Source: Clostridioides sp. (lineage in GTDB: Bacteria; Bacillota; Clostridia; Peptostreptococcales; Peptostreptococcaceae). Taken from it: a stretch of DNA of 64,000 nt. The notes below the pieces were generated by a model. It was not told the origin of the DNA. It made no database searches and was given only the letters and a program-made list of their open reading frames with translations. The position numbers were made by a program, and so were the translations under genes. This document shows positions 1 to 64,000 of this stretch, piece by piece. Position 1 is the first letter of the stretch; each line of letters starts with the position of its first letter. The stretch is from contig JAISJN010000005.1 of the NCBI GenBank assembly GCA_031261505.1, positions 62,001 through 126,000 of the forward strand, given 5' to 3'.

Positions 1-253
1 TTTGAATAGGGTGATTCAGCACCATCTGGTCGACATCAGCCTCACAGTTACCCTTTGCAAAAATTATATTGTTGAGCTTGTTTATTTTCTCAATCAATGA
101 TTTTGGAGCGTATCCCTTAGGGAGGTCGTTTCTAGGACCGTGGTAGAGGATGTCTCCCGCATGAAGTAAAAAATCACAGTCACAGAGGACTTCCATAGCC
201 TTGTCGAAGAAATAAAGACTTCCGTGAGTATCGCTTAATATTCCAATCTTCAT
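1..253 (-). CDS. YfcE/MJ0936-type metallophosphoesterase, N-terminal part (cut by window edge)
   Basis: The reverse strand starts with ATG at 253 behind AAGGAGATGA and reads MKIGILSDTHGSLYFFDKAM, then LLHAGDILYHGPRND and IIFAKGNCEADVD. The D-x-H, GD and GNC(D/E) blocks are metal-binding motifs I-III of the calcineurin-like phosphoesterase fold. The family consists of small (about 160-180 aa) cytosolic manganese-dependent phosphodiesterases whose physiological substrate is mostly unknown. About 84 codons are present and the C-terminal half lies outside the window. The insert GPRNDLPKGY between the second and third motifs is typical of the YfcE branch. It lies downstream of nadK on the same strand, separated by a repeat. 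Confidence 0.88.
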   Translation of the reverse strand, partial: MKIGILSDTHGSLYFFDKAMEVLCDCDFLLHAGDILYHGPRNDLPKGYAPKSLIEKINKLNNIIFAKGNCEADVDQMVLNHPIQ

Positions 254-294
254 GAATTCATCTCCTTAAATAATGAGTTTAGGTTAAAAATTAT

Positions 295-388
295 GATTCA
301 ACGATTTCAGTGTTGGATTTCGCCAACACTGAAATTAAAATCTTGACCGCCACATGTAGGGCAGGTGTGCAACTTTCAAGTTATAAAA
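295..388 (+). repeat. Dispersed two-hairpin repeat, copy 1
   Basis: This copy starts GATTCAACGATTTCAG and ends TTTCAAGTTATAAAA. Hairpin 1 is TTTCAGTGTTGG / CCAACACTGAAA (perfect 12-bp arms); hairpin 2 contains GCCACATGTAGGGCAGGTG. It aligns end to end with the copy at 34282-34376. The hairpin 1 arms differ between the two copies but remain complementary. The terminal TTATAA overlaps the last codons of nadK (minus strand), whose TAA stop lies inside the repeat at 381-383. Confidence 0.75.
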
Positions 389-1181
389 ATTTTTCAGCTA
401 CCATCTTCCAAAACTCGTAATCCAGCATTCGGATAAGAGATATTTTTTTGGGATGAAGGCTTAGCTCTATTTTTTCAACTCCGATAAATCTGTATTCAAT
501 TCCATCGACCACAATCAATGTAGAATCTTCATAAGTCTGCTCTGGTGAAATATTTATAATAGAATCACTAGCAGCGACAATACTAGATGTAAAACATCTA
601 TACGCATTGTTGTTTATCGGTTGAAGTGGAGTAACCTGAATTACATCGAGGCTAGTGTCCACTATACTTCCTCCAGCGGAATAGTTGTATGCGGTAGATC
701 CAGTAGAAGTACAAATCAACATGCCGTCACCGCTGAAATTTTGAATCAGTCTGTCGTCAAACTGAAGGGCTAGATGAATAACCCTAGACTTATCGCTTTT
801 TACAACAACCTCATTTACAGCTAGTTTTGTATAAACTGAATCCCTTGTTTTGATAATAGCGTGTAGCAAGGATATATCTTCTTTTACGAAATCGCCATTT
901 ATGTAAATATCTATGAATTCATCGATCATATGTGGAGAAATCTCCGCAAAAAAACCGAGATGTCCAGTATTTATTCCAACTATAGGTATATCCACAAAAT
1001 TGAAATCTCTAGCAGTTTTTAGGAAGGAGCCGTCTCCGCCTATAGATACGATTAGTTCGGTATCAGGAGTGATATCATCGCTGACATCAAAACCATTCTG
1101 TATAAACTTATCCTTAAGTATATTTTTTGTTTCTATTGACTGTTCTAATTCATTAGAATTGATAGTTATCGTTCTTTTCAT
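381..1181 (-). CDS. nadK: NAD kinase
   Basis: This cytosolic enzyme phosphorylates NAD to NADP using ATP or polyphosphate. The 266-residue length is normal for Gram-positive NadK. Diagnostic motifs are GGDGSFLKTARDF (about residues 48-60), GINTGHLGF (about 70-78) and SGDGMLICTSTGSTAYNYSA (about 150-170), which form the NAD-binding site. The start is ATG AAA AGA at 1181, with GAGGTG just upstream. In many clostridia nadK sits in an operon with argR/recN; here the next gene in the same direction is the phosphoesterase at the window edge. The stop codon lies in repeat copy 1, so the last residues (EKFL) may have been shaped by that insertion. Confidence 0.96.
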   Translation of the reverse strand: MKRTITINSNELEQSIETKNILKDKFIQNGFDVSDDITPDTELIVSIGGDGSFLKTARDFNFVDIPIVGINTGHLGFFAEISPHMIDEFIDIYINGDFVKEDISLLHAIIKTRDSVYTKLAVNEVVVKSDKSRVIHLALQFDDRLIQNFSGDGMLICTSTGSTAYNYSAGGSIVDTSLDVIQVTPLQPINNNAYRCFTSSIVAASDSIINISPEQTYEDSTLIVVDGIEYRFIGVEKIELSLHPKKISLIRMLDYEFWKMVAEKFL

Positions 1182-1540
1182 TCATTACACCTCGTCTCGG
1201 AACTATATATATAATTTATCATAATTACTGTGTTTATACCAGTTTATTGACAAAATGGAATGGATTTATTTCATAACTAGATATAGTAGATGGCTGATTT
1301 GCAGAAATATAGATTGTAGGCGTCTCCATAATTGAATGGCAGTGGGCAAATAAAAAAATAAGTTAATTCATGTATGAAATACGACCATCTTATGCAAACG
1401 CCATTAATAAAGGTATTTAATGTGATACAATTATATTGCCAAAATAAAATTAATGATTTAGAGCTGATGTCAGCAAAATATATAGATTATCTATGATATT
1501 TTGATGGCATCTTTTTTTAGTTATAGATGTGTATAGTGAT
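1182..1540. other. Non-coding interval upstream of nadK
   Basis: About 360 bases of AT-rich sequence with no supported gene on either strand. It must carry the nadK promoter on the minus strand. I see no strong stem-loop or recognisable RNA. The 16-bp tandem repeat array follows directly. Confidence 0.5.
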
Positions 1541-1619
1541 TGCTTGTGCTGCAAAGTGCTTGTGCTGCAAAGTGCTTGTGCTGCAAAGTGCTTGTGCTGA
1601 CGAGTGCTTGTGCTGGGGG
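1541..1619. repeat. Tandem repeat, 16-bp unit, nearly 5 copies
   Basis: Three perfect copies of TGCTTGTGCTGCAAAG are followed by one diverged copy (TGCTTGTGCTGACGAG) and a partial copy (TGCTTGTGCTGGGGG). The unit itself holds two short TGCT steps. There is no spacer between units, so it is not a CRISPR array. It lies between repeat copy 2 and the non-coding interval, downstream of the aminotransferase gene. Slippage could change copy number. No function can be assigned from sequence. Confidence 0.9.
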
Positions 1620-1629
1620 TATTTTTCCA

Positions 1630-1687
1630 ACTGAAATGAGATCTATGCCCACCGCCTATATAGGTGGGACATAAATCCCAAATTATA
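1630..1687 (+). repeat. Dispersed two-hairpin repeat, copy 2 (hairpin 1 lost)
   Basis: It starts at ACTGAAATGAGATCTATGCCC, matching the middle of the full-length copy at 34.3 kb, then has hairpin 2 (CCGCCTATATAGGTGG) and ends GGGACATAAATCCCAAATTATAT. The first hairpin is missing except for its last bases. The end abuts the stop codon of the minus-strand aminotransferase gene (TAA at 1689-1691). Confidence 0.65.
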
Positions 1688-1688
1688 T

Positions 1689-2855
1689 TTAGTAGGTAGC
1701 CATCTCTTCATCCTTAAAATAAGATTCGATAAATTCCCTAACTAAGTTTGACTTTGGAGTAAATCCGAGGTCGACGAGAGCGGAATTTATAATTTCGAGT
1801 AGGTAGACAAGCTTATCAAATCTAGCATTCTCACCCATATGTCCAATTCTCACGACCTTGTTTGAAAGATATCCGAAAGATCCAGATAAAATCAAATTAT
1901 ATCTTTTCTTTATGTGTGCGAGGAATTTATCTACATTGATGTCGGCTGGAAGTTCAATGACACTCACTGTATTTGAATGACCGCTGCTCAGATGTAGTTT
2001 TATTCCAGAATTTATAAAGGCAGTTCTAACAGAGTTTGCTATCTTTTTATGCCTGTCTAGCATTTCTTCTATTCCCTCGTCCAATATATTTTCAACAGCT
2101 ACGTTGAGTCCGTTTATCGCGTTTACGGGCATTGTATACGGGAACCACTGATCTATGTAGTAGTCCTTCCAGACAGAAAGATTACAATAGAAGCTTTTTA
2201 TCTTTGATTCTCTGTTTTCGATAGACCTGTAGGCGTCATCGCTTATAGCAACTATCGTAAGACCTGGAGGAGCAGAAAATACCTTCTGAGAACCTGATAC
2301 TACTATGTCTATTTTAGAATTATCTACGTCGAGTGCTTCACCTCCAATAGAGGATACTGCATCTACGACTGTCAAAATACCGTACTCCTTTAGGAGTGGG
2401 CATATCTTGTCTACAGGATTTAACACACCTGAGGGAGTGTCGCAGTGGACTACTGTAGCGTATTTGAAATTGCTATCTGTATCTAAAAATTTCTTCAGTG
2501 CTACGATGTCTATTTCCTTATCTCGATCACTTGAGAAAGTAACGTGTACACCTCCGTACATCGCTACGAAGTCTATGAAACCTTCACCAAATACCCCGTT
2601 TTCAATGATGAGAACTCGGTCGCCGTACTCGGTTAGAGAAGCACAGGCTGCCTCTAATCCTAAAATACCCTCTCCAGAGAGTACGAATACATCGTTTTCA
2701 GTTTTTAATATCTTACCTATATTTGTGCACATATTTTTGTATAAGTTGAAAAAATCTGGGTCTAAATCAGGATTTGTCGTCTCTGCAGCCATTGCCAACC
2801 TCACATTTTCGCGGACATTAGAAGGTCCGGGAGAATAAATCGTAGTTTTTTCCAT
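1689..2855 (-). CDS. Class V aminotransferase (alanine-glyoxylate / serine-pyruvate type)
   Basis: PLP-dependent fold-type I aminotransferase of the small soluble class V group that includes alanine:glyoxylate, serine:pyruvate and ureidoglycine:glyoxylate aminotransferases. It opens with YSPGPSNVRENVRLAM, the substrate-loop signature of this group. The PLP lysine is in VSGSQKVFSAPPGL (about residue 190) and the cofactor aspartate is in LTVVDAVSSIGGE. The start is ATG at 2855, seven bases after TTGGAGG; a longer reading from an upstream TTG would begin inside the ribosome binding site. The product is about 388 aa, normal for the family. It is monocistronic, flanked by repeats on both sides. 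Substrate preference cannot be decided from sequence. Confidence 0.9.
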   Translation of the reverse strand: MEKTTIYSPGPSNVRENVRLAMAAETTNPDLDPDFFNLYKNMCTNIGKILKTENDVFVLSGEGILGLEAACASLTEYGDRVLIIENGVFGEGFIDFVAMYGGVHVTFSSDRDKEIDIVALKKFLDTDSNFKYATVVHCDTPSGVLNPVDKICPLLKEYGILTVVDAVSSIGGEALDVDNSKIDIVVSGSQKVFSAPPGLTIVAISDDAYRSIENRESKIKSFYCNLSVWKDYYIDQWFPYTMPVNAINGLNVAVENILDEGIEEMLDRHKKIANSVRTAFINSGIKLHLSSGHSNTVSVIELPADINVDKFLAHIKKRYNLILSGSFGYLSNKVVRIGHMGENARFDKLVYLLEIINSALVDLGFTPKSNLVREFIESYFKDEEMATY

Positions 2856-3028
2856 CGTAATTACCTCCAATTTCAGTATATATTTGAAGTGAAATAGTCA
2901 CAACCTCGTCGTGAGAAGAATCACAACTAATTGACTTCCATAATATACTATATACGGATTATAAACAATAGAAATTGACATTTAAATTGTATGGCTTACA
3001 ATGTAACTGAAATTAGTGTAAAATATAA

Positions 3029-3112
3029 ATGAGATTGTCTTCAACACAATACAAAAGTAGACAATCTCATTTCAGTGATGGCTATTGCCTTCACAGGAAT
3101 CGTTGAATAACC
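3029..3112 (-). repeat. Dispersed two-hairpin repeat, copy 3 (inverted)
   Basis: Read on the minus strand it runs ATTCAACGATTCC ... ATCACTGAAATGAGATTG, matching the left half of the 34.3-kb copy. The hairpin 2 position holds a different but perfect 12-bp inverted repeat, ATGAGATTGTCT / AGACAATCTCAT, around an 18-base loop. The open frame upstream of the pseudouridine synthase runs through this repeat, which argues against starting that protein at 3085. Confidence 0.6.
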
Positions 3113-3192
3113 ATTCGACTTGTGAATTATACTTGAAACTGCAGAAGGAAGTGAAATACTTGTTCAAAAAAGAACTTCAAAGATACGATAAG

Positions 3193-4071
3193 ATGACAAT
3201 TGAAATAGATGAGGAAGTCAACCTAAAAAGATTCCTATTAGATGAATTGAATTTCTCCGTGAGATCACTGTCAAAGATGAAAAAAAACAGAACTATAACC
3301 GTGAATGGAGAATTTAAAAAATTCAACGCCATTTTAAAAAAAGGAGATCTTGTCCAAGTCGTGATAGATGAGGAAAAAGGACATTTCGAAGCCCAGGATT
3401 TAAATGTAGGAATTCTTTATGATGATTTTGACCTAATAGCGGTGGATAAACCTCCGTATATGGTAGTACATCCTACAAAGAGTCATGTAGACGGAACCGT
3501 GGCAAATGCGGTCGCTCATTATATAGATAAAATAGGAGAGAATGTTAAGATAAGATTTGTAAACAGGCTTGATATGAACACATCTGGTTTAGTAATTGTT
3601 GCAAAAAACGCATACGCTCATCACGTGCTGTCAGAGGATATGAAGTACGACAGGATTGAAAAGAAATATATAGCAGTGGTAGACGGCGATGTAAAAGACG
3701 ATGATGGAATAATAGACGCACCTATATACAGACCTGAGGGCGACACTATAAAGAGGGTGGTAGACGAGAGAGGTCAAGAATCGATAACGACGTATAAGGT
3801 GGTAGAGAGGCTAAATGGAGCGACGGTCTTAGAAGTTGGATTAAAGACTGGAAGAACTCATCAGATAAGGGTGCATATGGCTCATATAGGCCATGGAATA
3901 ATAGGAGATGAACTCTACGGTGTGGTAGATGAAGAGTTGATAAATAGACAGGCATTACACGCATATAAACTGAGCTTACTTCAACCTAGGACGAAGGAAA
4001 AATTGAATTTCAAGTCAGAGATTCCAGAGGATATGAAGCAGCTTGTAGAAAAATTAAGGACTACGAAATAA
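3193..4071 (+). CDS. RluA/RluD-family 23S rRNA pseudouridine synthase
   Basis: Isomerises uridine to pseudouridine in large-subunit rRNA. An S4-like RNA-binding stretch (RFLLDELNFSVRSLSKMKKN) comes first. The catalytic domain follows, with FVNRLDMNTSGLVIVAKNA, whose Asp is the nucleophile, and TGRTHQIRVHMAHIGHGIIG near the end. Starting at ATG 3193 gives 292 aa and an N-terminus (MTIEIDEEVNLKRFL) that matches family starts. The frame is open back to 3085, but that part lies over repeat copy 3. The ribosome binding site is weak, so the start is less certain than the family. Which uridine it modifies is not readable here. Confidence 0.9.
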   Translation: MTIEIDEEVNLKRFLLDELNFSVRSLSKMKKNRTITVNGEFKKFNAILKKGDLVQVVIDEEKGHFEAQDLNVGILYDDFDLIAVDKPPYMVVHPTKSHVDGTVANAVAHYIDKIGENVKIRFVNRLDMNTSGLVIVAKNAYAHHVLSEDMKYDRIEKKYIAVVDGDVKDDDGIIDAPIYRPEGDTIKRVVDERGQESITTYKVVERLNGATVLEVGLKTGRTHQIRVHMAHIGHGIIGDELYGVVDEELINRQALHAYKLSLLQPRTKEKLNFKSEIPEDMKQLVEKLRTTK

Positions 4072-4110
4072 ATAGCAAAAAATAAAGAATAAATAACAGG
4101 GGTGAATAAA

Positions 4111-5115
4111 TTGATTATACATAAATTTATCGTGCACGTACTAGATAAAAACAGCGACGTTCCAATACTGAACGACTTTGAAGGAAAGGTGAATCAGGAG
4201 GTTGAATCATTCTTCCAAAAGATAATTAAAAAGGTGAGTAAGGATGACGATATGAGAAAGGCAGTTTTTAAAGACTACAACGAAAATCTTATAAAAAACT
4301 GCACTGAGCAGATAATATACGACGAAAATACCTTCCTACAAAACTCAAAGGAGATAGCCTCGTATCTATTTGAGACGATGAAGACGAGTTCTGATATAGA
4401 ATCATGCGACCTAGCCGTATGCCTCTACACTATCAAGGATGAAAAGGGCGTTGCAATTCTAAAATTAGACTATAAGAAACTGTACACACATTCAATTGAA
4501 TTTGTGGATGAAAAATTCAATATACAGATGGTCAGCAATGAAATAGGTATAACAGAGTCACAAAAACCTAAACAATGTGCCCTGATTGGCGTGAGTGGAA
4601 TTAACGACGAATGGCATCTAAGGGCGCTAGATAAGAAAGCTGAAAAAGAAGAGATAGAGAGTAAATTTATAGAAGAGTTCTTAAATGCCGAGAGAGTAGA
4701 CGACGATAGATACAAGACAAAGGTATTTAAAAATTCAGCAGACAATTGGATAACAAACGCTCTAGGAGACGATGTAAAGAAGGCTGAAAGCGTTAGAAGT
4801 GCGTTAAACTATACGTTGAAGGAAAAAGACAGCGTAGACGTAGAGGAGTTCGTAGAAGCGTCGTTGAGCGAGGAAGAAAAGAAGGAATCGTTCAAAGAAC
4901 TTATGGAAGAAAAAGGGATAAATGAAAGCTTCAGCGTAGATAAAAAATGGGTTGAAAAGAAGTTAAAGAAGAGGGGAATAAAAACAGATAGCGGGTTTGA
5001 TATCAAAGGCGACCTATCTGACTTCGAAGACCCAATGAAATACAGTGTAAGAAACAACGAAAACGGAACGTTTGATATAGTAATCAAAAACGTGACATTC
5101 TATGAAGAAAAATAA
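4111..5115 (+). CDS. YejK/NdpA-family (37-kDa) nucleoid-associated protein
   Basis: Related to the YejK nucleoid protein of E. coli, a DNA-associated protein of about 335 aa. The family C-terminal pattern is visible: SFKELMEEKGINESFSVD, then basic KKWVEKKLKKRGIKTDSG, then a beta-rich end. The protein is highly charged. The TTG at 4111 has CAGGGGTG six bases upstream; a GTG at 4102 in the same frame overlaps that Shine-Dalgarno and is the alternative start. It follows the pseudouridine synthase after about 40 bases, probably co-transcribed, and is closed by the strong hairpin at 5114. Its role in Firmicutes is unknown. Confidence 0.85.
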   Translation: MIIHKFIVHVLDKNSDVPILNDFEGKVNQEVESFFQKIIKKVSKDDDMRKAVFKDYNENLIKNCTEQIIYDENTFLQNSKEIASYLFETMKTSSDIESCDLAVCLYTIKDEKGVAILKLDYKKLYTHSIEFVDEKFNIQMVSNEIGITESQKPKQCALIGVSGINDEWHLRALDKKAEKEEIESKFIEEFLNAERVDDDRYKTKVFKNSADNWITNALGDDVKKAESVRSALNYTLKEKDSVDVEEFVEASLSEEEKKESFKELMEEKGINESFSVDKKWVEKKLKKRGIKTDSGFDIKGDLSDFEDPMKYSVRNNENGTFDIVIKNVTFYEEK

Positions 5116-5169
5116 CTTAAAAGAAAGATGCCCACATTTCTACGGCGGTGGGCATCTTTCTTTTAAGTT
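5114..5169. terminator. Very long perfect hairpin after the YejK-type gene
   Basis: The arms AACTTAAAAGAAAGATGCCC(AC) and their exact complement are 22 bp each around a 12-base loop. The 3' side carries TTTCTTTT within the stem. It overlaps the stop codon of the upstream gene and would terminate in either direction. The part GTGGGCATCT...TTTTAAGTT resembles the end of the dispersed repeat family, so it may be a derivative of it. Confidence 0.75.
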
Positions 5170-5222
5170 GGATAAATACAATATAGAAAGCCGTGAATAA
5201 GCATTTAATTACCAGATAAAAA

Positions 5223-5267
5223 GCATGCCAAGGCAAATTCCGATGTTCTGGATTTGCCTTGGCATGC
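5223..5267 (-). terminator. Hairpin downstream of acpP
   Basis: Perfect 16-bp arms GCATGCCAAGGCAAAT / ATTTGCCTTGGCATGC around a 13-base loop, eight bases after the acpP stop on the minus strand. On that strand it is followed by TTTTTATC, which fits a Rho-independent terminator. Confidence 0.8.
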
Positions 5268-5274
5268 AATAAAC

Positions 5275-5502
5275 CTAGTGATTTGCTTCTATATACTCGC
5301 AGATATCTCCTACACTGTTGAAGTTTTCAGCTTCTTCATCTGGTATTTCGATGTTGAATCTATCCTCAAGAGCCATAATTATTTCAACTGCATCTAGTGA
5401 ATCCGCGTCAAGATCTTCTTTTAATGAAGTCTCAGCTGTAATTGAATCCGTGTTGTCCAATCCTAATTGTTCTCCGATTATTTCTTTAATTACTTCTAAC
5501 AT
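5275..5502 (-). CDS. acpP: Acyl carrier protein
   Basis: 75-residue acidic helical protein that carries fatty-acid intermediates on 4'-phosphopantetheine. The attachment serine is in DLDADSLDAVEIIMALED (about residue 36), followed by the conserved FNIEIPDEEAE helix. The start ATG at 5502 has GGAGG upstream at normal distance. In many Firmicutes acpP sits with plsX/fabD or rnc; here it is alone, with its own terminator, so the fatty-acid operon must be elsewhere. Promoter elements upstream are not sharp. Confidence 0.96.
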   Translation of the reverse strand: MLEVIKEIIGEQLGLDNTDSITAETSLKEDLDADSLDAVEIIMALEDRFNIEIPDEEAENFNSVGDICEYIEANH

Positions 5503-5674
5503 AACAATCCTCCAAAATTTAATATAGATAATTTACTTGTAGTTTATTATATATAGAGGAAAATATCAACATATATTTATTGAAAATCTAAATGGAATAA
5601 TTGTACAACCTCCTCATATAATTAAATATAGCAAGTTTTTGGTATGTACATACACTTAACTGAGGAGGAAATTT

Positions 5675-6136
5675 ATGAAAAGAATAATTGGATTGATGAC
5701 TGTATCCGTTGGTATATTACTGGTTTCACTAAACTGCCTGTACTTTAACGAAATACGACTCGACATGAAGAATCTAGATGCATACGTATTGGAGACGAAT
5801 ATAATTTTGGAGTCTATTGAGAAAGAAAAAATTCCAAGTGAGGAAGAAAAAATTTTAAGTCAAGATAAAAAACTCAAGTACGTAGGCAGACTTGTGAAAA
5901 TACAAGACGGACTTGAAAATACAAATACCTCATTTTTGACAAAAGCATATAGGGATTATAAGATTAAATCTATAAAAAATCTAATTGATGCAGTGACTTA
6001 CGATGATTCGGAATGCTATAGGGAGGTCGCTAGATACAATAGATTGGGCGATCTTGAAATTGAGAAATTGTCAAAGAATAATTTTATAACTGGAACATTT
6101 TCACCTATAAATCATATACTTAATCAAAGGGATTAG
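5675..6136 (+). CDS. Membrane-anchored protein of unknown function
   Basis: 153 residues, unrecognised. Residues about 5-24 (IIGLMTVSVGILLVSLNCLY) form one hydrophobic segment with basic residues before it, so the protein is probably anchored with its C-terminal domain outside. The rest is charged and helical, with a Lys/Glu-rich linker (IEKEKIPSEEEKILSQDKK). The ATG at 5675 follows GAGGAGG at good distance. The next small membrane gene lies 60 bases downstream in the same direction, so the pair may form one unit ending at the hairpin at 6444. Confidence 0.7.
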   Translation: MKRIIGLMTVSVGILLVSLNCLYFNEIRLDMKNLDAYVLETNIILESIEKEKIPSEEEKILSQDKKLKYVGRLVKIQDGLENTNTSFLTKAYRDYKIKSIKNLIDAVTYDDSECYREVARYNRLGDLEIEKLSKNNFITGTFSPINHILNQRD

Positions 6137-6196
6137 GCGTCCTTGTTTCAGTGTGCTAGTCCTAGCTGAAATTTAGAATGATTAGGAGGTAGTGCG

Positions 6197-6412
6197 ATGT
6201 CAAAGATAGGAGAAAATATAACTAGTTTTTTGAGCAGAGATGAGCCTTGCTTTGGAGGTTATCTAGACGGGAGGATATTACTTACAATTTTTTTAGTGTT
6301 TTTACTGCTTTGTACGGATACGATAGACGGATTGTTTTCCGACGAAGGTACCTTGGTTTGGATAATTTTGATAGCCCTACTACTGTTCAAATTCGACGAT
6401 AATTGCTGCTAA
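6197..6412 (+). CDS. Small two-helix membrane protein with a Cys-Cys tail
   Basis: 71 residues, unrecognised. Two hydrophobic stretches (about residues 28-42 and 51-65) are joined by an acidic turn (DTIDGLFSDEG); the protein ends FDDNCC. The ATG at 6197 lies after TTAGGAGGTAGTGCG, a strong ribosome binding site, which supports it as a real gene. The vicinal terminal cysteines could bind metal, be acylated or form disulfides; this is inference only. Similar short CC-ending membrane proteins occur in clostridia without assigned function. Confidence 0.65.
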   Translation: MSKIGENITSFLSRDEPCFGGYLDGRILLTIFLVFLLLCTDTIDGLFSDEGTLVWIILIALLLFKFDDNCC

Positions 6413-6443
6413 ACTATTGTTAAAATCTCATGTAAAACAGAAA

Positions 6444-6487
6444 AACGTTCGCAAATTATATTATATGTAGTTTGTGAATGTTTTTTT
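6444..6487 (+). terminator. Rho-independent terminator after the small membrane genes
   Basis: Stem AACGTTCGCAAA / TTTGTGAATGTT (12 pairs including two G-U) around a 15-base loop, followed at once by a T run. Confidence 0.8.
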
Positions 6488-6528
6488 GCAAAAAATTATG
6501 TATTAAACTCATTTTCAGTGGTATAATA

Positions 6529-6557
6529 TTGACAGGAAAATTTTTTTCCTGCATAAT
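6529..6557 (+). promoter_or_regulatory. Sigma-A promoter with palindromic spacer, upstream of the LacI-type regulator
   Basis: TTGACA at 6529, a 17-base spacer, then CATAAT at 6552. The spacer contains an inverted repeat CAGGAAAA / TTTTCCTG that starts in the -35 box and fills most of the spacer, a natural operator position. The regulator starts about 200 bases downstream, so the message would have a long leader. Confidence 0.6.
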
Positions 6558-6762
6558 GATATCTAAATTTGTCGAAATTTTAGCCGAGAATTGAACATTT
6601 CAATGAAGTCATATTACATTTAAGAGAAGTTTCAATATTTATTGCCAAAATCAACGTAGGTAGAATTCACGCCAAAAATTTTGGATTAGGATTGAATACA
6701 AAATAATAGATGTGTAAACTGGATTAATGGTGTTTAGTACACATAGACAAGAGGGAGGAAAT

Positions 6763-7776
6763 ATGAAAAAAACAATAACAATAAAAGACGTAGCAAAGTT
6801 AGCTGGAGTATCAATATCTACTGTATCAAGAGTGATAAACGATTCAAAGCCAGTTACAGACGAAATTAAAGAGAGGGTACTCGAGGTAATAAAAGAGACT
6901 GGATACATACCAAATCCACTTGCAAGGAGTTTGGTAACTAAGAAGAGCCAACTTATAGGAGTTGTCGTTCCAGAGGTATCGGATACGTTTGTAAATGAAA
7001 TACTAAATGGTATAGAAGAAGTTGCAAAAATGTACGACTACGATATCCTTCTTTCGAATACTTACTCAGATAAGGAGCAAGAGTTGAAATCATTGAATCT
7101 ACTTAGAGCGAAACAGGTAGAGGGAATAGTGATGATTTCGTGGATACTTGATGAAAAGCACGTTGAATTTATACAAAACAGCGGACTTCCAGCAACTTAT
7201 ATTAGTAAGACAGCTAGGGACTTCGATATATATACAGTAAGTACAAGCAATGAAGCTGCTACCTTTGATATGACAGACCACCTTATCGGAAAGGGTCATA
7301 AGAAGATAGCATTCATAATGACTAGTAAACACGAAACTATCCTTGAAATGGAAAGACTTGCTGGATACAAAGACGCATTGGCGAAAAATAATATAGAGTA
7401 CGATCCATCTCTTATAAAATACGGGGAAACTCATTACGAAAGCGGATACGAAAACATGAAAGAACTATTAGACGCTGGAATAATACCAGAGGCAGCGTTT
7501 GTAACAGGCGACGAGGCTGCTATAGGAGCTATAAACGCTATATTTGATGCTGGGTATAGGGTTCCAGAAGATATATCTGTAGCAGGCTTTAACGATGTTA
7601 AAATTGCTCAGATGTACAGACCTAAATTGACTACAGTATCTCAACCTCTATACGATATGGGTGCAGTTGCCATGAGAATGGTAATCAAGCTAATAGACGG
7701 TGAAAAAATAGAAGAAAAGAAAGCTGAACTTCCATACAAAATAGTGGATAGGGAAAGCGTAATAGACAGAAAATAA
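6763..7776 (+). CDS. LacI/CcpA-family transcriptional regulator
   Basis: DNA-binding repressor or activator of the LacI family. The N-terminal helix-turn-helix is TIKDVAKLAGVSISTVSRVI (about residues 4-23) with the hinge helix NPLARSLVTKKS. A periplasmic-binding-protein-like effector domain covers the rest, ending with FNDVKIAQMYRPKLTTVSQP. ATG at 6763 follows GGGAGGAAAT; an upstream in-frame ATG at 6727 has no ribosome site. At 337 aa the length matches CcpA, and the protein could be CcpA itself or a sugar-operon regulator. No transport or sugar genes adjoin it, which favours a global role. The promoter palindrome at 6529 could be its own operator. Confidence 0.88.
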   Translation: MKKTITIKDVAKLAGVSISTVSRVINDSKPVTDEIKERVLEVIKETGYIPNPLARSLVTKKSQLIGVVVPEVSDTFVNEILNGIEEVAKMYDYDILLSNTYSDKEQELKSLNLLRAKQVEGIVMISWILDEKHVEFIQNSGLPATYISKTARDFDIYTVSTSNEAATFDMTDHLIGKGHKKIAFIMTSKHETILEMERLAGYKDALAKNNIEYDPSLIKYGETHYESGYENMKELLDAGIIPEAAFVTGDEAAIGAINAIFDAGYRVPEDISVAGFNDVKIAQMYRPKLTTVSQPLYDMGAVAMRMVIKLIDGEKIEEKKAELPYKIVDRESVIDRK

Positions 7777-7796
7777 TTTTGAACAATTGAAAAAAT

Positions 7797-7848
7797 AAAA
7801 GAACCTCTGAGGCGGATAGATACTTCGCACAGGGGTTCTTTTATTTTT
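7797..7848. terminator. Bidirectional terminator between convergent genes
   Basis: Stem AAAAGAACC(T)CTG / CAG(G)GGTTCTTTT with T-rich flanks on both strands, exactly between the regulator and the convergent small basic gene. Confidence 0.85.
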
Positions 7849-8149
7849 ATCTGTGATTTGCTTTTTTTATAGGTCTCCTCTTGTTCTTCTTCCTAGACTG
7901 AGATTCTGCGGTCGCTATTTTATTCATAACAGTTTCCAGTTTTCGTTGTTGCTTTTCATTTAGAAGAACTTTAAATTTATTTACGATTTCTTCCTTACCT
8001 TCAAGCCCGCTGCCCACCTTTACCAACTCTTCGATCAATTCGTCCTCGGATTTTCCAACGTAGCTGTCCGCAATCTTTTCAACCTTATCTTTATCTATGT
8101 TTTTATCTTTTGCAAAAGAATCTAGGTCGTTTTTATTAATTTTTTTCAT
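7847..8149 (-). CDS. Small charged protein of unknown function with basic C-terminus
   Basis: 100 residues, unrecognised. It appears all-helical: KNDLDSFAKDKNIDKDKVEK and EELVKVGSGLEGKEEIVNKF suggest two short helical hairpins. It ends in a basic tail (RKKNKRRPIKKANHR) that could touch nucleic acid. ATG at 8149 has AGGAGTTTTTT upstream on the minus strand. It has its own terminator. No cysteine or transmembrane segment is present. Function cannot be inferred. Confidence 0.65.
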   Translation of the reverse strand: MKKINKNDLDSFAKDKNIDKDKVEKIADSYVGKSEDELIEELVKVGSGLEGKEEIVNKFKVLLNEKQQRKLETVMNKIATAESQSRKKNKRRPIKKANHR

Positions 8150-8340
8150 AAAAAACTCCTTTCTATAAATATCTACCGGGTTTAATTCATATTATTTGTT
8201 ATAGAAATGATATTTGATGTAGGTACGATTGTGCTTGGAAATAAAAATTTCTATAGATAATATATATGCATTGAGATTGGAAAAAGTAACGAGAATCTTG
8301 AAAAAAGCGGATTTAAATCTTAAAGGCCAGGAGGTTGGAG

Positions 8341-9984
8341 ATGAATTTTGATTTAGCAGATATAAATAAAAGCATTAAATTGCTGGAATTCAGTGATGAG
8401 GACATACAACTATGTCAAGAACTCATCACGAGAACTAAAAAATACATGTCGAGGGACGAGAGGAGGGTACTTATAAAAATTGAGAGCGTCCTCGACCTAG
8501 TAGTTGGCATCAAAAAATTAAACAATATTGAAGATGAAGAGCTGGAATACGAGACAAATTTCTTTAGGAGCATGGATGAAGAGGATAAAAAGAACATGAT
8601 GATAAAAGAAATATTAGAAGTATTTCCAGAGAGAAAACAGGATTCAATAAAAAAAGCTGTAGATATGAAAAAAAAAATAGATGTCATTGCAGAGTTATTT
8701 TTGCCAGATGACTTCAGTGATGGAGTAAATCTTGGATCATTTGCCGACATCGAGGAAATAGGGAGTGTGGAAAATTTGAAGCTATTAGGAAATTTAATGA
8801 AGACCAAGTCTGGTGGAATCAAGAAAAAGAACAATGCGAGAAAAAATGAATCTAGAGGAAACTCGGAATCACAACCTAATGTAATTTTAAATACTACATC
8901 AAATGACAGAGAATACGAATACAGACCAAGGGTTACAGAATCGAAAAATAAGGGCTCAAGGCCGGTTGTATCAGAGAGGCGAACATCAAAACAAAAAGAA
9001 TATGAACCAAGGTCATCAGAGAGACAAACGTCAAAACACAATGAGGTATCACCAAGGGTATCAGAGAAACAAACATTAAAACACAATGAGGTAGCACCGA
9101 GGGTATCAGAGAGACAAACATCAAAATACAATGAATCAGCACCGAGGGTAACACAACATAAAAACTCAAAATACAACGAATACGAATCAGAAGATATGGA
9201 GTATCAGAGATACAATCAAGAAGAATATGAACCAGAAGATATGGAATACCAGAGATACAGTCAAGAAGAAAATGAAAATAAAGAGTACGATACCGAAGAT
9301 ATGGAGTACCAGAGATACGATCAAGAAGAAAATGACATAGAAGATAGAGAGTACCAAAGATACGATCAAGAAGAATATGAACTAGAAGATAGAGAATATC
9401 AAAGATACGACGAAGAAGAATACGACCCAGAAGATAGAGAATACCAAAGCTACAATCAAAAAGAAGATAAAGAACCAGCGTATCAGAGAGCTGAGTCAGA
9501 AACATACAGATATCAGCAACTTCAATCAAGACCGAAGATATCTATAAATCCATCACAGGAATCAAGGCCCAAAATAACGGTAAATGCTGTATCAAAGCCA
9601 TATATATCAGTAAATTCAGGTATGGATTCGAGACAAAAAGCATATTCAAAGAAAAATACTAGGTATACAGGACGAAGTCAATTCTATGATTTTGAGCCAA
9701 CAGGCGGCATAGAAGATTTATACGAAGAAAATTACAGAGGCGAATCCTACGGTGCGGGTGAAGAATTTGAGCAAAATCTAGAAAACAACAATTCAGAAAA
9801 ATACAATCTAGATCAAGACAATCTAAGAGAAGAAAATCTAGTACAAGAAAATCTAGTACAAGAAAATCCAGAACAAGAAATAGTTTATTCAAAGGCAGAA
9901 GACGTAGTATACTCAAAATACGATGGAAAAAACAATTGGAATTACCAGAAATACGGCAGGAGTGAATTGAAAAAACGTGAATAG
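8341..9984 (+). CDS. Large hydrophilic protein with acidic Tyr-rich tandem repeats
   Basis: 547 residues, unrecognised. The N-terminal 150 residues are helical and charged (FSDEDIQLCQELITRTKKYM; MSRDERRVLIKIESVLDL). Two repeat regions follow. The first has four units of about 20 aa built on PRVSE(R/K)QTSKHNE. The second has at least six units of about 14-18 aa built on (E)DxEYQRYxQEEY. A low-complexity tail with ENLVQEN steps closes the protein. There is no signal peptide or membrane segment. ATG at 8341 is six bases after AGGAGG; the in-frame TTG at 8335 lies within that site. The repeats suggest a disordered scaffold or assembly protein. No cognate neighbours are visible. Confidence 0.75.
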   Translation: MNFDLADINKSIKLLEFSDEDIQLCQELITRTKKYMSRDERRVLIKIESVLDLVVGIKKLNNIEDEELEYETNFFRSMDEEDKKNMMIKEILEVFPERKQDSIKKAVDMKKKIDVIAELFLPDDFSDGVNLGSFADIEEIGSVENLKLLGNLMKTKSGGIKKKNNARKNESRGNSESQPNVILNTTSNDREYEYRPRVTESKNKGSRPVVSERRTSKQKEYEPRSSERQTSKHNEVSPRVSEKQTLKHNEVAPRVSERQTSKYNESAPRVTQHKNSKYNEYESEDMEYQRYNQEEYEPEDMEYQRYSQEENENKEYDTEDMEYQRYDQEENDIEDREYQRYDQEEYELEDREYQRYDEEEYDPEDREYQSYNQKEDKEPAYQRAESETYRYQQLQSRPKISINPSQESRPKITVNAVSKPYISVNSGMDSRQKAYSKKNTRYTGRSQFYDFEPTGGIEDLYEENYRGESYGAGEEFEQNLENNNSEKYNLDQDNLREENLVQENLVQENPEQEIVYSKAEDVVYSKYDGKNNWNYQKYGRSELKKRE

Positions 9985-10107
9985 TTTAGTGCTTAAAAGA
10001 AAAGACTTATAATATAGAGCGAGAAAAAATGCACTTACCTACATTATATCGAAACTAGAAATACTTTTAAAGGCTTTTATAATATATCAATTTAGTATAT
10101 AATGAAG

Positions 10108-10297
10108 TTAACAAGAATTCCTGAAGCATACGACAAGGCTTTTTTAAATTCAACCTACATTATTAATACGGGAGAACGAGTCTAGTGACAATTATAACAG
10201 GCCTTTATTTGGAAGTTAAAAAATCACTGGCAGTTCACCCACCTAGGAGACTCTAGGGCCTGAATTTAAGAGGGTCACCGGTGTTTCGGGATGAAAT
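10108..10297 (+). ncRNA. ssrS: Candidate 6S RNA
   Basis: Hand folding gives the 6S architecture. The closing stem has two parts: ATTCC.GAAGCAT (from 10117) with GTGTTTC.GGGAT (to about 10292), then CTTTTTTAAATTCA with TGAATTTAAGAGGG (14 continuous pairs). A central bubble follows: an unpaired 5' side (ACCTACATTATTAATAC) and a 3' side holding a small hairpin CCTAG/CTAGG. The terminal arm is GGG.AAC.GTC.AGTGA with TCACT.GGC.GTT.CCC. Length is about 190 nt. A TATAAT box ends at 10103 and a terminator follows at 10298. 6S RNA binds the sigma-A holoenzyme and mimics an open promoter. Primary sequence was not matched to a family, so the call rests on fold and context. Confidence 0.65.
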
Positions 10298-10334
10298 AGA
10301 CAGCTACTCTAGAGATAGGGTGGCTATCTTTTTA
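10298..10334 (+). terminator. Terminator of the candidate 6S RNA
   Basis: Stem AGACAGCTACTCTA / TAGGGTGGCTATCT with GAGA loop, one mismatch and three G-U pairs, followed by TTTTT. Confidence 0.85.
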
Positions 10335-10623
10335 TCTACAAATACAGCTATAAAAATACAAATATACCCTAAAAAATCTAAATATAAATAAAAAAACACG
10401 AATGGAGATTATAAATTTCAAAAATACATACCAATAAAGTGAAAAACACGGCTAAGCATACCCAAAACCCACAAAAATAAAGAGTATTACGATTAAAATA
10501 TAAAAAAAAATTAATAAACATCCTGTCCTTGTGTAACACAATTGGCACTTGTGAATAAGATATATTAGGCTTAACAAAAAGCCAAGTCACTTTTATAACA
10601 AATCACTTAAGGAGGCATAAAAA
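10335..10623. other. AT-rich non-coding leader before the Cys-rich gene
   Basis: About 290 very A/T-rich bases with no supported gene or strong fold. It should hold the promoter of the Cys-rich gene; the ribosome binding site AAGGAGG lies at its end, eight bases before ATG 10624. Confidence 0.5.
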
Positions 10624-11685
10624 ATGCAAAATAAAAAGAAATGCAATTCGGGGTGTGGAGCTAATTCAGTACTCAATGACAGAGGATGCGGCTGTCACGA
10701 TCACAAGAAACACGACCACTGTGAATACGAACCATGCCAATTAGAAGTAGAAGAAACAGAAACTTGTTTTAAAAACGACTGCAAACTAGGCTGCTGCCAA
10801 CCGCTTAACATAGGAGGAATCCAAGCAACAGATCCGATAGCTATAGAAGCGAGAAGAGTATTTGACACAATGCGTTTCAGGGCAATGGCTGATGCAACAG
10901 CACCATGTGGAGACCCTCTTAACTTTGAAATAGAAGTTGTAGAAGTAAAAGGACCTGTTCCACAGGGCGGACCAGTAAACGTAACAATAAATGAAATATG
11001 TGTTAACTACGACAGTATAGTAGTTGACCCAGGTTGCTTGTCTCTTGAAGATTACGATATAGAACCACGTGATTGCAGTAACGAAGGTGACACAACTTTC
11101 GAATACGATTGCCAGGGTAAAGGAAATAGAACTTGCTGCGAAAAAGGTAAGGGAACTTCAGTAGTCTACAAAGAAAGAGGGCTTAGAGTTGAAGTATACG
11201 GATTAGTACTTGAACTAAAAGGTAGATGCGGATGCACTACATTCACAGCTTTAGCATACCCAACAGATTGTACTAGCAACTCAATTATACCTTATGTACA
11301 ATTTGTATTTAATACTTTAAGTGCTCCTATATGCTGCCCATCTAGCAGAACTGAAATACTTCTTAGACAAAGCTACAACACAAGTATATCAGTTGATTGC
11401 ATAGGTAAATGTACTTTGAAATACATCTCAGGTGATAGAGGCGGATGCGGTTGTGACTGCGATTGCGATTCTGGTTGCGGATTCGATCATCATCATCCAG
11501 AACCTCCTTGTGACTGCTATTTCGAACTATGTATACCAAATGACATAGACTTAGTATTGGCAGTTGAAGAAGTAGTAAGTACACTTGTGAACGAACAAGT
11601 AGTAGTACTAGGATCTAGAACTCCATTAGAACCAAGACTTGTAGATTCATTCAAATACGATTTCCATTCTTGTGGAAAAAGATAA
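10624..11685 (+). CDS. Cysteine-rich protein of unknown function
   Basis: 353 residues without signal peptide or membrane segment. The N-terminal 60 residues are dense in Cys and His (CNSGCGANSV, RGCGCHDHKKHDHCEYEPC). Two beta-rich segments follow: about 85-130 (RVFDTMRFRAM, LNFEIEVVEVKG) and about 185-260 (GLRVEVYGLVLELKGRCGC). A second Cys cluster, GGCGCDCDCDSGCGFDHHHP, is near residue 285. The composition suggests metal binding or extensive disulfide cross-linking, as in spore-coat or surface-layer proteins. The two beta segments could be duplicated domains. It has a strong ribosome site and stands alone between the 6S candidate and a convergent flippase gene. I do not recognise the family. 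Confidence 0.75.
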   Translation: MQNKKKCNSGCGANSVLNDRGCGCHDHKKHDHCEYEPCQLEVEETETCFKNDCKLGCCQPLNIGGIQATDPIAIEARRVFDTMRFRAMADATAPCGDPLNFEIEVVEVKGPVPQGGPVNVTINEICVNYDSIVVDPGCLSLEDYDIEPRDCSNEGDTTFEYDCQGKGNRTCCEKGKGTSVVYKERGLRVEVYGLVLELKGRCGCTTFTALAYPTDCTSNSIIPYVQFVFNTLSAPICCPSSRTEILLRQSYNTSISVDCIGKCTLKYISGDRGGCGCDCDCDSGCGFDHHHPEPPCDCYFELCIPNDIDLVLAVEEVVSTLVNEQVVVLGSRTPLEPRLVDSFKYDFHSCGKR

Positions 11686-11826
11686 TTTTATTTAAATAGA
11701 AATCGAGATTAGTGGATTATAGCGATATTGGTGTATGACAGATAGAGATCATTAAACAAGAGTACCCGCCGACCGTGAGCGGGAAGAGTTGCGAGCCATA
11801 GCAAACCGATAGATAAACAAAGTTGT

Positions 11827-11866
11827 AATACAAAAAACCACCAATCTATTTGGTGGTTTTTGTATT
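11827..11866. terminator. Bidirectional terminator between the Cys-rich gene and spoVB-like gene
   Basis: Stem AATACAAAAA(A)CCACC / GGTGGTTTTTGTATT. It overlaps the last codons and stop of the flippase gene on the minus strand and follows the Cys-rich gene on the plus strand. A separate short hairpin, CCCGC/GCGGG, lies at about 11764-11783. Confidence 0.8.
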
Positions 11867-13180
11867 GTGATGAAAGTATTTCGCAAGTACTACCAAGTGC
11901 ATGACAAAGGTTATAAACGAGGTAAGGGTCATCACATATACGTACGCGTTTATATTCAAACTTGGAACAGGAAGTAAAAAATAAAGTCCTATCAATTGAA
12001 GCGTCATTCCCGTAATTACATTTACGCTGGAGTTGACCTCCTTCCTTATCGCGTTTAAAATCCCCGAGAGAGTCTGATTCATAGACATAAATAATGGAAC
12101 TAAGAACATTGACTTCAAATACCTGCCAGCGAGGGCGTTTTTAAATACGAAAGTACATACAGTTTCACCAGCGAAGAAGAAAAATACGGATGAGACGATT
12201 CCGACAGTAAATGTAAGCATCAACGAATATATTATTTTCTTCTTGACCGACTGGCTCTTGCCTAGGGCAATCTCCTGAGAAATGCTCGGTATCAGGTTTA
12301 CGACGAGGGCTGAGCCAACGGTAAACGGGATGAATACAAAGGGCATAACCATTCCGTTTATCACACCGTAAAGGCTTAGCGACTTGCTGTACGAAAAACC
12401 GGAAAGAGCTAGCCTAGAGGGTATAAGCATAGAGCTCATAGACTGAAGGACGATACTGAACATCCTGTTGCAGGTAATCGGAACAGACATCTTAAACGTC
12501 TCAATGGAGGTATTATAAAAATCACTTAGTTTCATAGAGTATTTGTGGAAGATACTATCGTCATTCCAGAGTTTTACAATCATGAAGATGATATTTGACA
12601 ATTCGCCTATTGAAATCCCGAGTAGAGCTATGTAACAGTTAAAAGCCCTGTTGTTTACGTACATGATGATTATGTAGACAAAGGCAATTTTACAAAACTG
12701 CTCTATAATCTGGCCTACAGCGGGAATCTTTACTTTTTTAATCCCGTAGTAATAGCTCCTCAGCACGTTTGATATCGTAATGATCACAATCGCTGGAGCG
12801 ATAGCGAGAACGAGCAGATTTAGATTTTGGTTGTTTAGAAATTTACCTGCGAAAAACCTGCTGTTTAGAGAAATCACAAGCGAGATAGCAAGCGAGATAC
12901 CAAACGTTATGTATAGGGTAGATACGAACAAGACACTGGAAGAATGTTTATCCTTAAGCGCCTTGTTTTTTGCCATGAGACAGCTGAGCGCAGTCGGTAC
13001 GCCAGTCGTAGTAACCGATAGACAAATCATGAGCAGGTTGAATATCATATGGTATATACCTAGATTGGTTTCTCCTAGAACCCTAGATAAAAATATCTTG
13101 TATACAAATCCCATAATCCTTACAACAAGGTTTGATATAAAAAGAATTATGGTAGAAACAACTAAATACGGCAATCGCAA
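11846..13180 (-). CDS. SpoVB/MurJ-type polysaccharide or lipid II flippase (MATE/MOP superfamily)
   Basis: Integral membrane protein with 12-14 predicted helices. The N-terminal signature VVRIMGFVYKIFLSRVLGET is typical of SpoVB-like members of the MOP exporter superfamily, which move lipid-linked cell-wall or polysaccharide precursors across the membrane. The best start is TTG at 13180, five bases after GGGAGGTGG; an upstream ATG at 13210 lies before that ribosome site. That gives 444 aa, usual for the family. The ribosome site is buried in a hairpin (13181-13224) that also looks like the terminator of the upstream PHP gene. SpoVB-like proteins also occur in non-sporulating Firmicutes, so this gene alone does not indicate sporulation. 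Confidence 0.88.
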   Translation of the reverse strand: MRLPYLVVSTIILFISNLVVRIMGFVYKIFLSRVLGETNLGIYHMIFNLLMICLSVTTTGVPTALSCLMAKNKALKDKHSSSVLFVSTLYITFGISLAISLVISLNSRFFAGKFLNNQNLNLLVLAIAPAIVIITISNVLRSYYYGIKKVKIPAVGQIIEQFCKIAFVYIIIMYVNNRAFNCYIALLGISIGELSNIIFMIVKLWNDDSIFHKYSMKLSDFYNTSIETFKMSVPITCNRMFSIVLQSMSSMLIPSRLALSGFSYSKSLSLYGVINGMVMPFVFIPFTVGSALVVNLIPSISQEIALGKSQSVKKKIIYSLMLTFTVGIVSSVFFFFAGETVCTFVFKNALAGRYLKSMFLVPLFMSMNQTLSGILNAIRKEVNSSVNVITGMTLQLIGLYFLLPVPSLNINAYVYVMTLTSFITFVMHLVVLAKYFHHNTKTTK

Positions 13181-13224
13181 AAAACCACCTCCCTCGTAAA
13201 ATATATTCACGAAGAGGTGGTTTT
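13181..13224 (-). promoter_or_regulatory. Hairpin that is both terminator-like and hides the flippase ribosome site
   Basis: On the minus strand AAAACCACCTC pairs with GAGGTGGTTTT, with a smaller TCGT/ACGA pairing inside. It follows the PHP gene stop by seven bases and ends in T6 directly before the TTG start. The 3' arm is the Shine-Dalgarno of the flippase gene, so folding would both end transcription and mask translation. Confidence 0.6.
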
Positions 13225-13231
13225 AGGACAA

Positions 13232-14029
13232 CTATATTTTTATAAACTCAGGTTTCATCTGTTCAAATCTGGTGATGTAGTTGAATCCAATCTCCTTTAG
13301 ATAAGAGTAGATATAGTCGAACTCACAGGCTATTTCACTGGTTCTATGAGAGTCAGATCCTGTTGTTATTATTTCCCCGCCTAATTCTTTGTACAGCTTC
13401 AAGATATATCTAGAAGGCGTTAGGTCTGGGAGCTTGTATTTATAAGAAGAGGTGTTGATCTCAATTCCCTTGCCATCGTATATAGCCTGTTTTAAAATTT
13501 CTGAGATAATATCGTGGAACATCTCATCCTCTAAATAGGTGTCAAAGGGGGCGTATCTCTTAATCAAGTCTAGATGTCCGAGTACGGAGTAGTCCTTGTA
13601 CGTTTTTACGACTTGCAAGAGTTCATTGTAGTAGTTTTCGTATATTTCAACCTGGCTCTTGCCTTCAAAATAAGACCCCATGTACAAATCCATCCTGTCG
13701 ATTGCGTGGATCGAACAGATGATGAAGTCAAAATCGTATTTATGGGCTCTATCGCGGTAGTAATCGCTCAAGTCGCTTTGAAGTCCGAATTCAATTCCCT
13801 TTTGTATGGATATCTTACTTTTATACCTTGTTTTTAATTCATCTATCTTTTTAGAATAATCGTCTAGGTCAACCATAAACGAGTCATCTGTAAATATTCC
13901 GTAGTCGACGTGGTCTGTAAAACAAATTTCTTTTAACCCAAGGTCTATTGATTTCTCAATCATCTCGACCATACTAGCCTTGCCATCTGTCGAGAAACTC
14001 GAATGCATATGATAATCGTAGTAGTTCAT
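13232..14029 (-). CDS. hisK: PHP-family histidinol-phosphatase
   Basis: Polymerase-and-histidinol-phosphatase domain enzyme of the HisK/HisJ type, removing phosphate from L-histidinol phosphate in histidine synthesis. 265 aa, normal length. Metal ligands are visible: YDYHMHSSFSTDG at the N-terminus, CFTDHVDYG (about 37-45), the early Glu in KGIEFGLQSD, SIHAIDR, GHLDLIKRY and TGSDSHRTSEI near the end. No other his genes adjoin, so it may be a stand-alone phosphatase or serve another phosphomonoester. It is upstream of, and possibly attenuated before, the flippase. Confidence 0.85.
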   Translation of the reverse strand: MNYYDYHMHSSFSTDGKASMVEMIEKSIDLGLKEICFTDHVDYGIFTDDSFMVDLDDYSKKIDELKTRYKSKISIQKGIEFGLQSDLSDYYRDRAHKYDFDFIICSIHAIDRMDLYMGSYFEGKSQVEIYENYYNELLQVVKTYKDYSVLGHLDLIKRYAPFDTYLEDEMFHDIISEILKQAIYDGKGIEINTSSYKYKLPDLTPSRYILKLYKELGGEIITTGSDSHRTSEIACEFDYIYSYLKEIGFNYITRFEQMKPEFIKI

Positions 14030-14371
14030 TTAATATCCTCCTTTGCAAAAAACAATTCTTAAAAATATCGCTGTAAACAAATTTGCAGAAAAATAAATTT
14101 GCAAATATATTGATTTAGCTATATTTATAATATCACAATTAAGGTGCTAAACAAGGCGCATAGTATAAAAATAATGGGAAAAATGTTAGAATACTTTCCA
14201 AAATGGTTGATATATATAAACTAATCTGATAGATTATAGATAGGAAATATATTGATAAAAAGATATAGCCACATAAATTAAATTGAAACGAATAACGCAA
14301 ACGATATCTTAAATGAATGCTGACTTATGACTTTAAGACTGTTGTTTTAAAATGCGGAGGTAGGAACAGAA
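14030..14371. other. Divergent promoter interval
   Basis: About 340 AT-rich bases between the divergent PHP gene and the DUF896 gene. Both promoters must lie here, but neither box is convincing by eye. I see no stem-loop RNA or repeat. Confidence 0.4.
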
Positions 14372-14578
14372 ATGGAAAAGAAACACATAGACAGAATAAA
14401 CGAACTTGCGAAGAAACACAAGGAAGTTGGATTGACAGAAGAAGAGAATTTAGAAAGACAGAAACTCAGGGAAGCGTATTTAGAGGATTTCAGAGCTAAC
14501 TTCAGGGCTAGACTTGAAAACATCGACATAGTATCACCTGAGGAGTACGAGGAGTATAAGAAAAACAAAAAGAATTAG
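14372..14578 (+). CDS. DUF896 (YnzC-like) small protein
   Basis: 68-residue helical protein with the family hallmarks INELAKKHKEVGLTEEE and RQKLREAYLEDFRANFRARL. B. subtilis YnzC has this helical hairpin fold and is linked to the SOS regulon; its molecular function is unknown. ATG at 14372 follows CGGAGGTAGG. An overlapping frame from 14317 is a shadow. It precedes the M18 aminopeptidase by about 50 bases in the same direction. Confidence 0.9.
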   Translation: MEKKHIDRINELAKKHKEVGLTEEENLERQKLREAYLEDFRANFRARLENIDIVSPEEYEEYKKNKKN

Positions 14579-14627
14579 ACATTAAATGGGGCATCAAAAA
14601 CAAGAATTGATATAGGAGGAATTTAGG

Positions 14628-16028
14628 ATGGAATTGAGTTTTGAATTTGAAAGCGCTTGGAAACAAGCTGAAGATAAGAATTATCTGAAAGATATGATGA
14701 GCTATGCCGATGGGTATAAGGACTTCATAAGCAAAGCAAAGACTGAAAGAATCGCCGTCAAAGAACTTCTTAAAATGGCTAAAGACAATGGATACGTATC
14801 TTTGGAAGAAAAGATGAAAGCTGGAAACATTTCAGCTGGAGATAAGGTTTATTCAATAAACAGAGATAAGGGTATCGCCATGTTTGTAATAGGAGAAAAA
14901 TCTTTAGAAGAAGGTATGAGAATAGTTGGAGGACATATTGACTCTCCAAGACTAGACTTAAAACAAAACCCTCTATACGAAGACACTGATATGAGTTACC
15001 TTAAAACTCATTACTATGGTGGAATCAGAAAATATCAATGGACTACAATACCTCTAGCAATACACGGTGTTGCCTTCCTAAGCGATGGAAGCAGGGTTGA
15101 TATATGTATAGGTGAAGACGAGTCAGATCCAGTATTCTGCGTTACTGATTTACTACCTCATCTAGCATCAAAACAAAACGCTAAGACTCTAGGAGATGGA
15201 GTTGAAGGTGAAGCCCTAAACATCTTGATCGGTAGCCAACCTCTAGAAGGCGAAGACAAGGAATCTGTAAAGAAAAACATATTAAAATTATTAAACGAAA
15301 AATACAACATAGTTGAAAGAGATTTCCTATGTGCCGAAATAGAAGTAGTACCAGCTGGAGATGCAAGAGATCTTGGATTAGATAGGTCTATGCTTATAGG
15401 ATATGGACAAGATGATAGAGTTTGCTCTTATGCAGCAGTACAGGCAATACTTTCTCTAGGAAAAGAAGTGCCAAAATATACAGCAGTTGCTCTTTGTGTA
15501 GACAAAGAAGAAGTTGGATCTCAGGGTAACACTGGTATGCAGTCTAGGTTCTTTGAAGATGTAGTAGCTGAACTAATAGCACTTCAGGGAGATTATTCAG
15601 ATCTGAAAATAAGAAGATCAATGAGCAATACAAAGGTACTTTCAGCTGACGTAGCTGCTGGATACGATCCAAATTACGCAGACGTGTACGAAAAGAGAAA
15701 TTCAGCTATACTAGGACATGGACTAGTAGTAAACAAATACACAGGAGCTAAGGGAAAGAGTGGATGCAACGATGCAAACGCAGAATTCCTAGCAGAACTT
15801 AGAAAGGTATTTGACGACAACGACGTAGTTTGGCAGACAGCTGAACTAGGCAAGGTAGATGCAGGTGGAGGCGGAACTATAGCCTTTATACTAGCAAATG
15901 CAAATGCAGAGGTTGTAGACTGCGGTGTTGGAGTCTTAAGCATGCATTCTCCTTATGAGGTAACTTCAAAAGTAGATATATATGAAGCCTTCAAGGGATA
16001 CAAGGCGTTTATGAAGAGCGCATTCTAA
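14628..16028 (+). CDS. M18-family zinc aminopeptidase
   Basis: Cytosolic metallo-exopeptidase related to aspartyl aminopeptidase, releasing N-terminal residues from peptides. 466 aa, normal length. Ligand and catalytic motifs: GGHIDSPRLDLKQ (about 103-115), DDRVCSYAA (about 262), and VDKEEVGSQGNTGMQS (about 300) with the general-base Glu. A late His is in VGVLSMHSPYEV near the C-terminus. ATG at 14628 follows AGGAGGAATTTAGG. Such peptidases feed amino acids to Stickland-type fermentation. Closed by the terminator at 16073. Confidence 0.93.
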   Translation: MELSFEFESAWKQAEDKNYLKDMMSYADGYKDFISKAKTERIAVKELLKMAKDNGYVSLEEKMKAGNISAGDKVYSINRDKGIAMFVIGEKSLEEGMRIVGGHIDSPRLDLKQNPLYEDTDMSYLKTHYYGGIRKYQWTTIPLAIHGVAFLSDGSRVDICIGEDESDPVFCVTDLLPHLASKQNAKTLGDGVEGEALNILIGSQPLEGEDKESVKKNILKLLNEKYNIVERDFLCAEIEVVPAGDARDLGLDRSMLIGYGQDDRVCSYAAVQAILSLGKEVPKYTAVALCVDKEEVGSQGNTGMQSRFFEDVVAELIALQGDYSDLKIRRSMSNTKVLSADVAAGYDPNYADVYEKRNSAILGHGLVVNKYTGAKGKSGCNDANAEFLAELRKVFDDNDVVWQTAELGKVDAGGGGTIAFILANANAEVVDCGVGVLSMHSPYEVTSKVDIYEAFKGYKAFMKSAF

Positions 16029-16072
16029 GAATAAAATCGAAATGAAATGAAACCCAAAAATATATTAACAAC

Positions 16073-16118
16073 AAAACGATACGTCCCCGGCATTCTAGCT
16101 AGGGACGTATCGTTTTAT
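16073..16118. terminator. Bidirectional terminator between M18 peptidase and LysR gene
   Basis: Perfect 15-bp arms AAAACGATACGTCCC / GGGACGTATCGTTTT around a 14-base loop, between convergent genes. Confidence 0.9.
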
Positions 16119-16146
16119 TCTTACTTAAAAAAGTCGAAAAACAATA

Positions 16147-17052
16147 TTATTTTTCGACTTTGAAATGTTTACATAGCTTGTCTAAGAACTTGTCCTCAAG
16201 AGGTGAGAATGTTTTTTTCTTGGAATATATGAAATAAAATTGTCTGACGAAATCCACATCCTTAATCCTGTATACTTTGAGTTTACCGGCGTTTGCGTAG
16301 TCTAAAGCTGAAACTTCGGAGATAAAGGAGACTCCTAGACCGATCCTAACCATTTCTTTTATAGCCTCGTTTGATTCAACATGAGCTAGTATACGCAGCT
16401 TATCGGTATGGAAATTGCTGGAATTTAATGTTTTAGTCATAAGAGTGCGTGTTCCAGACCCTTCTTTTCTCATTATAAAGTCTAAATCGTATAATCTATT
16501 TATATCAACATACCCGTCGGTGTTTTCAATATCGAGGTCATAGGGTGCAATCATGACGAGTTCGTCGTTTACGAGGTCGATATACTTTACCTGAGGATTG
16601 TTTATTTTAGTACCTACAAGCCCAAAACTGATTCTCTCACTTAGAATTTCTTGTATAGCCGATTGTGAGTCGTAATGACTAATAGAGAATTTGACATCTG
16701 GATAGCTCGCACAGAAATCCTGTAAAAATTTCGGTAAAATATAAGTTTCGGGTATTGAGCTACAGGCTATATCTATCATACCTTCAATCTTGCCGGAGTA
16801 TTCTTTTATATCGTAATAAGCTCTTTTACAGTCATTAAGAATTCCTATAGCATGCTCGTATAAAATCTCACCTGACTTTGTAAGTGTTATTATTTTGTTG
16901 CTTCTGTTCAATAAAACGGTATCTAGTTCTTTTTCTAAGTTTTGTATATGCGCACTTACAGTCGGCTGTGTCAAAAACAGCTCTTTTGCAGCCCTTGAGA
17001 AGCTTTGATGTTTTACGACAGCTATAAAAACTTCAAGTTGTTTGAAATCCAT
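16147..17052 (-). CDS. LysR-family transcriptional regulator
   Basis: Winged helix-turn-helix at the N-terminus (MDFKQLEVFIAVVKHQSFSR, LTQPTVSAHIQNLEKEL) followed by a two-lobe effector domain. About 301 aa. The second ATG (17052) is seven bases from AAGGGGG and fits better than the first (17058). The sequence resembles the clostridial LysR group annotated as selenium-metabolism-associated, and CysL-like regulators. That assignment comes from memory of the N-terminus and is not proven. It is divergent from the decayed ABC locus, with a roughly 290-base shared upstream region rich in ATAGATA/TATCTAT half-sites that suit LysR binding. Confidence 0.88.
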   Translation of the reverse strand: MDFKQLEVFIAVVKHQSFSRAAKELFLTQPTVSAHIQNLEKELDTVLLNRSNKIITLTKSGEILYEHAIGILNDCKRAYYDIKEYSGKIEGMIDIACSSIPETYILPKFLQDFCASYPDVKFSISHYDSQSAIQEILSERISFGLVGTKINNPQVKYIDLVNDELVMIAPYDLDIENTDGYVDINRLYDLDFIMRKEGSGTRTLMTKTLNSSNFHTDKLRILAHVESNEAIKEMVRIGLGVSFISEVSALDYANAGKLKVYRIKDVDFVRQFYFIYSKKKTFSPLEDKFLDKLCKHFKVEK

Positions 17053-17264
17053 TTCCATTCCCCCTTAATCACCATTTATTATACCATAGTTAGTATAAGT
17101 ATAGATAAAACAAATGCTAGCCCAATAAAAAATCTATAATAGAACAAAATAAATATAAATTTATCTATAGTTCTTATCTATATGCTAATTTACCTATATC
17201 TATAGGTGTAAAATACTCACATAATTACAAATTATCAAAAAAAAGTATTATTTGAAAAATACTA

Positions 17265-17294
17265 TTGAAGATGGACAAAAAGTAATGATATACT
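17265..17294 (+). promoter_or_regulatory. Promoter of the decayed ABC-2 locus
   Basis: TTGAAG at 17265, an 18-base spacer, TATACT at 17289, then a strong ribosome site AAGAGGAGG about 30 bases downstream. The ribosome site is not followed by a normal start, in keeping with loss of the 5' part of the gene. Upstream, TTATCTATAG...TATCTATAGG is a possible LysR site. Confidence 0.5.
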
Positions 17295-17345
17295 AGACAC
17301 GTATAGGAAATAGAGGTAAGAGGAGGTACTATAGAAAATATCTTC

Positions 17346-17849
17346 ATGAGCCAAGTATCTAGATTTGGGTATTATTTGTGCTGTCTACTAGAGCAGTTAG
17401 ACAAGATATTTATAGAGATAGGAGTAGTGGTCGGGATAGGATTTCTACTTGGAGCGAGGTTTCAAATGGTGAATCCTATAGTTTTACTAGGTACATTAGC
17501 AATAGCGATATTTGTATTTTTTTCTATGTCGCTTTTCATATCTAGTATTCTCGTATTTACAAGGGAGAGTTACCTTACCTTAAATACGTTGTTCGTATTG
17601 ATTGATTTTTTATGTGGGACTATGTTCCCAGTTGAATTTTTAAATAAGTACCTGAGGTTTATAGCAAATATGTTTCCGCTTACACATATTCTTAGAATCG
17701 TCAGAGGAATACTAATAAATGGAGATAACGTTTTTATGTATTCGGATTCAATTTTATTTGTGATTGTGGAAAGTGCAGTCTTCTGTGTAGGAGGTTTGCT
17801 GTTTTTGAGGAAGATAGAATCCAGTATAGTTGAGAAGGTCTTGCTTTAG
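17346..17849 (+). pseudogene. ABC-2 type permease, C-terminal fragment
   Basis: The 167-residue frame holds four hydrophobic segments and the ABC-2 permease landmark FLCGTMFPVEFLNK followed by MFPLTHILRIVRGIL. Intact permeases of this kind have about 240-380 aa and six helices; the first helices are absent. The promoter and ribosome site immediately upstream suggest an internal deletion fused the 5' end to the middle of the gene. It forms a unit with the ATPase remnant downstream. Confidence 0.75.
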
Positions 17850-17958
17850 ATAAGCAATCTAGTTGTAAATAGTAAATAAAAAATGTAAATAAGATAATAA
17901 GGCTGTAGATAATACTGAAATACACTTAAGCTAGTCGATAGAATAGGGGGATGAGGTC

Positions 17959-18579
17959 CTGATAGCTAAAAATCTATGTAAGATGTATACAGCAAAAGCT
18001 AAAAAAGGAATTTTCGGTCGTGCAGATATTAGAAAAAAGGTAGCTGTGGACGATATCAGCATCGAAATAAAGAAGGGGCATATAACAGGGCTACTTGGGC
18101 TAAATGGAGCGGGAAAGACGACAACTATAAAGATGCTGACGACATTGCTGGCTCCAACCAGTGGAATAATTGAAATAGACTATGTGGATATAATAAAGGA
18201 TAAATTATACGCAAGAAACAAGATAAATCTGATAATGGGCGGTGAGCGAGGTGTGTACTGGAGGTTGACTGAGAGGGAAAATCTGAGGTACTTCGGTTCT
18301 CTGTACAAGATCAATCCAAAAGAACTAGATAGAAGAATTGAGGAGACCTTGGAAGTCGTGGGACTTCAAAAGGCAGCAGACATAGTTGTAGAAAAATACT
18401 CAAAGGGTATGAAACAAAGACTTCAGATAGCGAGAGGACTTATAAACAACTCAGAGTACCTATTCTTTGATGAACCAACACTCGGACTGGATATAGTGAT
18501 CGCCAAGGAACTCAGAAACCACATAAGAAAACTTGCCGATTAAAAAGATAAGGGAATACTGCTGACAACGCATAGTATA
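17959..18579 (+). pseudogene. ABC-2 transporter ATPase, N-terminal part (nonsense codon plus insertion)
   Basis: NatA-type ATPase with Walker A LLGLNGAGKTTTIKML, signature YSKGMKQRLQIARG and Walker B YLFFDEPTLGLD. The reading begins around CTG 17959 after GGGGGATGAGGTC (no ATG; the first ATG is 17983). An in-frame TAA at 18541 interrupts KLAD-KDKGILLTTHSI, where GAA would be expected. The gene is then broken at 18579 by the immunity island and resumes at 21297 with EDINELCDYIYVIDSGKIVL. Joined across the island, the H-loop and the following Cys-Asp motif have normal spacing. Confidence 0.88.
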
Positions 18580-18684
18580 AGCTATTCCTCTGCTGTTTTC
18601 ATACAGACTACAGCACATTCTACCCTCGTATTCAACATTTCTAGCTATTAGTATAGGTTCATCATCTTCTTTAATTTTTGACAT
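18580..18684 (-). CDS. Small protein at the island end (35 aa if island circularised)
   Basis: MSKIKEDDEPILIARNVEYE then GRMCCSLYENSRGIA, behind GGGGGGTGAGGTG. In the integrated state the frame runs out of the island into antisense ATPase sequence (to 18460). If the island ends were joined, GCT TA|A would create a stop exactly at the junction. No function is known. Confidence 0.45.
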
Positions 18685-18717
18685 CACCTCACCCCCCTGT
18701 TAAATTTTATGAGACTA

Positions 18718-18927
18718 TTAGTTTGTACTATTACAATCTCTTAAGTTTTCTATACCTTGTTTAATCACATCTGGGTCTAGTCTAGTCAAGTTTTGAACTA
18801 CCGTGCATGCGTCAACAGCAGCAGCTATCTTCTTAACTAATGACTTATCTAGAGTTAGCAGAGACTTTATAGCGTTTAAAAGTTCAGCATTGTCTGCTTC
18901 GTTATTGCTTATTTGTTTGCTTAACAT
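18718..18927 (-). CDS. Small helical island protein
   Basis: 69 residues, MLSKQISNNEADNAELLNAI onward, start chosen at ATG 18927 because AGGAGGTGCGACAG precedes it. A promoter is visible upstream (18963-18992). It seems helical, with two cysteines. Unrecognised. It is followed after about 30 bases by the 35-aa gene, so the two are probably one transcript divergent from the XRE gene. Confidence 0.55.
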   Translation of the reverse strand: MLSKQISNNEADNAELLNAIKSLLTLDKSLVKKIAAAVDACTVVQNLTRLDPDVIKQGIENLRDCNSTN

Positions 18928-18962
18928 CTGTCGCACCTCCTTTCTGTTTCGTTCTTGAGTCT

Positions 18963-18992
18963 ATTATATAGCCTCAAAGCATCATTAGACAA
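18963..18992 (-). promoter_or_regulatory. Promoter for the small minus-strand island genes
   Basis: On the minus strand TTGTCT, an 18-base spacer, then TATAAT, about 35 bases before the gene start. Confidence 0.6.
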
Positions 18993-19096
18993 CTGTTATT
19001 TTTAAACTTATATACGCTAAGTGTCTAAAGTGGCTACATTTCAATGATTTTAAGCAATAAAATTTATTTATTAACGACGCATTGAAGCGAAAACAG

Positions 19097-19125
19097 TTGC
19101 ATTGTAGCACAATTCAATATATAAT
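19097..19125 (+). promoter_or_regulatory. Promoter of the XRE regulator
   Basis: TTGCAT, a 17-base spacer, then TATAAT. The spacer and the flank hold related words (CATTGAAGC, CATTGTAGC, CAATTCAAT) that may be operator half-sites for the XRE protein. Confidence 0.65.
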
Positions 19126-19155
19126 AAGTTTATAGGTATGAAAGGTGGTGAAAAA

Positions 19156-19560
19156 ATGCAAATAGGCGAACGCTTGAAACAGATAAGAATTGAAAAAGGG
19201 ATATCGCAGCAGGAAATGGCTGAGAGGTTACGACTCAGTAGAACCGCAATATCTGGGTATGAGCTCGGTAGAAGGGATATATCAGAACGAATGATGGAAG
19301 ACATCTGCGATATATTTAATGTCAATTATAACTGGTTTGCGAACGGCGAGGGCGATATGTTCTATGAAATGTCAGATAAAGATATATTACTTGCAGACGC
19401 GTTGGGGGTTCTAGGTGACACAGAAGATGAAGATCTTATAGACTTAGTTATAGCTATATGTAATCTTGATAATCAATACATAAAGTTAATAGTTAATCTA
19501 ATTCAAAATGTCGATGAAGTATCCGATGCGATACTCACAATTAAAAAACTGTTACCATAA
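19156..19560 (+). CDS. XRE-family HTH repressor
   Basis: 134 residues. Cro/CI-type helix-turn-helix at about residues 5-58: IGERLKQIRIEKGISQQEMA, RLRLSRTAISGYELGRRDIS. The C-terminal half is acidic and helical, with no peptidase domain. ATG at 19156 follows AAGGTGGTGAAAAA; an earlier in-frame ATG lies within that ribosome site. It stands between two divergent units of the island and could repress the 18.7-kb genes, its own promoter, or both. Confidence 0.85.
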   Translation: MQIGERLKQIRIEKGISQQEMAERLRLSRTAISGYELGRRDISERMMEDICDIFNVNYNWFANGEGDMFYEMSDKDILLADALGVLGDTEDEDLIDLVIAICNLDNQYIKLIVNLIQNVDEVSDAILTIKKLLP

Positions 19561-19583
19561 ATAATTGGTAGCAGTTTTTTCTA

Positions 19584-19751
19584 TTACTTAAGATTTAATT
19601 GTTTCTCAATAATAGCTATCTTCTTCTCTTTAAGGCTTCTCCCGTTTATATCTAAGTAAGTAACTATTCTATATATGCGTTCCGAGCGAGTCAGTTTTAA
19701 AGCATTGTATTCGCTAATAATATTATTTAAGTTATCTTGATAATTTATCAT
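19584..19751 (-). CDS. 55-aa protein divergent from the S24 repressor
   Basis: Frame MINYQDNLNNIISEYNALKL, TRSERIYRIVTYLDINGRSL, KEKKIAIIEKQLNLK, stop TAA at 19584. AGGTTGAGA precedes the ATG. A near-consensus promoter (TTGACA-17-TATCAT) reads toward it and carries the repressor operator in its spacer. The fold looks like three helices, but I cannot recognise a standard HTH. By position it corresponds to a Cro or anti-repressor gene. It ends 23 bases from the XRE gene end, convergent with it. Confidence 0.55.
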   Translation of the reverse strand: MINYQDNLNNIISEYNALKLTRSERIYRIVTYLDINGRSLKEKKIAIIEKQLNLK

Positions 19752-19776
19752 TCTCAACCTACGTTTTATATTTACT

Positions 19777-19867
19777 ATGATAAACGATATATCGTTTTAT
19801 GTCAATAAAATAATTTATATAAATTTTACGATATATCGTCGACACATATCAAAACAAATGGTATTAT
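19777..19867. promoter_or_regulatory. Divergent switch: two palindromic operators on opposing promoters
   Basis: The perfect 12-bp palindrome ACGATATATCGT occurs at 19784-19795 and 19828-19839, centres 44 bp apart (about four helical turns). The minus-strand promoter TTGACA (19800-19805), 17 bases, TATCAT (19777-19782) contains the first palindrome in its spacer. The plus-strand promoter TCGACA (19839-19844), 17 bases, TATTAT (19862-19867) has the second overlapping its -35 box. This is the layout of a phage repressor-controlled genetic switch. Confidence 0.75.
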
Positions 19868-19874
19868 ATATCTA

Positions 19875-19930
19875 GAAGGAAGGAAGGAAGGAAGGAAGGA
19901 AGGAAGGAAGGAAGGAAGGAAGGAAGGAAG
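19875..19930 (+). repeat. (GAAG)14 tetranucleotide tract forming the repressor ribosome site
   Basis: Fourteen uninterrupted GAAG units, 56 bp, begin about eight bases after the -10 box of the repressor promoter; the last G is the first base of the GTG start. GGAAGGAAGG supplies the Shine-Dalgarno in several registers. The tract occupies nearly the whole untranslated leader, so unit gain or loss changes leader length without changing frame. Confidence 0.92.
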
Positions 19931-20592
19931 TGAATAGAAAAAAAATGAATAGAAACACAAAATTAAAGTTAAAGATAATTAAAGAATACGGAAGCATTAG
20001 CAAATTTGCTAAAGTCGTTGGCATACCTGCCAGCACAATAGCAAGTGCACTTGCTAAAGATATTGATACTATGAGTCTAGACAAAATAAGAAGGATCTGT
20101 AAAGAGTTAAAAATAGATATAGAAACATTGGAGCCACTAGACAGTGCCTTTGATACTATAACAAGTATTGGAGGTATGCAACTTACTACAAGTCATAAGG
20201 TTAAGATAACAGTACTCGGCTCTGTCGTCGCTGGTATCCCTGTGGAGGCGATTGAAGATATATTGGACTACGAGGAAATAGACTCAAGTCTTGCAAACAC
20301 TGGCGACTTCTTCGCCCTTAAGATTAAAGGTGCTAGCATGGAGCCACAATTTTTTGAGGGCGATGTAGTCATCGTAAGAAAACAGTCATACATCAATAGC
20401 GGAGAAATTGGCATAATGCTTGTCAATGGATCGGATGCAACAGTTAAAAAAATTAAAAAAGATAGGAATGGTATATTATTAATAGGTAATAATACAGAAG
20501 TATACTCACCGCACTACTATACTAATGAAGAAATTGAAACTTTGCCCGTGCGTTGCATTGGTAAAGTTGTAGAATTAAGAAGGAAATTTTAA
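19930..20592 (+). CDS. LexA/CI-type repressor with S24 autoprotease domain
   Basis: About 220 aa. N-terminal helix-turn-helix (YGSISKFAKVVGIPASTIAS), then a hinge and a peptidase S24 domain. The self-cleavage site is VVAGIP (Ala-Gly, about residue 97). The catalytic serine is in IKGASMEPQFFEGD (about residue 139) and the lysine in GSDATVKKIKK. This family is cleaved when RecA is activated, so the protein is expected to release its operators on DNA damage. The start is GTG 19930 at the edge of the GAAG tract or ATG 19945. The two palindromes upstream are its likely operators. Confidence 0.9.
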   Translation: MNRKKMNRNTKLKLKIIKEYGSISKFAKVVGIPASTIASALAKDIDTMSLDKIRRICKELKIDIETLEPLDSAFDTITSIGGMQLTTSHKVKITVLGSVVAGIPVEAIEDILDYEEIDSSLANTGDFFALKIKGASMEPQFFEGDVVIVRKQSYINSGEIGIMLVNGSDATVKKIKKDRNGILLIGNNTEVYSPHYYTNEEIETLPVRCIGKVVELRRKF

Positions 20593-20593
20593 T

Positions 20594-20629
20594 AAAAAAA
20601 GGACACTAATCCACAGTGCCCTTTTTTTT
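20594..20629. terminator. Bidirectional terminator between repressor and zinc-ribbon gene
   Basis: Stem AAAAAAAGG(A)CACT / AGTG(C)CCTTTTTTT with seven-base loop, T runs on both strands. Confidence 0.85.
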
Positions 20630-20636
20630 ATTACTA

Positions 20637-21152
20637 TTAGAAACCAGATACTTCCGCAAGTTCGTAGTGATCTACATCACCAGTAGCCGTACCTATGGCT
20701 TTGAATTTCCAATTTCCTTCAGCTTTTAGATTATTAACATTTGCTAAAGCTGTTCCGAGTTGGTTATTGTCCTTATCATACAAGTTAAAAGTCACTTGAA
20801 CGTACTTAGCGTCTTTTCCGCTATTGTTTTTTATCTTTCCAGATAAATCAACCCCGCCTAGAGCGTTAGTTTCCGATGTAATCTCTCCTACTATTTCATA
20901 CTTCTCTTTCTTTGGTTCTTCTTTTTTAGTTTCTGATGTTGCTTTAGTGCTAGTACCTGCCGTACTTGCTGTCGTGCTGGTACCACCGTTCCCAATTTTA
21001 CTAGCAATTCCAATCACTACTATAATAGCAAGTACTATAAACCATGGTTTCTTATATATTGGTTTCTTATTCTTGTGCCCACAGTTAGGACAAGCCTTAG
21101 CACTTGCGGACATTTCCTTTCCACATGCTTGACACTCTTTCATTTTTGCCAT
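20637..21152 (-). CDS. Zinc-ribbon, single-helix membrane protein with C-terminal FxLYD-like domain
   Basis: 171 aa. The N-terminal zinc ribbon is CQACGKEMSASAKACPNCGH (four Cys). One transmembrane helix follows at about 35-52 (WFIVLAIIVVIGIASKI), then a Thr/Ser/Lys-rich linker and an outer beta domain with VTFNLYDKDNNQLGTALANV, resembling FxLYD domains. Proteins of this build are often found beside phage and ICE repressors; a role in superinfection exclusion or stress sensing is possible but unproven. Start ATG at 21152 with AGGAGG upstream. Confidence 0.75.
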   Translation of the reverse strand: MAKMKECQACGKEMSASAKACPNCGHKNKKPIYKKPWFIVLAIIVVIGIASKIGNGGTSTTASTAGTSTKATSETKKEEPKKEKYEIVGEITSETNALGGVDLSGKIKNNSGKDAKYVQVTFNLYDKDNNQLGTALANVNNLKAEGNWKFKAIGTATGDVDHYELAEVSGF

Positions 21153-21296
21153 TTCTTCTATCCTCCTATTTTATATAATTCCAATCTATATTATAATACA
21201 AATAGTCAGAAATGTTAACACCTTGTATTCGATATTTTCTGCAAGTGCTGGTATTTAGCCATTTTATTCATACACTCATGATGATAGGATATATTA

Positions 21297-21644
21297 GAGG
21301 ATATCAACGAGTTATGCGACTACATATATGTAATAGACAGCGGAAAAATAGTTCTAGAGGGAAGCATAGAGGAGGTTAAAAAATCTTTTAACCAAACATT
21401 TGATTACAGAATAAGAATAGCAAATGAATTCGAAGATATAAGCAAGGATAGGCTAGCTAAAATAGAAGATTCCAGCTTTAAATACGAGGATGAGGACGGG
21501 GAGAAATACATAGAGCTAAAGTCAAAAAAGAACGTACTTCCAGAGGTATTAAATTCATTGATATTAGATGAGATAGAAGTCGATGAAGTGACAAAGTTGG
21601 CTGAGTACAATAGCAGAAAGACTGGAAGTTTCAATTTTTATTAA
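21297..21644 (+). pseudogene. ABC-2 transporter ATPase, C-terminal part (beyond the island)
   Basis: Open from the island boundary: EDINELCDYIYVIDSGKIVL, EGSIEEVKKSFNQ, then a regulatory C-terminal domain ending KTGSFNFY before TAA at 21642. It completes the ATPase fragment at 17959-18579. It has no start signal of its own. The codons after the break are still clean, so the insertion is probably recent compared with the permease truncation. Confidence 0.85.
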
Positions 21645-21886
21645 ATTAAAATCGCTGTCAAATCAAGATTTATTAAATCGAAATGTGAACCTTGCTAAAT
21701 AAAATTAAAAACAAGAATTTCCATACGAATTTATTTAATGAATAGAATGAAAAGCTCAAAATATTTATAGGGGAATTCGATTCTTTTAAGGTAATCATTC
21801 GGCGATATACACTTTAAATAAATTAACTTACAAACAACTCTTTAATTAAATTGAGATATAATGTAAAATAAGAGAGTAATTTAGAA

Positions 21887-21916
21887 TTGTCGATAGTGTT
21901 TACTATCGATAATTTT
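21887..21916 (+). promoter_or_regulatory. Leader hairpin before the ABC exporter
   Basis: TCGATAGT / ACTATCGA, 8-bp arms with GTTT loop, followed by TAATTTTT, 40 bases before the exporter start and about 30 after a TATAAT box (around 21857). It could be an attenuator or an operator. The rest of the interval from 21645 shows nothing else. Confidence 0.45.
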
Positions 21917-21955
21917 TGTTAGTAGAAATCTTGCAACAAGAAGGAGGAATTCAAA

Positions 21956-23656
21956 ATGATAAAAGATTTTATCAAATATTACAAGCCGTACAAGACGATA
22001 TTTGTACTAGACCTAATAGCGGCTTTTCTATTTTCAGCATGTGACCTAATATACCCTATGATGACTAGACTCATAATGGATGATATAGTACCAAATAAAA
22101 AACTTAAATTGCTCGCCGTATTCGGTGGTGTCCTTTTAGTTTTATTTGTAATAAAAGCAGGGTTGAATTATTTCATGCAGTACTGGGGTCATATGGTCGG
22201 CGTTGGAATGCAGGCGGATATGAGGAATGAAGTGTTTACACATTTACAAAAGCTTCCAAATACGTACTTTGACAACAATAAATCAGGTGTAACTATGTCT
22301 AAGATAGTGAACGATCTGATGGATATTTCAGAACTAGCTCACCATGGTCCCGAGGACATATTTATATCTCTAGTGATGATAATAGGTTCATTTTTCCTTC
22401 TTTTAAGGATAAACGTACCTCTTACTCTAATGGTATTTGTAGTTGTTCCATTTGTAGTTTGTTTTGCAGCTATGAAGAGAAAAAAGATGAACGTAGCATT
22501 TATGGAGAGTAGGGTGACAATTGGTGACGTAAATGCCACACTAGAAAACAGTATAGCAGGTATGAAGGTTACAAAATCATTTGTAACAGAAAAAGAAGAA
22601 CTCAAAAAATTCGACAGGACGAATAAGACATTTATAAAGGCTAAGAGGCTTTCGTATAAGGTAATGGCGGAGTACTATTCAGGCATGAACCTGGGAATGG
22701 ATATATTAGGCTGGGTTGTAATAATAGCAGGTGGATATTACGCATATCTAGGTAAAATATCAATAGGTGGATTTGCAGCCTATGTGCTTTATGTAAAGAT
22801 GTTTACACAGCCTATGCAAAAGTTGATCAACTTTACTGAGCAGTACCAAAATGGTATGACGGGGTTTGAAAGATTTAAACAGATCATGGATGAAGAAAGA
22901 CAGAAGGAAAAATCAAATGCTATCGAGTTAAAAGACGTACGCGGAGATATAGAATTTAAAGATGTATCTTTTAAATACGATGATGGCACAGAGGTGATAA
23001 AGGACCTCGACCTAAAGATAGAAGCAGGTAAGACAGTTGCCCTAGTAGGACCTTCAGGTGGAGGAAAGACTACGATATGCAACTTGATACCTCGTTTTTA
23101 CGAGTACGACAGCGGAAAGATAACAATAGACGGAATAAGCATAAGGGAAGTCACTTTAAACTCACTAAGAAAAAATGTAGGGGTAGTTCAACAGGATGTA
23201 TTCCTATTTACAGGTACGATAAGAGAGAATATAATGTGTGGTAATCCAAATGCGACAGAAGAAGAAATGATCGAAGCTGCTGAAAAAGCTAAGATAGATG
23301 AATTTGTAATGAGTCAGCCAAATGGATACGACACATACATCGGAGAGAGAGGAGTCAAACTCTCAGGTGGTCAGAAACAGAGAATATCAATAGCTAGAAT
23401 ATTCCTAAAAAATCCTCCGATAATAATTTTAGACGAGGCGACTTCAGCTCTTGACAATGTTACAGAAAGAGAAATACAAGAATCTCTTGAGGAATTAAGT
23501 GTAGGTAGGACAAGCTTGATAGTAGCACATAGACTTTCTACAATTCAAAATTCAGATGAGATAATAGTATTTACCGACAATGGGGTTGAAGAGAGAGGAA
23601 ATCACGAAGAGCTTATGGCACTTGGTGGAATTTACAACACACTTCAGACTAAATAG
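21956..23656 (+). CDS. ABC exporter, fused permease-ATPase (MsbA/LmrA type)
   Basis: 566 aa half-transporter. Six transmembrane helices fill residues about 1-300. The nucleotide-binding domain has Walker A LVGPSGGGKTT (about 363), signature VKLSGGQKQRISIARI (about 467), Walker B PIIILDEATSALD and the H-loop IVAHRLSTIQ. It acts as a homodimer, exporting lipids, peptides or drugs; the substrate is not readable. ATG at 21956 follows AAGGAGGAATTC. It is a single gene, unrelated to the decayed ABC-2 locus before it. Confidence 0.93.
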   Translation: MIKDFIKYYKPYKTIFVLDLIAAFLFSACDLIYPMMTRLIMDDIVPNKKLKLLAVFGGVLLVLFVIKAGLNYFMQYWGHMVGVGMQADMRNEVFTHLQKLPNTYFDNNKSGVTMSKIVNDLMDISELAHHGPEDIFISLVMIIGSFFLLLRINVPLTLMVFVVVPFVVCFAAMKRKKMNVAFMESRVTIGDVNATLENSIAGMKVTKSFVTEKEELKKFDRTNKTFIKAKRLSYKVMAEYYSGMNLGMDILGWVVIIAGGYYAYLGKISIGGFAAYVLYVKMFTQPMQKLINFTEQYQNGMTGFERFKQIMDEERQKEKSNAIELKDVRGDIEFKDVSFKYDDGTEVIKDLDLKIEAGKTVALVGPSGGGKTTICNLIPRFYEYDSGKITIDGISIREVTLNSLRKNVGVVQQDVFLFTGTIRENIMCGNPNATEEEMIEAAEKAKIDEFVMSQPNGYDTYIGERGVKLSGGQKQRISIARIFLKNPPIIILDEATSALDNVTEREIQESLEELSVGRTSLIVAHRLSTIQNSDEIIVFTDNGVEERGNHEELMALGGIYNTLQTK

Positions 23657-23665
23657 TCTGAAGTG
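23640..23665. terminator. Palindromic hairpin at the exporter stop
   Basis: CACTTCAGACT / AGTCTGAAGTG with AAAT loop; the stop codon TAG is formed in the 3' arm. No T run follows, so it may act as a stability element rather than a terminator. Confidence 0.5.
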
Positions 23666-23770
23666 CATTGTACCAGTTTTACAGATTTAAAGACCATTTT
23701 TGAGTAAGCATTGATTTAGTATGAAATAAATGATATTTTAATGATAGTGCAATTGTTGGGGGGAGACAAT

Positions 23771-24718
23771 ATGGGATACGAGACTGATATTTTACAATTT
23801 TGTGATAGGGTTAAGGATAAATACCCTATGATTCTCGATAATACAAGAGTACATATTTGCCCAGAAAAAGTCATTATCACGAATCTAGTAACGGGTGAAG
23901 ACGGAGTTTCAAATACTATGTATATCGATGATTTAACTACAGATGACTTGCTACTACTAGTAGAATGTGATGGTAGTAAAAAATCTCTAGATATAGTGAA
24001 AGACATGCATAACAATAAAGGCATAACCATTGAAAAAATAAAAGAGTATATGCAGATAGTTGAAAAATACGAAGATATATTTCTAGAGTTCTCAGAAAAA
24101 GTATTTCAATCTACAAATACTTTTGAGATTACTGGAACAGTTGAGTATCGAGTACCAATATACACTGTCTTAGAACTCGATGCAGGTAAGATAAAGACAA
24201 GCGTGGAAAAGATAATAGGAGCGATGAAATTTTTAAATTCAAGAGGCTGTAGATGTGTTGAAATAGTAGTAGAAGGAGATTCTCTGTACGCCAGAGATGT
24301 AAAAAAATTAGTCAACACGATCATAGATGAGTTTGACTATATAATACTTAGGGTCGACAACCTAAACATAGATAAAAACTTCATCTGGGAACTGGGAGAT
24401 AAGAAGGACAAACTGTTTTGGGTGTTGAATTCAAAGGAGAATGGCAAGGTAGAATTTAAAGAAGAAATAAGATTTACAAACCTCTACAAAAGAGGAAGCA
24501 GGGTAATAATAAAACCTAAGGACGAATACTTGGATGGGTACAACGTGCATTTTATGCCTGTAGATAAAAATGATAATCTCGAAATTCTTGAGAAAAACAA
24601 ATTATTTATAAGGACAGGTGGATCTGTATACGCAAAGCATGCAGAGGAATTTATAAACCTAGGAAGCCTTAGAGAGAACAATATGGAAAATATATTAGAA
24701 AATAATTTAATCGATTGA
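23771..24718 (+). CDS. Radical-SAM-like protein lacking the cluster cysteines
   Basis: 315 aa. The N-terminal 90 residues look like a PqqD-type peptide-recognition domain (DDLLLLVECDGSKKSLDIVK, GITIEKIKEYMQIVEKY). The middle resembles the radical SAM barrel: GAMKFLNSRGCRCVEIVVEG is in the place of the usual GGEP region, but no CxxxCxxC precedes it. The C-terminus (EFINLGSLRENNMENIL) resembles the end of SPASM domains (NLG...L..I). I infer an inactive paralogue of a peptide-modifying radical SAM enzyme. ATG 23771 follows GGGGGGAGACAAT. Single gene with own terminator. Confidence 0.55.
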   Translation: MGYETDILQFCDRVKDKYPMILDNTRVHICPEKVIITNLVTGEDGVSNTMYIDDLTTDDLLLLVECDGSKKSLDIVKDMHNNKGITIEKIKEYMQIVEKYEDIFLEFSEKVFQSTNTFEITGTVEYRVPIYTVLELDAGKIKTSVEKIIGAMKFLNSRGCRCVEIVVEGDSLYARDVKKLVNTIIDEFDYIILRVDNLNIDKNFIWELGDKKDKLFWVLNSKENGKVEFKEEIRFTNLYKRGSRVIIKPKDEYLDGYNVHFMPVDKNDNLEILEKNKLFIRTGGSVYAKHAEEFINLGSLRENNMENILENNLID

Positions 24719-24722
24719 GTTT

Positions 24723-24757
24723 AAAATCTCCTCTACGCCAAAGTAGGGGATTTTTTT
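24723..24757 (+). terminator. Terminator after the radical-SAM-like gene
   Basis: Stem AAAATC(T)CC..CTAC / GTAGGGGATTTT with T7 tail. Confidence 0.8.
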
Positions 24758-24763
24758 ATGTAA

Positions 24764-24794
24764 ATAAAAAAAAGAAGAAGGCAGAAGCCTTCTT
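24764..24794 (-). terminator. Minus-strand terminator without an obvious gene
   Basis: AAGAAGGC / GCCTTCTT with 4-base loop, followed on the minus strand by CTTTTTTTT. The nearest minus-strand gene is tRNA-Leu, which has its own terminator at 25081. The 24795-25080 interval has no frame or fold I can support, so a second read-through stop is the simplest reading. Confidence 0.6.
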
Positions 24795-25080
24795 GTGTAT
24801 AAGTTTGAATATGTATTATTGTATTTATTCTTGTTTATAGAATATAATTTATTGCAAAAACTAACAAGAGGTTTTGTAAAACTGGGCATTAAAAGCGAAT
24901 AACTGGATAAAATATTGCGAAGAATATACAAAAATCATTAAAGGATGCTTGCATACTTGGAAATCTAACCACAGGTAATTACAATCACAAGTAATTAGAA
25001 TAGCAAGTAATTAATATAAGAAGCAATTACCATTTAATGGTGATGCGAATGTAGGACGAAATATATCGAGAAATTAAAAA

Positions 25081-25104
25081 GACCTTGGGAAGATTCCCAA
25101 GGTC
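25081..25104 (-). terminator. Terminator of tRNA-Leu
   Basis: GACCTTGGGAA / TTCCCAAGGTC almost without loop, six bases from the tRNA 3' end, followed on the minus strand by TTTTTAATTT. Confidence 0.85.
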
Positions 25105-25109
25105 ATCAA

Positions 25110-25196
25110 TGGTGCCGCTGGCCGGACTCGAACCGGCACGGTATCGCTACCGGTGGATTTTGAGTCCACTACGTCTGCCAATTCCATCACAGCGGC
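25110..25196 (-). tRNA. tRNA-Leu (anticodon CAA)
   Basis: 87 nt including an encoded CCA. Acceptor GCCGCTG / CAGCGGC, D-arm GGAATTGGCAGACG, anticodon arm GTGGA-CTCAAAA-TCCAC with CAA, a long variable arm as in class II tRNAs, and T-arm GCCGGTTCGAGTCCGGC. It is transcribed away from polA as a single tRNA. It reads UUG codons. Confidence 0.97.
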
Positions 25197-25339
25197 TCGC
25201 TACCTTTAATAGTATAACAAAATCTCAAAACGAATGCAAGAAAATATTTTATAAATATCTAGTATATGTTATCATTTAAGTATGAGTTAATTAGAAAAAC
25301 TCAATTTGAAGGTATAAATTTAAAAAAAGGGAGTATATG

Positions 25340-27979
25340 ATGGATAAAACATTAGTTATAATAGATGGAAACTCGATAATAAACAGGGCATTTTACGCAT
25401 TGCCTGATATGAGCAACGGCGAAGGCTTAAAGACAAATGCGGTATATGGATTTACTACAATGCTTTTAAAAATAATAGATACTTACAAACCGACGCATAT
25501 AAGCGTTGCATTTGACAGAAAGGCACCTACATTTAGACATCTCGAGTACGATGAGTACAAGGCAGGTCGAAAGAAGATGCCAGAGGAACTAGCTCAGCAG
25601 TTTGATCCTCTAAAGGAATTATTAGATACATTTAAGATAAATAGGTTAGAAATCGACGGTTACGAGGCAGACGACATAATAGGTACGGTATCGAAGTCTG
25701 CAGAGGAAGGCGGGTACAAGGTATACGTCGTTACGGGCGATAAGGACGCCATACAGCTAGCCTCAGATGCCACAACGATACTTATTACCAAAAAAGGTGT
25801 AGGAGAGGTAGAAGAGTATGATTATGATGGCGTAATAGATAGATACGAGATGACTCCAACACAGTTTATAGATTTAAAAGGCCTTATGGGAGATAAATCA
25901 GATAATATCCCAGGCGTACCGGGAATCGGTGAGAAGACAGGGATAAAATTAATAAAAGAGTACTCAAGCGTAGAAAATATAATAGAAAACGTAGATTCAT
26001 TAAAGGGAAGCGTTAAGAAAAAAATAGAAGAAAATAAAGATATGGCTCTCTTCAGCAAAAAACTAGCTACAATCATGAGGGATGTTCCTGTGGAGTATTC
26101 ACTGGACGATATGGATTTTGGAAATTATGAGCTAGGAACTCTCATCGAAAAGCTAAAATACTTCGGATTTAGCAGTCTAATTGGAAGGGTAAGCAGTATA
26201 AATGGACAAGAGGTGGCTGAGGAAGTAGTCGAAGTCAAAAGACTAACAGATATTGATTCATTTAAAAAAGAGGCAAAAACCAAGGGGCAGCTTATTTTAA
26301 AGACGGTTGCAAGAGTTGGTAATATACTAGAAAAAAATATAATATATATGTTTATAAGTATAGATGGCGAGGATATCTACTATGTGGAAGAAGATGAGGT
26401 AGTGAAATTCAAAGACCTTCTATCCGACTTCGAGGTTAAAAAGATAGGCTACAACCTCAAGGAAGACTATATAAACTTAAAACCTTATGGTGTAAATTTA
26501 GAAAACATGGAATTTGATATAAGTATAGCGGAGTACCTAATAGACTCAAAGTCTGTTACTTCTTACGAAATCAACGTGCTTGCTATGAAGTATCTATCAA
26601 AAAGCGTAAAATCTAAAGAAGAACTCCTCGGCAAGGGAGTAAAAGCCAAGAAATACGAGGAGATTGACTTTGTTGCCCTCTCTAACTACATTGGATGTGT
26701 GCTTAAGACAGTCAGAGGCGTTATGCCGCTTATGGAGAACTTATTGGTAGAGATGCATATGGACGGACTCTTCTACCACGTAGAGATGCCTCTAGTCGAA
26801 GTATTAGGGCATATGGAGTACGTCGGAGTAGAGGTGGACAGAGAAAAACTCGACGAGTTGAGCGCTCAGTTTAAAGATACAATAGCCTCGCTTGAAAATG
26901 ATATATACTCTATGTCTGGAGAAAGGTTCAATATAGGATCGCCTAAACAGTTGGGTGTGATTTTATTTGAAAAGCTAGGACTTCCAGTGATTAAGAAAAC
27001 AAAGACAGGATATTCTACAAATGCAGATGTACTTGAAAAGCTAAAGGATAAACATCCTATCATAGAGAAAATAAACGAATACAGACAGATCGCTAAGTTG
27101 AATTCTACTTACGTCATCGGGCTTACTAAGATTATAAACCCAGTGAGCAAAAGAATACATTCTTCGTTTAACCAGACGGCTACAACCACTGGAAGGATTT
27201 CGTCTACTGAACCCAACCTTCAAAATATACCAGTTAGAACTCCTATGGGAAGAGAACTCAGAAAGGTTTTCGTCTCAAAGGAAGGTTGCGAATTGGTGGA
27301 TGCCGACTACTCACAGGTAGAGCTTAGAGTGCTCGCACATATGAGTGGAGATGAAAATATGATAGAGGCATTCAAAGCAAATGAGGACATACACACTAGG
27401 ACTGCATCACAGGTATTTGGAGTGGATCCAGAAGATGTAGACATAGCGCTTAGAAGTGCAGCAAAGGCGGTAAATTTCGGAATAATCTACGGAAAGACTG
27501 ATTTTGGCCTAGCTGACGACTTAAATATCTCTGTACCGAAGGCAAAAGAGTATATTGAAAGCTACTTTGCAAAATACAGCAAGATAAAGAAGTTTATGGA
27601 TGATACTATAGCTCAGGCAGAAGAAGACGGATTTGTGACGACTATAATGAACAGAAGAAGGTATATTCCTGAAATCAAATCTTCGAATTTCATGGAGAGA
27701 AACAGGGGTAAAAGATTTGCAATGAACGCCCCAATTCAGGGAAGTGCGGCAGATATTATAAAAATAGCCATGGTAAACGTCCACAAGAGACTTGGGGATG
27801 AGCAGCTTAAATCAAAGCTTATACTACAGATCCACGATGAGTTGATGGTAGAGACTTACGAAGACGAAATAGAAGTAGTAGAGAAAATTGTAAAAGAAGA
27901 AATGGAAAATGCAGTCCAGATGGATGTACATTTAGATGTCGATTTAAATGTAGGTAAATCTTGGTACGATACTAAGTAG
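25340..27979 (+). CDS. polA: DNA polymerase I
   Basis: About 879 aa. The 5' nuclease domain (residues 1-290) has IDGNSIINRAFYAL, FDRKAPTFRH and GLMGDKSDNIPGVPGIGEKT. The polymerase domain has NLQNIPVRTPMGRELRKVF, DADYSQVELRVLAHMSGDE (motif A), RSAAKAVNFGIIYGKTDFG (motif B) and LQIHDELMVE (motif C). The middle domain keeps the exonuclease fold but lacks the DxE pair of motif I and the Asp of motif III, so proofreading is predicted absent, as in Bacillus PolA. ATG 25337 and 25340 are adjacent; the second has the better distance from AAAGGGAG. It fills Okazaki gaps and works in repair. It begins an operon with coaE. Confidence 0.97.
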   Translation: MDKTLVIIDGNSIINRAFYALPDMSNGEGLKTNAVYGFTTMLLKIIDTYKPTHISVAFDRKAPTFRHLEYDEYKAGRKKMPEELAQQFDPLKELLDTFKINRLEIDGYEADDIIGTVSKSAEEGGYKVYVVTGDKDAIQLASDATTILITKKGVGEVEEYDYDGVIDRYEMTPTQFIDLKGLMGDKSDNIPGVPGIGEKTGIKLIKEYSSVENIIENVDSLKGSVKKKIEENKDMALFSKKLATIMRDVPVEYSLDDMDFGNYELGTLIEKLKYFGFSSLIGRVSSINGQEVAEEVVEVKRLTDIDSFKKEAKTKGQLILKTVARVGNILEKNIIYMFISIDGEDIYYVEEDEVVKFKDLLSDFEVKKIGYNLKEDYINLKPYGVNLENMEFDISIAEYLIDSKSVTSYEINVLAMKYLSKSVKSKEELLGKGVKAKKYEEIDFVALSNYIGCVLKTVRGVMPLMENLLVEMHMDGLFYHVEMPLVEVLGHMEYVGVEVDREKLDELSAQFKDTIASLENDIYSMSGERFNIGSPKQLGVILFEKLGLPVIKKTKTGYSTNADVLEKLKDKHPIIEKINEYRQIAKLNSTYVIGLTKIINPVSKRIHSSFNQTATTTGRISSTEPNLQNIPVRTPMGRELRKVFVSKEGCELVDADYSQVELRVLAHMSGDENMIEAFKANEDIHTRTASQVFGVDPEDVDIALRSAAKAVNFGIIYGKTDFGLADDLNISVPKAKEYIESYFAKYSKIKKFMDDTIAQAEEDGFVTTIMNRRRYIPEIKSSNFMERNRGKRFAMNAPIQGSAADIIKIAMVNVHKRLGDEQLKSKLILQIHDELMVETYEDEIEVVEKIVKEEMENAVQMDVHLDVDLNVGKSWYDTK

Positions 27980-27987
27980 GTGATTTT

Positions 27988-28590
27988 ATGTTGGTATTAG
28001 GTCTAACTGGCAACATAGGATGCGGAAAAAGCAGCCTGTCAGAAATTCTATCAGAGAATAAATTTAAAATAATAGATGCGGACTTGGTATCTAGGGAGAT
28101 TATGGACGATGAAGACCTCCTTAGAAAAATTTATTTGGAATTCGGTACAGGAGTAAAGGACGAGGACGGAAAGCTAAATAGAAAAAAATTGGGTGGAATA
28201 GTTTTTGGCGATGATGTAAAATTAAGAAGACTAAACGAACTGACTCATCCTGTTATAAACAAGAGAATAATGGAATATATAGAAACGTATAGATATGACG
28301 GCGAAGAGGTAGTCGTCGTGGATGGAGCCTTGCTAATAGAAGGAGGCTTCACCAAACTAGTAGATAAAGTTCTGCTCGTAGTATGTGACGAAGCAGAACA
28401 GATCAAAAGGGTAATGAATAGAGACAGTTTGACAAAAGAGGAAGCTTTGAAGAGAATAGAATCTCAAATGGCTCAAAATGAAAAGTTGAAATACGCAGAC
28501 TACGCAATCGACAACTCGGATACAGCAGAAGAGCTGTGTAAAGAAGCCTGTAAATTTATGAATTACATGAAGGAGAATTGGTGTGAATAA
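27988..28590 (+). CDS. coaE: Dephospho-CoA kinase
   Basis: Last step of coenzyme A synthesis: ATP-dependent 3'-phosphorylation of dephospho-CoA. 200 aa, normal. P-loop GLTGNIGCGKSSLSE (about 5-19), IIDADLVSREIM, LTHPVINKRI and VVVDGALLIEGGF are the family blocks. It starts nine bases after polA and overlaps the next gene by eight bases, so polA-coaE-transglycosylase are translationally linked. The polA-coaE order is common in Firmicutes. Confidence 0.95.
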   Translation: MLVLGLTGNIGCGKSSLSEILSENKFKIIDADLVSREIMDDEDLLRKIYLEFGTGVKDEDGKLNRKKLGGIVFGDDVKLRRLNELTHPVINKRIMEYIETYRYDGEEVVVVDGALLIEGGFTKLVDKVLLVVCDEAEQIKRVMNRDSLTKEEALKRIESQMAQNEKLKYADYAIDNSDTAEELCKEACKFMNYMKENWCE

Positions 28591-29134
28591 GAAGGTAAAA
28601 ATTATGCTTTTTATAATCATCGTTTTGCTTGGAGCATTTTTATATAAGAGTGAGGTAGTACATAGATTTATATATCCTCAAAAGTACTCTGAATACGTCG
28701 GTAAGTATTCAAAAGAATACGATCTAGACGAAAATCTAGTTTACAGTATAATCAAAGTCGAAAGCAAATTTAATTGTAAAGTTGTCTCAAAACGAAATGC
28801 CAAAGGACTTATGCAGATAATGGATATTACGAGCGATTGGGCGTCAGGAGAGCTCGACATGGAAAATGTCGACATATACGACCCGGAGACTAATATCAAG
28901 ATAGGATGTTGGTATTTGAGGAAACTGTTCGATGAATTCGGCAAGGAGGACCTGGTTATAGCTGCATACAACGGTGGCTCAGGAAACGTAAAAAAATGGC
29001 TTCAAGACGGTGAATACAGTAAGGATGGAGAAAATCTCCACAAGATTCCATTTCTGCAGACATCTAAGTATGTCGAAAAAGTAAAGAAGGCGCATGAAAT
29101 GTACACGGAAATTTACGGGAATAAGGCTAAATAG
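28583..29134 (+). CDS. Membrane-anchored SLT-type lytic transglycosylase
   Basis: 183 aa. An N-terminal transmembrane anchor (IMLFIIIVLLGAFLY) is followed by a goose-type/SLT domain: LVYSIIKVESKFN (catalytic Glu about residue 60), SKRNAKGLMQIM and VIAAYNGGSGNVKKW. It cleaves peptidoglycan between MurNAc and GlcNAc with 1,6-anhydro formation, outside the membrane. Start is GTG 28583, overlapping coaE. This coaE-SLT pairing occurs in several clostridia. Confidence 0.92.
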   Translation: MNKKVKIMLFIIIVLLGAFLYKSEVVHRFIYPQKYSEYVGKYSKEYDLDENLVYSIIKVESKFNCKVVSKRNAKGLMQIMDITSDWASGELDMENVDIYDPETNIKIGCWYLRKLFDEFGKEDLVIAAYNGGSGNVKKWLQDGEYSKDGENLHKIPFLQTSKYVEKVKKAHEMYTEIYGNKAK

Positions 29135-29147
29135 GAGAATATAGAAT

Positions 29148-31034
29148 ATGAAGAAATTAAAGATAGTCGCGATTCTAACCTGTGTAATGCTCACAGCAGG
29201 AGGTTGCAGCAGCGGAGGGAGCCAGGTAAATTCTGGTTCCAAACAAAAAATAAAATACAGCGATTCGGAGTACATAAACCTCACTATGGTGAAACCAAAG
29301 ACTATAAACCCTATAACGAACACGGACAAATCGGTTTCGTATGTCATGAATTTGGTGTATGACGGACTGTTTTCAATCGACAAGAATTACAATGTAATAC
29401 CAAAACTTGTAGAGGATTACACTGTATCATCTGACGCGAAGAGCATAGAGATAAAACTAAAGGATGCAAGATGGCATAATGGGAGATCTGTGACACCAGA
29501 GGACGTAAGCCATACGATAGACTTGATAAAGAAGACTCCAGATGGAATATACGCCGGACTAGCAGATAATATAGCCTCTGTAAGAATTGAAGGGGATAGG
29601 AGTTTTACTATTTTATTTAAGACAAGTGAAACATTCCCGATAAATGAATTAGTATTCCCGATAGTTCCAAGTTCAAATTCAGATATGAAGACAATAAACG
29701 ACGACGCTAAAAACATGAATGGAAGCGGCGAATACAAGATAAAGGAGTACTCGTGGAGAAATGCAATGATTTTGTCTCCAAACAAGGATTACTACGATAA
29801 GATACCTAAGTCTATGAGAGATGTAAAAGTCAAGATAGTGCCAGACGATGAAGCGAGAATATCAATGGTAATGTCTCTAGACAGCGATATAACGGAGGTA
29901 ACTATAAACGACCTTAGTAAGTTCCAAGAAAAGACATTCGATGTCACAAGCTATGAGGGCAGGGACTACGAATTTGTGAAGTTTAATTTTGAAAAGAGTT
30001 ATATCAAAGACGCTAATCTAAGAAAGGCTATAGCACATTCTATAAATAGAAAGGCAGTCTTTGAAGAGGGGTATATGGGGGATGCGACTAGAGTCAACTT
30101 CCCTATAAACTCTAAGTCGGAGTACTACGATCCAAAGGTTGGACAGTTAGATTACAACAGGGAAAAAGCTGTGAATTACCTAGATAAGGTGAAATTTACA
30201 GCAGATGAACCAGTTACTGAAAAATCGGACAAGACAGGTAAAACACCTGAGAATACAGATACATCTAAAAATAACGCTCAGCCAAACTCAACAGAGAAAA
30301 ATTCGGGTGTAAACATGAATACAAATCCTGCGACTCCGAGCGTGCCGACAGATGATTCAAACACTGGTACAAAAAATCCAGACTCGTCTGCAGGTGGTGC
30401 AAATGATATTACAAATAACCAAGTAGGCGGTTCGACATCGGTGGAGAACAGGCAGGGGACTAGATCTAAGGAAGTAAGTACGAAAACAGAGGTACTATCA
30501 TACAGAACTAAGAAGAGCAGTAAGGCTAAAACTAAAAAAGTCAAGAAGGCAGAACCTAAAATAAAGAGCACGTCTGATTTAAACTTAAAAATAGTTGTAA
30601 ATAAAGAGCGTGGTGAGAGGCTCAAAACTGCTAATATAATAAATGCAAACTTAAAGACAATAGGTATAAACTCTACCGTTGAGGCATTGACGGCAGATGA
30701 GATGGAAAAGGCTATGGACAAGAACGACTACGATCTAGCTATCACAGGGTGGACCTTGTCAAATGTCCCAGATGTCAAGTCTATCATAGATTACAGCGGT
30801 TACACAGACTCTGGTTTAGATGCCCTAAAGGCTAAAATAGAAAAGGGTGGAACGAAAGAAGAGGTTAAAGCGATATACTCTAAGATGCAGAAGAATATAA
30901 ATCAGAATGCAGGGTTTATAAGTCTTGTGATAGTAAACGGACATATTGTTTCAAACAGCAGACTTGAGGGTAAAATAACACCTAACGACTTCAATGTCTA
31001 CGAGGAGATAACAAACCTAAAAATAAAAAACTAG
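29148..31034 (+). CDS. Family 5 (oligopeptide-type) substrate-binding lipoprotein
   Basis: 628 aa. Lipoprotein signal MKKLKIVAILTCVMLTAGGC with the lipobox cysteine at 20. It has the SBP_bac_5 landmarks NLVYDGLFSIDKNYNVIPKL, WHNGRSVTPEDVSHTIDLIK and LRKAIAHSINRKAVFE. Unusually, a Ser/Thr/Asn/Lys-rich stretch of about 100 residues (about 355-465) interrupts the fold between lobe elements; similar low-complexity regions are usually at the N-terminus. The C-terminus returns to family sequence (YDLAITGWTLSNVPD). No Opp permease genes are adjacent, so it must serve a transporter encoded elsewhere or have another role. ATG follows TAGGAGAATATAGAAT. Confidence 0.88.
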   Translation: MKKLKIVAILTCVMLTAGGCSSGGSQVNSGSKQKIKYSDSEYINLTMVKPKTINPITNTDKSVSYVMNLVYDGLFSIDKNYNVIPKLVEDYTVSSDAKSIEIKLKDARWHNGRSVTPEDVSHTIDLIKKTPDGIYAGLADNIASVRIEGDRSFTILFKTSETFPINELVFPIVPSSNSDMKTINDDAKNMNGSGEYKIKEYSWRNAMILSPNKDYYDKIPKSMRDVKVKIVPDDEARISMVMSLDSDITEVTINDLSKFQEKTFDVTSYEGRDYEFVKFNFEKSYIKDANLRKAIAHSINRKAVFEEGYMGDATRVNFPINSKSEYYDPKVGQLDYNREKAVNYLDKVKFTADEPVTEKSDKTGKTPENTDTSKNNAQPNSTEKNSGVNMNTNPATPSVPTDDSNTGTKNPDSSAGGANDITNNQVGGSTSVENRQGTRSKEVSTKTEVLSYRTKKSSKAKTKKVKKAEPKIKSTSDLNLKIVVNKERGERLKTANIINANLKTIGINSTVEALTADEMEKAMDKNDYDLAITGWTLSNVPDVKSIIDYSGYTDSGLDALKAKIEKGGTKEEVKAIYSKMQKNINQNAGFISLVIVNGHIVSNSRLEGKITPNDFNVYEEITNLKIKN

Positions 31035-31156
31035 TTAAATAATAAGTTGTAGTGTAGTACTCGAGGAATAAGGAGCAGTTGAAAAATAAGGTGTAATATA
31101 AGAATTAAGTTGAAATCTAACTATATAGGATAAAAATCAAAATCAGGAGGGATACC

Positions 31157-31369
31157 ATGGAAAAAAAATTACTGATCGACGGAATGAGTTGCAGTCACTG
31201 CGTAAACAACGTTAGTGTTGCACTTACAGAGGATATGGACGGAGTAAAGGTTATTGAAGTAAGTCTCGAAGGAAAATACGCCATCGTCGATATGGACGAA
31301 GATGTCAAAGAAGATAAGATAAGCGAAGTTCTCGAAGATTCAGGGTTCAGTTTGAAGGGAATACAATAA
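31157..31369 (+). CDS. Heavy-metal-associated (CopZ-like) protein
   Basis: 70 aa ferredoxin-like HMA fold with metal site GMSCSHCVNNV (Cys 11 and 14). Such proteins pass copper(I) to P-type ATPases or regulators. No copA or copY neighbours are present, so it is an orphan here; it could instead handle another soft metal. ATG follows AGGAGGGATACC. Terminator at 31387. Confidence 0.92.
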   Translation: MEKKLLIDGMSCSHCVNNVSVALTEDMDGVKVIEVSLEGKYAIVDMDEDVKEDKISEVLEDSGFSLKGIQ

Positions 31370-31386
31370 AAAATAATAAAAACTAG

Positions 31387-31428
31387 AAAAGTGGCTATTT
31401 CACAATTGTGTAAAATAGCCACTTTTTA
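31387..31428 (+). terminator. Terminator after the CopZ-like gene
   Basis: AAAAGTGGCTATTT / AAATAGCCACTTTTT, 12-base loop, T tail. Confidence 0.9.
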
Positions 31429-31658
31429 TATCTAAAAATTCGTCTTCGGGGGAAATAGAATCTTTAGATAGGGGAGATTGAGTATGTTATTTCGTTCTAC
31501 AATAGTTATTATGGACTGATTTTGGATTTATATACAAAAAATAAAAATAAATTTGCAAATCGAGGTATTTAAGGTCAACAATAGATATTCAAACCCTGTA
31601 ACATATATTTACGAGATGAATATAATAATTTATACAAAGCGATACAGGAGGAAAATTT

Positions 31659-32258
31659 ATGGAAATAGATGAAGGTAGACAACAATTGAAACAAGCTGTA
31701 ATTGAGCTAGTTAACAAAGGCAAGGGAAACTACTCAGCTAAAAAAAGCATCAATAAATACATCCAATCGAATATAGACAGTGTACTAGAGTACAAATTGA
31801 GCAACTATAAAGAAAACAAGGACAAAAATTTACATTATAAAAAAGTGCTCAAACAATGCACTTACCAGAAAAATATAAACTCGGTCGCAAAAGTGCTGAG
31901 GGGACAAAAAAGCTTTAGAAAAAAAGAAGAGTTACTGGAGTTTTCGAATTTCATAGGTTTTGAGCTCGGAGAAAAAAAATCATACAGTGCATTAATAAAA
32001 GAGCTATCAGCCTATATATTCGATGATATAGACAGTTATTCTAGGAGATTTTTCTATCTAAAAAAAGGAGGAAATAAATATCTACTGGACGCAGAGGATA
32101 TAAAAGAAGAGCTAAGCAAAGGCTATAAAGAAAAGTCGAGGGCAAAGATGGTTAAACTGGCGAAAAATCTAAATGTCGACGTGTGTAGAGACGACACGGC
32201 GGAGGATATAAGGTTTATGCTCATAAGCAGGATACTGAGTGGAGAGATAAAATTATAA
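31659..32258 (+). CDS. Basic helical protein with SAP-like C-terminus, function unknown
   Basis: 199 residues, very Lys-rich, no signal or membrane segment. The C-terminal part, RAKMVKLAKNLNVDVCRDDT then AEDIRFMLISRIL, looks like a SAP/Rho-N type helix-extended-helix that binds nucleic acid. The rest is unrecognised. ATG 31659 follows AGGAGGAAAATTT. The stop TAA (32256-32258) is the terminus of a dispersed repeat, so the last residue or two may be repeat-derived. Confidence 0.7.
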   Translation: MEIDEGRQQLKQAVIELVNKGKGNYSAKKSINKYIQSNIDSVLEYKLSNYKENKDKNLHYKKVLKQCTYQKNINSVAKVLRGQKSFRKKEELLEFSNFIGFELGEKKSYSALIKELSAYIFDDIDSYSRRFFYLKKGGNKYLLDAEDIKEELSKGYKEKSRAKMVKLAKNLNVDVCRDDTAEDIRFMLISRILSGEIKL

Positions 32259-32292
32259 CTTGATATAGATGTCCCACACCACACTATTTAAT
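32256..32292 (-). repeat. Dispersed two-hairpin repeat, copy 4 (end fragment, inverted)
   Basis: TTATAACTTGATATAGATGT CCCACACCAC matches, in reverse orientation, the end of the 34.3-kb copy (GGTGGGGGACATCTATCTCAAGTTATA reversed) for about 30 bases, then the match is lost. The TAA in TTATAA is the stop codon of the preceding gene. Confidence 0.6.
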
Positions 32293-32441
32293 TTAACTGC
32301 GAAAAATGGAATCGTTTAGTTGTCGATTCCATTTTTTATTTAGCATATTCAAAAAACAAAAAATTTGTTATAATATTGGTATTAACATAAAAATTTGTAA
32401 GTGAACCAAGCACTGCATAATAGGTGAAGGGAGGAAACACT

Positions 32442-32813
32442 ATGGATTTTAAATTTGTACACAACAATATAAATGTTACGGATTTAAACAAAAGTACTGC
32501 ATTTTACGAAAAAGCATTAAATCTAAAGGAAGTCAAACGCAAGGAAGCTGAGGACGGTAGTTTCATACTTTCTTATCTAGGAGATGGGCATACACCCCAC
32601 GCATTGGAATTGACGTGGCTTAGAGATTGGGATAGACCTTACAATCTAGGAGACAACGAATTTCATCTAGCGCTTGAAGTAGATGATTTTGAAGAAGCAA
32701 AAAAGCTACATCAAGAAATGAACTGTATCTGCTTCGTCAATGACGAAATGGGTATATATTTCATAGCTGATCCCGACAACTATTGGATAGAGATATTGCC
32801 ACAAAATCACTAG
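32442..32813 (+). CDS. Glyoxalase I-like VOC protein
   Basis: 123 aa, two beta-alpha-beta-beta-beta modules. N-terminal FVHNNINVTDLNKSTAFYEK and C-terminal FIADPDNYWIEIL are vicinal-oxygen-chelate ends; candidate metal ligands are the early His, the Glu in HALELTW, the His in FHLALEVDD and the final Glu. It is annotated widely as lactoylglutathione lyase, but clostridia use other thiols, so the natural substrate is uncertain. ATG 32442 follows GAAGGGAGGAAACACT. Confidence 0.88.
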   Translation: MDFKFVHNNINVTDLNKSTAFYEKALNLKEVKRKEAEDGSFILSYLGDGHTPHALELTWLRDWDRPYNLGDNEFHLALEVDDFEEAKKLHQEMNCICFVNDEMGIYFIADPDNYWIEILPQNH

Positions 32814-32860
32814 AAGTTGCGTATCAATATATTATTGCAGCTAAATAGGGGGGATTAAAA

Positions 32861-34183
32861 TTGAAAAAAGTAGCTACGGCTATAGGTGTTGGTGCAATTG
32901 CAATTACTGTAAACTCACTTAACGTAAGCGCGGCAGAAAGCGGTATGGTAACTGCCTCTGCACTAAATATTAGAACTAGTCCAAGCACTCAAGCAGCAAA
33001 GGCTGGGTTGGCGTACAAAGGACAGACGGTACAGATACTAGAAAAATCAAACGGCTGGTATAGGGTAAAAGTATCAAACAGCCTAACAGGTTGGGCAAGT
33101 GGACAGTATATATCACTTGGAGGATCATCTGACAACTCAAACTCATCGTCATCAAGTGGATCCAACTCATCATCTGGAGGATCGACTTCAGTAAGTGGAA
33201 ATGGAAGGGTTAGTGTTTCATCTAAACTAAATGTCAGAAACGGAGCAGGTACTAATTTCTCAGTAGTGGGCAAGGCGAGCAATGGAGAGATAGTACAGTT
33301 ATTGGAAAGTCAAGGTGGATGGTACAAAGTTAAGCTATCAAATGGAATCGTCGGATGGGTGAGTGGACAGTACATAGTTAAAACATCTGAAAGTGCCGGT
33401 TCAAATTCTGGTAACTCAGGTTCTGGAAGTTCGAACTCAAATTCGAGCAACCAAAATTCATCAGGAGATACGGCAGTCCAAGGCAAGAGAGGTAAGATAA
33501 TAAACACTACTTCATTAAACGTAAGAAGTGGGGCTGGAACATCTTATTCGGTCGTTGGACATCTAAACGGTGGAGATGTAGTATCATTGCTAGAAAGCAA
33601 GTCTGGTTGGTACAAGATGAAGACTTTAAATGGGACAACTGGCTGGATAGGTGGTAGCTACGTCGCAGAGACAAGTGACTCTCTAAAAGATAATTCATCA
33701 TCTGGATCTGGAAACAACTCAAACGACAGCAGCTCAAACAATAGTAGCTCGAATAACAGCGACTCAAGCAATAGTAACTCAGGAAGTGGATCGACGAGCA
33801 AAAGTGGAGTAAGCGTAGTAAATTACGCATATACATTGATAGGTATACCTTACCAATGGGGAGCAACAGGACCAAACTCATTTGACTGCTCTGGATTTAC
33901 TCAATACGTATATAGAAACTCAGTAGGAAAGAGCTTGCCAAGGGTATCAAGAGACCAAGCGTCAATGGGTACTTACGTACAAATGGGAAGTTATGCTCAA
34001 GGTGACCTAGTTTACTTTGATACAACTGGAGATAAACAGACAAACCATATTGGAATATATGTAGGAAATGGTAAATTCATACATTGTAGTGGGACACAGG
34101 CGAATCCTAATAAGGTAAAGGTCGATAGCCTCGACTCGTCGTACTGGTCAAAAGCATTGCTAGGAGCAAGACGGGTATTATAA
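32861..34183 (+). CDS. Secreted NlpC/P60 endopeptidase with three SH3b domains
   Basis: 440 aa, TTG start behind AGGGGGG. Signal peptide [20 protein letters not shown]. Three bacterial SH3 domains (about 30-90, 105-170, 210-275), each with L(N)xRxGxGTxxSVVG or similar and GWxxGxY ends, are joined by Ser/Asn/Gly linkers. The NlpC/P60 domain (about 320-440) has [20 protein letters not shown] (Cys nucleophile), [17 protein letters not shown] (His) as core. It cuts peptide stems in peptidoglycan. Linker lengths are probably variable between strains. Terminator at 34218. Confidence 0.95.
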
Positions 34184-34217
34184 AGAGAAGATAAAGATAA
34201 AATCAGATAAAATAAAG

Positions 34218-34256
34218 ATATCCCCCAATCGTATTGAGAGGGGGATATTTTTTTAT
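34218..34256 (+). terminator. Terminator after the NlpC/P60 gene
   Basis: ATATCCCCC / GGGGGATAT with 13-base loop and T7. Confidence 0.88.
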
Positions 34257-34281
34257 CTAGATAGTAAGAGATTTAAATGGT

Positions 34282-34376
34282 GATTCAACGCTTTCAGTGG
34301 GAGATTTGATTCCCACTGAAATGAGATTTATGCTCGCCACCTGTAGAGGTGGGGGACATCTATCTCAAGTTATAAA
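34282..34376 (+). repeat. Dispersed two-hairpin repeat, copy 5 (full length, reference)
   Basis: GATTCAACGC, hairpin 1 TTTCAGTGGGA / TCCCACTGAAA, then TGAGAT...ATCTCA enclosing hairpin 2 CCACC-TGTAGA-GGTGG followed by GGGACATC, and end CAAGTTATAAAA. This is the most complete copy, 95 bp. It contains no coding frame. Confidence 0.8.
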
Positions 34377-34568
34377 ACTAGCATCGTTCCTATTTAAATC
34401 CGTATGAGATAAATGATTTTAATCCAAATAATTCCATAGAAATTAATCGCCCTAATCAGTAATCACTATTCAAAGTTCAAGCATTCCAAATAAATTTTTA
34501 ATATTATTCATACAAGGACATGTTATTGAATATTATATATAAACGATATCTACGGGGGGTTGTAACCA

Positions 34569-35498
34569 ATGAATAGAAATATGATGTTTAAAACGTATCA
34601 CAACAGAAGAAGGGCGAAGAGGAGAAGAATTGTAGTTACTCTTTGTTGCCTAGTCTTAATAGGAGGCTATTCTTATACAAAGTTAAAAGACACAAGTATA
34701 ATAGAATACGTTACAGACAAAGTAGCGTTTTGGAATAAATCTATATACACATCCGACAATATAAAAGATGAACTTGCTAATCTGGAAAAAGAAAAGGGCA
34801 CAGAGATAGTCGATTCAAAAGAAAAGGACAAGGATCCAGAAGAATCAAAAACAGACGCTGCCGCCGAAACTTCAGCTAAGGTTGCTACTATAAAAGCTTG
34901 GAATGCGTACACAGTTCAGGTTATGTCAGGCAATGACGAGGCGAAATTAAAAAAAGTACAAGATGTCTTGCTCGAATCTAAGATTCCATTTTCGGTAGTT
35001 GAAAAAGATGGAGCTAAAAAGGTACAGGCTTATTGTTATTTTGACAAGGATAAGGCTAGGACATCTCTTGGAACTCTAAAGGCTAAGTTTCCAGATGCGT
35101 TCATATCAGAGATAAAAGCACCGCTTATATCCTTGAAATACACGGATAAATTTGCATCTGCTGAGGATATATCGAAAAATATAAATGAGTTGGCTGACAG
35201 TTTCGTCAAGGAATCAGAATATCTAGCCAGCAGTAAGGACAAGATAGATGTGGAGACATACAAGAAAATACTTCAGAATAGACAAAATGTGATAGAAAAT
35301 CTAAAAAAGAACACAGAAAAGATTGATTATCAAGACATGAAAGTATTTAAAGAAAACCTGTTAAATTATGCTCAAAAAACAAATGATAAAATAATAACTT
35401 CAATAAAGGCTTGTGAGGATAAAAAGATAGATGTAAGCGAGGGTTTGATGATTTCATCTGTTCAGGACTATGTTTTATTTGTAAATTCGATAAAATAA
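34569..35498 (+). CDS. Membrane-anchored protein with SPOR-like domain
   Basis: 309 aa. Basic N-terminus (YHNRRRAKRRR) and one transmembrane helix (IVVTLCCLVLIGGYSY), then an acidic linker. A SPOR-like fold follows at about 115-185: WNAYTVQVMSGNDEAKLKKV, VVEKDGAKKVQAYCYFDKDK. A helical C-terminal domain completes it. SPOR domains bind denuded septal glycan, so a division or wall role is likely. ATG 34569 follows GGGGGGTTGTAACC. Monocistronic. Confidence 0.75.
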   Translation: MNRNMMFKTYHNRRRAKRRRIVVTLCCLVLIGGYSYTKLKDTSIIEYVTDKVAFWNKSIYTSDNIKDELANLEKEKGTEIVDSKEKDKDPEESKTDAAAETSAKVATIKAWNAYTVQVMSGNDEAKLKKVQDVLLESKIPFSVVEKDGAKKVQAYCYFDKDKARTSLGTLKAKFPDAFISEIKAPLISLKYTDKFASAEDISKNINELADSFVKESEYLASSKDKIDVETYKKILQNRQNVIENLKKNTEKIDYQDMKVFKENLLNYAQKTNDKIITSIKACEDKKIDVSEGLMISSVQDYVLFVNSIK

Positions 35499-35507
35499 AA
35501 TATCTAG

Positions 35508-35563
35508 AGGTTGGTGTAGAAAACTTGGCAGCGGACAGGTTTTTTAGTATCCAACCTTTTTTA
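35508..35563 (+). terminator. Terminator after the SPOR-like gene
   Basis: AGGTTGG / CCAACCT encloses an inner hairpin AAACTTG / CAGGTTT; T6 follows. Confidence 0.7.
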
Positions 35564-35814
35564 TATTCAAAAATCTGTATACAATTATATCTGAAATATT
35601 AGAATTTCAACATAAATTAGAATAGATTACGAAATTCACGTCAATAATGAAAAAAATGTATACAATATATACAAATAATCTATAATAAACAATATGATGT
35701 GTTTATTGCAAAAAACTTAAACTTGCGATAATTAAAAAATATACGCCGACATTAGATTAGTCATTAAGGGGTATTGTGGGAAAAGGTTTTTTTAATTAAC
35801 TCAAATGATGAAAA
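35564..35814. other. AT-rich upstream region of the rnf operon
   Basis: About 250 bases without a supported gene. It contains AT-rich direct words (TATACAATATATACAAATAATC) that could host a promoter further upstream, but no box pair is convincing. Confidence 0.4.
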
Positions 35815-35832
35815 TTGTTATTTAATTTACAA
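35815..35832. promoter_or_regulatory. Possible Rex (NADH/NAD+) operator before rnf
   Basis: TTGTTATTTAATTTACAA is an imperfect 18-bp palindrome close to the clostridial Rex consensus (TTGTTAANNNNTTAACAA), about 115 bases before rnfC. Rex-type control of an NAD-linked complex would make sense. The region is AT-rich, so chance resemblance is possible. Confidence 0.35.
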
Positions 35833-35933
35833 AAATATGATTTTTTTTTAACGAATCTTAATTTTTGTAAGTTTATGTAGTATACTATTATACGGATATT
35901 AAAATGCTAATTCTACAAATAAGGAGGTACAAA

Positions 35934-37268
35934 ATGAAACTCTTATCATTTAAGGGAGGAATACATCCTCAATATAATAAAGAGTACGCTAAGGACAAAG
36001 CTACGCAAAAATCCGAGCAACCGAAAGTTGTCTACATACCTCTTCAACAACACATAGGCGCACCAGCAAAAGCCGTTGTAAACGTTGGGGACAAAGTTAA
36101 ACTCGGACAAAAAATAGGAGAAGCTCAAGGTTTTGTATCAGCAAATGTCCACTCATCTGTATCTGGTAATGTGATTGCTATAGAGCAACACGAAATCCCA
36201 GGTGGAAGTGGACCTTGTATAGTCGTTGAAAATGATTTCAGAGATGAAATCGACGAAAGTGTAAAACCAAAGGGATCTATAGCAGATCTCACTAAAGAAG
36301 AAATCATAGGAATTATAAAAGAAGCAGGTATAGTTGGTATGGGTGGAGCAACATTCCCAACTCACGTCAAGGTGTCACCTCCACCAGAAAATAAGGCGGA
36401 AGTAGTCATATTAAACGGTGCTGAATGTGAACCATATCTTACAGCAGATCACAGGCTTATGGTCGAAAATCCAGAGGATGTAGTATACGGACTTCAAATT
36501 TTAATGAAGGCACTCAACGTTCACAGGGGATATATCGGTATAGAAGCGAATAAGCCAGATGCAATTGAGGCAATCAGCAGGGAGGCTAGTAAGGTAAGTG
36601 GAGTAGAAGTTGTCACATTGGAAGTTAAGTACCCACAAGGGGCTGAAAAACAACTTATATTTGCTTGCACAGGAGAAGAAGTACCATCTGGAGCACTTCC
36701 AATAGCAGTTGGAGCAGTGGTAGATAACGTAGGAACTGCAGCGCAGATAGCTAAGACTGTAAAAACAGGTATGCCTCTAGTAGACAGGATTACTACTGTA
36801 ACAGGAAAAATGATATCAGAGCCAAAGAACTTAATCACAAGAGTTGGAACGCCAGTATCAGAGATAATAGAGCAATGTGGCGGATTCAAAAACGGTGTTG
36901 TAGGCAAGGTTATAATGGGTGGACCTATGATGGGTATAGCTCAATACACTACTGATATAGTTACGAATAAAGGTGCGTCAGGTATACTTTGTATGAGTGA
37001 TAAGGAATCACATATTCCAGAAGTTAAAAATTGTATAAGATGTGGTAGATGTGCAGACGTATGTCCAGCATTCTTACAACCTCTATACATCAGTGCTTAT
37101 TCTCTCAAAGACGATTTCGAAGCAGCAGAAAAACACAGAGCTATGGATTGTATAGAATGTGGATCTTGTTCTTTCATATGTCCAGCATCAAGACCTTTAC
37201 TTCAATCTATAAGACTTGCTAAGAATGAAATTGGAGCAAAGAGAAGAAAGCAACCAGCTAAGAAATAA
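35934..37268 (+). CDS. rnfC: Rnf complex subunit RnfC
   Basis: Peripheral NADH/ferredoxin-side subunit. 444 aa. It has the Rnf/Nqr N-terminal barrel (KLLSFKGGIHPQYNKEYAKD), an FMN/NADH-binding Rossmann part (VGMGGATFPTHVKVSPP, EPYLTADHRLMVE) and two 4Fe-4S motifs, CIRCGRCADVCP and CIECGSCSFICP, near the C-terminus. ATG 35934 follows AAGGAGGTACAAA; an upstream in-frame ATG (35904) lacks a ribosome site. First gene of rnfCDGEAB. Confidence 0.97.
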   Translation: MKLLSFKGGIHPQYNKEYAKDKATQKSEQPKVVYIPLQQHIGAPAKAVVNVGDKVKLGQKIGEAQGFVSANVHSSVSGNVIAIEQHEIPGGSGPCIVVENDFRDEIDESVKPKGSIADLTKEEIIGIIKEAGIVGMGGATFPTHVKVSPPPENKAEVVILNGAECEPYLTADHRLMVENPEDVVYGLQILMKALNVHRGYIGIEANKPDAIEAISREASKVSGVEVVTLEVKYPQGAEKQLIFACTGEEVPSGALPIAVGAVVDNVGTAAQIAKTVKTGMPLVDRITTVTGKMISEPKNLITRVGTPVSEIIEQCGGFKNGVVGKVIMGGPMMGIAQYTTDIVTNKGASGILCMSDKESHIPEVKNCIRCGRCADVCPAFLQPLYISAYSLKDDFEAAEKHRAMDCIECGSCSFICPASRPLLQSIRLAKNEIGAKRRKQPAKK

Positions 37269-37293
37269 TAGATGATGATCAGGAGGAAAAACA

Positions 37294-38274
37294 ATGGAAA
37301 ATAAGTTGATAGTATCATCTTCACCTCATATAAGAAGTAATGAAGATACGTCGTATATAATGAAACAAGTGTTGATAGCACTTATTCCAGCTACAGTCGC
37401 AGGAATTTATTTCTTCAGACTAAGTGCTCTATGTGCGATGGTCTTCTGCATATTGGGTGCGGTGGGTTCTGAATTTATATTTGAAAAATTGACAAAGAAA
37501 AAGAGTACTATAGGGGATTTCTCCGCTGTAGTAACAGGTTTACTTCTAGCATTTAATGTACCAGCTTCTCTACCATGGTGGATGTGTCTTATAGGTGGAG
37601 CATTTGCGGTAGTAGTAGTTAAGATGGTATTTGGTGGGATAGGAAATAACTTCTTAAACCCAGCACTTGCCGCTAGAGCATTTCTACTTGCATCATTCCC
37701 AGTTGCTATGACGGCTTGGACTAAACCAGGTGCTATAAACTGGATAGGAAGCAATATAGATGCAGTCAGCACTGCTACACCTCTTAGTTTCTTAAAACAC
37801 GGTGCAGCTGGGGTTGGGGAACTTACTCAAACAGGGGTAGCGTTAAAAGACCTTATAATAGGTAATGTAGGTGGATCACTAGGTGAAACATCTGCGATAC
37901 TTATAATAATCGGTGGGCTTTACCTAATGTACAAAGGAATTATAAATTACGTAATGCCTTGTGTCTACATCGCTACTATATTTGTACTCACATTTATATT
38001 CAGCGGATTTAGCTTCAACTTCGCAATATACGAATTATTTGCAGGTGGATTGATGTTAGGAGCATTCTTCATGCTCACTGACTATACTACTTCGCCGATG
38101 ACGACGAAGGCACAGATAATATATGCATTGATAGCAGGTGTATTAGCAACAGTAATAAGAATGTACGGAGGATATCCAGAAGGTGTATCATACTCCATAT
38201 TACTAGCAAACGTACTTACTCCATTACTTGACAAATACGTTAAGAGAAGAACTTTCGGGGAGGTGGCTAAATAA
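37294..38274 (+). CDS. rnfD: Rnf complex subunit RnfD
   Basis: Membrane subunit, 326 aa with about eight to ten helices. Covalent FMN is expected on the threonine of STATPLSFL (about residue 160). The family start HIRSNEDTSYIMKQVLIALI and the end YTTSPMTTKAQIIYALIAGV are present. The stop overlaps the rnfG start by one base. It takes part in moving electrons through the membrane coupled to Na+ or H+. Confidence 0.97.
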   Translation: MENKLIVSSSPHIRSNEDTSYIMKQVLIALIPATVAGIYFFRLSALCAMVFCILGAVGSEFIFEKLTKKKSTIGDFSAVVTGLLLAFNVPASLPWWMCLIGGAFAVVVVKMVFGGIGNNFLNPALAARAFLLASFPVAMTAWTKPGAINWIGSNIDAVSTATPLSFLKHGAAGVGELTQTGVALKDLIIGNVGGSLGETSAILIIIGGLYLMYKGIINYVMPCVYIATIFVLTFIFSGFSFNFAIYELFAGGLMLGAFFMLTDYTTSPMTTKAQIIYALIAGVLATVIRMYGGYPEGVSYSILLANVLTPLLDKYVKRRTFGEVAK

Positions 38275-38852
38275 TGAAAAATATGGTCAAATTGGGCCTT
38301 ACCCTACTTATAATATGTGTAATAGCCTCGCTTGCGCTAGGGGTTACGGACAAGGTAACAAGCCCGGTAATAGCTGATAGAGCGGTACAGGCAAACAATG
38401 AACTCAGAAAAACAGTACTTCCTTCAGCAAAAGAATTCAACGAGATAGATTCTTCAGAGTACAAAGGTCAGGGCGGTGGAATAATCGCAGAAGTGTACGA
38501 AGGAATAGACGATGCTGGAAACACAGTTGGATACACAGTTAAGGCGCTACCAAGCGGATACGGCGGTGCAGTGGAAGTTATGATTGGTTTATCTAAAGAA
38601 GGAAAAGTAACAGGTATAAGCACAGGAAATATGTCTGAGACTCCGGGACTTGGATCTAAGGCAGCTGAACCAGATTTCCAAGAGCAATTCAAGGGCAAGG
38701 AAACAGCAAAACCACTTGAAGTTGTAAAGGGAAGTGTTTCAGCAAACAATCAAATTCAGGCTATATCAGGGGCTACTATAACATCTACGGCTGTAACAAA
38801 TGGTACAAATGCAGCCATCGAAGTATATAATAGCGTTCTAGTTAATAAATAG
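38274..38852 (+). CDS. rnfG: Rnf complex subunit RnfG
   Basis: 192 aa with one N-terminal helix (LGLTLLIICVIASLALGVTD) and an outer FMN-binding domain. The flavinylation motif is SGATITSTAV (about 165-174), with the threonine carrying FMN by a phosphoester. It requires the ApbE flavin transferase, not encoded in this window. Also GNMSETPGLGSKAAEPDF, typical of the family. Confidence 0.97.
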   Translation: MKNMVKLGLTLLIICVIASLALGVTDKVTSPVIADRAVQANNELRKTVLPSAKEFNEIDSSEYKGQGGGIIAEVYEGIDDAGNTVGYTVKALPSGYGGAVEVMIGLSKEGKVTGISTGNMSETPGLGSKAAEPDFQEQFKGKETAKPLEVVKGSVSANNQIQAISGATITSTAVTNGTNAAIEVYNSVLVNK

Positions 38853-38861
38853 GAGGTCATT

Positions 38862-39458
38862 ATGAATTTAGCTAAGATATTAAAAAACGGGCTAATAGAT
38901 GAGAACCCTACGTTTGTGCAAGTAATAGGTATGTGTCCTACTCTTGCAGTAACTACCTCGGCGATAAATGGTCTCGGAATGGGACTTTCTACAGCTGCCG
39001 TTCTAGTTTGTTCAAATTTAGCGATATCATTGATTAGAAAAGTAATACCAGATAAAATAAGAATACCGGCTTTCGTAGTCGTTATAGCTACATTTGTCAC
39101 AATAATAGGTATGCTACTAAAGGCTTACGTCCCAGCATTAGACAATGCACTTGGTCTTTACATACCACTTATAGTTGTAAACTGTATAATACTTGCTCGT
39201 GCAGAGGCCTTTGCTTTCAAAAATAAACCGATGGCTTCAGCGGTAGACGGTCTAGGAATGGGACTTGGATTCAGTTTAGCACTTACAGTTCTAGGAACTG
39301 TTAGAGAATTACTTGGAAATGGAAGTATATTTGGATTTGCGCTTTTCGGTTCTCATTATGTTCCGATGCTTATGTTCGTACTACCTCCAGGTGCGTTCTT
39401 GACACTAGGATTTTTATTTGCAGGATTTAATAAATTAAAGAATAAGAAGAAAGCATAG
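38862..39458 (+). CDS. rnfE: Rnf complex subunit RnfE
   Basis: 198 aa, six helices. Family words NPTFVQVIGMCPTLAVTTSA and the repeated GLGMGL. RnfE and RnfA are inverted-topology paralogues whose shared cysteines hold a membrane 2Fe-2S centre; the Cys in GMCPTLA fits this. AGGAGG upstream. Translated directly after rnfG. Confidence 0.97.
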   Translation: MNLAKILKNGLIDENPTFVQVIGMCPTLAVTTSAINGLGMGLSTAAVLVCSNLAISLIRKVIPDKIRIPAFVVVIATFVTIIGMLLKAYVPALDNALGLYIPLIVVNCIILARAEAFAFKNKPMASAVDGLGMGLGFSLALTVLGTVRELLGNGSIFGFALFGSHYVPMLMFVLPPGAFLTLGFLFAGFNKLKNKKKA

Positions 39459-39471
39459 TGAGGTGAGATAG

Positions 39472-40047
39472 ATGAAATTAATACTATTATTTCTAAGTGT
39501 CGTTCTTGTAAACAATGTTATCACGTCTCAGTTCTTGGGAATTTGCCCGTTCTTGGGTGTATCTAAGAAAACTGACACAGCAATTGGTATGGGGTTAGCG
39601 GTTACATTCGTTTTGACATTAGCGTCGTTTATGACATATTTTGTTCAGGTTTTACTTATAAAAACACATACTGAATTCTTACAGACTATAGCTTTTATAT
39701 TGGTTATAGCGTCGATAGTTCAGTTCGTCGAAATGGTATTACAGAAGATGAGTCCATCTCTATACCAAGCACTTGGTGTGTTCCTACCGCTTATAACAAC
39801 TAACTGTGCGGTACTTGGTATAGCGATAGTAAATATACAAAAGGGATATAACCTTGTAGAAACATTGATAAACGGCGCTGGAGCAGGTATAGGGTTCACA
39901 TTAGCGATAGTAATATTTGCAGGTATAAGAGAGAGGCTAGAGCTTGCTGATATCCCAGAGGCATTTAAAGGTTTCCCAATAACTTTGATTTCTGCAGGTC
40001 TTATGGCGATGGCGTTTTTAGGATTTACAGGATTGATCAAGTTATAG
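39472..40047 (+). CDS. rnfA: Rnf complex subunit RnfA
   Basis: 191 aa, six helices, paralogous to RnfE. Motif VNNVITSQFLGICPFLGVSK at the N-terminus provides the iron-sulfur cysteine, with a second one in TTNCAVLGIAI. Fourteen bases after rnfE. Confidence 0.97.
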   Translation: MKLILLFLSVVLVNNVITSQFLGICPFLGVSKKTDTAIGMGLAVTFVLTLASFMTYFVQVLLIKTHTEFLQTIAFILVIASIVQFVEMVLQKMSPSLYQALGVFLPLITTNCAVLGIAIVNIQKGYNLVETLINGAGAGIGFTLAIVIFAGIRERLELADIPEAFKGFPITLISAGLMAMAFLGFTGLIKL

Positions 40048-40065
40048 ATTGTGGAGGTGTATTGA

Positions 40066-40881
40066 ATGAATACAGTGGTTATAGCAGTAGTGGTTCTAGG
40101 AGTCATGGGGTTGATCTTTGGAGTTGTACTAGCTTTTGCATCTCAAAAGTTCGCTGTTGAAACCGATGAAAGAGCAGATGCAATATTAGAAGTTCTACCT
40201 GGTGCAAACTGTGGTGGATGTGGTTTCCCAGGTTGCGGTGGTTTAGCAACTGCGATAGTCGAAGGAAATGCTCCAGTAAACGGATGTCCAGTTGGTGGGG
40301 CTGCTGTTGCAGAAAAAGTAGCGGAAATAATGGGTGTTCGAGCAGAGGCTGGCGAAAGGAAAGTAGCCAAAGTAATATGTAAGGGCGACTGTGAGAACGC
40401 TAAGAATAAATACGAATACGATGGAATTACGGATTGTAGAACGGCAAACGCGTTAAACGGTGGAGCTAAGTCTTGTAAGTTTGGATGCTTGGGACTTGGA
40501 ACTTGCAAAAATGCGTGTAAATTCGGAGCTATATCTATAGTGAATGGTTTGGCTGTAATTGACGAGGATAAATGCGTCAACTGTGGTAAATGTTTGGAAG
40601 TTTGCCCTAAGGGGATAATAACTACAAAACCAGTTTCAAAAGAGATCGTAGTGGAATGTCATAGCACAGAATTTGGCAAGGCTGTAAAAGATAAATGTAT
40701 TACAGGGTGTATAGGCTGTGGTATGTGTGAAAAAGAATGTAAGTTCGACGCTATAATTTTTGAAAATAAATTAGCTAGGATCGACTACGATAAATGTGTA
40801 CAATGTGGAGCATGTGTAAGAAAATGCCCAACTAAGGTAATCAAAGGAAAGACTATATTGGCTAAAGAACAAATTAATTAG
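40066..40881 (+). CDS. rnfB: Rnf complex subunit RnfB (ferredoxin-type)
   Basis: 271 aa. One N-terminal helix anchors the protein. The Fes domain follows, ANCGGCGFPGCGGLATAIVE with a later CP. Then come a Cys-rich motif CKFGCLGLGTCKNACKFGAI and ferredoxin sites CVNCGKCLEVCPKG, CIGCGMCEKECKF and CVQCGACVRKCPTK. It takes electrons from reduced ferredoxin. The number of clusters matches clostridial RnfB. Last gene of the operon; terminator at 40916. Confidence 0.97.
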   Translation: MNTVVIAVVVLGVMGLIFGVVLAFASQKFAVETDERADAILEVLPGANCGGCGFPGCGGLATAIVEGNAPVNGCPVGGAAVAEKVAEIMGVRAEAGERKVAKVICKGDCENAKNKYEYDGITDCRTANALNGGAKSCKFGCLGLGTCKNACKFGAISIVNGLAVIDEDKCVNCGKCLEVCPKGIITTKPVSKEIVVECHSTEFGKAVKDKCITGCIGCGMCEKECKFDAIIFENKLARIDYDKCVQCGACVRKCPTKVIKGKTILAKEQIN

Positions 40882-40915
40882 TGAATATTGATATTAAAAA
40901 CATAAAATCTGGATA

Positions 40916-40953
40916 AAATAGAGGTATGGCTAGATTTCCATACCTCTATTTTT
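40916..40953 (+). terminator. Terminator of the rnf operon
   Basis: AAAATAGAGGTATGG / CCATACCTCTATTTTT with eight-base loop. Confidence 0.92.
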
Positions 40954-41092
40954 CGTGCTGTGAAAACATTACTTCAACTCATGAAAATAATTCGTAAATA
41001 AGAGGGATACAAATCCCTAGACAAGCAAAAAGGTTCGACATATCTATTGATATTTTTACATGTTAATGTTAGACTAAAGGAGTGTGATTTTA

Positions 41093-41791
41093 TTGAAAGA
41101 ATCAGCGGAATTTAATATTAAAGTAAAGGAGATGACAATAGAAGAGAGGCCAAGAGAAAAAATGCTCATAAGTGGAGTCAAGAGTTTATCAAACGCAGAA
41201 TTGTTGGCGGTTTTGCTCAGGACTGGAACTAAGAAACAGAATGCTATAGAACTCGCAAATCAAGTTATTAATATAGATGCACGGGGAATTAGAAATCTGC
41301 AGTACATGACAATAGAAGAGCTATGTGAAATAGATGGAATAGGTATTTCAAAGGCGACGCAGATAAAGGCAGCTCTCGAACTGGGTAGTAGGGTGGCTTC
41401 CCATAAAATTTTCAGGTACAAGATAAACGGACCAAAAGATATAGTCAAATACTGCTCTGACGCCATGCGTTTTCTAGAAAAAGAAGTGTTTAAATGTATA
41501 CTCCTAAACACCAAAAACGAGGTTATTGCGGAGATTGATGTATCAGTGGGAACATTGAACGCATCCCTAGTACATCCAAGAGAAGTATTTAAGGAAGCGA
41601 TAAAGAGAAGTGCAAACAAGATAATTTTAGTACATAATCATCCATCGGGTCATGTAGAGCCCTCAACAGAGGACAAAAACATAACCAGCAGATTAGTAAA
41701 ATGTGGAGATATGATAGGAATAGAGATTTTAGACCATATTGTAATAGGTGATGGAAAGTATTTTAGTTTTAAAGAAAATATGCTGATGTGA
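41093..41791 (+). CDS. radC: RadC-family JAB/MPN protein
   Basis: About 232 aa. N-terminal helix-hairpin-helix (TIEELCEIDGIGISKATQIK) and a C-terminal MPN+ metal site with VHNHPSGHVEPSTED. Despite the name, a role in DNA repair is doubtful; the JAB site suggests a metalloprotease or nuclease. Directly upstream of mreB in many Firmicutes, as here. TTG 41093 is ten bases from AAAGGAG; GTG 41084 lies one base from it and is the alternative. Confidence 0.93.
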   Translation: MKESAEFNIKVKEMTIEERPREKMLISGVKSLSNAELLAVLLRTGTKKQNAIELANQVINIDARGIRNLQYMTIEELCEIDGIGISKATQIKAALELGSRVASHKIFRYKINGPKDIVKYCSDAMRFLEKEVFKCILLNTKNEVIAEIDVSVGTLNASLVHPREVFKEAIKRSANKIILVHNHPSGHVEPSTEDKNITSRLVKCGDMIGIEILDHIVIGDGKYFSFKENMLM

Positions 41792-41821
41792 TTCATATAT
41801 GAGGAAGGAGTAATTTAAGAG

Positions 41822-42889
41822 ATGGCTAAGGAAAAGAAGGAAAAAAAAGAGAGAAGACCGTTATTTGGCGGATTTAAAAGAACAACAAAGGATATGGGGA
41901 TAGACTTAGGGACTGCCAATACTTTAGTATATATAAAAGGACAGAATATAGTTGTAAGAGAACCTTCTGTTGTGGCAATAAGAGAAGACAGCAAAGAAGT
42001 ATTGGCTGTTGGTGAAGAAGCAAAAAAAATGATAGGTAGAACACCTGGAAATATAGTAGCTATAAGACCTATGAAAGATGGGGTAATAGCAGACTTCGAT
42101 ATAACACAGGCAATGCTCAGCTACTTTATACAAAAGGCTGCAGGCGGCAAGGGAATGATAAACACAAGAATAGCTATCTGTGTTCCGTTTGGAGTGACAG
42201 AAGTAGAAAAAAGAGCTATAGAGGATGCTGCGAGAAATGCAGGAGCTAGAGACGCATATCTAATAGAAGAACCGATGGCAGCTGCTATAGGTGCAAATTT
42301 AAACGTCGAAGATCCAGAAGGAAATATGGTTGTAGATATCGGTGGAGGTACTACTGAAATAGCGGTAATATCACTTGGCGGTATAGTAACAGCTAAATCT
42401 ATAAGAATAGGTGGAGACGAATTCGACGAAGCCATAGTAAATTACGTTAAAAAAGAGTACAACCTAATGATAGGTGAGAGAACAGCAGAAAACGTTAAGA
42501 TTTCTATAGGATCTACTTTCAAAGACGATGAAGAGATAAATATGCAAATAAGAGGAAGAGACCTTATAACTGGACTTCCAAAGACAGTTGAAATATGCTC
42601 TACAGAAGTTAGAGAAGCCCTTAGAGAGCCAATCATATCTATAGTGGACGCAATAAAGGTAACTCTTGAAAAGACTCCACCAGAACTAGCTTCTGACATA
42701 ATGGAAAACGGAATAATGCTTACAGGTGGTGGTGCGCTTCTAAGAGGACTAGACAAGCTAGTAGCTCAGGAAACAGGCATGGAAGTAAGAGTGGCAGATG
42801 CTCCTCTTGACTGCGTGGCACTTGGTACAGGTAAGGCAGTAGAAGACCAAGAAATATTCGAAAAAGTATTGATGATGAATGCGAAATAG
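41822..42889 (+). CDS. mreB: Rod-shape actin homologue MreB
   Basis: 355 aa actin-fold ATPase that organises lateral wall synthesis under the membrane. Phosphate loops [16 protein letters not shown] and [19 protein letters not shown], and adenosine motif [16 protein letters not shown], are clear. It has a basic N-terminal extension of about 20 residues ([20 protein letters not shown]) before the usual start, which may aid membrane binding. It heads mreBCD. Confidence 0.97.
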
Positions 42890-42901
42890 TGAGGATTGGT
42901 G

Positions 42902-43795
42902 TTGACCTTGAGATTTAATAAATACAAAAAGGGAACGCGAAAATTCAATGTTAAAGTGATAGCAGCAGGTTTGGCTGCTATCACTTTAATTGGAATTGTA
43001 GGTATATCCACAGTCAAGTATTCTGGAGCAGCTCTCCCTGTGTTCGGAGCTGTGACAAGTAGTGGTGCGACTGCTGGTAAGAATGTAAATGTAGCCTATA
43101 CAGCGGTTTCTGGTGGATTTGGAGATATATTTAAATTTAGACAAAATGCAGGGAAGGTTAAGAGTCTAGAAAAAGAAAACGAAAAGTTGAAGGGCGAGGT
43201 AGTTGCCTTAAATGCAAAACTAGATAAGGTGAGCTCGCTTGAAGAACTCAAAAAGTCGTTAAATTTTGTCAGTGAAGAGTACAAGGCAAAATCTATAGCG
43301 ACATCAGTGGTAGAGAAAAACGACGGAAACTGGTACAGCAGCATGGTACTGGGGGCTGGAAAAAAAGACGGAGTCAAAAAAAATGGTATAGTAGTGAATG
43401 GAAGAGGATTAGTCGGCCTAGTGTACGAGACATCGGGCAGATATAGCAAGGCTATATCGCTTCTCGACTCAAAGACGTCTATAAGTTTCAAGTTGTCAAA
43501 TAACGATAATTCAAAAGGTGTGATCACACATAATACCTATCTAAAGGGAAGAGAAGAGTACAACGACAAGGGTTACCTACAGGGATACATGTTCGACTCC
43601 TCTTACGATGTCGTTCAGGGTGATGTGATAGTTACCTCAGGGATGGGAATATTCCCAGAAGGCATACCAATTGGAGAAGTCAAAAAAGTAATTGATGATA
43701 AGAATGATTCTCTAAAGTATGTGGTTGTAAAACCATATGTCAATTTCAAGAATGTGGATGACGTCGTAGTTATTGAACCGAGAAACTTAAGGTAG
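42902..43795 (+). CDS. mreC: Rod-shape protein MreC
   Basis: About 297 aa. Short basic cytoplasmic tail, one transmembrane helix (VIAAGLAAITLIGIVGIST), coiled coil (VKSLEKENEKLKGEVVALNA) and an outer double-barrel domain with GIVVNGRGLVGLVYE and VVTSGMGIFPEGIPIG. It scaffolds PBP2 and RodA. The start is a TTG, with GAGGAT seven bases upstream of 42902; TTG 42896 and GTG 42899 are in frame just before. Confidence 0.95.
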   Translation: MTLRFNKYKKGTRKFNVKVIAAGLAAITLIGIVGISTVKYSGAALPVFGAVTSSGATAGKNVNVAYTAVSGGFGDIFKFRQNAGKVKSLEKENEKLKGEVVALNAKLDKVSSLEELKKSLNFVSEEYKAKSIATSVVEKNDGNWYSSMVLGAGKKDGVKKNGIVVNGRGLVGLVYETSGRYSKAISLLDSKTSISFKLSNNDNSKGVITHNTYLKGREEYNDKGYLQGYMFDSSYDVVQGDVIVTSGMGIFPEGIPIGEVKKVIDDKNDSLKYVVVKPYVNFKNVDDVVVIEPRNLR

Positions 43796-43806
43796 AGGAG
43801 GTAACT

Positions 43807-44295
43807 ATGAAGAAATTTCTACTTTGTGCAATTGGCGTAGTCTGCATACTCATACAGAATAGCATTTTAAATTATATTGATATATTCGGGTTTAGCATCA
43901 ATTTACTGCTCATTTACGTGGTTGTAATATCACTGTATTTGGACGAGTTAGAGGCTGGCGTAATTGCAGGAGCACTAGGGCTTATATCAGATGCAACAGT
44001 TGGAGGAGTATTTGGCATAAATGCGCTTATACTGTTCACAATTGGATACGTAATAGCCCTGAACAGGGAAAAGCTCTACAAGGACAGCAAGAGCACTATA
44101 GTGGTATTCATAATAATAGCGACCCTATTTGATTCGGTACTTAACATAGCTTCATCGAGTGTACTGTACCACCATTATGGGATTATAACGCTTGCCGTCA
44201 AGGGGCTGGCAGTGGCGCCGGTAGTAAATGCGGTTGTGGGTATAATACTCTACATTTTAACTAGAAAATGGGTGCGAAAACTTAAAGAAGATTAG
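43807..44295 (+). CDS. mreD: Rod-shape protein MreD
   Basis: 162 aa with five to six helices; IDIFGFSINLLLIYVVVISL and VIAGALGLISDATVGGVFGI are characteristic. Integral partner of MreC. Ribosome site AGGAGG at the end of mreC; 11 bases separate the genes. Confidence 0.93.
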   Translation: MKKFLLCAIGVVCILIQNSILNYIDIFGFSINLLLIYVVVISLYLDELEAGVIAGALGLISDATVGGVFGINALILFTIGYVIALNREKLYKDSKSTIVVFIIIATLFDSVLNIASSSVLYHHYGIITLAVKGLAVAPVVNAVVGIILYILTRKWVRKLKED

Positions 44296-44306
44296 TTGGT
44301 GATTTA

Positions 44307-47300
44307 ATGGAAGATAATAAACAGACTGATAGACTTGTTACGATTAGAAAGGTAATGATTATAGCTTTCATAGTCATATTTGCAAAGATTTTGTACATGA
44401 CAACTGTCAAGCACGCTCATTATGCCGAACTAGCTGAAAACAAGACCTATAAAAAACTGTCTATAGAAGCGCCTAGAGGTGAGATAAAGGACAGATACGG
44501 CAGGCTTATCGCTGGAAATAAAAATTTGTTTACAGTTCAAATTTCAAGCGATGATATCAATAAAAGCACTGCTGAGGAAGCTAACAAAACATCGTTAAAG
44601 CTCATGAATTTACTTATAAAAAACAAAGAAAAGTACGTCGACGATTTTCCTATATACATAGAAAATGGAAAGTACTACTACACCTTTGATAGAAATATAA
44701 GGGATTACAAAAAAGAAAACAAGATTCCACTTAAGTTAAATGCCAAGGATAGTTTTTACTACCTAGTCAACAGGTTGGTCGACGACGGAACTCTTACTAG
44801 GGCAGAAGCTAAGATGGAGCCTGCAAAGCTACAGAAAAAACTAAACGAAAGTGGATACTATCCTCCTATACTGGTTAGCAAATGGATGTTTGCAGATCAA
44901 AGGGATAAGGAAGACTGGCTTTTGAGGTATAAGATAAAGGATGAAATACCTACCGCAAAAGAGGCGTTTAGAGAGATAAGAAATAACGAGAACATAGCTA
45001 TTGGCAAGGACGTGAGCGATGAAGACGCTAGAAAAATACTACTAGTGAGGGATTTGGTGAAATCACAGGGGTATTCGCAGTACAACCCAGTTACAATAGC
45101 TAAGGATATAAAGGAAAAGACTATAGCTCAGATAGAAGAGAGCAAGGTCGACTTAGTTGGTGTATCAGTTGCAAATGAGCCAGTAAGGTACTACCCAGAT
45201 GCTAATCTAGCATCTCATATACTAGGATACGTCGGAAAAATACCTTCGACAAAGATGGACGAATACGTTGCAGACGGTTATTCTACAAGTGATATGATAG
45301 GTATCTCCGGTGTGGAGAAAAGCTACGAGAAGGAATTAAAGGGAAAAGACGGATATAAGATGGTACAAGTAGATACAATGGGTAGAATAAGCCAAGAACT
45401 TGAATCCAAAGAGCCTGAATCAGGCGATACAGTCTACCTAACGATAGACAAGAAACTTCAAAAAGTAGCTGAAGATTCACTTAAACAGGTAATAAAGGTA
45501 TCTAGTAAGGGAGGAACCTTCCCAAGTAAATTAGGAAACGTGTCGGTTGGAACTTACGCAGGAAATGCAAAATCAGGAGCACTTATAGCCGTAGATGTAA
45601 AAACCGGAGAGGTACTGGCATCAGCAAGTTACCCAGACTACGACCCAAATAAATTCTCAACTGGAATAACCTTAGAGGATTACAAGGCATTACAACCAGA
45701 AAACCAAAACGACCTGCTTGCAGCCAGTCCACTTTTAAACCTAGTGAGTCAGGGTGCATTCCAGCCAGGATCTACATTTAAGCTGATAACAGCCATGTCT
45801 GGTCTTGAAAATGGATTAAATCCAAACTACACAATACAGGACCCTGGTGTTATAAGGGCGGCAGGAGGACAGACCTTTGGTGACTACTCTTGGAACCACG
45901 GAGGTGGAAACCATGGAGCTACGAACCTATACAAGGCTATTCAAGAGTCTTGTAATATATATTTCGCAACTATAGCCACAGGAAAAAATTGGGTAGGAGG
46001 TGCAGATCCGGGAATAAAAATGGGTGCGGAGAAACTTTTAGCCACTGCAAAGTTATTTGGACTTGATAAACCAACTGGTCTAGGTAGACAGATAGAGGAG
46101 AGAATAGGAAGGGTACCTAATACTGAAGATAAGTTGAAGGCGACTCAATCACTCCTTAAAGACGATTTGATGAAGAAGATGGCAAACGACTTTACAGATG
46201 TGACAAAGAAGGGCAATCCAGAGGAGTTTGAGAAGAAAATAGACGAAATCGTGGGTTGGACAGCTGAGGAAAAGACACCTGGTAGAGTAGAGGCGATGAA
46301 GAGACTTAAGAAATTAAAGGTTAAAGATGATAGGATCGAACCTGATTCAGACCTTATAGTATACAGTTATCTGAACTTTGCTAAATGGGGACCTTTCGAC
46401 GTATTCAACCTAGCTATCGGCCAGGGTGAAAATGCATATACTCCAGCACAGATGGCAAGAGCTGTTGCAGCTATAGCAAACGGTGGAAAACTCCTAGACC
46501 TGACAGTTGTCGAAAAATCAGTTTCAAGCGATTACTCAAAGTCAAGTGAGGTAGACCTTCAATCGAGTACAATACCTTTTAAATATCCAGAAAATCTAAA
46601 AGAGATAATCAAGGGTATGAAGAGGGTTTCTACAGATGGATCGGCTAAGAGGGTATACAGCAAGTTCCCAGTGCCGGTTGCATCTAAGACTGGTACTGCA
46701 GAAAAGAGTGGTAAGATTCCTACAGACGACGAGTACGGATACTTGATAAAGCATATAGGTTCTTACGGAGTCAAACTTGCAGATGCCAAAAAGCTTTCAG
46801 CCAAGATGATGAAGGATAGAGAAAAAGAACTGTCAGAAGCGAGAAAAGCTGAGATAAAGAAAAAATTAAAAGAAAAAGACCTGGATGAAAAAGAAAAAGT
46901 ACAATTAGAAGAAGAACTCAAAGACGGTGTAAAAGTAAAACTAGAAAATACAGATAAGATAAATGCAGCCTATTTGAGAAGGGCGATGAAGGAGCTAAAT
47001 CCTAATTTGACAGATGAACAGATAGACAGATATAAATCTGAATACGCATCTTTCGCATGGAGTGTTTCATTTGCTCCAGCAGATAAACCTGAGATACTAG
47101 TTGTTTGCGTTATACCTCAAGGTGATTCGAGTGCTTACTCGCTGCTCGCACCTAGAGAGATAATTGGTTCATACCTTGGATTCATAAATGACGACTCAAA
47201 ACAAGATGATACCAAAAAGACAAGCGCAGCCAAAAAAGCACAGGAAGCTAAAGAAAATAAGGCGGAACAAACTTCTAATACTATGAAATTTTCGTCACAA

Positions 47301-47312
47301 ATTAATAGATAA
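44307..47312 (+). CDS. Penicillin-binding protein 2 (elongasome transpeptidase), long clostridial form
   Basis: 1001 aa, much longer than the roughly 630 aa of E. coli PBP2. One N-terminal helix, then a dimerisation domain (APRGEIKDRYGRLIAGNK). The transpeptidase domain has SxxK in FQPGSTFKLITAMSG (Ser near 490), SxN in QESCNIYF (near 548) and KTG in PVASKTGTAEKSGK (near 794). Large insertions lie between SxN and KTG (Lys/Glu-rich, about 600-680) and after KTG (about 815-895, KKKLKEKDLDEKEKVQLEEE). It cross-links lateral peptidoglycan with RodA. Translated 11 bases after mreD. Confidence 0.94.
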   Translation: MEDNKQTDRLVTIRKVMIIAFIVIFAKILYMTTVKHAHYAELAENKTYKKLSIEAPRGEIKDRYGRLIAGNKNLFTVQISSDDINKSTAEEANKTSLKLMNLLIKNKEKYVDDFPIYIENGKYYYTFDRNIRDYKKENKIPLKLNAKDSFYYLVNRLVDDGTLTRAEAKMEPAKLQKKLNESGYYPPILVSKWMFADQRDKEDWLLRYKIKDEIPTAKEAFREIRNNENIAIGKDVSDEDARKILLVRDLVKSQGYSQYNPVTIAKDIKEKTIAQIEESKVDLVGVSVANEPVRYYPDANLASHILGYVGKIPSTKMDEYVADGYSTSDMIGISGVEKSYEKELKGKDGYKMVQVDTMGRISQELESKEPESGDTVYLTIDKKLQKVAEDSLKQVIKVSSKGGTFPSKLGNVSVGTYAGNAKSGALIAVDVKTGEVLASASYPDYDPNKFSTGITLEDYKALQPENQNDLLAASPLLNLVSQGAFQPGSTFKLITAMSGLENGLNPNYTIQDPGVIRAAGGQTFGDYSWNHGGGNHGATNLYKAIQESCNIYFATIATGKNWVGGADPGIKMGAEKLLATAKLFGLDKPTGLGRQIEERIGRVPNTEDKLKATQSLLKDDLMKKMANDFTDVTKKGNPEEFEKKIDEIVGWTAEEKTPGRVEAMKRLKKLKVKDDRIEPDSDLIVYSYLNFAKWGPFDVFNLAIGQGENAYTPAQMARAVAAIANGGKLLDLTVVEKSVSSDYSKSSEVDLQSSTIPFKYPENLKEIIKGMKRVSTDGSAKRVYSKFPVPVASKTGTAEKSGKIPTDDEYGYLIKHIGSYGVKLADAKKLSAKMMKDREKELSEARKAEIKKKLKEKDLDEKEKVQLEEELKDGVKVKLENTDKINAAYLRRAMKELNPNLTDEQIDRYKSEYASFAWSVSFAPADKPEILVVCVIPQGDSSAYSLLAPREIIGSYLGFINDDSKQDDTKKTSAAKKAQEAKENKAEQTSNTMKFSSQINR

Positions 47313-47410
47313 TTTGTAACAAGGGGTTAATTTTAGATTTTAGTTAAATTATTGAAGGAATTTAAAGTTAATTTGCAGAATATAAAAAGTATATCATTGT
47401 GGAGGTTGTT

Positions 47411-48094
47411 ATGTCTTTGAAAGAAAATATAAGCCAAGATATAGTAGAGTTTAAGGGTAATAAAAAGGGCATAATCGTCAATATCAAGAAAAATTTGCCC
47501 TTTGAAGAGATCAAAGAGTTATTGGTTAACAAGTTGGAATCGTATGTAGGTTTTTTCAACGGGGCAAAGATATACGAGATAAACAGCGATTACCTTACCG
47601 ATATAGATTTATTACAATTGAAAGAAAGCATCACATCTAGATTTGATGTGGAGTTTATAGATGAAGAAGTTAGCAAAAATCTGTATAGCTTTAACACTAA
47701 ATATGTAAAGGGTCTGAGGTCTGGAGAATATATAGAACACGATGGAGATATAGTTGTCTTAAGTGGTATGAAGCCAGGTTGCGAAGTTATCTCAACTTTC
47801 AACGTAGTTGTAATGGGGGATGTGCAATCGGGTGCGAAGGTCGTAGCTGGTGGAAATGTAACCGTAATGGGCAGTATAATTGGATTTGTACATGCGGGTT
47901 CAAATGGAAACGAGTCGGCGTATGTCGTATCAAAAAATCTGAAACTTAAGGTACTTAAAATTGCAGAGTTGATAGCGGAGGCACCTGATGATGACGATGA
48001 GTACGAGAGCAGCGAATGCTCTTGTCCAGAAATCGCTCATGTAGTCGACGATAGAATAGTAATAGAAAGTTGTATAGCTTTGGCTGACAAATAA
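47411..48094 (+). CDS. minC: Septum site-determining protein MinC
   Basis: About 227 aa. N-terminal FtsZ-inhibiting domain, then a right-handed beta-helix C-terminal domain (VVLSGMKPGCEVISTFNVVV, MGDVQSGAKVVAGGNVTVMG) that binds MinD. ATG 47411 follows GTGGAGGTTGTT; the GTG at 47399 lies in the ribosome site. It blocks FtsZ rings near the poles. Ends 21 bases before the minD start. Confidence 0.95.
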   Translation: MSLKENISQDIVEFKGNKKGIIVNIKKNLPFEEIKELLVNKLESYVGFFNGAKIYEINSDYLTDIDLLQLKESITSRFDVEFIDEEVSKNLYSFNTKYVKGLRSGEYIEHDGDIVVLSGMKPGCEVISTFNVVVMGDVQSGAKVVAGGNVTVMGSIIGFVHAGSNGNESAYVVSKNLKLKVLKIAELIAEAPDDDDEYESSECSCPEIAHVVDDRIVIESCIALADK

Positions 48095-48115
48095 GTAAAA
48101 ATGGGGGGTATAAAA

Positions 48116-48910
48116 ATGAGCGAAGTTATAGTTATAACATCTGGCAAAGGCGGAGTTGGAAAGACAACCACTTCAGCGAACCTTGGGACTGCTCTAAGTT
48201 TAGAAAATAAAAAAACAGTGATAGTGGATGCCGATATCGGACTTAGAAATCTAGATGTCGTAATGGGCTTAGAAAATAGAATAGTTTACGATATAGTCGA
48301 CGTAGTTGAAGGAACTTGTAGATTAAAACAGGCTCTTATAAAGGATAAGAGATTTGACAATCTATTCCTACTTCCAGCAGCACAGACTAGGGATAAAAAT
48401 GCAATAAAATCAGAACAGATGGTGGAGTTATGTCAGGAGTTAAAGGAAAGCTTCGACTATGTAATAATGGACTGCCCAGCTGGTATAGAGCAAGGATTTA
48501 AAAACGCGATCGCAGGTTGCGACAGGGCTATAGTTGTTACCAACCCAGAAATATCAGCGGTTAGAGATGCAGATAGAATTATCGGCTTATTAGAGGCAAA
48601 TGAGATAAAAGATATAAAATTAGTAATAAATAGAATAAAACAAGACATGGTCAATCGTGGGGATATGATGGATAAACAGGATATAATAGAGATATTGGCT
48701 ATCGACCTTATAGGGCTAGTTCCAGATGACGAAAGTATCATCATCTCTACTAATAAGGGTGAACCAGCTATACTTGATTCAAAATCTCCAGCTGGACAGG
48801 CATATAAAAACATCGCTAAAAGAGTACTAGGAGAAGAGGTACCTTTCCAAGAGTTTGCTACTCAGGGTGGTTTCTTCAGCAAATTAAAGAGATTGGTGCT
48901 AGCGAAATAA
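48116..48910 (+). CDS. minD: Septum site-determining ATPase MinD
   Basis: 264 aa ParA/MinD ATPase. Deviant Walker A SGKGGVGKTTTSANLGTAL, switch VDADIGLRNLDVVMGLENRI and Walker B DYVIMDCPAGIEQGF. The C-terminus FFSKLKRLVLAK is the amphipathic membrane-targeting helix. ATG 48116 follows GGGGGGTATAAAA; the upstream ATG 48101 precedes that site. It works with MinC and MinE. Confidence 0.97.
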   Translation: MSEVIVITSGKGGVGKTTTSANLGTALSLENKKTVIVDADIGLRNLDVVMGLENRIVYDIVDVVEGTCRLKQALIKDKRFDNLFLLPAAQTRDKNAIKSEQMVELCQELKESFDYVIMDCPAGIEQGFKNAIAGCDRAIVVTNPEISAVRDADRIIGLLEANEIKDIKLVINRIKQDMVNRGDMMDKQDIIEILAIDLIGLVPDDESIIISTNKGEPAILDSKSPAGQAYKNIAKRVLGEEVPFQEFATQGGFFSKLKRLVLAK

Positions 48911-48951
48911 CAGAATACAGAATGTTATGAGCGGATAAAGGGGGTATGGCT

Positions 48952-49242
48952 ATGTTTGATTTATTCAAAGCTTTTTCAAACGATAGTAGGAAAAGTAAAT
49001 CTGTAGCGAAAGAAAGATTGAAATTGGTTTTAGTTCACGATAGAGTCGATTGTTCGCCTCAGTTGTTGGATTTGATAAAGAATGATATCTTGAAAGTTAT
49101 AGCTAACTACGCTGAGATAGAGGAATCTGGTCTTGAAATAAAAATGTCAAAATGCAGAGGTGAGAATGAGGAAGATACTCCAATATCTGCTTTAGTTGCG
49201 AACATTCCTCTAAAGAGCATAAAAGACAGAAGCAGACAGTAG
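48952..49242 (+). CDS. minE: Cell-division topological specificity factor MinE
   Basis: About 96 aa. N-terminal membrane and MinD-contact part (MFDLFKAFSND), then AKERLKLVLVHDRVDCSPQL, ending in the dimerising beta sheet. MinE with MinC and MinD indicates a pole-to-pole oscillating Min system rather than the DivIVA-type recruitment of Bacillus. ATG 48952 is seven bases from AAAGGGGG; ATG 48946 is too close. Confidence 0.95.
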   Translation: MFDLFKAFSNDSRKSKSVAKERLKLVLVHDRVDCSPQLLDLIKNDILKVIANYAEIEESGLEIKMSKCRGENEEDTPISALVANIPLKSIKDRSRQ

Positions 49243-49253
49243 AAAGGTGAAAA

Positions 49254-50378
49254 ATGTTTAAAATCAACTATAAACATACATTGAAATTGTTAAAGCAGCT
49301 AGACTGGAAGCTGATTGCTATAGTTTTGGTCATATTCATGTTTGGCTTGGTTGTATTGTCGAGTGCGACGCATGCAAATGCTACTGGAAACTATATAAAG
49401 ATATACAAACAGCTAGCTGCCTTGGTCTTAGGTGTAGGAATGTTGGTTCTGTTTCTCATCTTCGACTACAATTTTCTCGGGAAATATTATAAGGAATTAT
49501 ACGTCGTAAGTCTAATTCTCTTATTTGTAGTATTGATTCCGGGAGTAGGGACGGTCAGAGGAGGAGCTAGTTCGTGGATATCCTTTGGAAGCATAGACCT
49601 TCAAACTTCAGAGCTAGTTAAATTTACCTTCGTAATTAGCTATGCGAAGATAGTTGAGAGCAGGAAGGGAAAATTAAACACCGTAAAGGAAATAGGAGTT
49701 GTATTGTTGTACGCAGCTCCGTTTCTAGGGATGTTGATGGCACAACCAGATCTAGGTGGAGCGATTGTGTTTATGTGTATAATAGCAGCAATGCTTTTTA
49801 TAGCAGGATTAAATGCAAAACTGATAAAGCGCGGGCTAATATTAATCGTCGTATTAATGCCGCTCATGTACCTAATGATGGCTAGTCATCAGAAAGATAG
49901 AATAGAGGCGTTTTTGAATCCTGAGGACGTAAGCCTAAAGGGTAATTACCAGGTCATGCAGTCACTTATATCTATCGGATCCGGCGGTGTAGTAGGCAAG
50001 GGTATATATAACGGAAGTCAGAATCAGGAGAACTTCCTTCCAGTCCAGGACAGTGACTTTGTATTTGCAGTTATCGGCGAGGAAATGGGAGCCATTGGAA
50101 TGGGATTTGTGATACTTATGTTTGCCATGTTTATATTGAGGCTAATATACATCGCAAAGGAGGCTAAGGACTTCTACGGGACTCTGATAGTCATAGGAAT
50201 CATGGGTATGTTTGCATACCAGATTGTACAAAATATAGGTATGACGGTGGCTCTGATACCAGTAACTGGGGTAACTCTACCGTTTATAAGCGCAGGAGCA
50301 AGTTCGGTTATGACATCTCTAGCCGAAGTAGGGCTAGTGCTAAACGTATATATGAGAAGAAAGAAAATCAACTTTTAG
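49254..50378 (+). CDS. rodA: SEDS peptidoglycan glycosyltransferase RodA
   Basis: 374 aa, ten helices. SEDS motifs GGASSWISFGSIDLQTSELV, the catalytic region AQPDLGGAIVF, GIYNGSQNQENFLPVQDSDF, FAVIGEEMGAIG and LPFISAGASS. It polymerises lipid II in the elongasome with PBP2; FtsW is the paralogue, but the operon context favours RodA. Last gene of the shape/Min cluster. Confidence 0.94.
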   Translation: MFKINYKHTLKLLKQLDWKLIAIVLVIFMFGLVVLSSATHANATGNYIKIYKQLAALVLGVGMLVLFLIFDYNFLGKYYKELYVVSLILLFVVLIPGVGTVRGGASSWISFGSIDLQTSELVKFTFVISYAKIVESRKGKLNTVKEIGVVLLYAAPFLGMLMAQPDLGGAIVFMCIIAAMLFIAGLNAKLIKRGLILIVVLMPLMYLMMASHQKDRIEAFLNPEDVSLKGNYQVMQSLISIGSGGVVGKGIYNGSQNQENFLPVQDSDFVFAVIGEEMGAIGMGFVILMFAMFILRLIYIAKEAKDFYGTLIVIGIMGMFAYQIVQNIGMTVALIPVTGVTLPFISAGASSVMTSLAEVGLVLNVYMRRKKINF

Positions 50379-50429
50379 CGGCAATCCGGTGGATTTGACT
50401 TATTCATCGGTGCTGTGAAATATTAAATT

Positions 50430-50476
50430 AAAACGACCTATACGTAACTTAATTAAGTTATGTATCGGTCGTTTTT
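50430..50476. terminator. Terminator after rodA
   Basis: AAAACGACC.ATAC.TAACTT / AAGTTA.GTAT.GGTCGTTTTT around AATT, a stem of about 20 pairs. Convergent with the PIG-L gene. Confidence 0.9.
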
Positions 50477-50558
50477 CTGTGTAAACATTGTATGCCATCT
50501 ATCTAATGATATATATTGAGCGATATATGTTGCTACAGATATCATTAGATAAATATTT

Positions 50559-52553
50559 TTAATAATCTTCTCCAAAAACTTCGAATTCAGCTAGTCCAAC
50601 TTTTTGAGTTGTGTTAGAGGTTGATTCTATTACAAATCTCACAGAGTCTACGGCTTTTTTGTCGAATTTAATCTCTAGTCCCTTACCGTTGTTTGGAAGT
50701 TCGCCTACCTTGACTTCGCTTCCGTCGCTGAATACAAGTTTACCAGAAAGTATATGCTCGTATAAATTAGGTCTGTCGTATAATTTTACAGAGTTAATAA
50801 CCTTTTTCTCGTCCCATTTTAGTTCGATCCATTGATGGTCTTTTCCAGTGGAAGCCCATTCAGCGTGTTTAAATCGCTCTCTCTTAGGGATTGGTATATA
50901 AGGAGAATATCCATCTGCTATTCCATCTATGACCTTCGCTGCACTTTGGTCTTTAGACTTATCGTTATTCGTAACTTCACTTGACGCCGTAACTCTTGCA
51001 GAGTATGAAATAGAGCTGTAATCTCTGGTCCAGAATATTTCATCGAATTTTGAATAAGCACCTATATAATCGAAGTACTTACTGAAATAGCGTTTCAAAG
51101 TCTGATTTTTTAAGTTGTTGTCGCGGAGCAACTTAGTTAGTATAACAGGCCTTTTCATCTCGTCGGGAACTGTAATACTAGTTCTTTTATTCCATTCAAG
51201 TAAGGTTTTTTCAATATTCTTTGGTTTTGAAAAAGCTTCTATTTCACCGTTTTTCCTGCGTGGCCAGGTTTTATCGCCCTCGCTGGAATGTATCATAGTT
51301 TCGTAGACAGTAGGGTTGAAGACCTCCCTTTTTCTCAGGTATTTTGTGGTATTAGCATTTCTGTTTTTACCCATTTTTTGTTCAGTAGTTCTGTTTTTAG
51401 ATATTTTGTCTTTAAGCTTTTTGATATCTTCTTTTTGAATATCTATTATCACATCGTTTACAAACATTCCGAGATAGGCGTGGTCACCGTGGATATCAAA
51501 TCTAGATGTAGTGTATATCTCATCAGGATCTGTTTGTTTTAATGCTGTCCTCACATCGGTGAAGAAGTTATTTCTAGTGTATTTAGCCTGTCTTCCAAAT
51601 TTCAACTCGTGATATGACTGTGTAGTTCCGTTATATGTTTGGTTTTGTCCATTTCTAGATGTATATACTTCATCAGGGTTGCTTGCAAGATAAAACTTGT
51701 ACAGCATACTATCCTCAATTCTCCAGAGCCCACCGTCATCTGGATAATCTAAAAATAAAATATTATTTTTATTCAAACCTAATTTAGTTAGGGCGGTAAT
51801 ACTTTCCGTCATCCTTGTCTTACCCTCAGATATCCCGTTGGAGTCACCTAAGGTAGCTAGAAGTACATAAACCTCATCATGGTTGTCCAATGCCCTTTTT
51901 ATAATTCCACTTCCTAACAGCGCCTCGTCATCCGGATGAGCGGATACTATAAGAATGGTTTTTCTCTCATGGTTTATCGGATTTCCGGTGGCTTCTACAG
52001 AAGATAATCTAAGTTTAGTTTTAGCGACTAGTTTAAAATATCTAGCATTTATATGATTAGAGTTTTTTTCACCATCGCTCATCTTACATTCAAAGTAGTT
52101 ATTTCCATCGACAGAGTAGTATACAGAGAGGTTTTCTTTTGTATTACTTATAGGATTTTTTAGGAAATTTAAAGTCAAATTGTGAACATTATAGACAAGG
52201 CCTAAGTCAATTCTCACCTCATCGTTTTTCCTTGCATTCCAATATGTAAAAGGTTTACCGTCTGTAATATTTTCTATATTTTCTCCGACGCTATTGCTAA
52301 GCGGAAGTACTGGTTTCCCATATGCGATGTTATTCAGATTTATTTTTTCTTTTGAATGTTCTGGTTTTGTGTATTCATTTTTTGAAATCTTTTTAGATAC
52401 CTCATCGAACATTTTAAAAGTAGTTTGTCTTGAAACAGATATACTGTTAATCGCCCTTTTGAGTCGCGACTTGGTGACGGTTGTTTTAACTAATGCTAAT
52501 ACAAGCACAGCAGCTATGAGCAAAGCTGAAATTTTTTTTGTTTTTTGTGACAT
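50559..52553 (-). CDS. PIG-L family deacetylase flanked by discoidin-like domains
   Basis: About 664 aa. N-terminal anchor or signal helix (ISALLIAAVLVLALVKTTVT). The first discoidin-like beta domain covers about 75-200 (NITDGKPFTYWNARKNDEVR). The LmbE/PIG-L domain covers about 205-500, with zinc motif ILIVSAHPDDEALLGSGIIK, the TSRFDIHGDHAYLG block supplying the third ligand, and a basic KNRTTEQKMGKNRN insertion. A second discoidin-like domain follows at about 530-664 (AAKVIDGIADGYSPYI; HQWIELKWDEKK). The family removes N-acetyl groups from GlcNAc-like sugars. The outer location and carbohydrate-binding-like flanks suggest action on surface glycans. ATG 52553 follows GGGGGAAG. Confidence 0.82.
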   Translation of the reverse strand: MSQKTKKISALLIAAVLVLALVKTTVTKSRLKRAINSISVSRQTTFKMFDEVSKKISKNEYTKPEHSKEKINLNNIAYGKPVLPLSNSVGENIENITDGKPFTYWNARKNDEVRIDLGLVYNVHNLTLNFLKNPISNTKENLSVYYSVDGNNYFECKMSDGEKNSNHINARYFKLVAKTKLRLSSVEATGNPINHERKTILIVSAHPDDEALLGSGIIKRALDNHDEVYVLLATLGDSNGISEGKTRMTESITALTKLGLNKNNILFLDYPDDGGLWRIEDSMLYKFYLASNPDEVYTSRNGQNQTYNGTTQSYHELKFGRQAKYTRNNFFTDVRTALKQTDPDEIYTTSRFDIHGDHAYLGMFVNDVIIDIQKEDIKKLKDKISKNRTTEQKMGKNRNANTTKYLRKREVFNPTVYETMIHSSEGDKTWPRRKNGEIEAFSKPKNIEKTLLEWNKRTSITVPDEMKRPVILTKLLRDNNLKNQTLKRYFSKYFDYIGAYSKFDEIFWTRDYSSISYSARVTASSEVTNNDKSKDQSAAKVIDGIADGYSPYIPIPKRERFKHAEWASTGKDHQWIELKWDEKKVINSVKLYDRPNLYEHILSGKLVFSDGSEVKVGELPNNGKGLEIKFDKKAVDSVRFVIESTSNTTQKVGLAEFEVFGEDY

Positions 52554-52813
52554 ATCTTCCCCCATATATTAATATGATCGAAAAATCAAATTCTATTGTG
52601 ATAGGTGCCTTAAGATGTCATTGTTAGATTTCGATTGATTTATTCAAATAAATTTACGATTGAATATACATATCATACTTAAAATAATATAACAAAGACA
52701 GGTATCATACAATAGATTTAAGGATTATTACATAATTGTAATAATTTGTTGTTTTATAGAAGATAGTGAAAATATTTGAGTTCAACTTTTTTAATACTAA
52801 GGATTTAAAGCAC

Positions 52814-52873
52814 CTAAAATGAGAATTATGCCCGACACCAGTAGAGGTGGGGGACATCTTTCTCAATTTATTA
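52814..52873 (+). repeat. Dispersed two-hairpin repeat, copy 6 (hairpin 1 lost)
   Basis: AAAATGAGAATTATGCCC, hairpin 2 CACC-AGTAGA-GGTG with GGGGACATC, then TTTCTCAATTTATTA. It aligns with the 34.3-kb copy from its middle to its end. It lies about 65 bases downstream of the ytaF-like gene end and upstream of the PIG-L gene. The 52554-52813 interval before it is AT-rich and shows nothing else. Confidence 0.7.
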
Positions 52874-52936
52874 CTTTCGTTTGCCTATAAGGTCTAGTTG
52901 CTACAACGAATGCGAATCACAACCAATTCGAGTATT

Positions 52937-53584
52937 TTAAAACAATTTGCCTACTGCGAGGGCCATTAGCAGAAGTCCACTCACCCACGCTATGTTCATC
53001 TCAGATTTTTCCGAAAGTTTTTTCCCAAGGAAATATCCAGCGCCCATTATTATCAAATTAAATATGAAGAAAGTAATTATAACCATGGTGTAGCTTATAT
53101 CGCTAACACCTGCGCCAAATCCTGCAGCTACTCCGTCGATTGAGAGTGCAAAGGCTAGAGATATAGCCTCATTAGCAGAAAGCACCTTAGAGAAATCCTT
53201 ATCGGCAGCTTCTGGTTTTGCGTATATATGAAGTATAAATTTTAGGTTGAATATAGAAAAATCTATCTCCTTGTCTATGTGGTTTCTTTTGTTTATAAAT
53301 GACCTAGTTGCACTGTCGAAAAATTTAACAACACCTATGGCAAACAACATGAAAAAACAAATTAGTTTGGTAACTCCGATTGGGATATACGACTCTACGA
53401 TCTCTCCTAGAAATAGTGAAATGCCGAGTACGGCGGTACATACTATATTGAGTACATTTATAGAGCTAAGTGGTATCCTTATCTTATTTGCCCCATAGGC
53501 GAAGCATGCGACGAAGGCATCTATAGATAATGCGATTACTAGCACCAAAATTTCTATTAATTCTAAAAAGATATTATTTCCCAC
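52937..53584 (-). CDS. YtaF/MntP-family membrane protein
   Basis: 215 aa, six helices in two inverted halves: VLVIALSIDAFVACFAYGAN near the N-terminus and ISLAFALSIDGVAAGFGAGV in the second half, the paired SIDxxA motif of the MntP manganese exporter group. B. subtilis YtaF is called a sporulation membrane protein, but the family is wider. A loop of about 45 residues separates the halves. GTG 53584 follows GAGGTGGTG. Metal specificity is not readable. Confidence 0.88.
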   Translation of the reverse strand: MGNNIFLELIEILVLVIALSIDAFVACFAYGANKIRIPLSSINVLNIVCTAVLGISLFLGEIVESYIPIGVTKLICFFMLFAIGVVKFFDSATRSFINKRNHIDKEIDFSIFNLKFILHIYAKPEAADKDFSKVLSANEAISLAFALSIDGVAAGFGAGVSDISYTMVIITFFIFNLIIMGAGYFLGKKLSEKSEMNIAWVSGLLLMALAVGKLF

Positions 53585-53785
53585 AAATTCACCACCTCGT
53601 AATATATTTAGGAGCGTTTGTTCCTAGAATCAATTTAAGTCTCTAATTTAACTTATTCAATAAAAATAAAAGTGTTACAATTTTTATTGAATCGATAAAT
53701 TAGCTGAGTAGGGTGGGAATAAGCAGAGTTGTTGGAAATAAGTTGAACTGGAAAATTAAAAAACGATATATTTAAAAAATGACAT

Positions 53786-53823
53786 ATAAAAAGGCCACTG
53801 GAAAATATCCAGCAGCCCCTTTA
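53786..53823 (-). terminator. Terminator after the APC permease
   Basis: On the minus strand AAAGG.GC..CTGG / CCAG..GCC.TTT with a TTTTTATATG tail, 25 bases after the permease stop. Confidence 0.7.
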
Positions 53824-53849
53824 GACATTGCTATTTACAAATAAATAGA

Positions 53850-55310
53850 CTACATAGCTTGATTGTCATCAGATGCATCTAATTTATTATTGCTTCTCTT
53901 AGCAAGAGCAGGTAATAAAAGTCCAAGTGCTATAAACACGAAAGGAGTGATTATATTAAGTGCTATTTGGAAGTTCCATCCACTTGAGAAAGGAACACCT
54001 TGTTTAGGAACAACACCTAGGATACAAGCGAATGCTGTAAATATGAAGCACCACCATCCGACTATCTTACCAGCTAGGTCGCTCTTTAAGAACTTGTAAT
54101 CAGATTTTAGACCACGGGCCTTAGCGTGTTGTTTAAGCATTACATAAGCGAAGAATACCCATAAGTATCTCATTGGCATAACAACTGAGTTAAGGTTGAG
54201 TAACCATTTGAATAATTCGTTCATATTTCCTATTCCTAGAGCTGGAATTACTATTAGAAGTCCAACTAGGACAGCTGTCATGATGTATCCGTTTATAGGA
54301 GTACCATTTGCGTTTAACTTAGCAAGTTTTCTAGGTATAAACTCTTTATCTGAATCACTTAAAAGAACTTTAAGCGGTGCATCTATCGAGAATGCTAAGG
54401 CAGATATCTGAGCTGCCATATTTGCAATTGCGTATATTATAAGTAGAATGTTTCCAAGTCCGTAGAATTGACCAAGTTTTTGGAAAGCGTAGTATGCTCC
54501 ATTTAACATAAGGTCGTCTGGGATATTGTTGGCATCAAACATCATACCCATTGCAATAGATCCAAGTATCGCACAAGCTGCAACCATTATTGCAAGTGCT
54601 ATCATCCCCTTAGGGAAGTTCTTAGTTGGATTTTCAGTATCGTGTATGTATGGAGATATTTTTTCAGCTCCACCAACAGCGAATACCAACATAGAAAGGG
54701 TAGTGAAATACTTAAAGTCAAATGTAGGTACAAATGATTTTAGACTCATGTTTGGTGTTGCAATGTGTACGCCTCTTATTGCCGGTGCACTTATCATAAG
54801 AAGTACGTATAATAGAGACATTACAAACATTGCAGTACCAGCTACAGTACCTATAGCTTTAAGTGTGCTTACACCCTTAGATGCTATCCATAGGAATACT
54901 AAGAAAATAACCAAACATACGAGCTGTATAGTCAATGCGCTGTAGTCTGACATCAATGAACCGTTTTGTCTAAGTACCCATCCAAGAGCAGTAAGAATAC
55001 CCTGTGGTTTCTGAGCTAGGTAAGGTATATGAACAACCCAGTATGTCCATCCTGCGAAATAAGCAAGTCTTTTAGTAGTTGTAGATTTAATCCAACTGCT
55101 AACTCCACCTGCACCATCCTTAAAAGTTGAACCGAGTTCACCAACGATCAAAGCGTATGGTACGAAGTATAATGCGAATATAAGAATCCATGATACGACT
55201 ACGGTAAGTCCTTGGTTGGCAAAGTTGTTTACAACGTTACCAAATCCCCAGACCATAACAAAGGCCATGAGGGCAAGGTTATACCAATTCAGTTTTTTTG
55301 TTTCTGACAT
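53850..55310 (-). CDS. APC-superfamily amino acid permease
   Basis: 486 aa, twelve to fourteen helices. The N-terminus LNWYNLALMAFVMVWGFGNV and the segment VFAVGGAEKISPYIHDTENP match the YjeM/GadC-like branch of amino acid-polyamine-organocation carriers, mostly amino acid antiporters. Substrate unknown. Such carriers supply amino acids for fermentation or acid resistance in anaerobes. ATG 55310 with AAGGAGAAAAAGAC upstream. Monocistronic, with a long (about 500-base) AT-rich upstream interval. Confidence 0.88.
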   Translation of the reverse strand: MSETKKLNWYNLALMAFVMVWGFGNVVNNFANQGLTVVVSWILIFALYFVPYALIVGELGSTFKDGAGGVSSWIKSTTTKRLAYFAGWTYWVVHIPYLAQKPQGILTALGWVLRQNGSLMSDYSALTIQLVCLVIFLVFLWIASKGVSTLKAIGTVAGTAMFVMSLLYVLLMISAPAIRGVHIATPNMSLKSFVPTFDFKYFTTLSMLVFAVGGAEKISPYIHDTENPTKNFPKGMIALAIMVAACAILGSIAMGMMFDANNIPDDLMLNGAYYAFQKLGQFYGLGNILLIIYAIANMAAQISALAFSIDAPLKVLLSDSDKEFIPRKLAKLNANGTPINGYIMTAVLVGLLIVIPALGIGNMNELFKWLLNLNSVVMPMRYLWVFFAYVMLKQHAKARGLKSDYKFLKSDLAGKIVGWWCFIFTAFACILGVVPKQGVPFSSGWNFQIALNIITPFVFIALGLLLPALAKRSNNKLDASDDNQAM

Positions 55311-55750
55311 TGTCTTTTTCTCCTTTAAAAAATAAATTGTTATTTAATTTTACAATAAATAAAAGATATATACAATTAATACACATTAATATCTATTGTG
55401 ACATTACAATATTACCACTATTAATTAAGTTAATCAATAAGTGTTTAAATTTTTATTTAAGTCGTTTGATTTGAAATATTATGAATATTAAAATAATAAA
55501 ATAATGACAAACTGTAAAATTTAAATGTGCTTTAAAAAAGAAAATAATGTTTAAATTTGGTTGAAAATCACCGCGAAATAGGCAGATTTAGGATATTTTA
55601 TAAAATAGAAAAAATTGTAATGAATAGAGTCTGATAAAAACTTGCTAATTTCAGAAAATTCGCATAGTATGTTGTAAATATTTTCTAATTTCAGGCATAT
55701 TAAAGGAAGATAATGATGGAATTCAAAGATTAGAGTAAATGGATCGTATC
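55311..55750. other. Long AT-rich interval upstream of the APC permease
   Basis: About 440 bases, extremely A/T-rich. A frame on the minus strand (55551-55916) overlaps the flavo-diiron gene end and has no coding character. The permease promoter must lie near 55350. I see no leader structure. Confidence 0.4.
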
Positions 55751-55799
55751 GTAAAAAAATACGTTTGAAGAGGTGATTAGTCCTAACTTCAAACGTATT
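55751..55799 (-). terminator. Terminator after the flavo-diiron gene
   Basis: ATACGTTTGAAG / CTTCAAACGTAT, 12-bp perfect arms with a T7 tail on the minus strand. Confidence 0.9.
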
Positions 55800-55824
55800 C
55801 AATAAAAAATTTATGGGCGAATTT

Positions 55825-57021
55825 TTATTTGAGGAATTGAACGAATCCAGTTGCGAATTCTTCACAATCCTCATAAGTAACTCCACTTGGAGTAAACTTC
55901 TTTTTAAGTGGCTCAACAGGTGATTTGAATCCCATAGATTTGATCAGATTTTGAGCTATGGTTACACCTTCACCGCTCCAGCCGTATGATCCAAATACTC
56001 CAGCTATCTTACCTTGGTTTAAAACTGGATCTATTACTGAGAATAAATCCCACATAGGTTTAACCATAGTCTTATTGATAGTTGGTGATCCTAAAAGAAG
56101 TACCTTAGATGTAACGACAGCGTCGTGTATGTCTTTTAGGTTCATGTTTTCTAGATCGTAAAGTTCAGCAGTCACACCTTCAGCATTTAATGTATCGACA
56201 ATTTTTTGTCCCATGTGAAGAGTATTGTTGTAAGCTGATAGGTAGAACACAGCAGCCTTATTTTGATTTACAAAATCGACGTCTTCAGTTGCCCATCCAG
56301 CGTATCTAGTAACCATAAGCATAGGGTTTTCGCTGAGTATAGGTCCATGAGATGTCAAAATTGTGTCAAATTCAAGCCCGAGTTCAACTACCTTATTAAT
56401 TGCATTTAGAACGTGTTTCGCAAACGGTCTAACTATGCATTCGTAGTAAATTCTAGTAGACTCATCGTAGTCTGGATTAGAAATAGCTGCTTTTGGATCT
56501 ACTGATGAGTAGTGAGTTCCGAAAGCGTCACAAGTAAGGAGAGTTTTTTCTTCTTCTATATAAGTGAACATTGTATCGGCCCAGTGTAAGAATGGAGCTG
56601 TTATGAATCTTAAATTTCTTTTACCTACATTTAATACTTCGCCATCTGTGATTACGTGGCAGTTAAAAGGTTTGTTTATTTGTCCGTCCAAATAAAGTTT
56701 AGCAGCCTTCGTACAATAAACTACTACATCTGGGTTTTTATCTAGTAAAAATTTCAAGCAACCAGCGTGATCTGGTTCAGTGTGGTGCACAACTACATAG
56801 TCTATTTTAGAAACATCAGTCAGACTGTTTAGGTTTTCACAAAAACCTTCCCTGAAGTTTTCTTTTACTGTATCAAAAAGAACAGTCTTTTCGTCCTTTA
56901 AAAGATAAGCATTGTAAGTTGTTCCGTATTTGGTGTCCATTATTATGTCAAAAACTTCTAGGTCTTTGTCAATTACGCCAACATAATGAAGATCTTTTTT
57001 TATTTCGAACGTCTTTTCCAT
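55825..57021 (-). CDS. Flavo-diiron protein (A-type flavoprotein; O2/NO reductase)
   Basis: 398 aa. An N-terminal metallo-beta-lactamase-like di-iron domain with VVHHTEPDHAG (H-x-E-x-D-H ligands, about 80-90), APFLHWADTMF (His), CDAFGTHYSS (Asp) and TSHGPILSENP (His). A flavodoxin domain (about 255-398) follows, with VFYLSAYNNTLHMGQKI and GSYGWSGEGV binding FMN. It reduces O2 to water or NO to N2O using electrons from rubredoxin or a similar donor. No rubredoxin domain is fused. ATG 57021 follows AGGAGGTATTTCG. Confidence 0.95.
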   Translation of the reverse strand: MEKTFEIKKDLHYVGVIDKDLEVFDIIMDTKYGTTYNAYLLKDEKTVLFDTVKENFREGFCENLNSLTDVSKIDYVVVHHTEPDHAGCLKFLLDKNPDVVVYCTKAAKLYLDGQINKPFNCHVITDGEVLNVGKRNLRFITAPFLHWADTMFTYIEEEKTLLTCDAFGTHYSSVDPKAAISNPDYDESTRIYYECIVRPFAKHVLNAINKVVELGLEFDTILTSHGPILSENPMLMVTRYAGWATEDVDFVNQNKAAVFYLSAYNNTLHMGQKIVDTLNAEGVTAELYDLENMNLKDIHDAVVTSKVLLLGSPTINKTMVKPMWDLFSVIDPVLNQGKIAGVFGSYGWSGEGVTIAQNLIKSMGFKSPVEPLKKKFTPSGVTYEDCEEFATGFVQFLK

Positions 57022-57215
57022 CGAAATACCTCCTGCTACAAATTTGTATTATATTAATATCATATCAATTATACCTCTATTACTTCATTAATTATACCCC
57101 TATTTTTGATTATCTAACATAAAAATTGGAGATAATTTTGTATAGATGGGCAAAGATAGTGTATAATTAAAAAAATGGGGTAAAAATGATATATAGTAGA
57201 AACTTGGAGGATGAC

Positions 57216-59060
57216 ATGGAAAAGGTGAACTTAAAACGAGTATTGAAAAAAGTTGAAAAACCAGCTAGATATCTCGGAAATGAAATAAATTCGATTCATA
57301 AAGATACTACAAATACAGGGTTAGTGAGGTACGCTCACTGTTTCCCAGACCTATACGAGGTCGGGATGAGCCATTTGGGAAGTCATATACTTTACGATGT
57401 AATCAATAGAGATGAGAATGTATTCTGTGAGAGGGTGTATTCGCCAGGAGTCGACATGGAAAAGATTATGCGTGAAGAAAACATACCTATGTTTGCGCTA
57501 GAGTCTAGGGAGCCAATAGCGAATTTCGATATTCTAGGATTTACATTACAGTACGAATTGTCTTATACAAATATATTAAATATTATGGACCTCGCAGGCA
57601 TTGAATTGCTTAGAGAAGAAAGAAAACTGGATGATCCATTTATAATGGTAGGAGGACCTTGTGCCTACAATTCAGAACCGCTTGCTGATTTCGTCGACAT
57701 AGTGGTATTGGGCGAGGGAGAGTACGTAAACCTAGAAATAATAAACGCTTATAGGGAATGGAAGAAAAATAAGACTACAAGAGAGGATTTTCTATATCAA
57801 ATTTCTAATATAAATGGTGTGTATATTCCATCTTTCTACGATGTAGAGTACAATGAGGATGGAACTGTGCAATCTGTAAAACCTAATAGAGAAGGCATAC
57901 CGGAAAGACCTAAGAAGATAATAGTAAGCGATATGAACGAGGTAGAATACCCAGAAAAACTAATTGTACCATATATAGATACAATCCATGATAGAATTGT
58001 ACTAGAGCTATTCAGAGGATGTACGAGGGGATGTAGGTTCTGCCAAGCTGGTATGATATACAGACCGATAAGGGAAAAGAGCATAGAGAGATTAAAAGAA
58101 ATATTAGATAAACTAGTCAAAAACACTGGATACGATGAGATATCACTTTCATCGTTAAGCACTAGTGACTATTCTAAGTTGTCAGAGCTTACAGACTACC
58201 TGGTAGAAGAGTATACGAGCAAAAACATAGGGATTTCCCTTCCTTCACTTAGATTGGACAACTTCTCTATGGAGATAGCTGATAAGATTCAACAGGTCAG
58301 AAAATCTTCTCTTACATTTGCACCAGAGGCTGGAACTCAGAGGATGAGGGATGTAATAAACAAGGGTGTAACGGAAGAAGACCTAGAAAGTGCTACGACA
58401 AAGGCATTTGAAATGGGTTGGGATAGCGTAAAACTCTATTTTATGATAGGACTGCCTACAGAGACTTATGAAGATTTAGATGGAATATCAAAACTAGCCT
58501 ATGAGGTTATAGATATATACAGAAGAGTACACAATGGAAAACTAAAGAGAAACTTCGGTGTGACCGTAAGCACTTCTACATTTGTTCCGAAACCATTCAC
58601 TCCTTTCCAGTGGCATCCTCAAAACACTACAGCTGAGGTAGTGGAAAAACAAAGACATCTAGTAGGCAAGCTTAGAAATAGAAACATAAAGTACAACTAC
58701 CACGATGGGGAAACAAGTCTGCTTGAAGCCGTGTTTGCCAGAGGTGATAGAAGACTTGGAAAAGTACTTCTAGACGCATTTAGAGCGGGGGCGAAATTTG
58801 ACGGTTGGTCTGAACACTTCGACCTTCAAAGATGGCAGGAAGCTATGGAGAAAAACAGCCTAGAAATGAGCTTCTACGCAAACAGAGTGAGAGAGTACAC
58901 AGAGGTATTCCCTTGGGACCATATAGATGTAGGAGTAAGCAAAAATTACTTAATAAAAGAAAATGATAAATCTAAATTAGATGAAATTACCAGCGATTGC
59001 AGGAATGGCTGTAAGGCGTGTGGAATCAATACAAGTGAGATAGGAAGGGGGTTGTGTTAA
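57216..59060 (+). CDS. B12-binding-like radical SAM protein (TIGR03960 type)
   Basis: About 614 aa. The N-terminal domain resembles B12-binding radical SAM proteins (HCFPDLYEVGMSHLGSHIL). The radical SAM cluster motif is ELFRGCTRGCRFCQAGMIYR (CxxxCxxC). A C-terminal part has FGVTVSTSTFVPKPFTPFQW and a Cys-rich end (CRNGCKACGI). ATG 57216 follows TTGGAGGATGAC. The stop is directly followed by the DUF2344 gene, with which it is fused in some bacteria. Clostridia carry the pair just before rng, rplU and rpmA, suggesting a translation or RNA-modification role; the substrate is unknown. Confidence 0.9.
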   Translation: MEKVNLKRVLKKVEKPARYLGNEINSIHKDTTNTGLVRYAHCFPDLYEVGMSHLGSHILYDVINRDENVFCERVYSPGVDMEKIMREENIPMFALESREPIANFDILGFTLQYELSYTNILNIMDLAGIELLREERKLDDPFIMVGGPCAYNSEPLADFVDIVVLGEGEYVNLEIINAYREWKKNKTTREDFLYQISNINGVYIPSFYDVEYNEDGTVQSVKPNREGIPERPKKIIVSDMNEVEYPEKLIVPYIDTIHDRIVLELFRGCTRGCRFCQAGMIYRPIREKSIERLKEILDKLVKNTGYDEISLSSLSTSDYSKLSELTDYLVEEYTSKNIGISLPSLRLDNFSMEIADKIQQVRKSSLTFAPEAGTQRMRDVINKGVTEEDLESATTKAFEMGWDSVKLYFMIGLPTETYEDLDGISKLAYEVIDIYRRVHNGKLKRNFGVTVSTSTFVPKPFTPFQWHPQNTTAEVVEKQRHLVGKLRNRNIKYNYHDGETSLLEAVFARGDRRLGKVLLDAFRAGAKFDGWSEHFDLQRWQEAMEKNSLEMSFYANRVREYTEVFPWDHIDVGVSKNYLIKENDKSKLDEITSDCRNGCKACGINTSEIGRGLC

Positions 59061-59759
59061 ATGGGAAAGATTATTAGATCGAAATTTAAAAAAGAAGGAG
59101 AAATGATATATATTTCTCATCTGGATTTACAAAGACTACTTCAAAGGGCATTTAGAAGGGCTGAAATCAACCTAGCGTACTCTGAAGGGTTTAATCCCCA
59201 TCCAAAGATGAGCTACGGCAACGCTCTAGCTTTAGGAACGGAGAGCCAAGGCGAGTACGTGGACATAGAAATCGCCGACGATATAACTGCTGATGAATTT
59301 TTAACAAGGATACAAAAAGAGCTTCCTGAGGGGATAGAGTTTATGAAATCTGCTGAGATAGATGCTCGTACACCTTCGCTTTCATCGACTATAGACTACG
59401 GAGAGTATATATTTACAATAGAGCTAAAAAGACCACTTACCAAGGAATTCGTAAAGAGCAGGGTAGTGGAATTCTTAAATAGAAAAGAGATAATAATCTC
59501 TAAAATCAATAAAAAAGGCAAGAAGGTAGAACAGGATATAAGGCCTCTGATAAGGAACTTCGATATCATTGATTTAAATGAAGACAGGATAGTTTTCGAT
59601 ACGATTATCGCAACTGGATCTAAACAGAATTTAAATACGAATATATTTATTCCTATGATACTAGATTTATTTGGAATTGAAATGGATCCGCTTGACGTTG
59701 ATATACTTAGACGAGATCTTTACGTTGAAAAAGACGGAGAAATAGAAACACCATTTTAA
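59061..59759 (+). CDS. DUF2344 (TIGR03936) radical-SAM-associated protein
   Basis: 232 aa. IYISHLDLQRLLQRAFRRAE and YSEGFNPHPKMSYGNALALG define the family. It always accompanies the radical SAM protein above and is probably its partner. ATG 59061 follows the previous stop directly; AAGGGGG within the upstream gene serves as ribosome site. Confidence 0.92.
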   Translation: MGKIIRSKFKKEGEMIYISHLDLQRLLQRAFRRAEINLAYSEGFNPHPKMSYGNALALGTESQGEYVDIEIADDITADEFLTRIQKELPEGIEFMKSAEIDARTPSLSSTIDYGEYIFTIELKRPLTKEFVKSRVVEFLNRKEIIISKINKKGKKVEQDIRPLIRNFDIIDLNEDRIVFDTIIATGSKQNLNTNIFIPMILDLFGIEMDPLDVDILRRDLYVEKDGEIETPF

Positions 59760-59773
59760 AGACTAATAAAAGG

Positions 59774-59919
59774 GGTTGAACTGAAATAAGAGATGCTTGG
59801 ACGGGCTATAGCATTTATACAATTTGTTCGATGCAGCTTAAGTCATTGCTGACGACGCTGTCATTTGTATAAATCTACAGCCTAACTCGCAATTGATATT
59901 TCGGTTCAAGCCTTTTTTT
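59774..59919 (+). ncRNA. Large structured leader / attenuator before rng
   Basis: Outer stem GGTTGAACTGAAATA / TATTTCGGTTC(A)AGCC (15 pairs), then after single-stranded joints a second long stem GGCTATAG(C)ATTTATACAA / TTGTATAAATCTACAGCC (about 18 pairs). An apical GCAGC/GCTG hairpin region follows. The outer stem ends in T7, so the whole 145-nt fold is also an intrinsic terminator, 20 bases before rng. It may be a feedback target of RNase G itself, like the rne 5' region of E. coli, or an attenuator. It does not match a riboswitch class that I know. Confidence 0.6.
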
Positions 59920-59938
59920 GAGTGAAATGAGGAATTTT

Positions 59939-61366
59939 ATGAAAAAGATTATTATTGAGACGCTAGTTACGTCTCAGAAGACGGCAGTACTTGATGGAGA
60001 TGGCAATCAGGATAGTTTGGAGGAATTATTTATAGATGAGTCCAGTTCTGATAATATAATTTCGAATATATACCGCGGTGTTGTTAAGAATACTGTTGGA
60101 GGCCTAGATGCTTGTTTTGTCGATATCGGAATCGAGAGGTTTGGCTATTTAAAACTTTCTGATGACCAGAGTGTCAAGGCTGGGGATGAAATTATGGTCC
60201 AGGTCAATAAGGGAGAGGTTGGAAATAAGGGTGCTAAACTCAATTTAGAGGTCAGCCTATCTGGAAGGTATTTTGTCTATATTCCTTCAAATACTAGGGT
60301 TGTCGTATCTGGAAAATTAAAAGACAAGGCGGAGATATCTAGGTTAAAGAGCGAAACTAAAAATATTATTTCGGAACTTGGATTTCAAAGATTGGGTCTT
60401 ATCATCAGGACAGAGGCTAAAAACACAGAATACGATGAACTCAAAATTGATTTGGAAAAATTGATTTTGAAATACAGTGAAATTGAGAAGGAATACAAAC
60501 TAGGAATCGGGTCTAAACTATTATATAAAACGGAGTCATCTGCACTTAAGTACATCACAGAACATATAAACGAGGAAGTATCTACTATAAAAGTGGATGA
60601 TGAGGAAACTTACGAAGATATCAAGGGCAAGTTAAAGAAAATAGATAGAGCTTACCTGGATAAATTGACATTTGAGAAAAATGAAAATCTATTTGGACTA
60701 TACAGGGTAGACGAAAAACTCAGGAAGATATTTGCAAAGAAGGTGTGGCTAAAAAGCGGCGGGTACATAATTATTGATAAGACCGAAGCCATGACTGTAA
60801 TAGACGTCAACTCTGGTAAATTCACCAAGGGGACTTCAATGGAAGAGACCTCGTACAAGACAAATTTAGAAGCGGCTAAGGAAATAGCAAACCAATTAAA
60901 ACTCAGGGATATCGGAGGGATAGTCGTGATAGACTTCATCGATATGAGAAAGAGTAAAAATAAGGTAGGCGTGATTTCCGAGCTAGAGATGGCGTTATCG
61001 CTTGAGAGAAGGAAGTCGGAGGTACTTGGGTTTACTAGGTTGGGCCTAGTCGAGATAACTAGGAGAAGAGAAAAAAGCAGGATCGATGAGTTTTATTTTT
61101 CGGACTGCGAGAACTGTGGAGCTGAAAACGGGGTCTATTCAATAGAATACATGATCGATGAAATCGAAAAATCAGTAAGAAAGATAGTTAACCACACTGT
61201 GTACAGAGATATAAGCATAGATCTGAATTCGACGGTGCGAAATGAAATAATGGAAAACTACTATATTTATATAGAAAAAATCCAGCAAAAATATGAGGTA
61301 AGGCTAAGTTTGGCGGAAAACTTGAGCATGACTCACAACAGTATAAAAGTAAATAGAAGTAAGTAA
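59939..61366 (+). CDS. rng: Ribonuclease G/E family endoribonuclease
   Basis: About 475 aa. The S1-type RNA-binding insert near residues 35-110 (NIYRGVVKNTVGGLDACFVD; GIERFGYL) is followed by the RNase H-like and DNase I-like catalytic core. Key residues lie in IIDKTEAMTVIDVNSGKFTK and GGIVVIDFIDMRKSKNK (catalytic Asp pair). The zinc-link pair is in FSDCENCGAENG (CxxC). It lacks the RNase E C-terminal scaffold. Start ATG 59939 is six bases after ATGAGGA; the earlier TTG 59918 overlaps the leader T run. It cleaves 5'-monophosphate RNAs in rRNA and mRNA processing. Confidence 0.95.
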   Translation: MKKIIIETLVTSQKTAVLDGDGNQDSLEELFIDESSSDNIISNIYRGVVKNTVGGLDACFVDIGIERFGYLKLSDDQSVKAGDEIMVQVNKGEVGNKGAKLNLEVSLSGRYFVYIPSNTRVVVSGKLKDKAEISRLKSETKNIISELGFQRLGLIIRTEAKNTEYDELKIDLEKLILKYSEIEKEYKLGIGSKLLYKTESSALKYITEHINEEVSTIKVDDEETYEDIKGKLKKIDRAYLDKLTFEKNENLFGLYRVDEKLRKIFAKKVWLKSGGYIIIDKTEAMTVIDVNSGKFTKGTSMEETSYKTNLEAAKEIANQLKLRDIGGIVVIDFIDMRKSKNKVGVISELEMALSLERRKSEVLGFTRLGLVEITRRREKSRIDEFYFSDCENCGAENGVYSIEYMIDEIEKSVRKIVNHTVYRDISIDLNSTVRNEIMENYYIYIEKIQQKYEVRLSLAENLSMTHNSIKVNRSK

Positions 61367-61540
61367 ATAAATAGAAGATAATAAAATAAGCGTTATTTAA
61401 AAATACGATATTTATCAAAAATCAGACCGCATTTGACAATATATTTACCTTATATTTACCTTAGTGGTTTGCATAGCGAAAGACCTGGGTATATCTATTA
61501 AGAAGAGGTATTAAATATATTTAAAATTTTGGAGGCGCTT

Positions 61541-62299
61541 ATGAAACTTCTAGGTAAAATAGCAGTAATAACAGGTGCAAGTTCAGGTATGGGTAGAGCT
61601 ATGGCTCTCGAATTTGCAAAAGAAGGAGCAACAGTTATAGCAGTTGCGAGAAGAAAAGAAAGATTAGATGAAATCGTGAAGGAAGCATATGAATTTGAAG
61701 GACAGATAATAGCTTTCAAGGGCGATATTTCAAATAAAGAAGATGTGAGCAATATGTTAAACATGGCGTTGAGCGACTATGGAAAACTAGATATACTAGT
61801 AAACAATGCTGGCGTAATGGACGATATGGTACCAGTAGGCGAAGTGACAGACGAACTATGGGACAGAGTCATGGATGTAAATTTACGAGGACCTTTCTAC
61901 GCCTGTCGAAAGGCTGTAAATATTATGATGTCACAGGGGCATGGTAACATAATAAACACAGCATCAATAGGCGGATTAAACGGCGGTAGAGCAGGGGCAG
62001 CGTACACTGCATCTAAATACGCAATCGTAGGATTGAGTAAAAATATTGCATATATGTACGCTAAGAACGGCATAAGATGTAATACAATATGCCCAGGCGC
62101 TGTAGATTCAGAAATAGGTGTCGGTATGAAGAATCCTAGTGAATTTGGTATGGGTAGAACTCAAGCTGGAATGGCAAGTCTTCCTAGATCTGGTTCAGCT
62201 GATGAAATTGCAAAAATAGCATTATTTTTGGCATCTGACGACTCAAGCTTTATAAATGGAGCAGACATCGTAGCTGATGCTGGATGGACAGCACTTTAG
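61541..62299 (+). CDS. Short-chain dehydrogenase/reductase
   Basis: 252 aa classical SDR. Cofactor motif VITGASSGMGRAMALEFAKE, NNAG at about 88, catalytic Ser in INTASIGGLNG and YTASK (Tyr, Lys). ICPGAVDSEIGVGMKNPSEF is the substrate-loop region. Related to FabG and glucose or hydroxysteroid dehydrogenases; in gut anaerobes such enzymes often oxidise bile acids or sugars, but the substrate cannot be told here. ATG 61541 follows TTGGAGGCGCTT. Monocistronic. Confidence 0.9.
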   Translation: MKLLGKIAVITGASSGMGRAMALEFAKEGATVIAVARRKERLDEIVKEAYEFEGQIIAFKGDISNKEDVSNMLNMALSDYGKLDILVNNAGVMDDMVPVGEVTDELWDRVMDVNLRGPFYACRKAVNIMMSQGHGNIINTASIGGLNGGRAGAAYTASKYAIVGLSKNIAYMYAKNGIRCNTICPGAVDSEIGVGMKNPSEFGMGRTQAGMASLPRSGSADEIAKIALFLASDDSSFINGADIVADAGWTAL

Positions 62300-62325
62300 A
62301 TTTGATTGGATAATAGATATAAGTG

Positions 62326-62388
62326 GGCTATATCGCTCCAAACCCGACTCGTAGTATGAGGCTGGGGTTTAAGTGATATAGCCTTTTT
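62326..62388 (+). terminator. Terminator after the SDR gene
   Basis: GGCTATATC(G)CT..AAACCC / GGGTTT..(G)TGATATAGCC with a 20-base loop and T5. Confidence 0.88.
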
Positions 62389-62410
62389 AATTTAAATTCT
62401 GACTTCGAGG

Positions 62411-62490
62411 TTTGAAATTCAGTAGCGATGAAATGAGAATTTCGATTGCTACCCGTGGATGTGGTGGAGATAACTCTCCGCTTATAACTT
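62411..62490 (+). repeat. Dispersed two-hairpin repeat, copy 7 (diverged)
   Basis: GATGAAATGAGAATTTCGATTGCTACC, GGTGGAGATAACTCTC and CTTATAACTTGAGAT align with the middle and end of the 34.3-kb copy, with changes in both arms. It lies between the SDR terminator and the rplU promoter. Confidence 0.5.
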
Positions 62491-62656
62491 GAGATAAATT
62501 AGTATTTAACCAAATATGAACTAGGCAATATAATTGAGCAAAAATGGATATAATAAACTTAAATAGAACATTTAAAACCAAATATGAGTTCATATATTAT
62601 GTATTGCTCAAGCTAAGCACACCACTGTAAATAGCTAAAATTATTCAAAAAATTTA

Positions 62657-62685
62657 TTGTGTTTAGCGAAGACATATGATATAAT
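62657..62685 (+). promoter_or_regulatory. Promoter of the rplU-prp-rpmA operon
   Basis: TTGTGT, a 17-base spacer, then TATAAT, about seven bases before the predicted start of the L21 leader. Confidence 0.75.
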
Positions 62686-62691
62686 TAATAA

Positions 62692-62770
62692 CTGTAATGC
62701 CGCGCAGTAAAGGTTAAAATCTTCATTAAATTGAAGTACCTTTGTCTGGCGAGTTTGTGACCGAGGAGGT
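62692..62770 (+). ncRNA. L21 leader (autoregulatory 5' element of rplU)
   Basis: GCCG...AAAGGT.A...CTTCA / TGAAG.TACCTTT...TGGC forms a closed stem with an inner hairpin, ending just before the ribosome site GAGGAGGTG. Position, size and shape match the L21 leader of Firmicutes, to which excess ribosomal protein is thought to bind. Confidence 0.7.
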
Positions 62771-62776
62771 GTATAT

Positions 62777-63088
62777 ATGTACGCTGTTGTTAAAACTGGA
62801 GGAAAACAGTATAAAGTTTCTGAAGGAGATGTATTATTCGTTGAAAAATTAGACGCTAATACTGGAGATACTGTTACTTTAAACGAAGTATTAGTATGCT
62901 CAAAAGACGGAGAGCTTAAAGTAGGAGCTCCTGTTGTTGAAGGTGTATCTGTAGAGGCAAAAGTTCTTGAGCAAGGAAGAGCTAAGAAAATTTTAGTTTA
63001 CAAATACAAAGCTAAAAAAGACTACAGAAGAAAACAAGGACATCGTCAATCTTATACTAAGCTAGTAGTTGAAAAAATAAACGCTTAG
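62777..63088 (+). CDS. rplU: 50S ribosomal protein bL21
   Basis: 103 aa. [20 protein letters not shown] and [20 protein letters not shown] are conserved. It binds 23S rRNA domain VI. First gene of the operon with prp, rpmA and obg. Confidence 0.98.
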
Positions 63089-63103
63089 TCACGTGATAAT
63101 AAT

Positions 63104-63421
63104 ATGATTAAAGTCAAATATTATTACAGTGAAGATGGTTTGTCTAAAGGATTTTCCCTAAAGGGTCATTCTGGATTTGCAGAGCATGGTTCCGATATCG
63201 TGTGTTCGGCGGTAACGTCAAACTCGATAGCCGTAATCAACTCTTTAGACAGGCTACAGAAAGTTGAATTTGAGAAGATAGTTGCAGATGAGGGACATAT
63301 TGAATGCCTTGTAAAGGATGAATGTCTAGAAAAATCACAATTATTGTTGATGCATCTTCAGCTGGCAATCGATGAAATAAAAAAAGAATATCCAGAGAAT
63401 ATAAAAATCTATAAAAAGTAG
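63104..63421 (+). CDS. prp: Ribosomal-processing cysteine protease Prp
   Basis: 105 aa. Catalytic motif KGHSGFAEHGSDIVCSAVTS, with His and Cys as the dyad. Prp removes the N-terminal extension of bL27, which is encoded just downstream with the cleavable sequence. Essential in Firmicutes that carry the extension. Confidence 0.95.
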   Translation: MIKVKYYYSEDGLSKGFSLKGHSGFAEHGSDIVCSAVTSNSIAVINSLDRLQKVEFEKIVADEGHIECLVKDECLEKSQLLLMHLQLAIDEIKKEYPENIKIYKK

Positions 63422-63434
63422 GGGGTGACTCCAA

Positions 63435-63725
63435 ATGTTAAAAATGAACTTACAATTACTTTCATCTAAAAAAGGGGTAGGGTCTTCTAAAAATGGTAGA
63501 GATTCTGTATCTAAGAGATTAGGTGTAAAGAGATATGATGGACAAACTGTTACTGCTGGAAGTATAATAGTTAGACAAAGAGGAACTAAAATACATCCAG
63601 GAACTAATGTTGGTATAGGTGGAGATGACACTTTATTCGCATTAATAGACGGTACTGTTAAATTCGAAAGAAAAGACAAAAAAAGAAAAAAAGTTAGCAT
63701 ATATCCAGTAGCAATTGCTGAATAG
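63435..63725 (+). CDS. rpmA: 50S ribosomal protein bL27 (with cleavable N-terminal extension)
   Basis: 96 aa. The N-terminus [14 protein letters not shown] contains the Prp site, with cleavage expected before SSKKG; the mature end then reaches the peptidyl-transferase centre. [20 protein letters not shown] and [20 protein letters not shown] identify the family. ATG 63435 follows AGGGGGTGA; ATG 63444 is the alternative. Confidence 0.98.
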
Positions 63726-63732
63726 TATATGG

Positions 63733-63760
63733 AAGGAGTGTTGGTACACTCCTTTTTCTT
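63733..63760 (+). terminator. Terminator between rpmA and obg
   Basis: AAGGAGTGT / ACACTCCTTTTT with TGGT loop and T tail. It lies only about 20 bases before the obg start, so obg is either expressed by read-through or from its own promoter. Confidence 0.8.
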
Positions 63761-63782
63761 TTAAAGAAATTAGGTGATTAAT

Positions 63783-64000
63783 TTGTTTATAGATAAGGCG
63801 AAGATATACCTCAAGGCTGGTAACGGTGGAGACGGAAGCGTATCATTTAGAAGAGAAAAATACGTTCCAGCAGGAGGGCCAGACGGTGGAGACGGCGGAA
63901 ATGGCGCAAGTGTAATATTTGAAGTCGATCTAGGGATTAGAACCCTCATGGACTTTAAATATCAAACAAAATACAAGGCTCCAGCGGGCGAGCACGGAAG
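63783..64000 (+). CDS. obg: Obg/CgtA GTPase, N-terminal part (cut by window edge)
   Basis: From TTG 63783 (AGGTGA five bases before): [40 protein letters not shown], then [15 protein letters not shown]. The Gly-rich OBG fold is unmistakable. The GTPase domain lies outside the window. Obg acts in 50S assembly and stress control. The rplU-rpmA-obg order is widespread. Confidence 0.96.

Follow-up and report, generated by a model that had tools for sequence, protein, structure and literature searches.

A phage lysogeny-control region inserted precisely in an ABC-transporter ATPase gene of a clostridial genome, probably the remnant of a prophage

Gene content and control elements of the locus

In the 64-kb window analysed here (G000:C12:62001-126000 of a 2.14-Mb clostridial genome), a drrA-like ABC ATPase gene is divided by an island of 2,717 bp, with no loss of target sequence. 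The island consists of a short gene piece, two divergent regulatory switches, each comprising a repressor gene and a smaller gene on the opposite strand, and the gene of a membrane protein (Table 1).

Table 1. Features of the island and its host operon, with positions in the window.
Feature	Position	Strand	Basis
First permease, pseudogene without residues 1-94	17313-17849	+	alignment
5' part of drrA-like ABC ATPase, pseudogene	17959-18579	+	in-frame TAA at 18541-18543
Left-junction TA, part of target Ile codon ATA	18578-18579		sequence
Island, phage lysogeny-control region in the ATPase gene	18580-21296		L075 alignment
35 codons, probable 5' part of an early-operon gene, strong ribosome site	18580-18684	-	frame continues past the junction, antisense to the ATPase
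72-aa phage protein, divergent from XRE	18718-18936	-	phrog_10926, E 4.6e-4; similarly placed relatives in L047 and L070
Promoter-like TTGTCT-18-TATAAT of the 72-aa gene	18963-18992	-	consensus match only
Two direct repeats CGCATTGAAGC / TGCATTGTAGC, candidate XRE operators	19078-19108		intergenic in the 72-aa/XRE pair
XRE (Cro/CI-type) repressor, 134 aa	19156-19560	+	PF12844, PF01381, phrog_8 1e-18
Small gene, 55-57 aa, divergent from S24 repressor	19584-19757	-	no known family matched
Operator-like palindrome ACGATATATCGT, within the small-gene promoter (19805-19777)	19784-19795		sequence
Second exact ACGATATATCGT, at -35 of the S24 promoter (19839-19867)	19828-19839		sequence
Perfect (GAAG)14 tandem repeat, 56 bp, ending at the S24 GTG start codon	19875-19930	+	sequence
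LexA/CI-type S24 repressor, 220 aa	19930-20592	+	PF00717 2e-24; LexA alignments
Membrane protein: N-terminal zinc ribbon, helix (residues 37-51), low-complexity linker, FxLYD beta domain (85-170)	20637-21152	-	NF038353 9e-22, phrog_14275 5e-51
Right-junction TA	21295-21296		sequence
3' ATPase part, fused with the C-terminal ~28 residues of the second permease	21297-21644	+	alignment

The 35-codon frame at the left end is probably a truncated piece of a gene, and no relatives of it were found in phages, family genomes or IMG/VR. The adjoining 72-aa gene is a member of phage family phrog_10926, a point overlooked in an earlier sequence-only reading of this DNA. The XRE gene is followed by a terminator-like hairpin (19543-19580), and in a defence library its product gave generic HTH matches only. 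No close relatives of the XRE or the 72-aa protein were found in IMG/VR by single-protein search; an alignment search with XRE gave 48 loci, among which L109 repeats the arrangement 72-aa gene, XRE gene, integrase of the prophage L070 described below.

In the second switch, the promoter of the small gene reads TTGACA-17-TATCAT. The paired copies of ACGATATATCGT are candidate operators, arranged as in switches whose repressor regulates its own gene together with a divergent one; the operator pair had no match in IMG/VR. The S24 protein aligns with LexA structures, and it has the features of the LexA/CI type, namely an HTH, the Ala-Gly cleavage site (VVAGIP) and the Ser/Lys dyad, with Ser in GASMEP and Lys in ATVKK.

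The (GAAG)14 array in front of the S24 gene was also overlooked in the earlier reading. No other GAAG array of even 6 units was present on either strand in 31 genomes (the genome itself and 30 relatives). The array is a reiterated Shine-Dalgarno-like sequence, the length of which could change by slippage. If the number of repeats varies between strains, which one assembly cannot show, this would be a phase-variable lysogeny repressor; a narrow literature search found no description of prophage repressors with a phase-variable (GAAG)n leader. The leader may perhaps be of more interest than the question of the island itself.

The full-length family of the membrane protein is phrog_14275, which has no annotated function, and its FxLYD domain was modelled with a pLDDT of mostly 86-93. 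It had been proposed as a possible exclusion protein; however, no tested exclusion protein was found to match it over its full length, and the annotation as a superinfection-exclusion protein is weak, since the matches to the exclusion families phrog_8545 and phrog_4980 are confined to residues 26-98, where the helix and the linker lie. A relative with 51-55% identity is encoded in another genome (G002), outside any recognisable prophage.

Insertion site and decay of the host operon

Removal of the island joins cat-agt-ata to gag-gat-atc (TTHSI-EDINELCD), the ATPase junction predicted in the sequence-only reading. The reference for the empty site was L075 (G059:C24), the sole close uninterrupted ATPase ortholog in 71 family genomes, which is 53% identical and has no internal stop. 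By tblastn, residues 1-207 of L075 match the window ungapped to base 18579 (LLTTHHI vs LLTTHSI in the window), and the right-hand ATPase piece restarts in register at 21297, where L075 residue 208 falls on the gag codon (EDINELCDY in the window vs IDVEEMCDY in L075). Therefore, no codon was gained or lost at the insertion point. The precise insertion is confirmed, and this empty site is the strongest part of the earlier observation.

Apart from the island, the host operon carries three other lesions, all of which had escaped notice: the nonsense codon of the ATPase gene, which lies upstream of the island, the truncation of the first permease, and the deletion of the second permease except for its tail, which is joined to the ATPase C-terminus (RKTGSFNFY vs KKVGSFNFY). 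The entire three-gene ABC-2 exporter operon (17313-21644) is a pseudogene through lesions that are independent of the island. The decay of the host operon shows that nothing constrains this locus to remain intact, a point in favour of the prophage remnant discussed below.

TA is indeed present at both junctions, as had been stated. It is weak as evidence, because inserts and targets picked at random from the window overlap by at least 2 bp at their junction in 18% of cases. When the junctions were compared as att sites, TA was all that both had in common and there was no longer repeat, and neither terminal inverted repeats nor direct repeats at the junctions rose above shuffles; for the terminal inverted repeats, the best match of the ends scored 6, against a median of 7 in the shuffles. 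A TA-inserting transposon of the IS630/mariner type was rejected, as it should have terminal inverted repeats. Joining the ends of the island does close the 35-aa frame (GCT-TAA), which had been read as a sign that the circular form is ancestral; however, as this frame ends in T, arithmetic from base composition leads one to expect an immediate TAA, TAG or TGA in about 1 of 5 cases, which puts the stop codon within chance. Farther inside, a subterminal inverted repeat (18634-18654 and 21196-21216; 18 of 21 bases) lies 54 and 80 bp from the ends, and when the terminal 150 bp were shuffled 1000 times, only one shuffle reached its score; it was picked post hoc among many in the island, and one of its arms is within the 35-aa frame.

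Kinship with prophages and origin of the island

The left switch, with the 72-aa gene on the minus and the XRE gene on the plus strand, recurs as the same divergent pair in two prophages from the family, both of which carry an integrase. In L047, from the same genus (Metaclostridioides mangenotii), an antirepressor gene, the pair, a zinc-ribbon gene and a tyrosine integrase adjoining asnS are present, and in L070, from a Clostridioides-like genus (g28), the antirepressor gene and the pair are followed by a tyrosine integrase. Both prophages have an antirepressor, replication genes and a tyrosine integrase, whereas the island has none of these. The right half has its own counterparts: in the clostridial locus L059, the genes for S24, a zinc-ribbon FxLYD protein and an integrase are consecutive on the plus strand, and the nearest S24 relatives adjoin large serine recombinases (L071 and L073). 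Comparison of the island DNA with phage records gave no match. Overall, homologs of temperate-phage genes stand in phage-like order in both neighbourhoods, 72-aa/XRE and S24/zinc-ribbon, and there are no integrase, structural or lysis genes in the island, which supports the earlier claim of a phage-type immunity cargo with no recombinase inside.

It appears probable, at roughly two chances in three, that a temperate phage was once inserted precisely in the ATPase gene and that the island is what its decay has left, the immunity region. Such a phage would have entered the ABC-transporter ATPase gene by means of its integrase, and later deletions would have cost it the integrase gene and those for replication, structure and lysis, so that the immunity region stayed behind, with two repressor switches (72-aa/XRE and 55-57-aa/S24) and one surface-protein gene. 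None of the relatives proved to have a larger prophage at this position, and we therefore infer the decay from gene content. In its favour, only 35 codons remain where L047 and L070 have the antirepressor of the early operon, and neither a large serine recombinase nor a credible terminase was found elsewhere in the genome; the terminase search gave weak partial matches, with a profile that also matches 13 of 14 control genomes. Against it, the island holds no att site, integrase fragment or further phage gene, no single relative was seen to combine S24 with the XRE/72-aa pair, and a history of decay requires a deletion with its end at the left junction or no more than tens of bp away.

The same ends could also be explained by a fragment of phage DNA that was captured, through TA microhomology, as a double-strand break in the already dead ATPase gene was repaired, in which case no prophage ever resided at this site. 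The genes to the left of the 72-aa/XRE pair in L047 and L070 belong to the early operon in the interior of the phage, and the left end of the island therefore looks like a cut, as it would in a truncated prophage, and not like a natural prophage end; on the right, the expected integrase is missing, so that both ends resemble cuts in a phage genome. An overlap of 2 bp fits chance or microhomology joining, and there are no att-like repeats. However, end-joining usually removes or adds target bases, and none were lost here at codon resolution. We consider capture by break repair unlikely.

The prophage remnant looks like a known kind of leftover rather than a new type of mobile element. In the dic region of Qin, a cryptic or 'grounded' prophage of E. 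coli K-12 that keeps its immunity region (PMC10448788, PMC6832061, PMC6379469), a phage repressor and divergent small genes are likewise left after the loss of integration and lytic genes. Compared with that region, the island is smaller (2.7 kb), has two adjoining repressor switches and lies in an empty site that is still readable. It would offer a clean snapshot of late prophage decay, in which the immunity region is the last to remain, the target site can be read to the codon, and the switches look functional.

Possible immunity function and searches for mobility

The repressors and their candidate operators are intact in sequence and may still confer immunity to related phages. In this case, the XRE and S24 repressors would bind their operators and silence the early promoters of an incoming related phage, and self-cleavage stimulated by RecA would probably lift the repression by S24. 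Should related phages still be blocked, the island would be an example of how bacteria keep only the protective part of a prophage. Whether selection has kept the region as a domesticated anti-phage device, whatever its origin, is a separate proposal that is compatible with a prophage remnant; it is possible but doubtful. All full-length frames are open, and the promoters and paired candidate operators are intact, within an operon that otherwise decays. On the other hand, there are no close homologs from which selection could be measured, the exclusion annotation rests on helix and linker, and the full-length relative in G002 is not part of a recognisable prophage.

The sequence-only reading had suggested a mobile unit that could be a satellite or a domesticated superinfection-immunity device; a self-standing mobile unit or satellite is not supported. 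As an integrase-less satellite, the island would be inserted at TA by a recombinase acting in trans, and its joined ends would be its natural circular form. The precise insertion, the TA at both ends, the closure of the 35-aa frame and the subterminal inverted repeat agree with this scheme, and the genome does contain an orphan phage-type tyrosine integrase (C18:46125-47261; L081:8125-9261). However, chance can account for the TA and the stop codon, and the repeat was chosen afterwards. The searches also spoke against mobility: no second copy of the island was found in its own genome or in the family, the circular junction formed by the joined ends is absent from IMG/VR, and terminal repeats were lacking. 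No large serine recombinase (PF07508) was detected in the genome, and the region of the orphan integrase has no convincing att sequence in common with the island ends (12-mers or shorter). A satellite is therefore quite improbable. An element mobilised by a large serine recombinase was rejected, as neither the island nor the genome has such an enzyme.

PICIs and other satellites resemble the island in being compact, with a phage-derived regulator and possible immunity; EcCIMP1, for example, contributes to superinfection immunity (PMC11773190). A PICI-type satellite was nevertheless rejected, because the island, unlike these elements, has no integrase, no primase or replication genes, and no helper- or capsid-interference genes. 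More improbable still is a combined scheme, in which a 2.7-kb element that consists only of the two switches and the surface-protein gene is moved by a recombinase acting in trans, shields the host against related phages and tunes S24 through a hypermutable (GAAG)n leader.

The orphan integrase lies between housekeeping genes and adjoins a chorismate mutase-like gene and aroC. A match of island bases 14-45 near it on C18 falls within aroC and was dismissed as coincidence. A decayed tyrosine-integrase fragment with several stops (L083; G000 C15:2054-2305) is a relic of another prophage or element. In the window, polA and coaE are 4 kb from the island; one of the S24 relatives with a large serine recombinase (L073:28-8469) is located just downstream of polA and coaE, and this common proximity is probably a coincidence.
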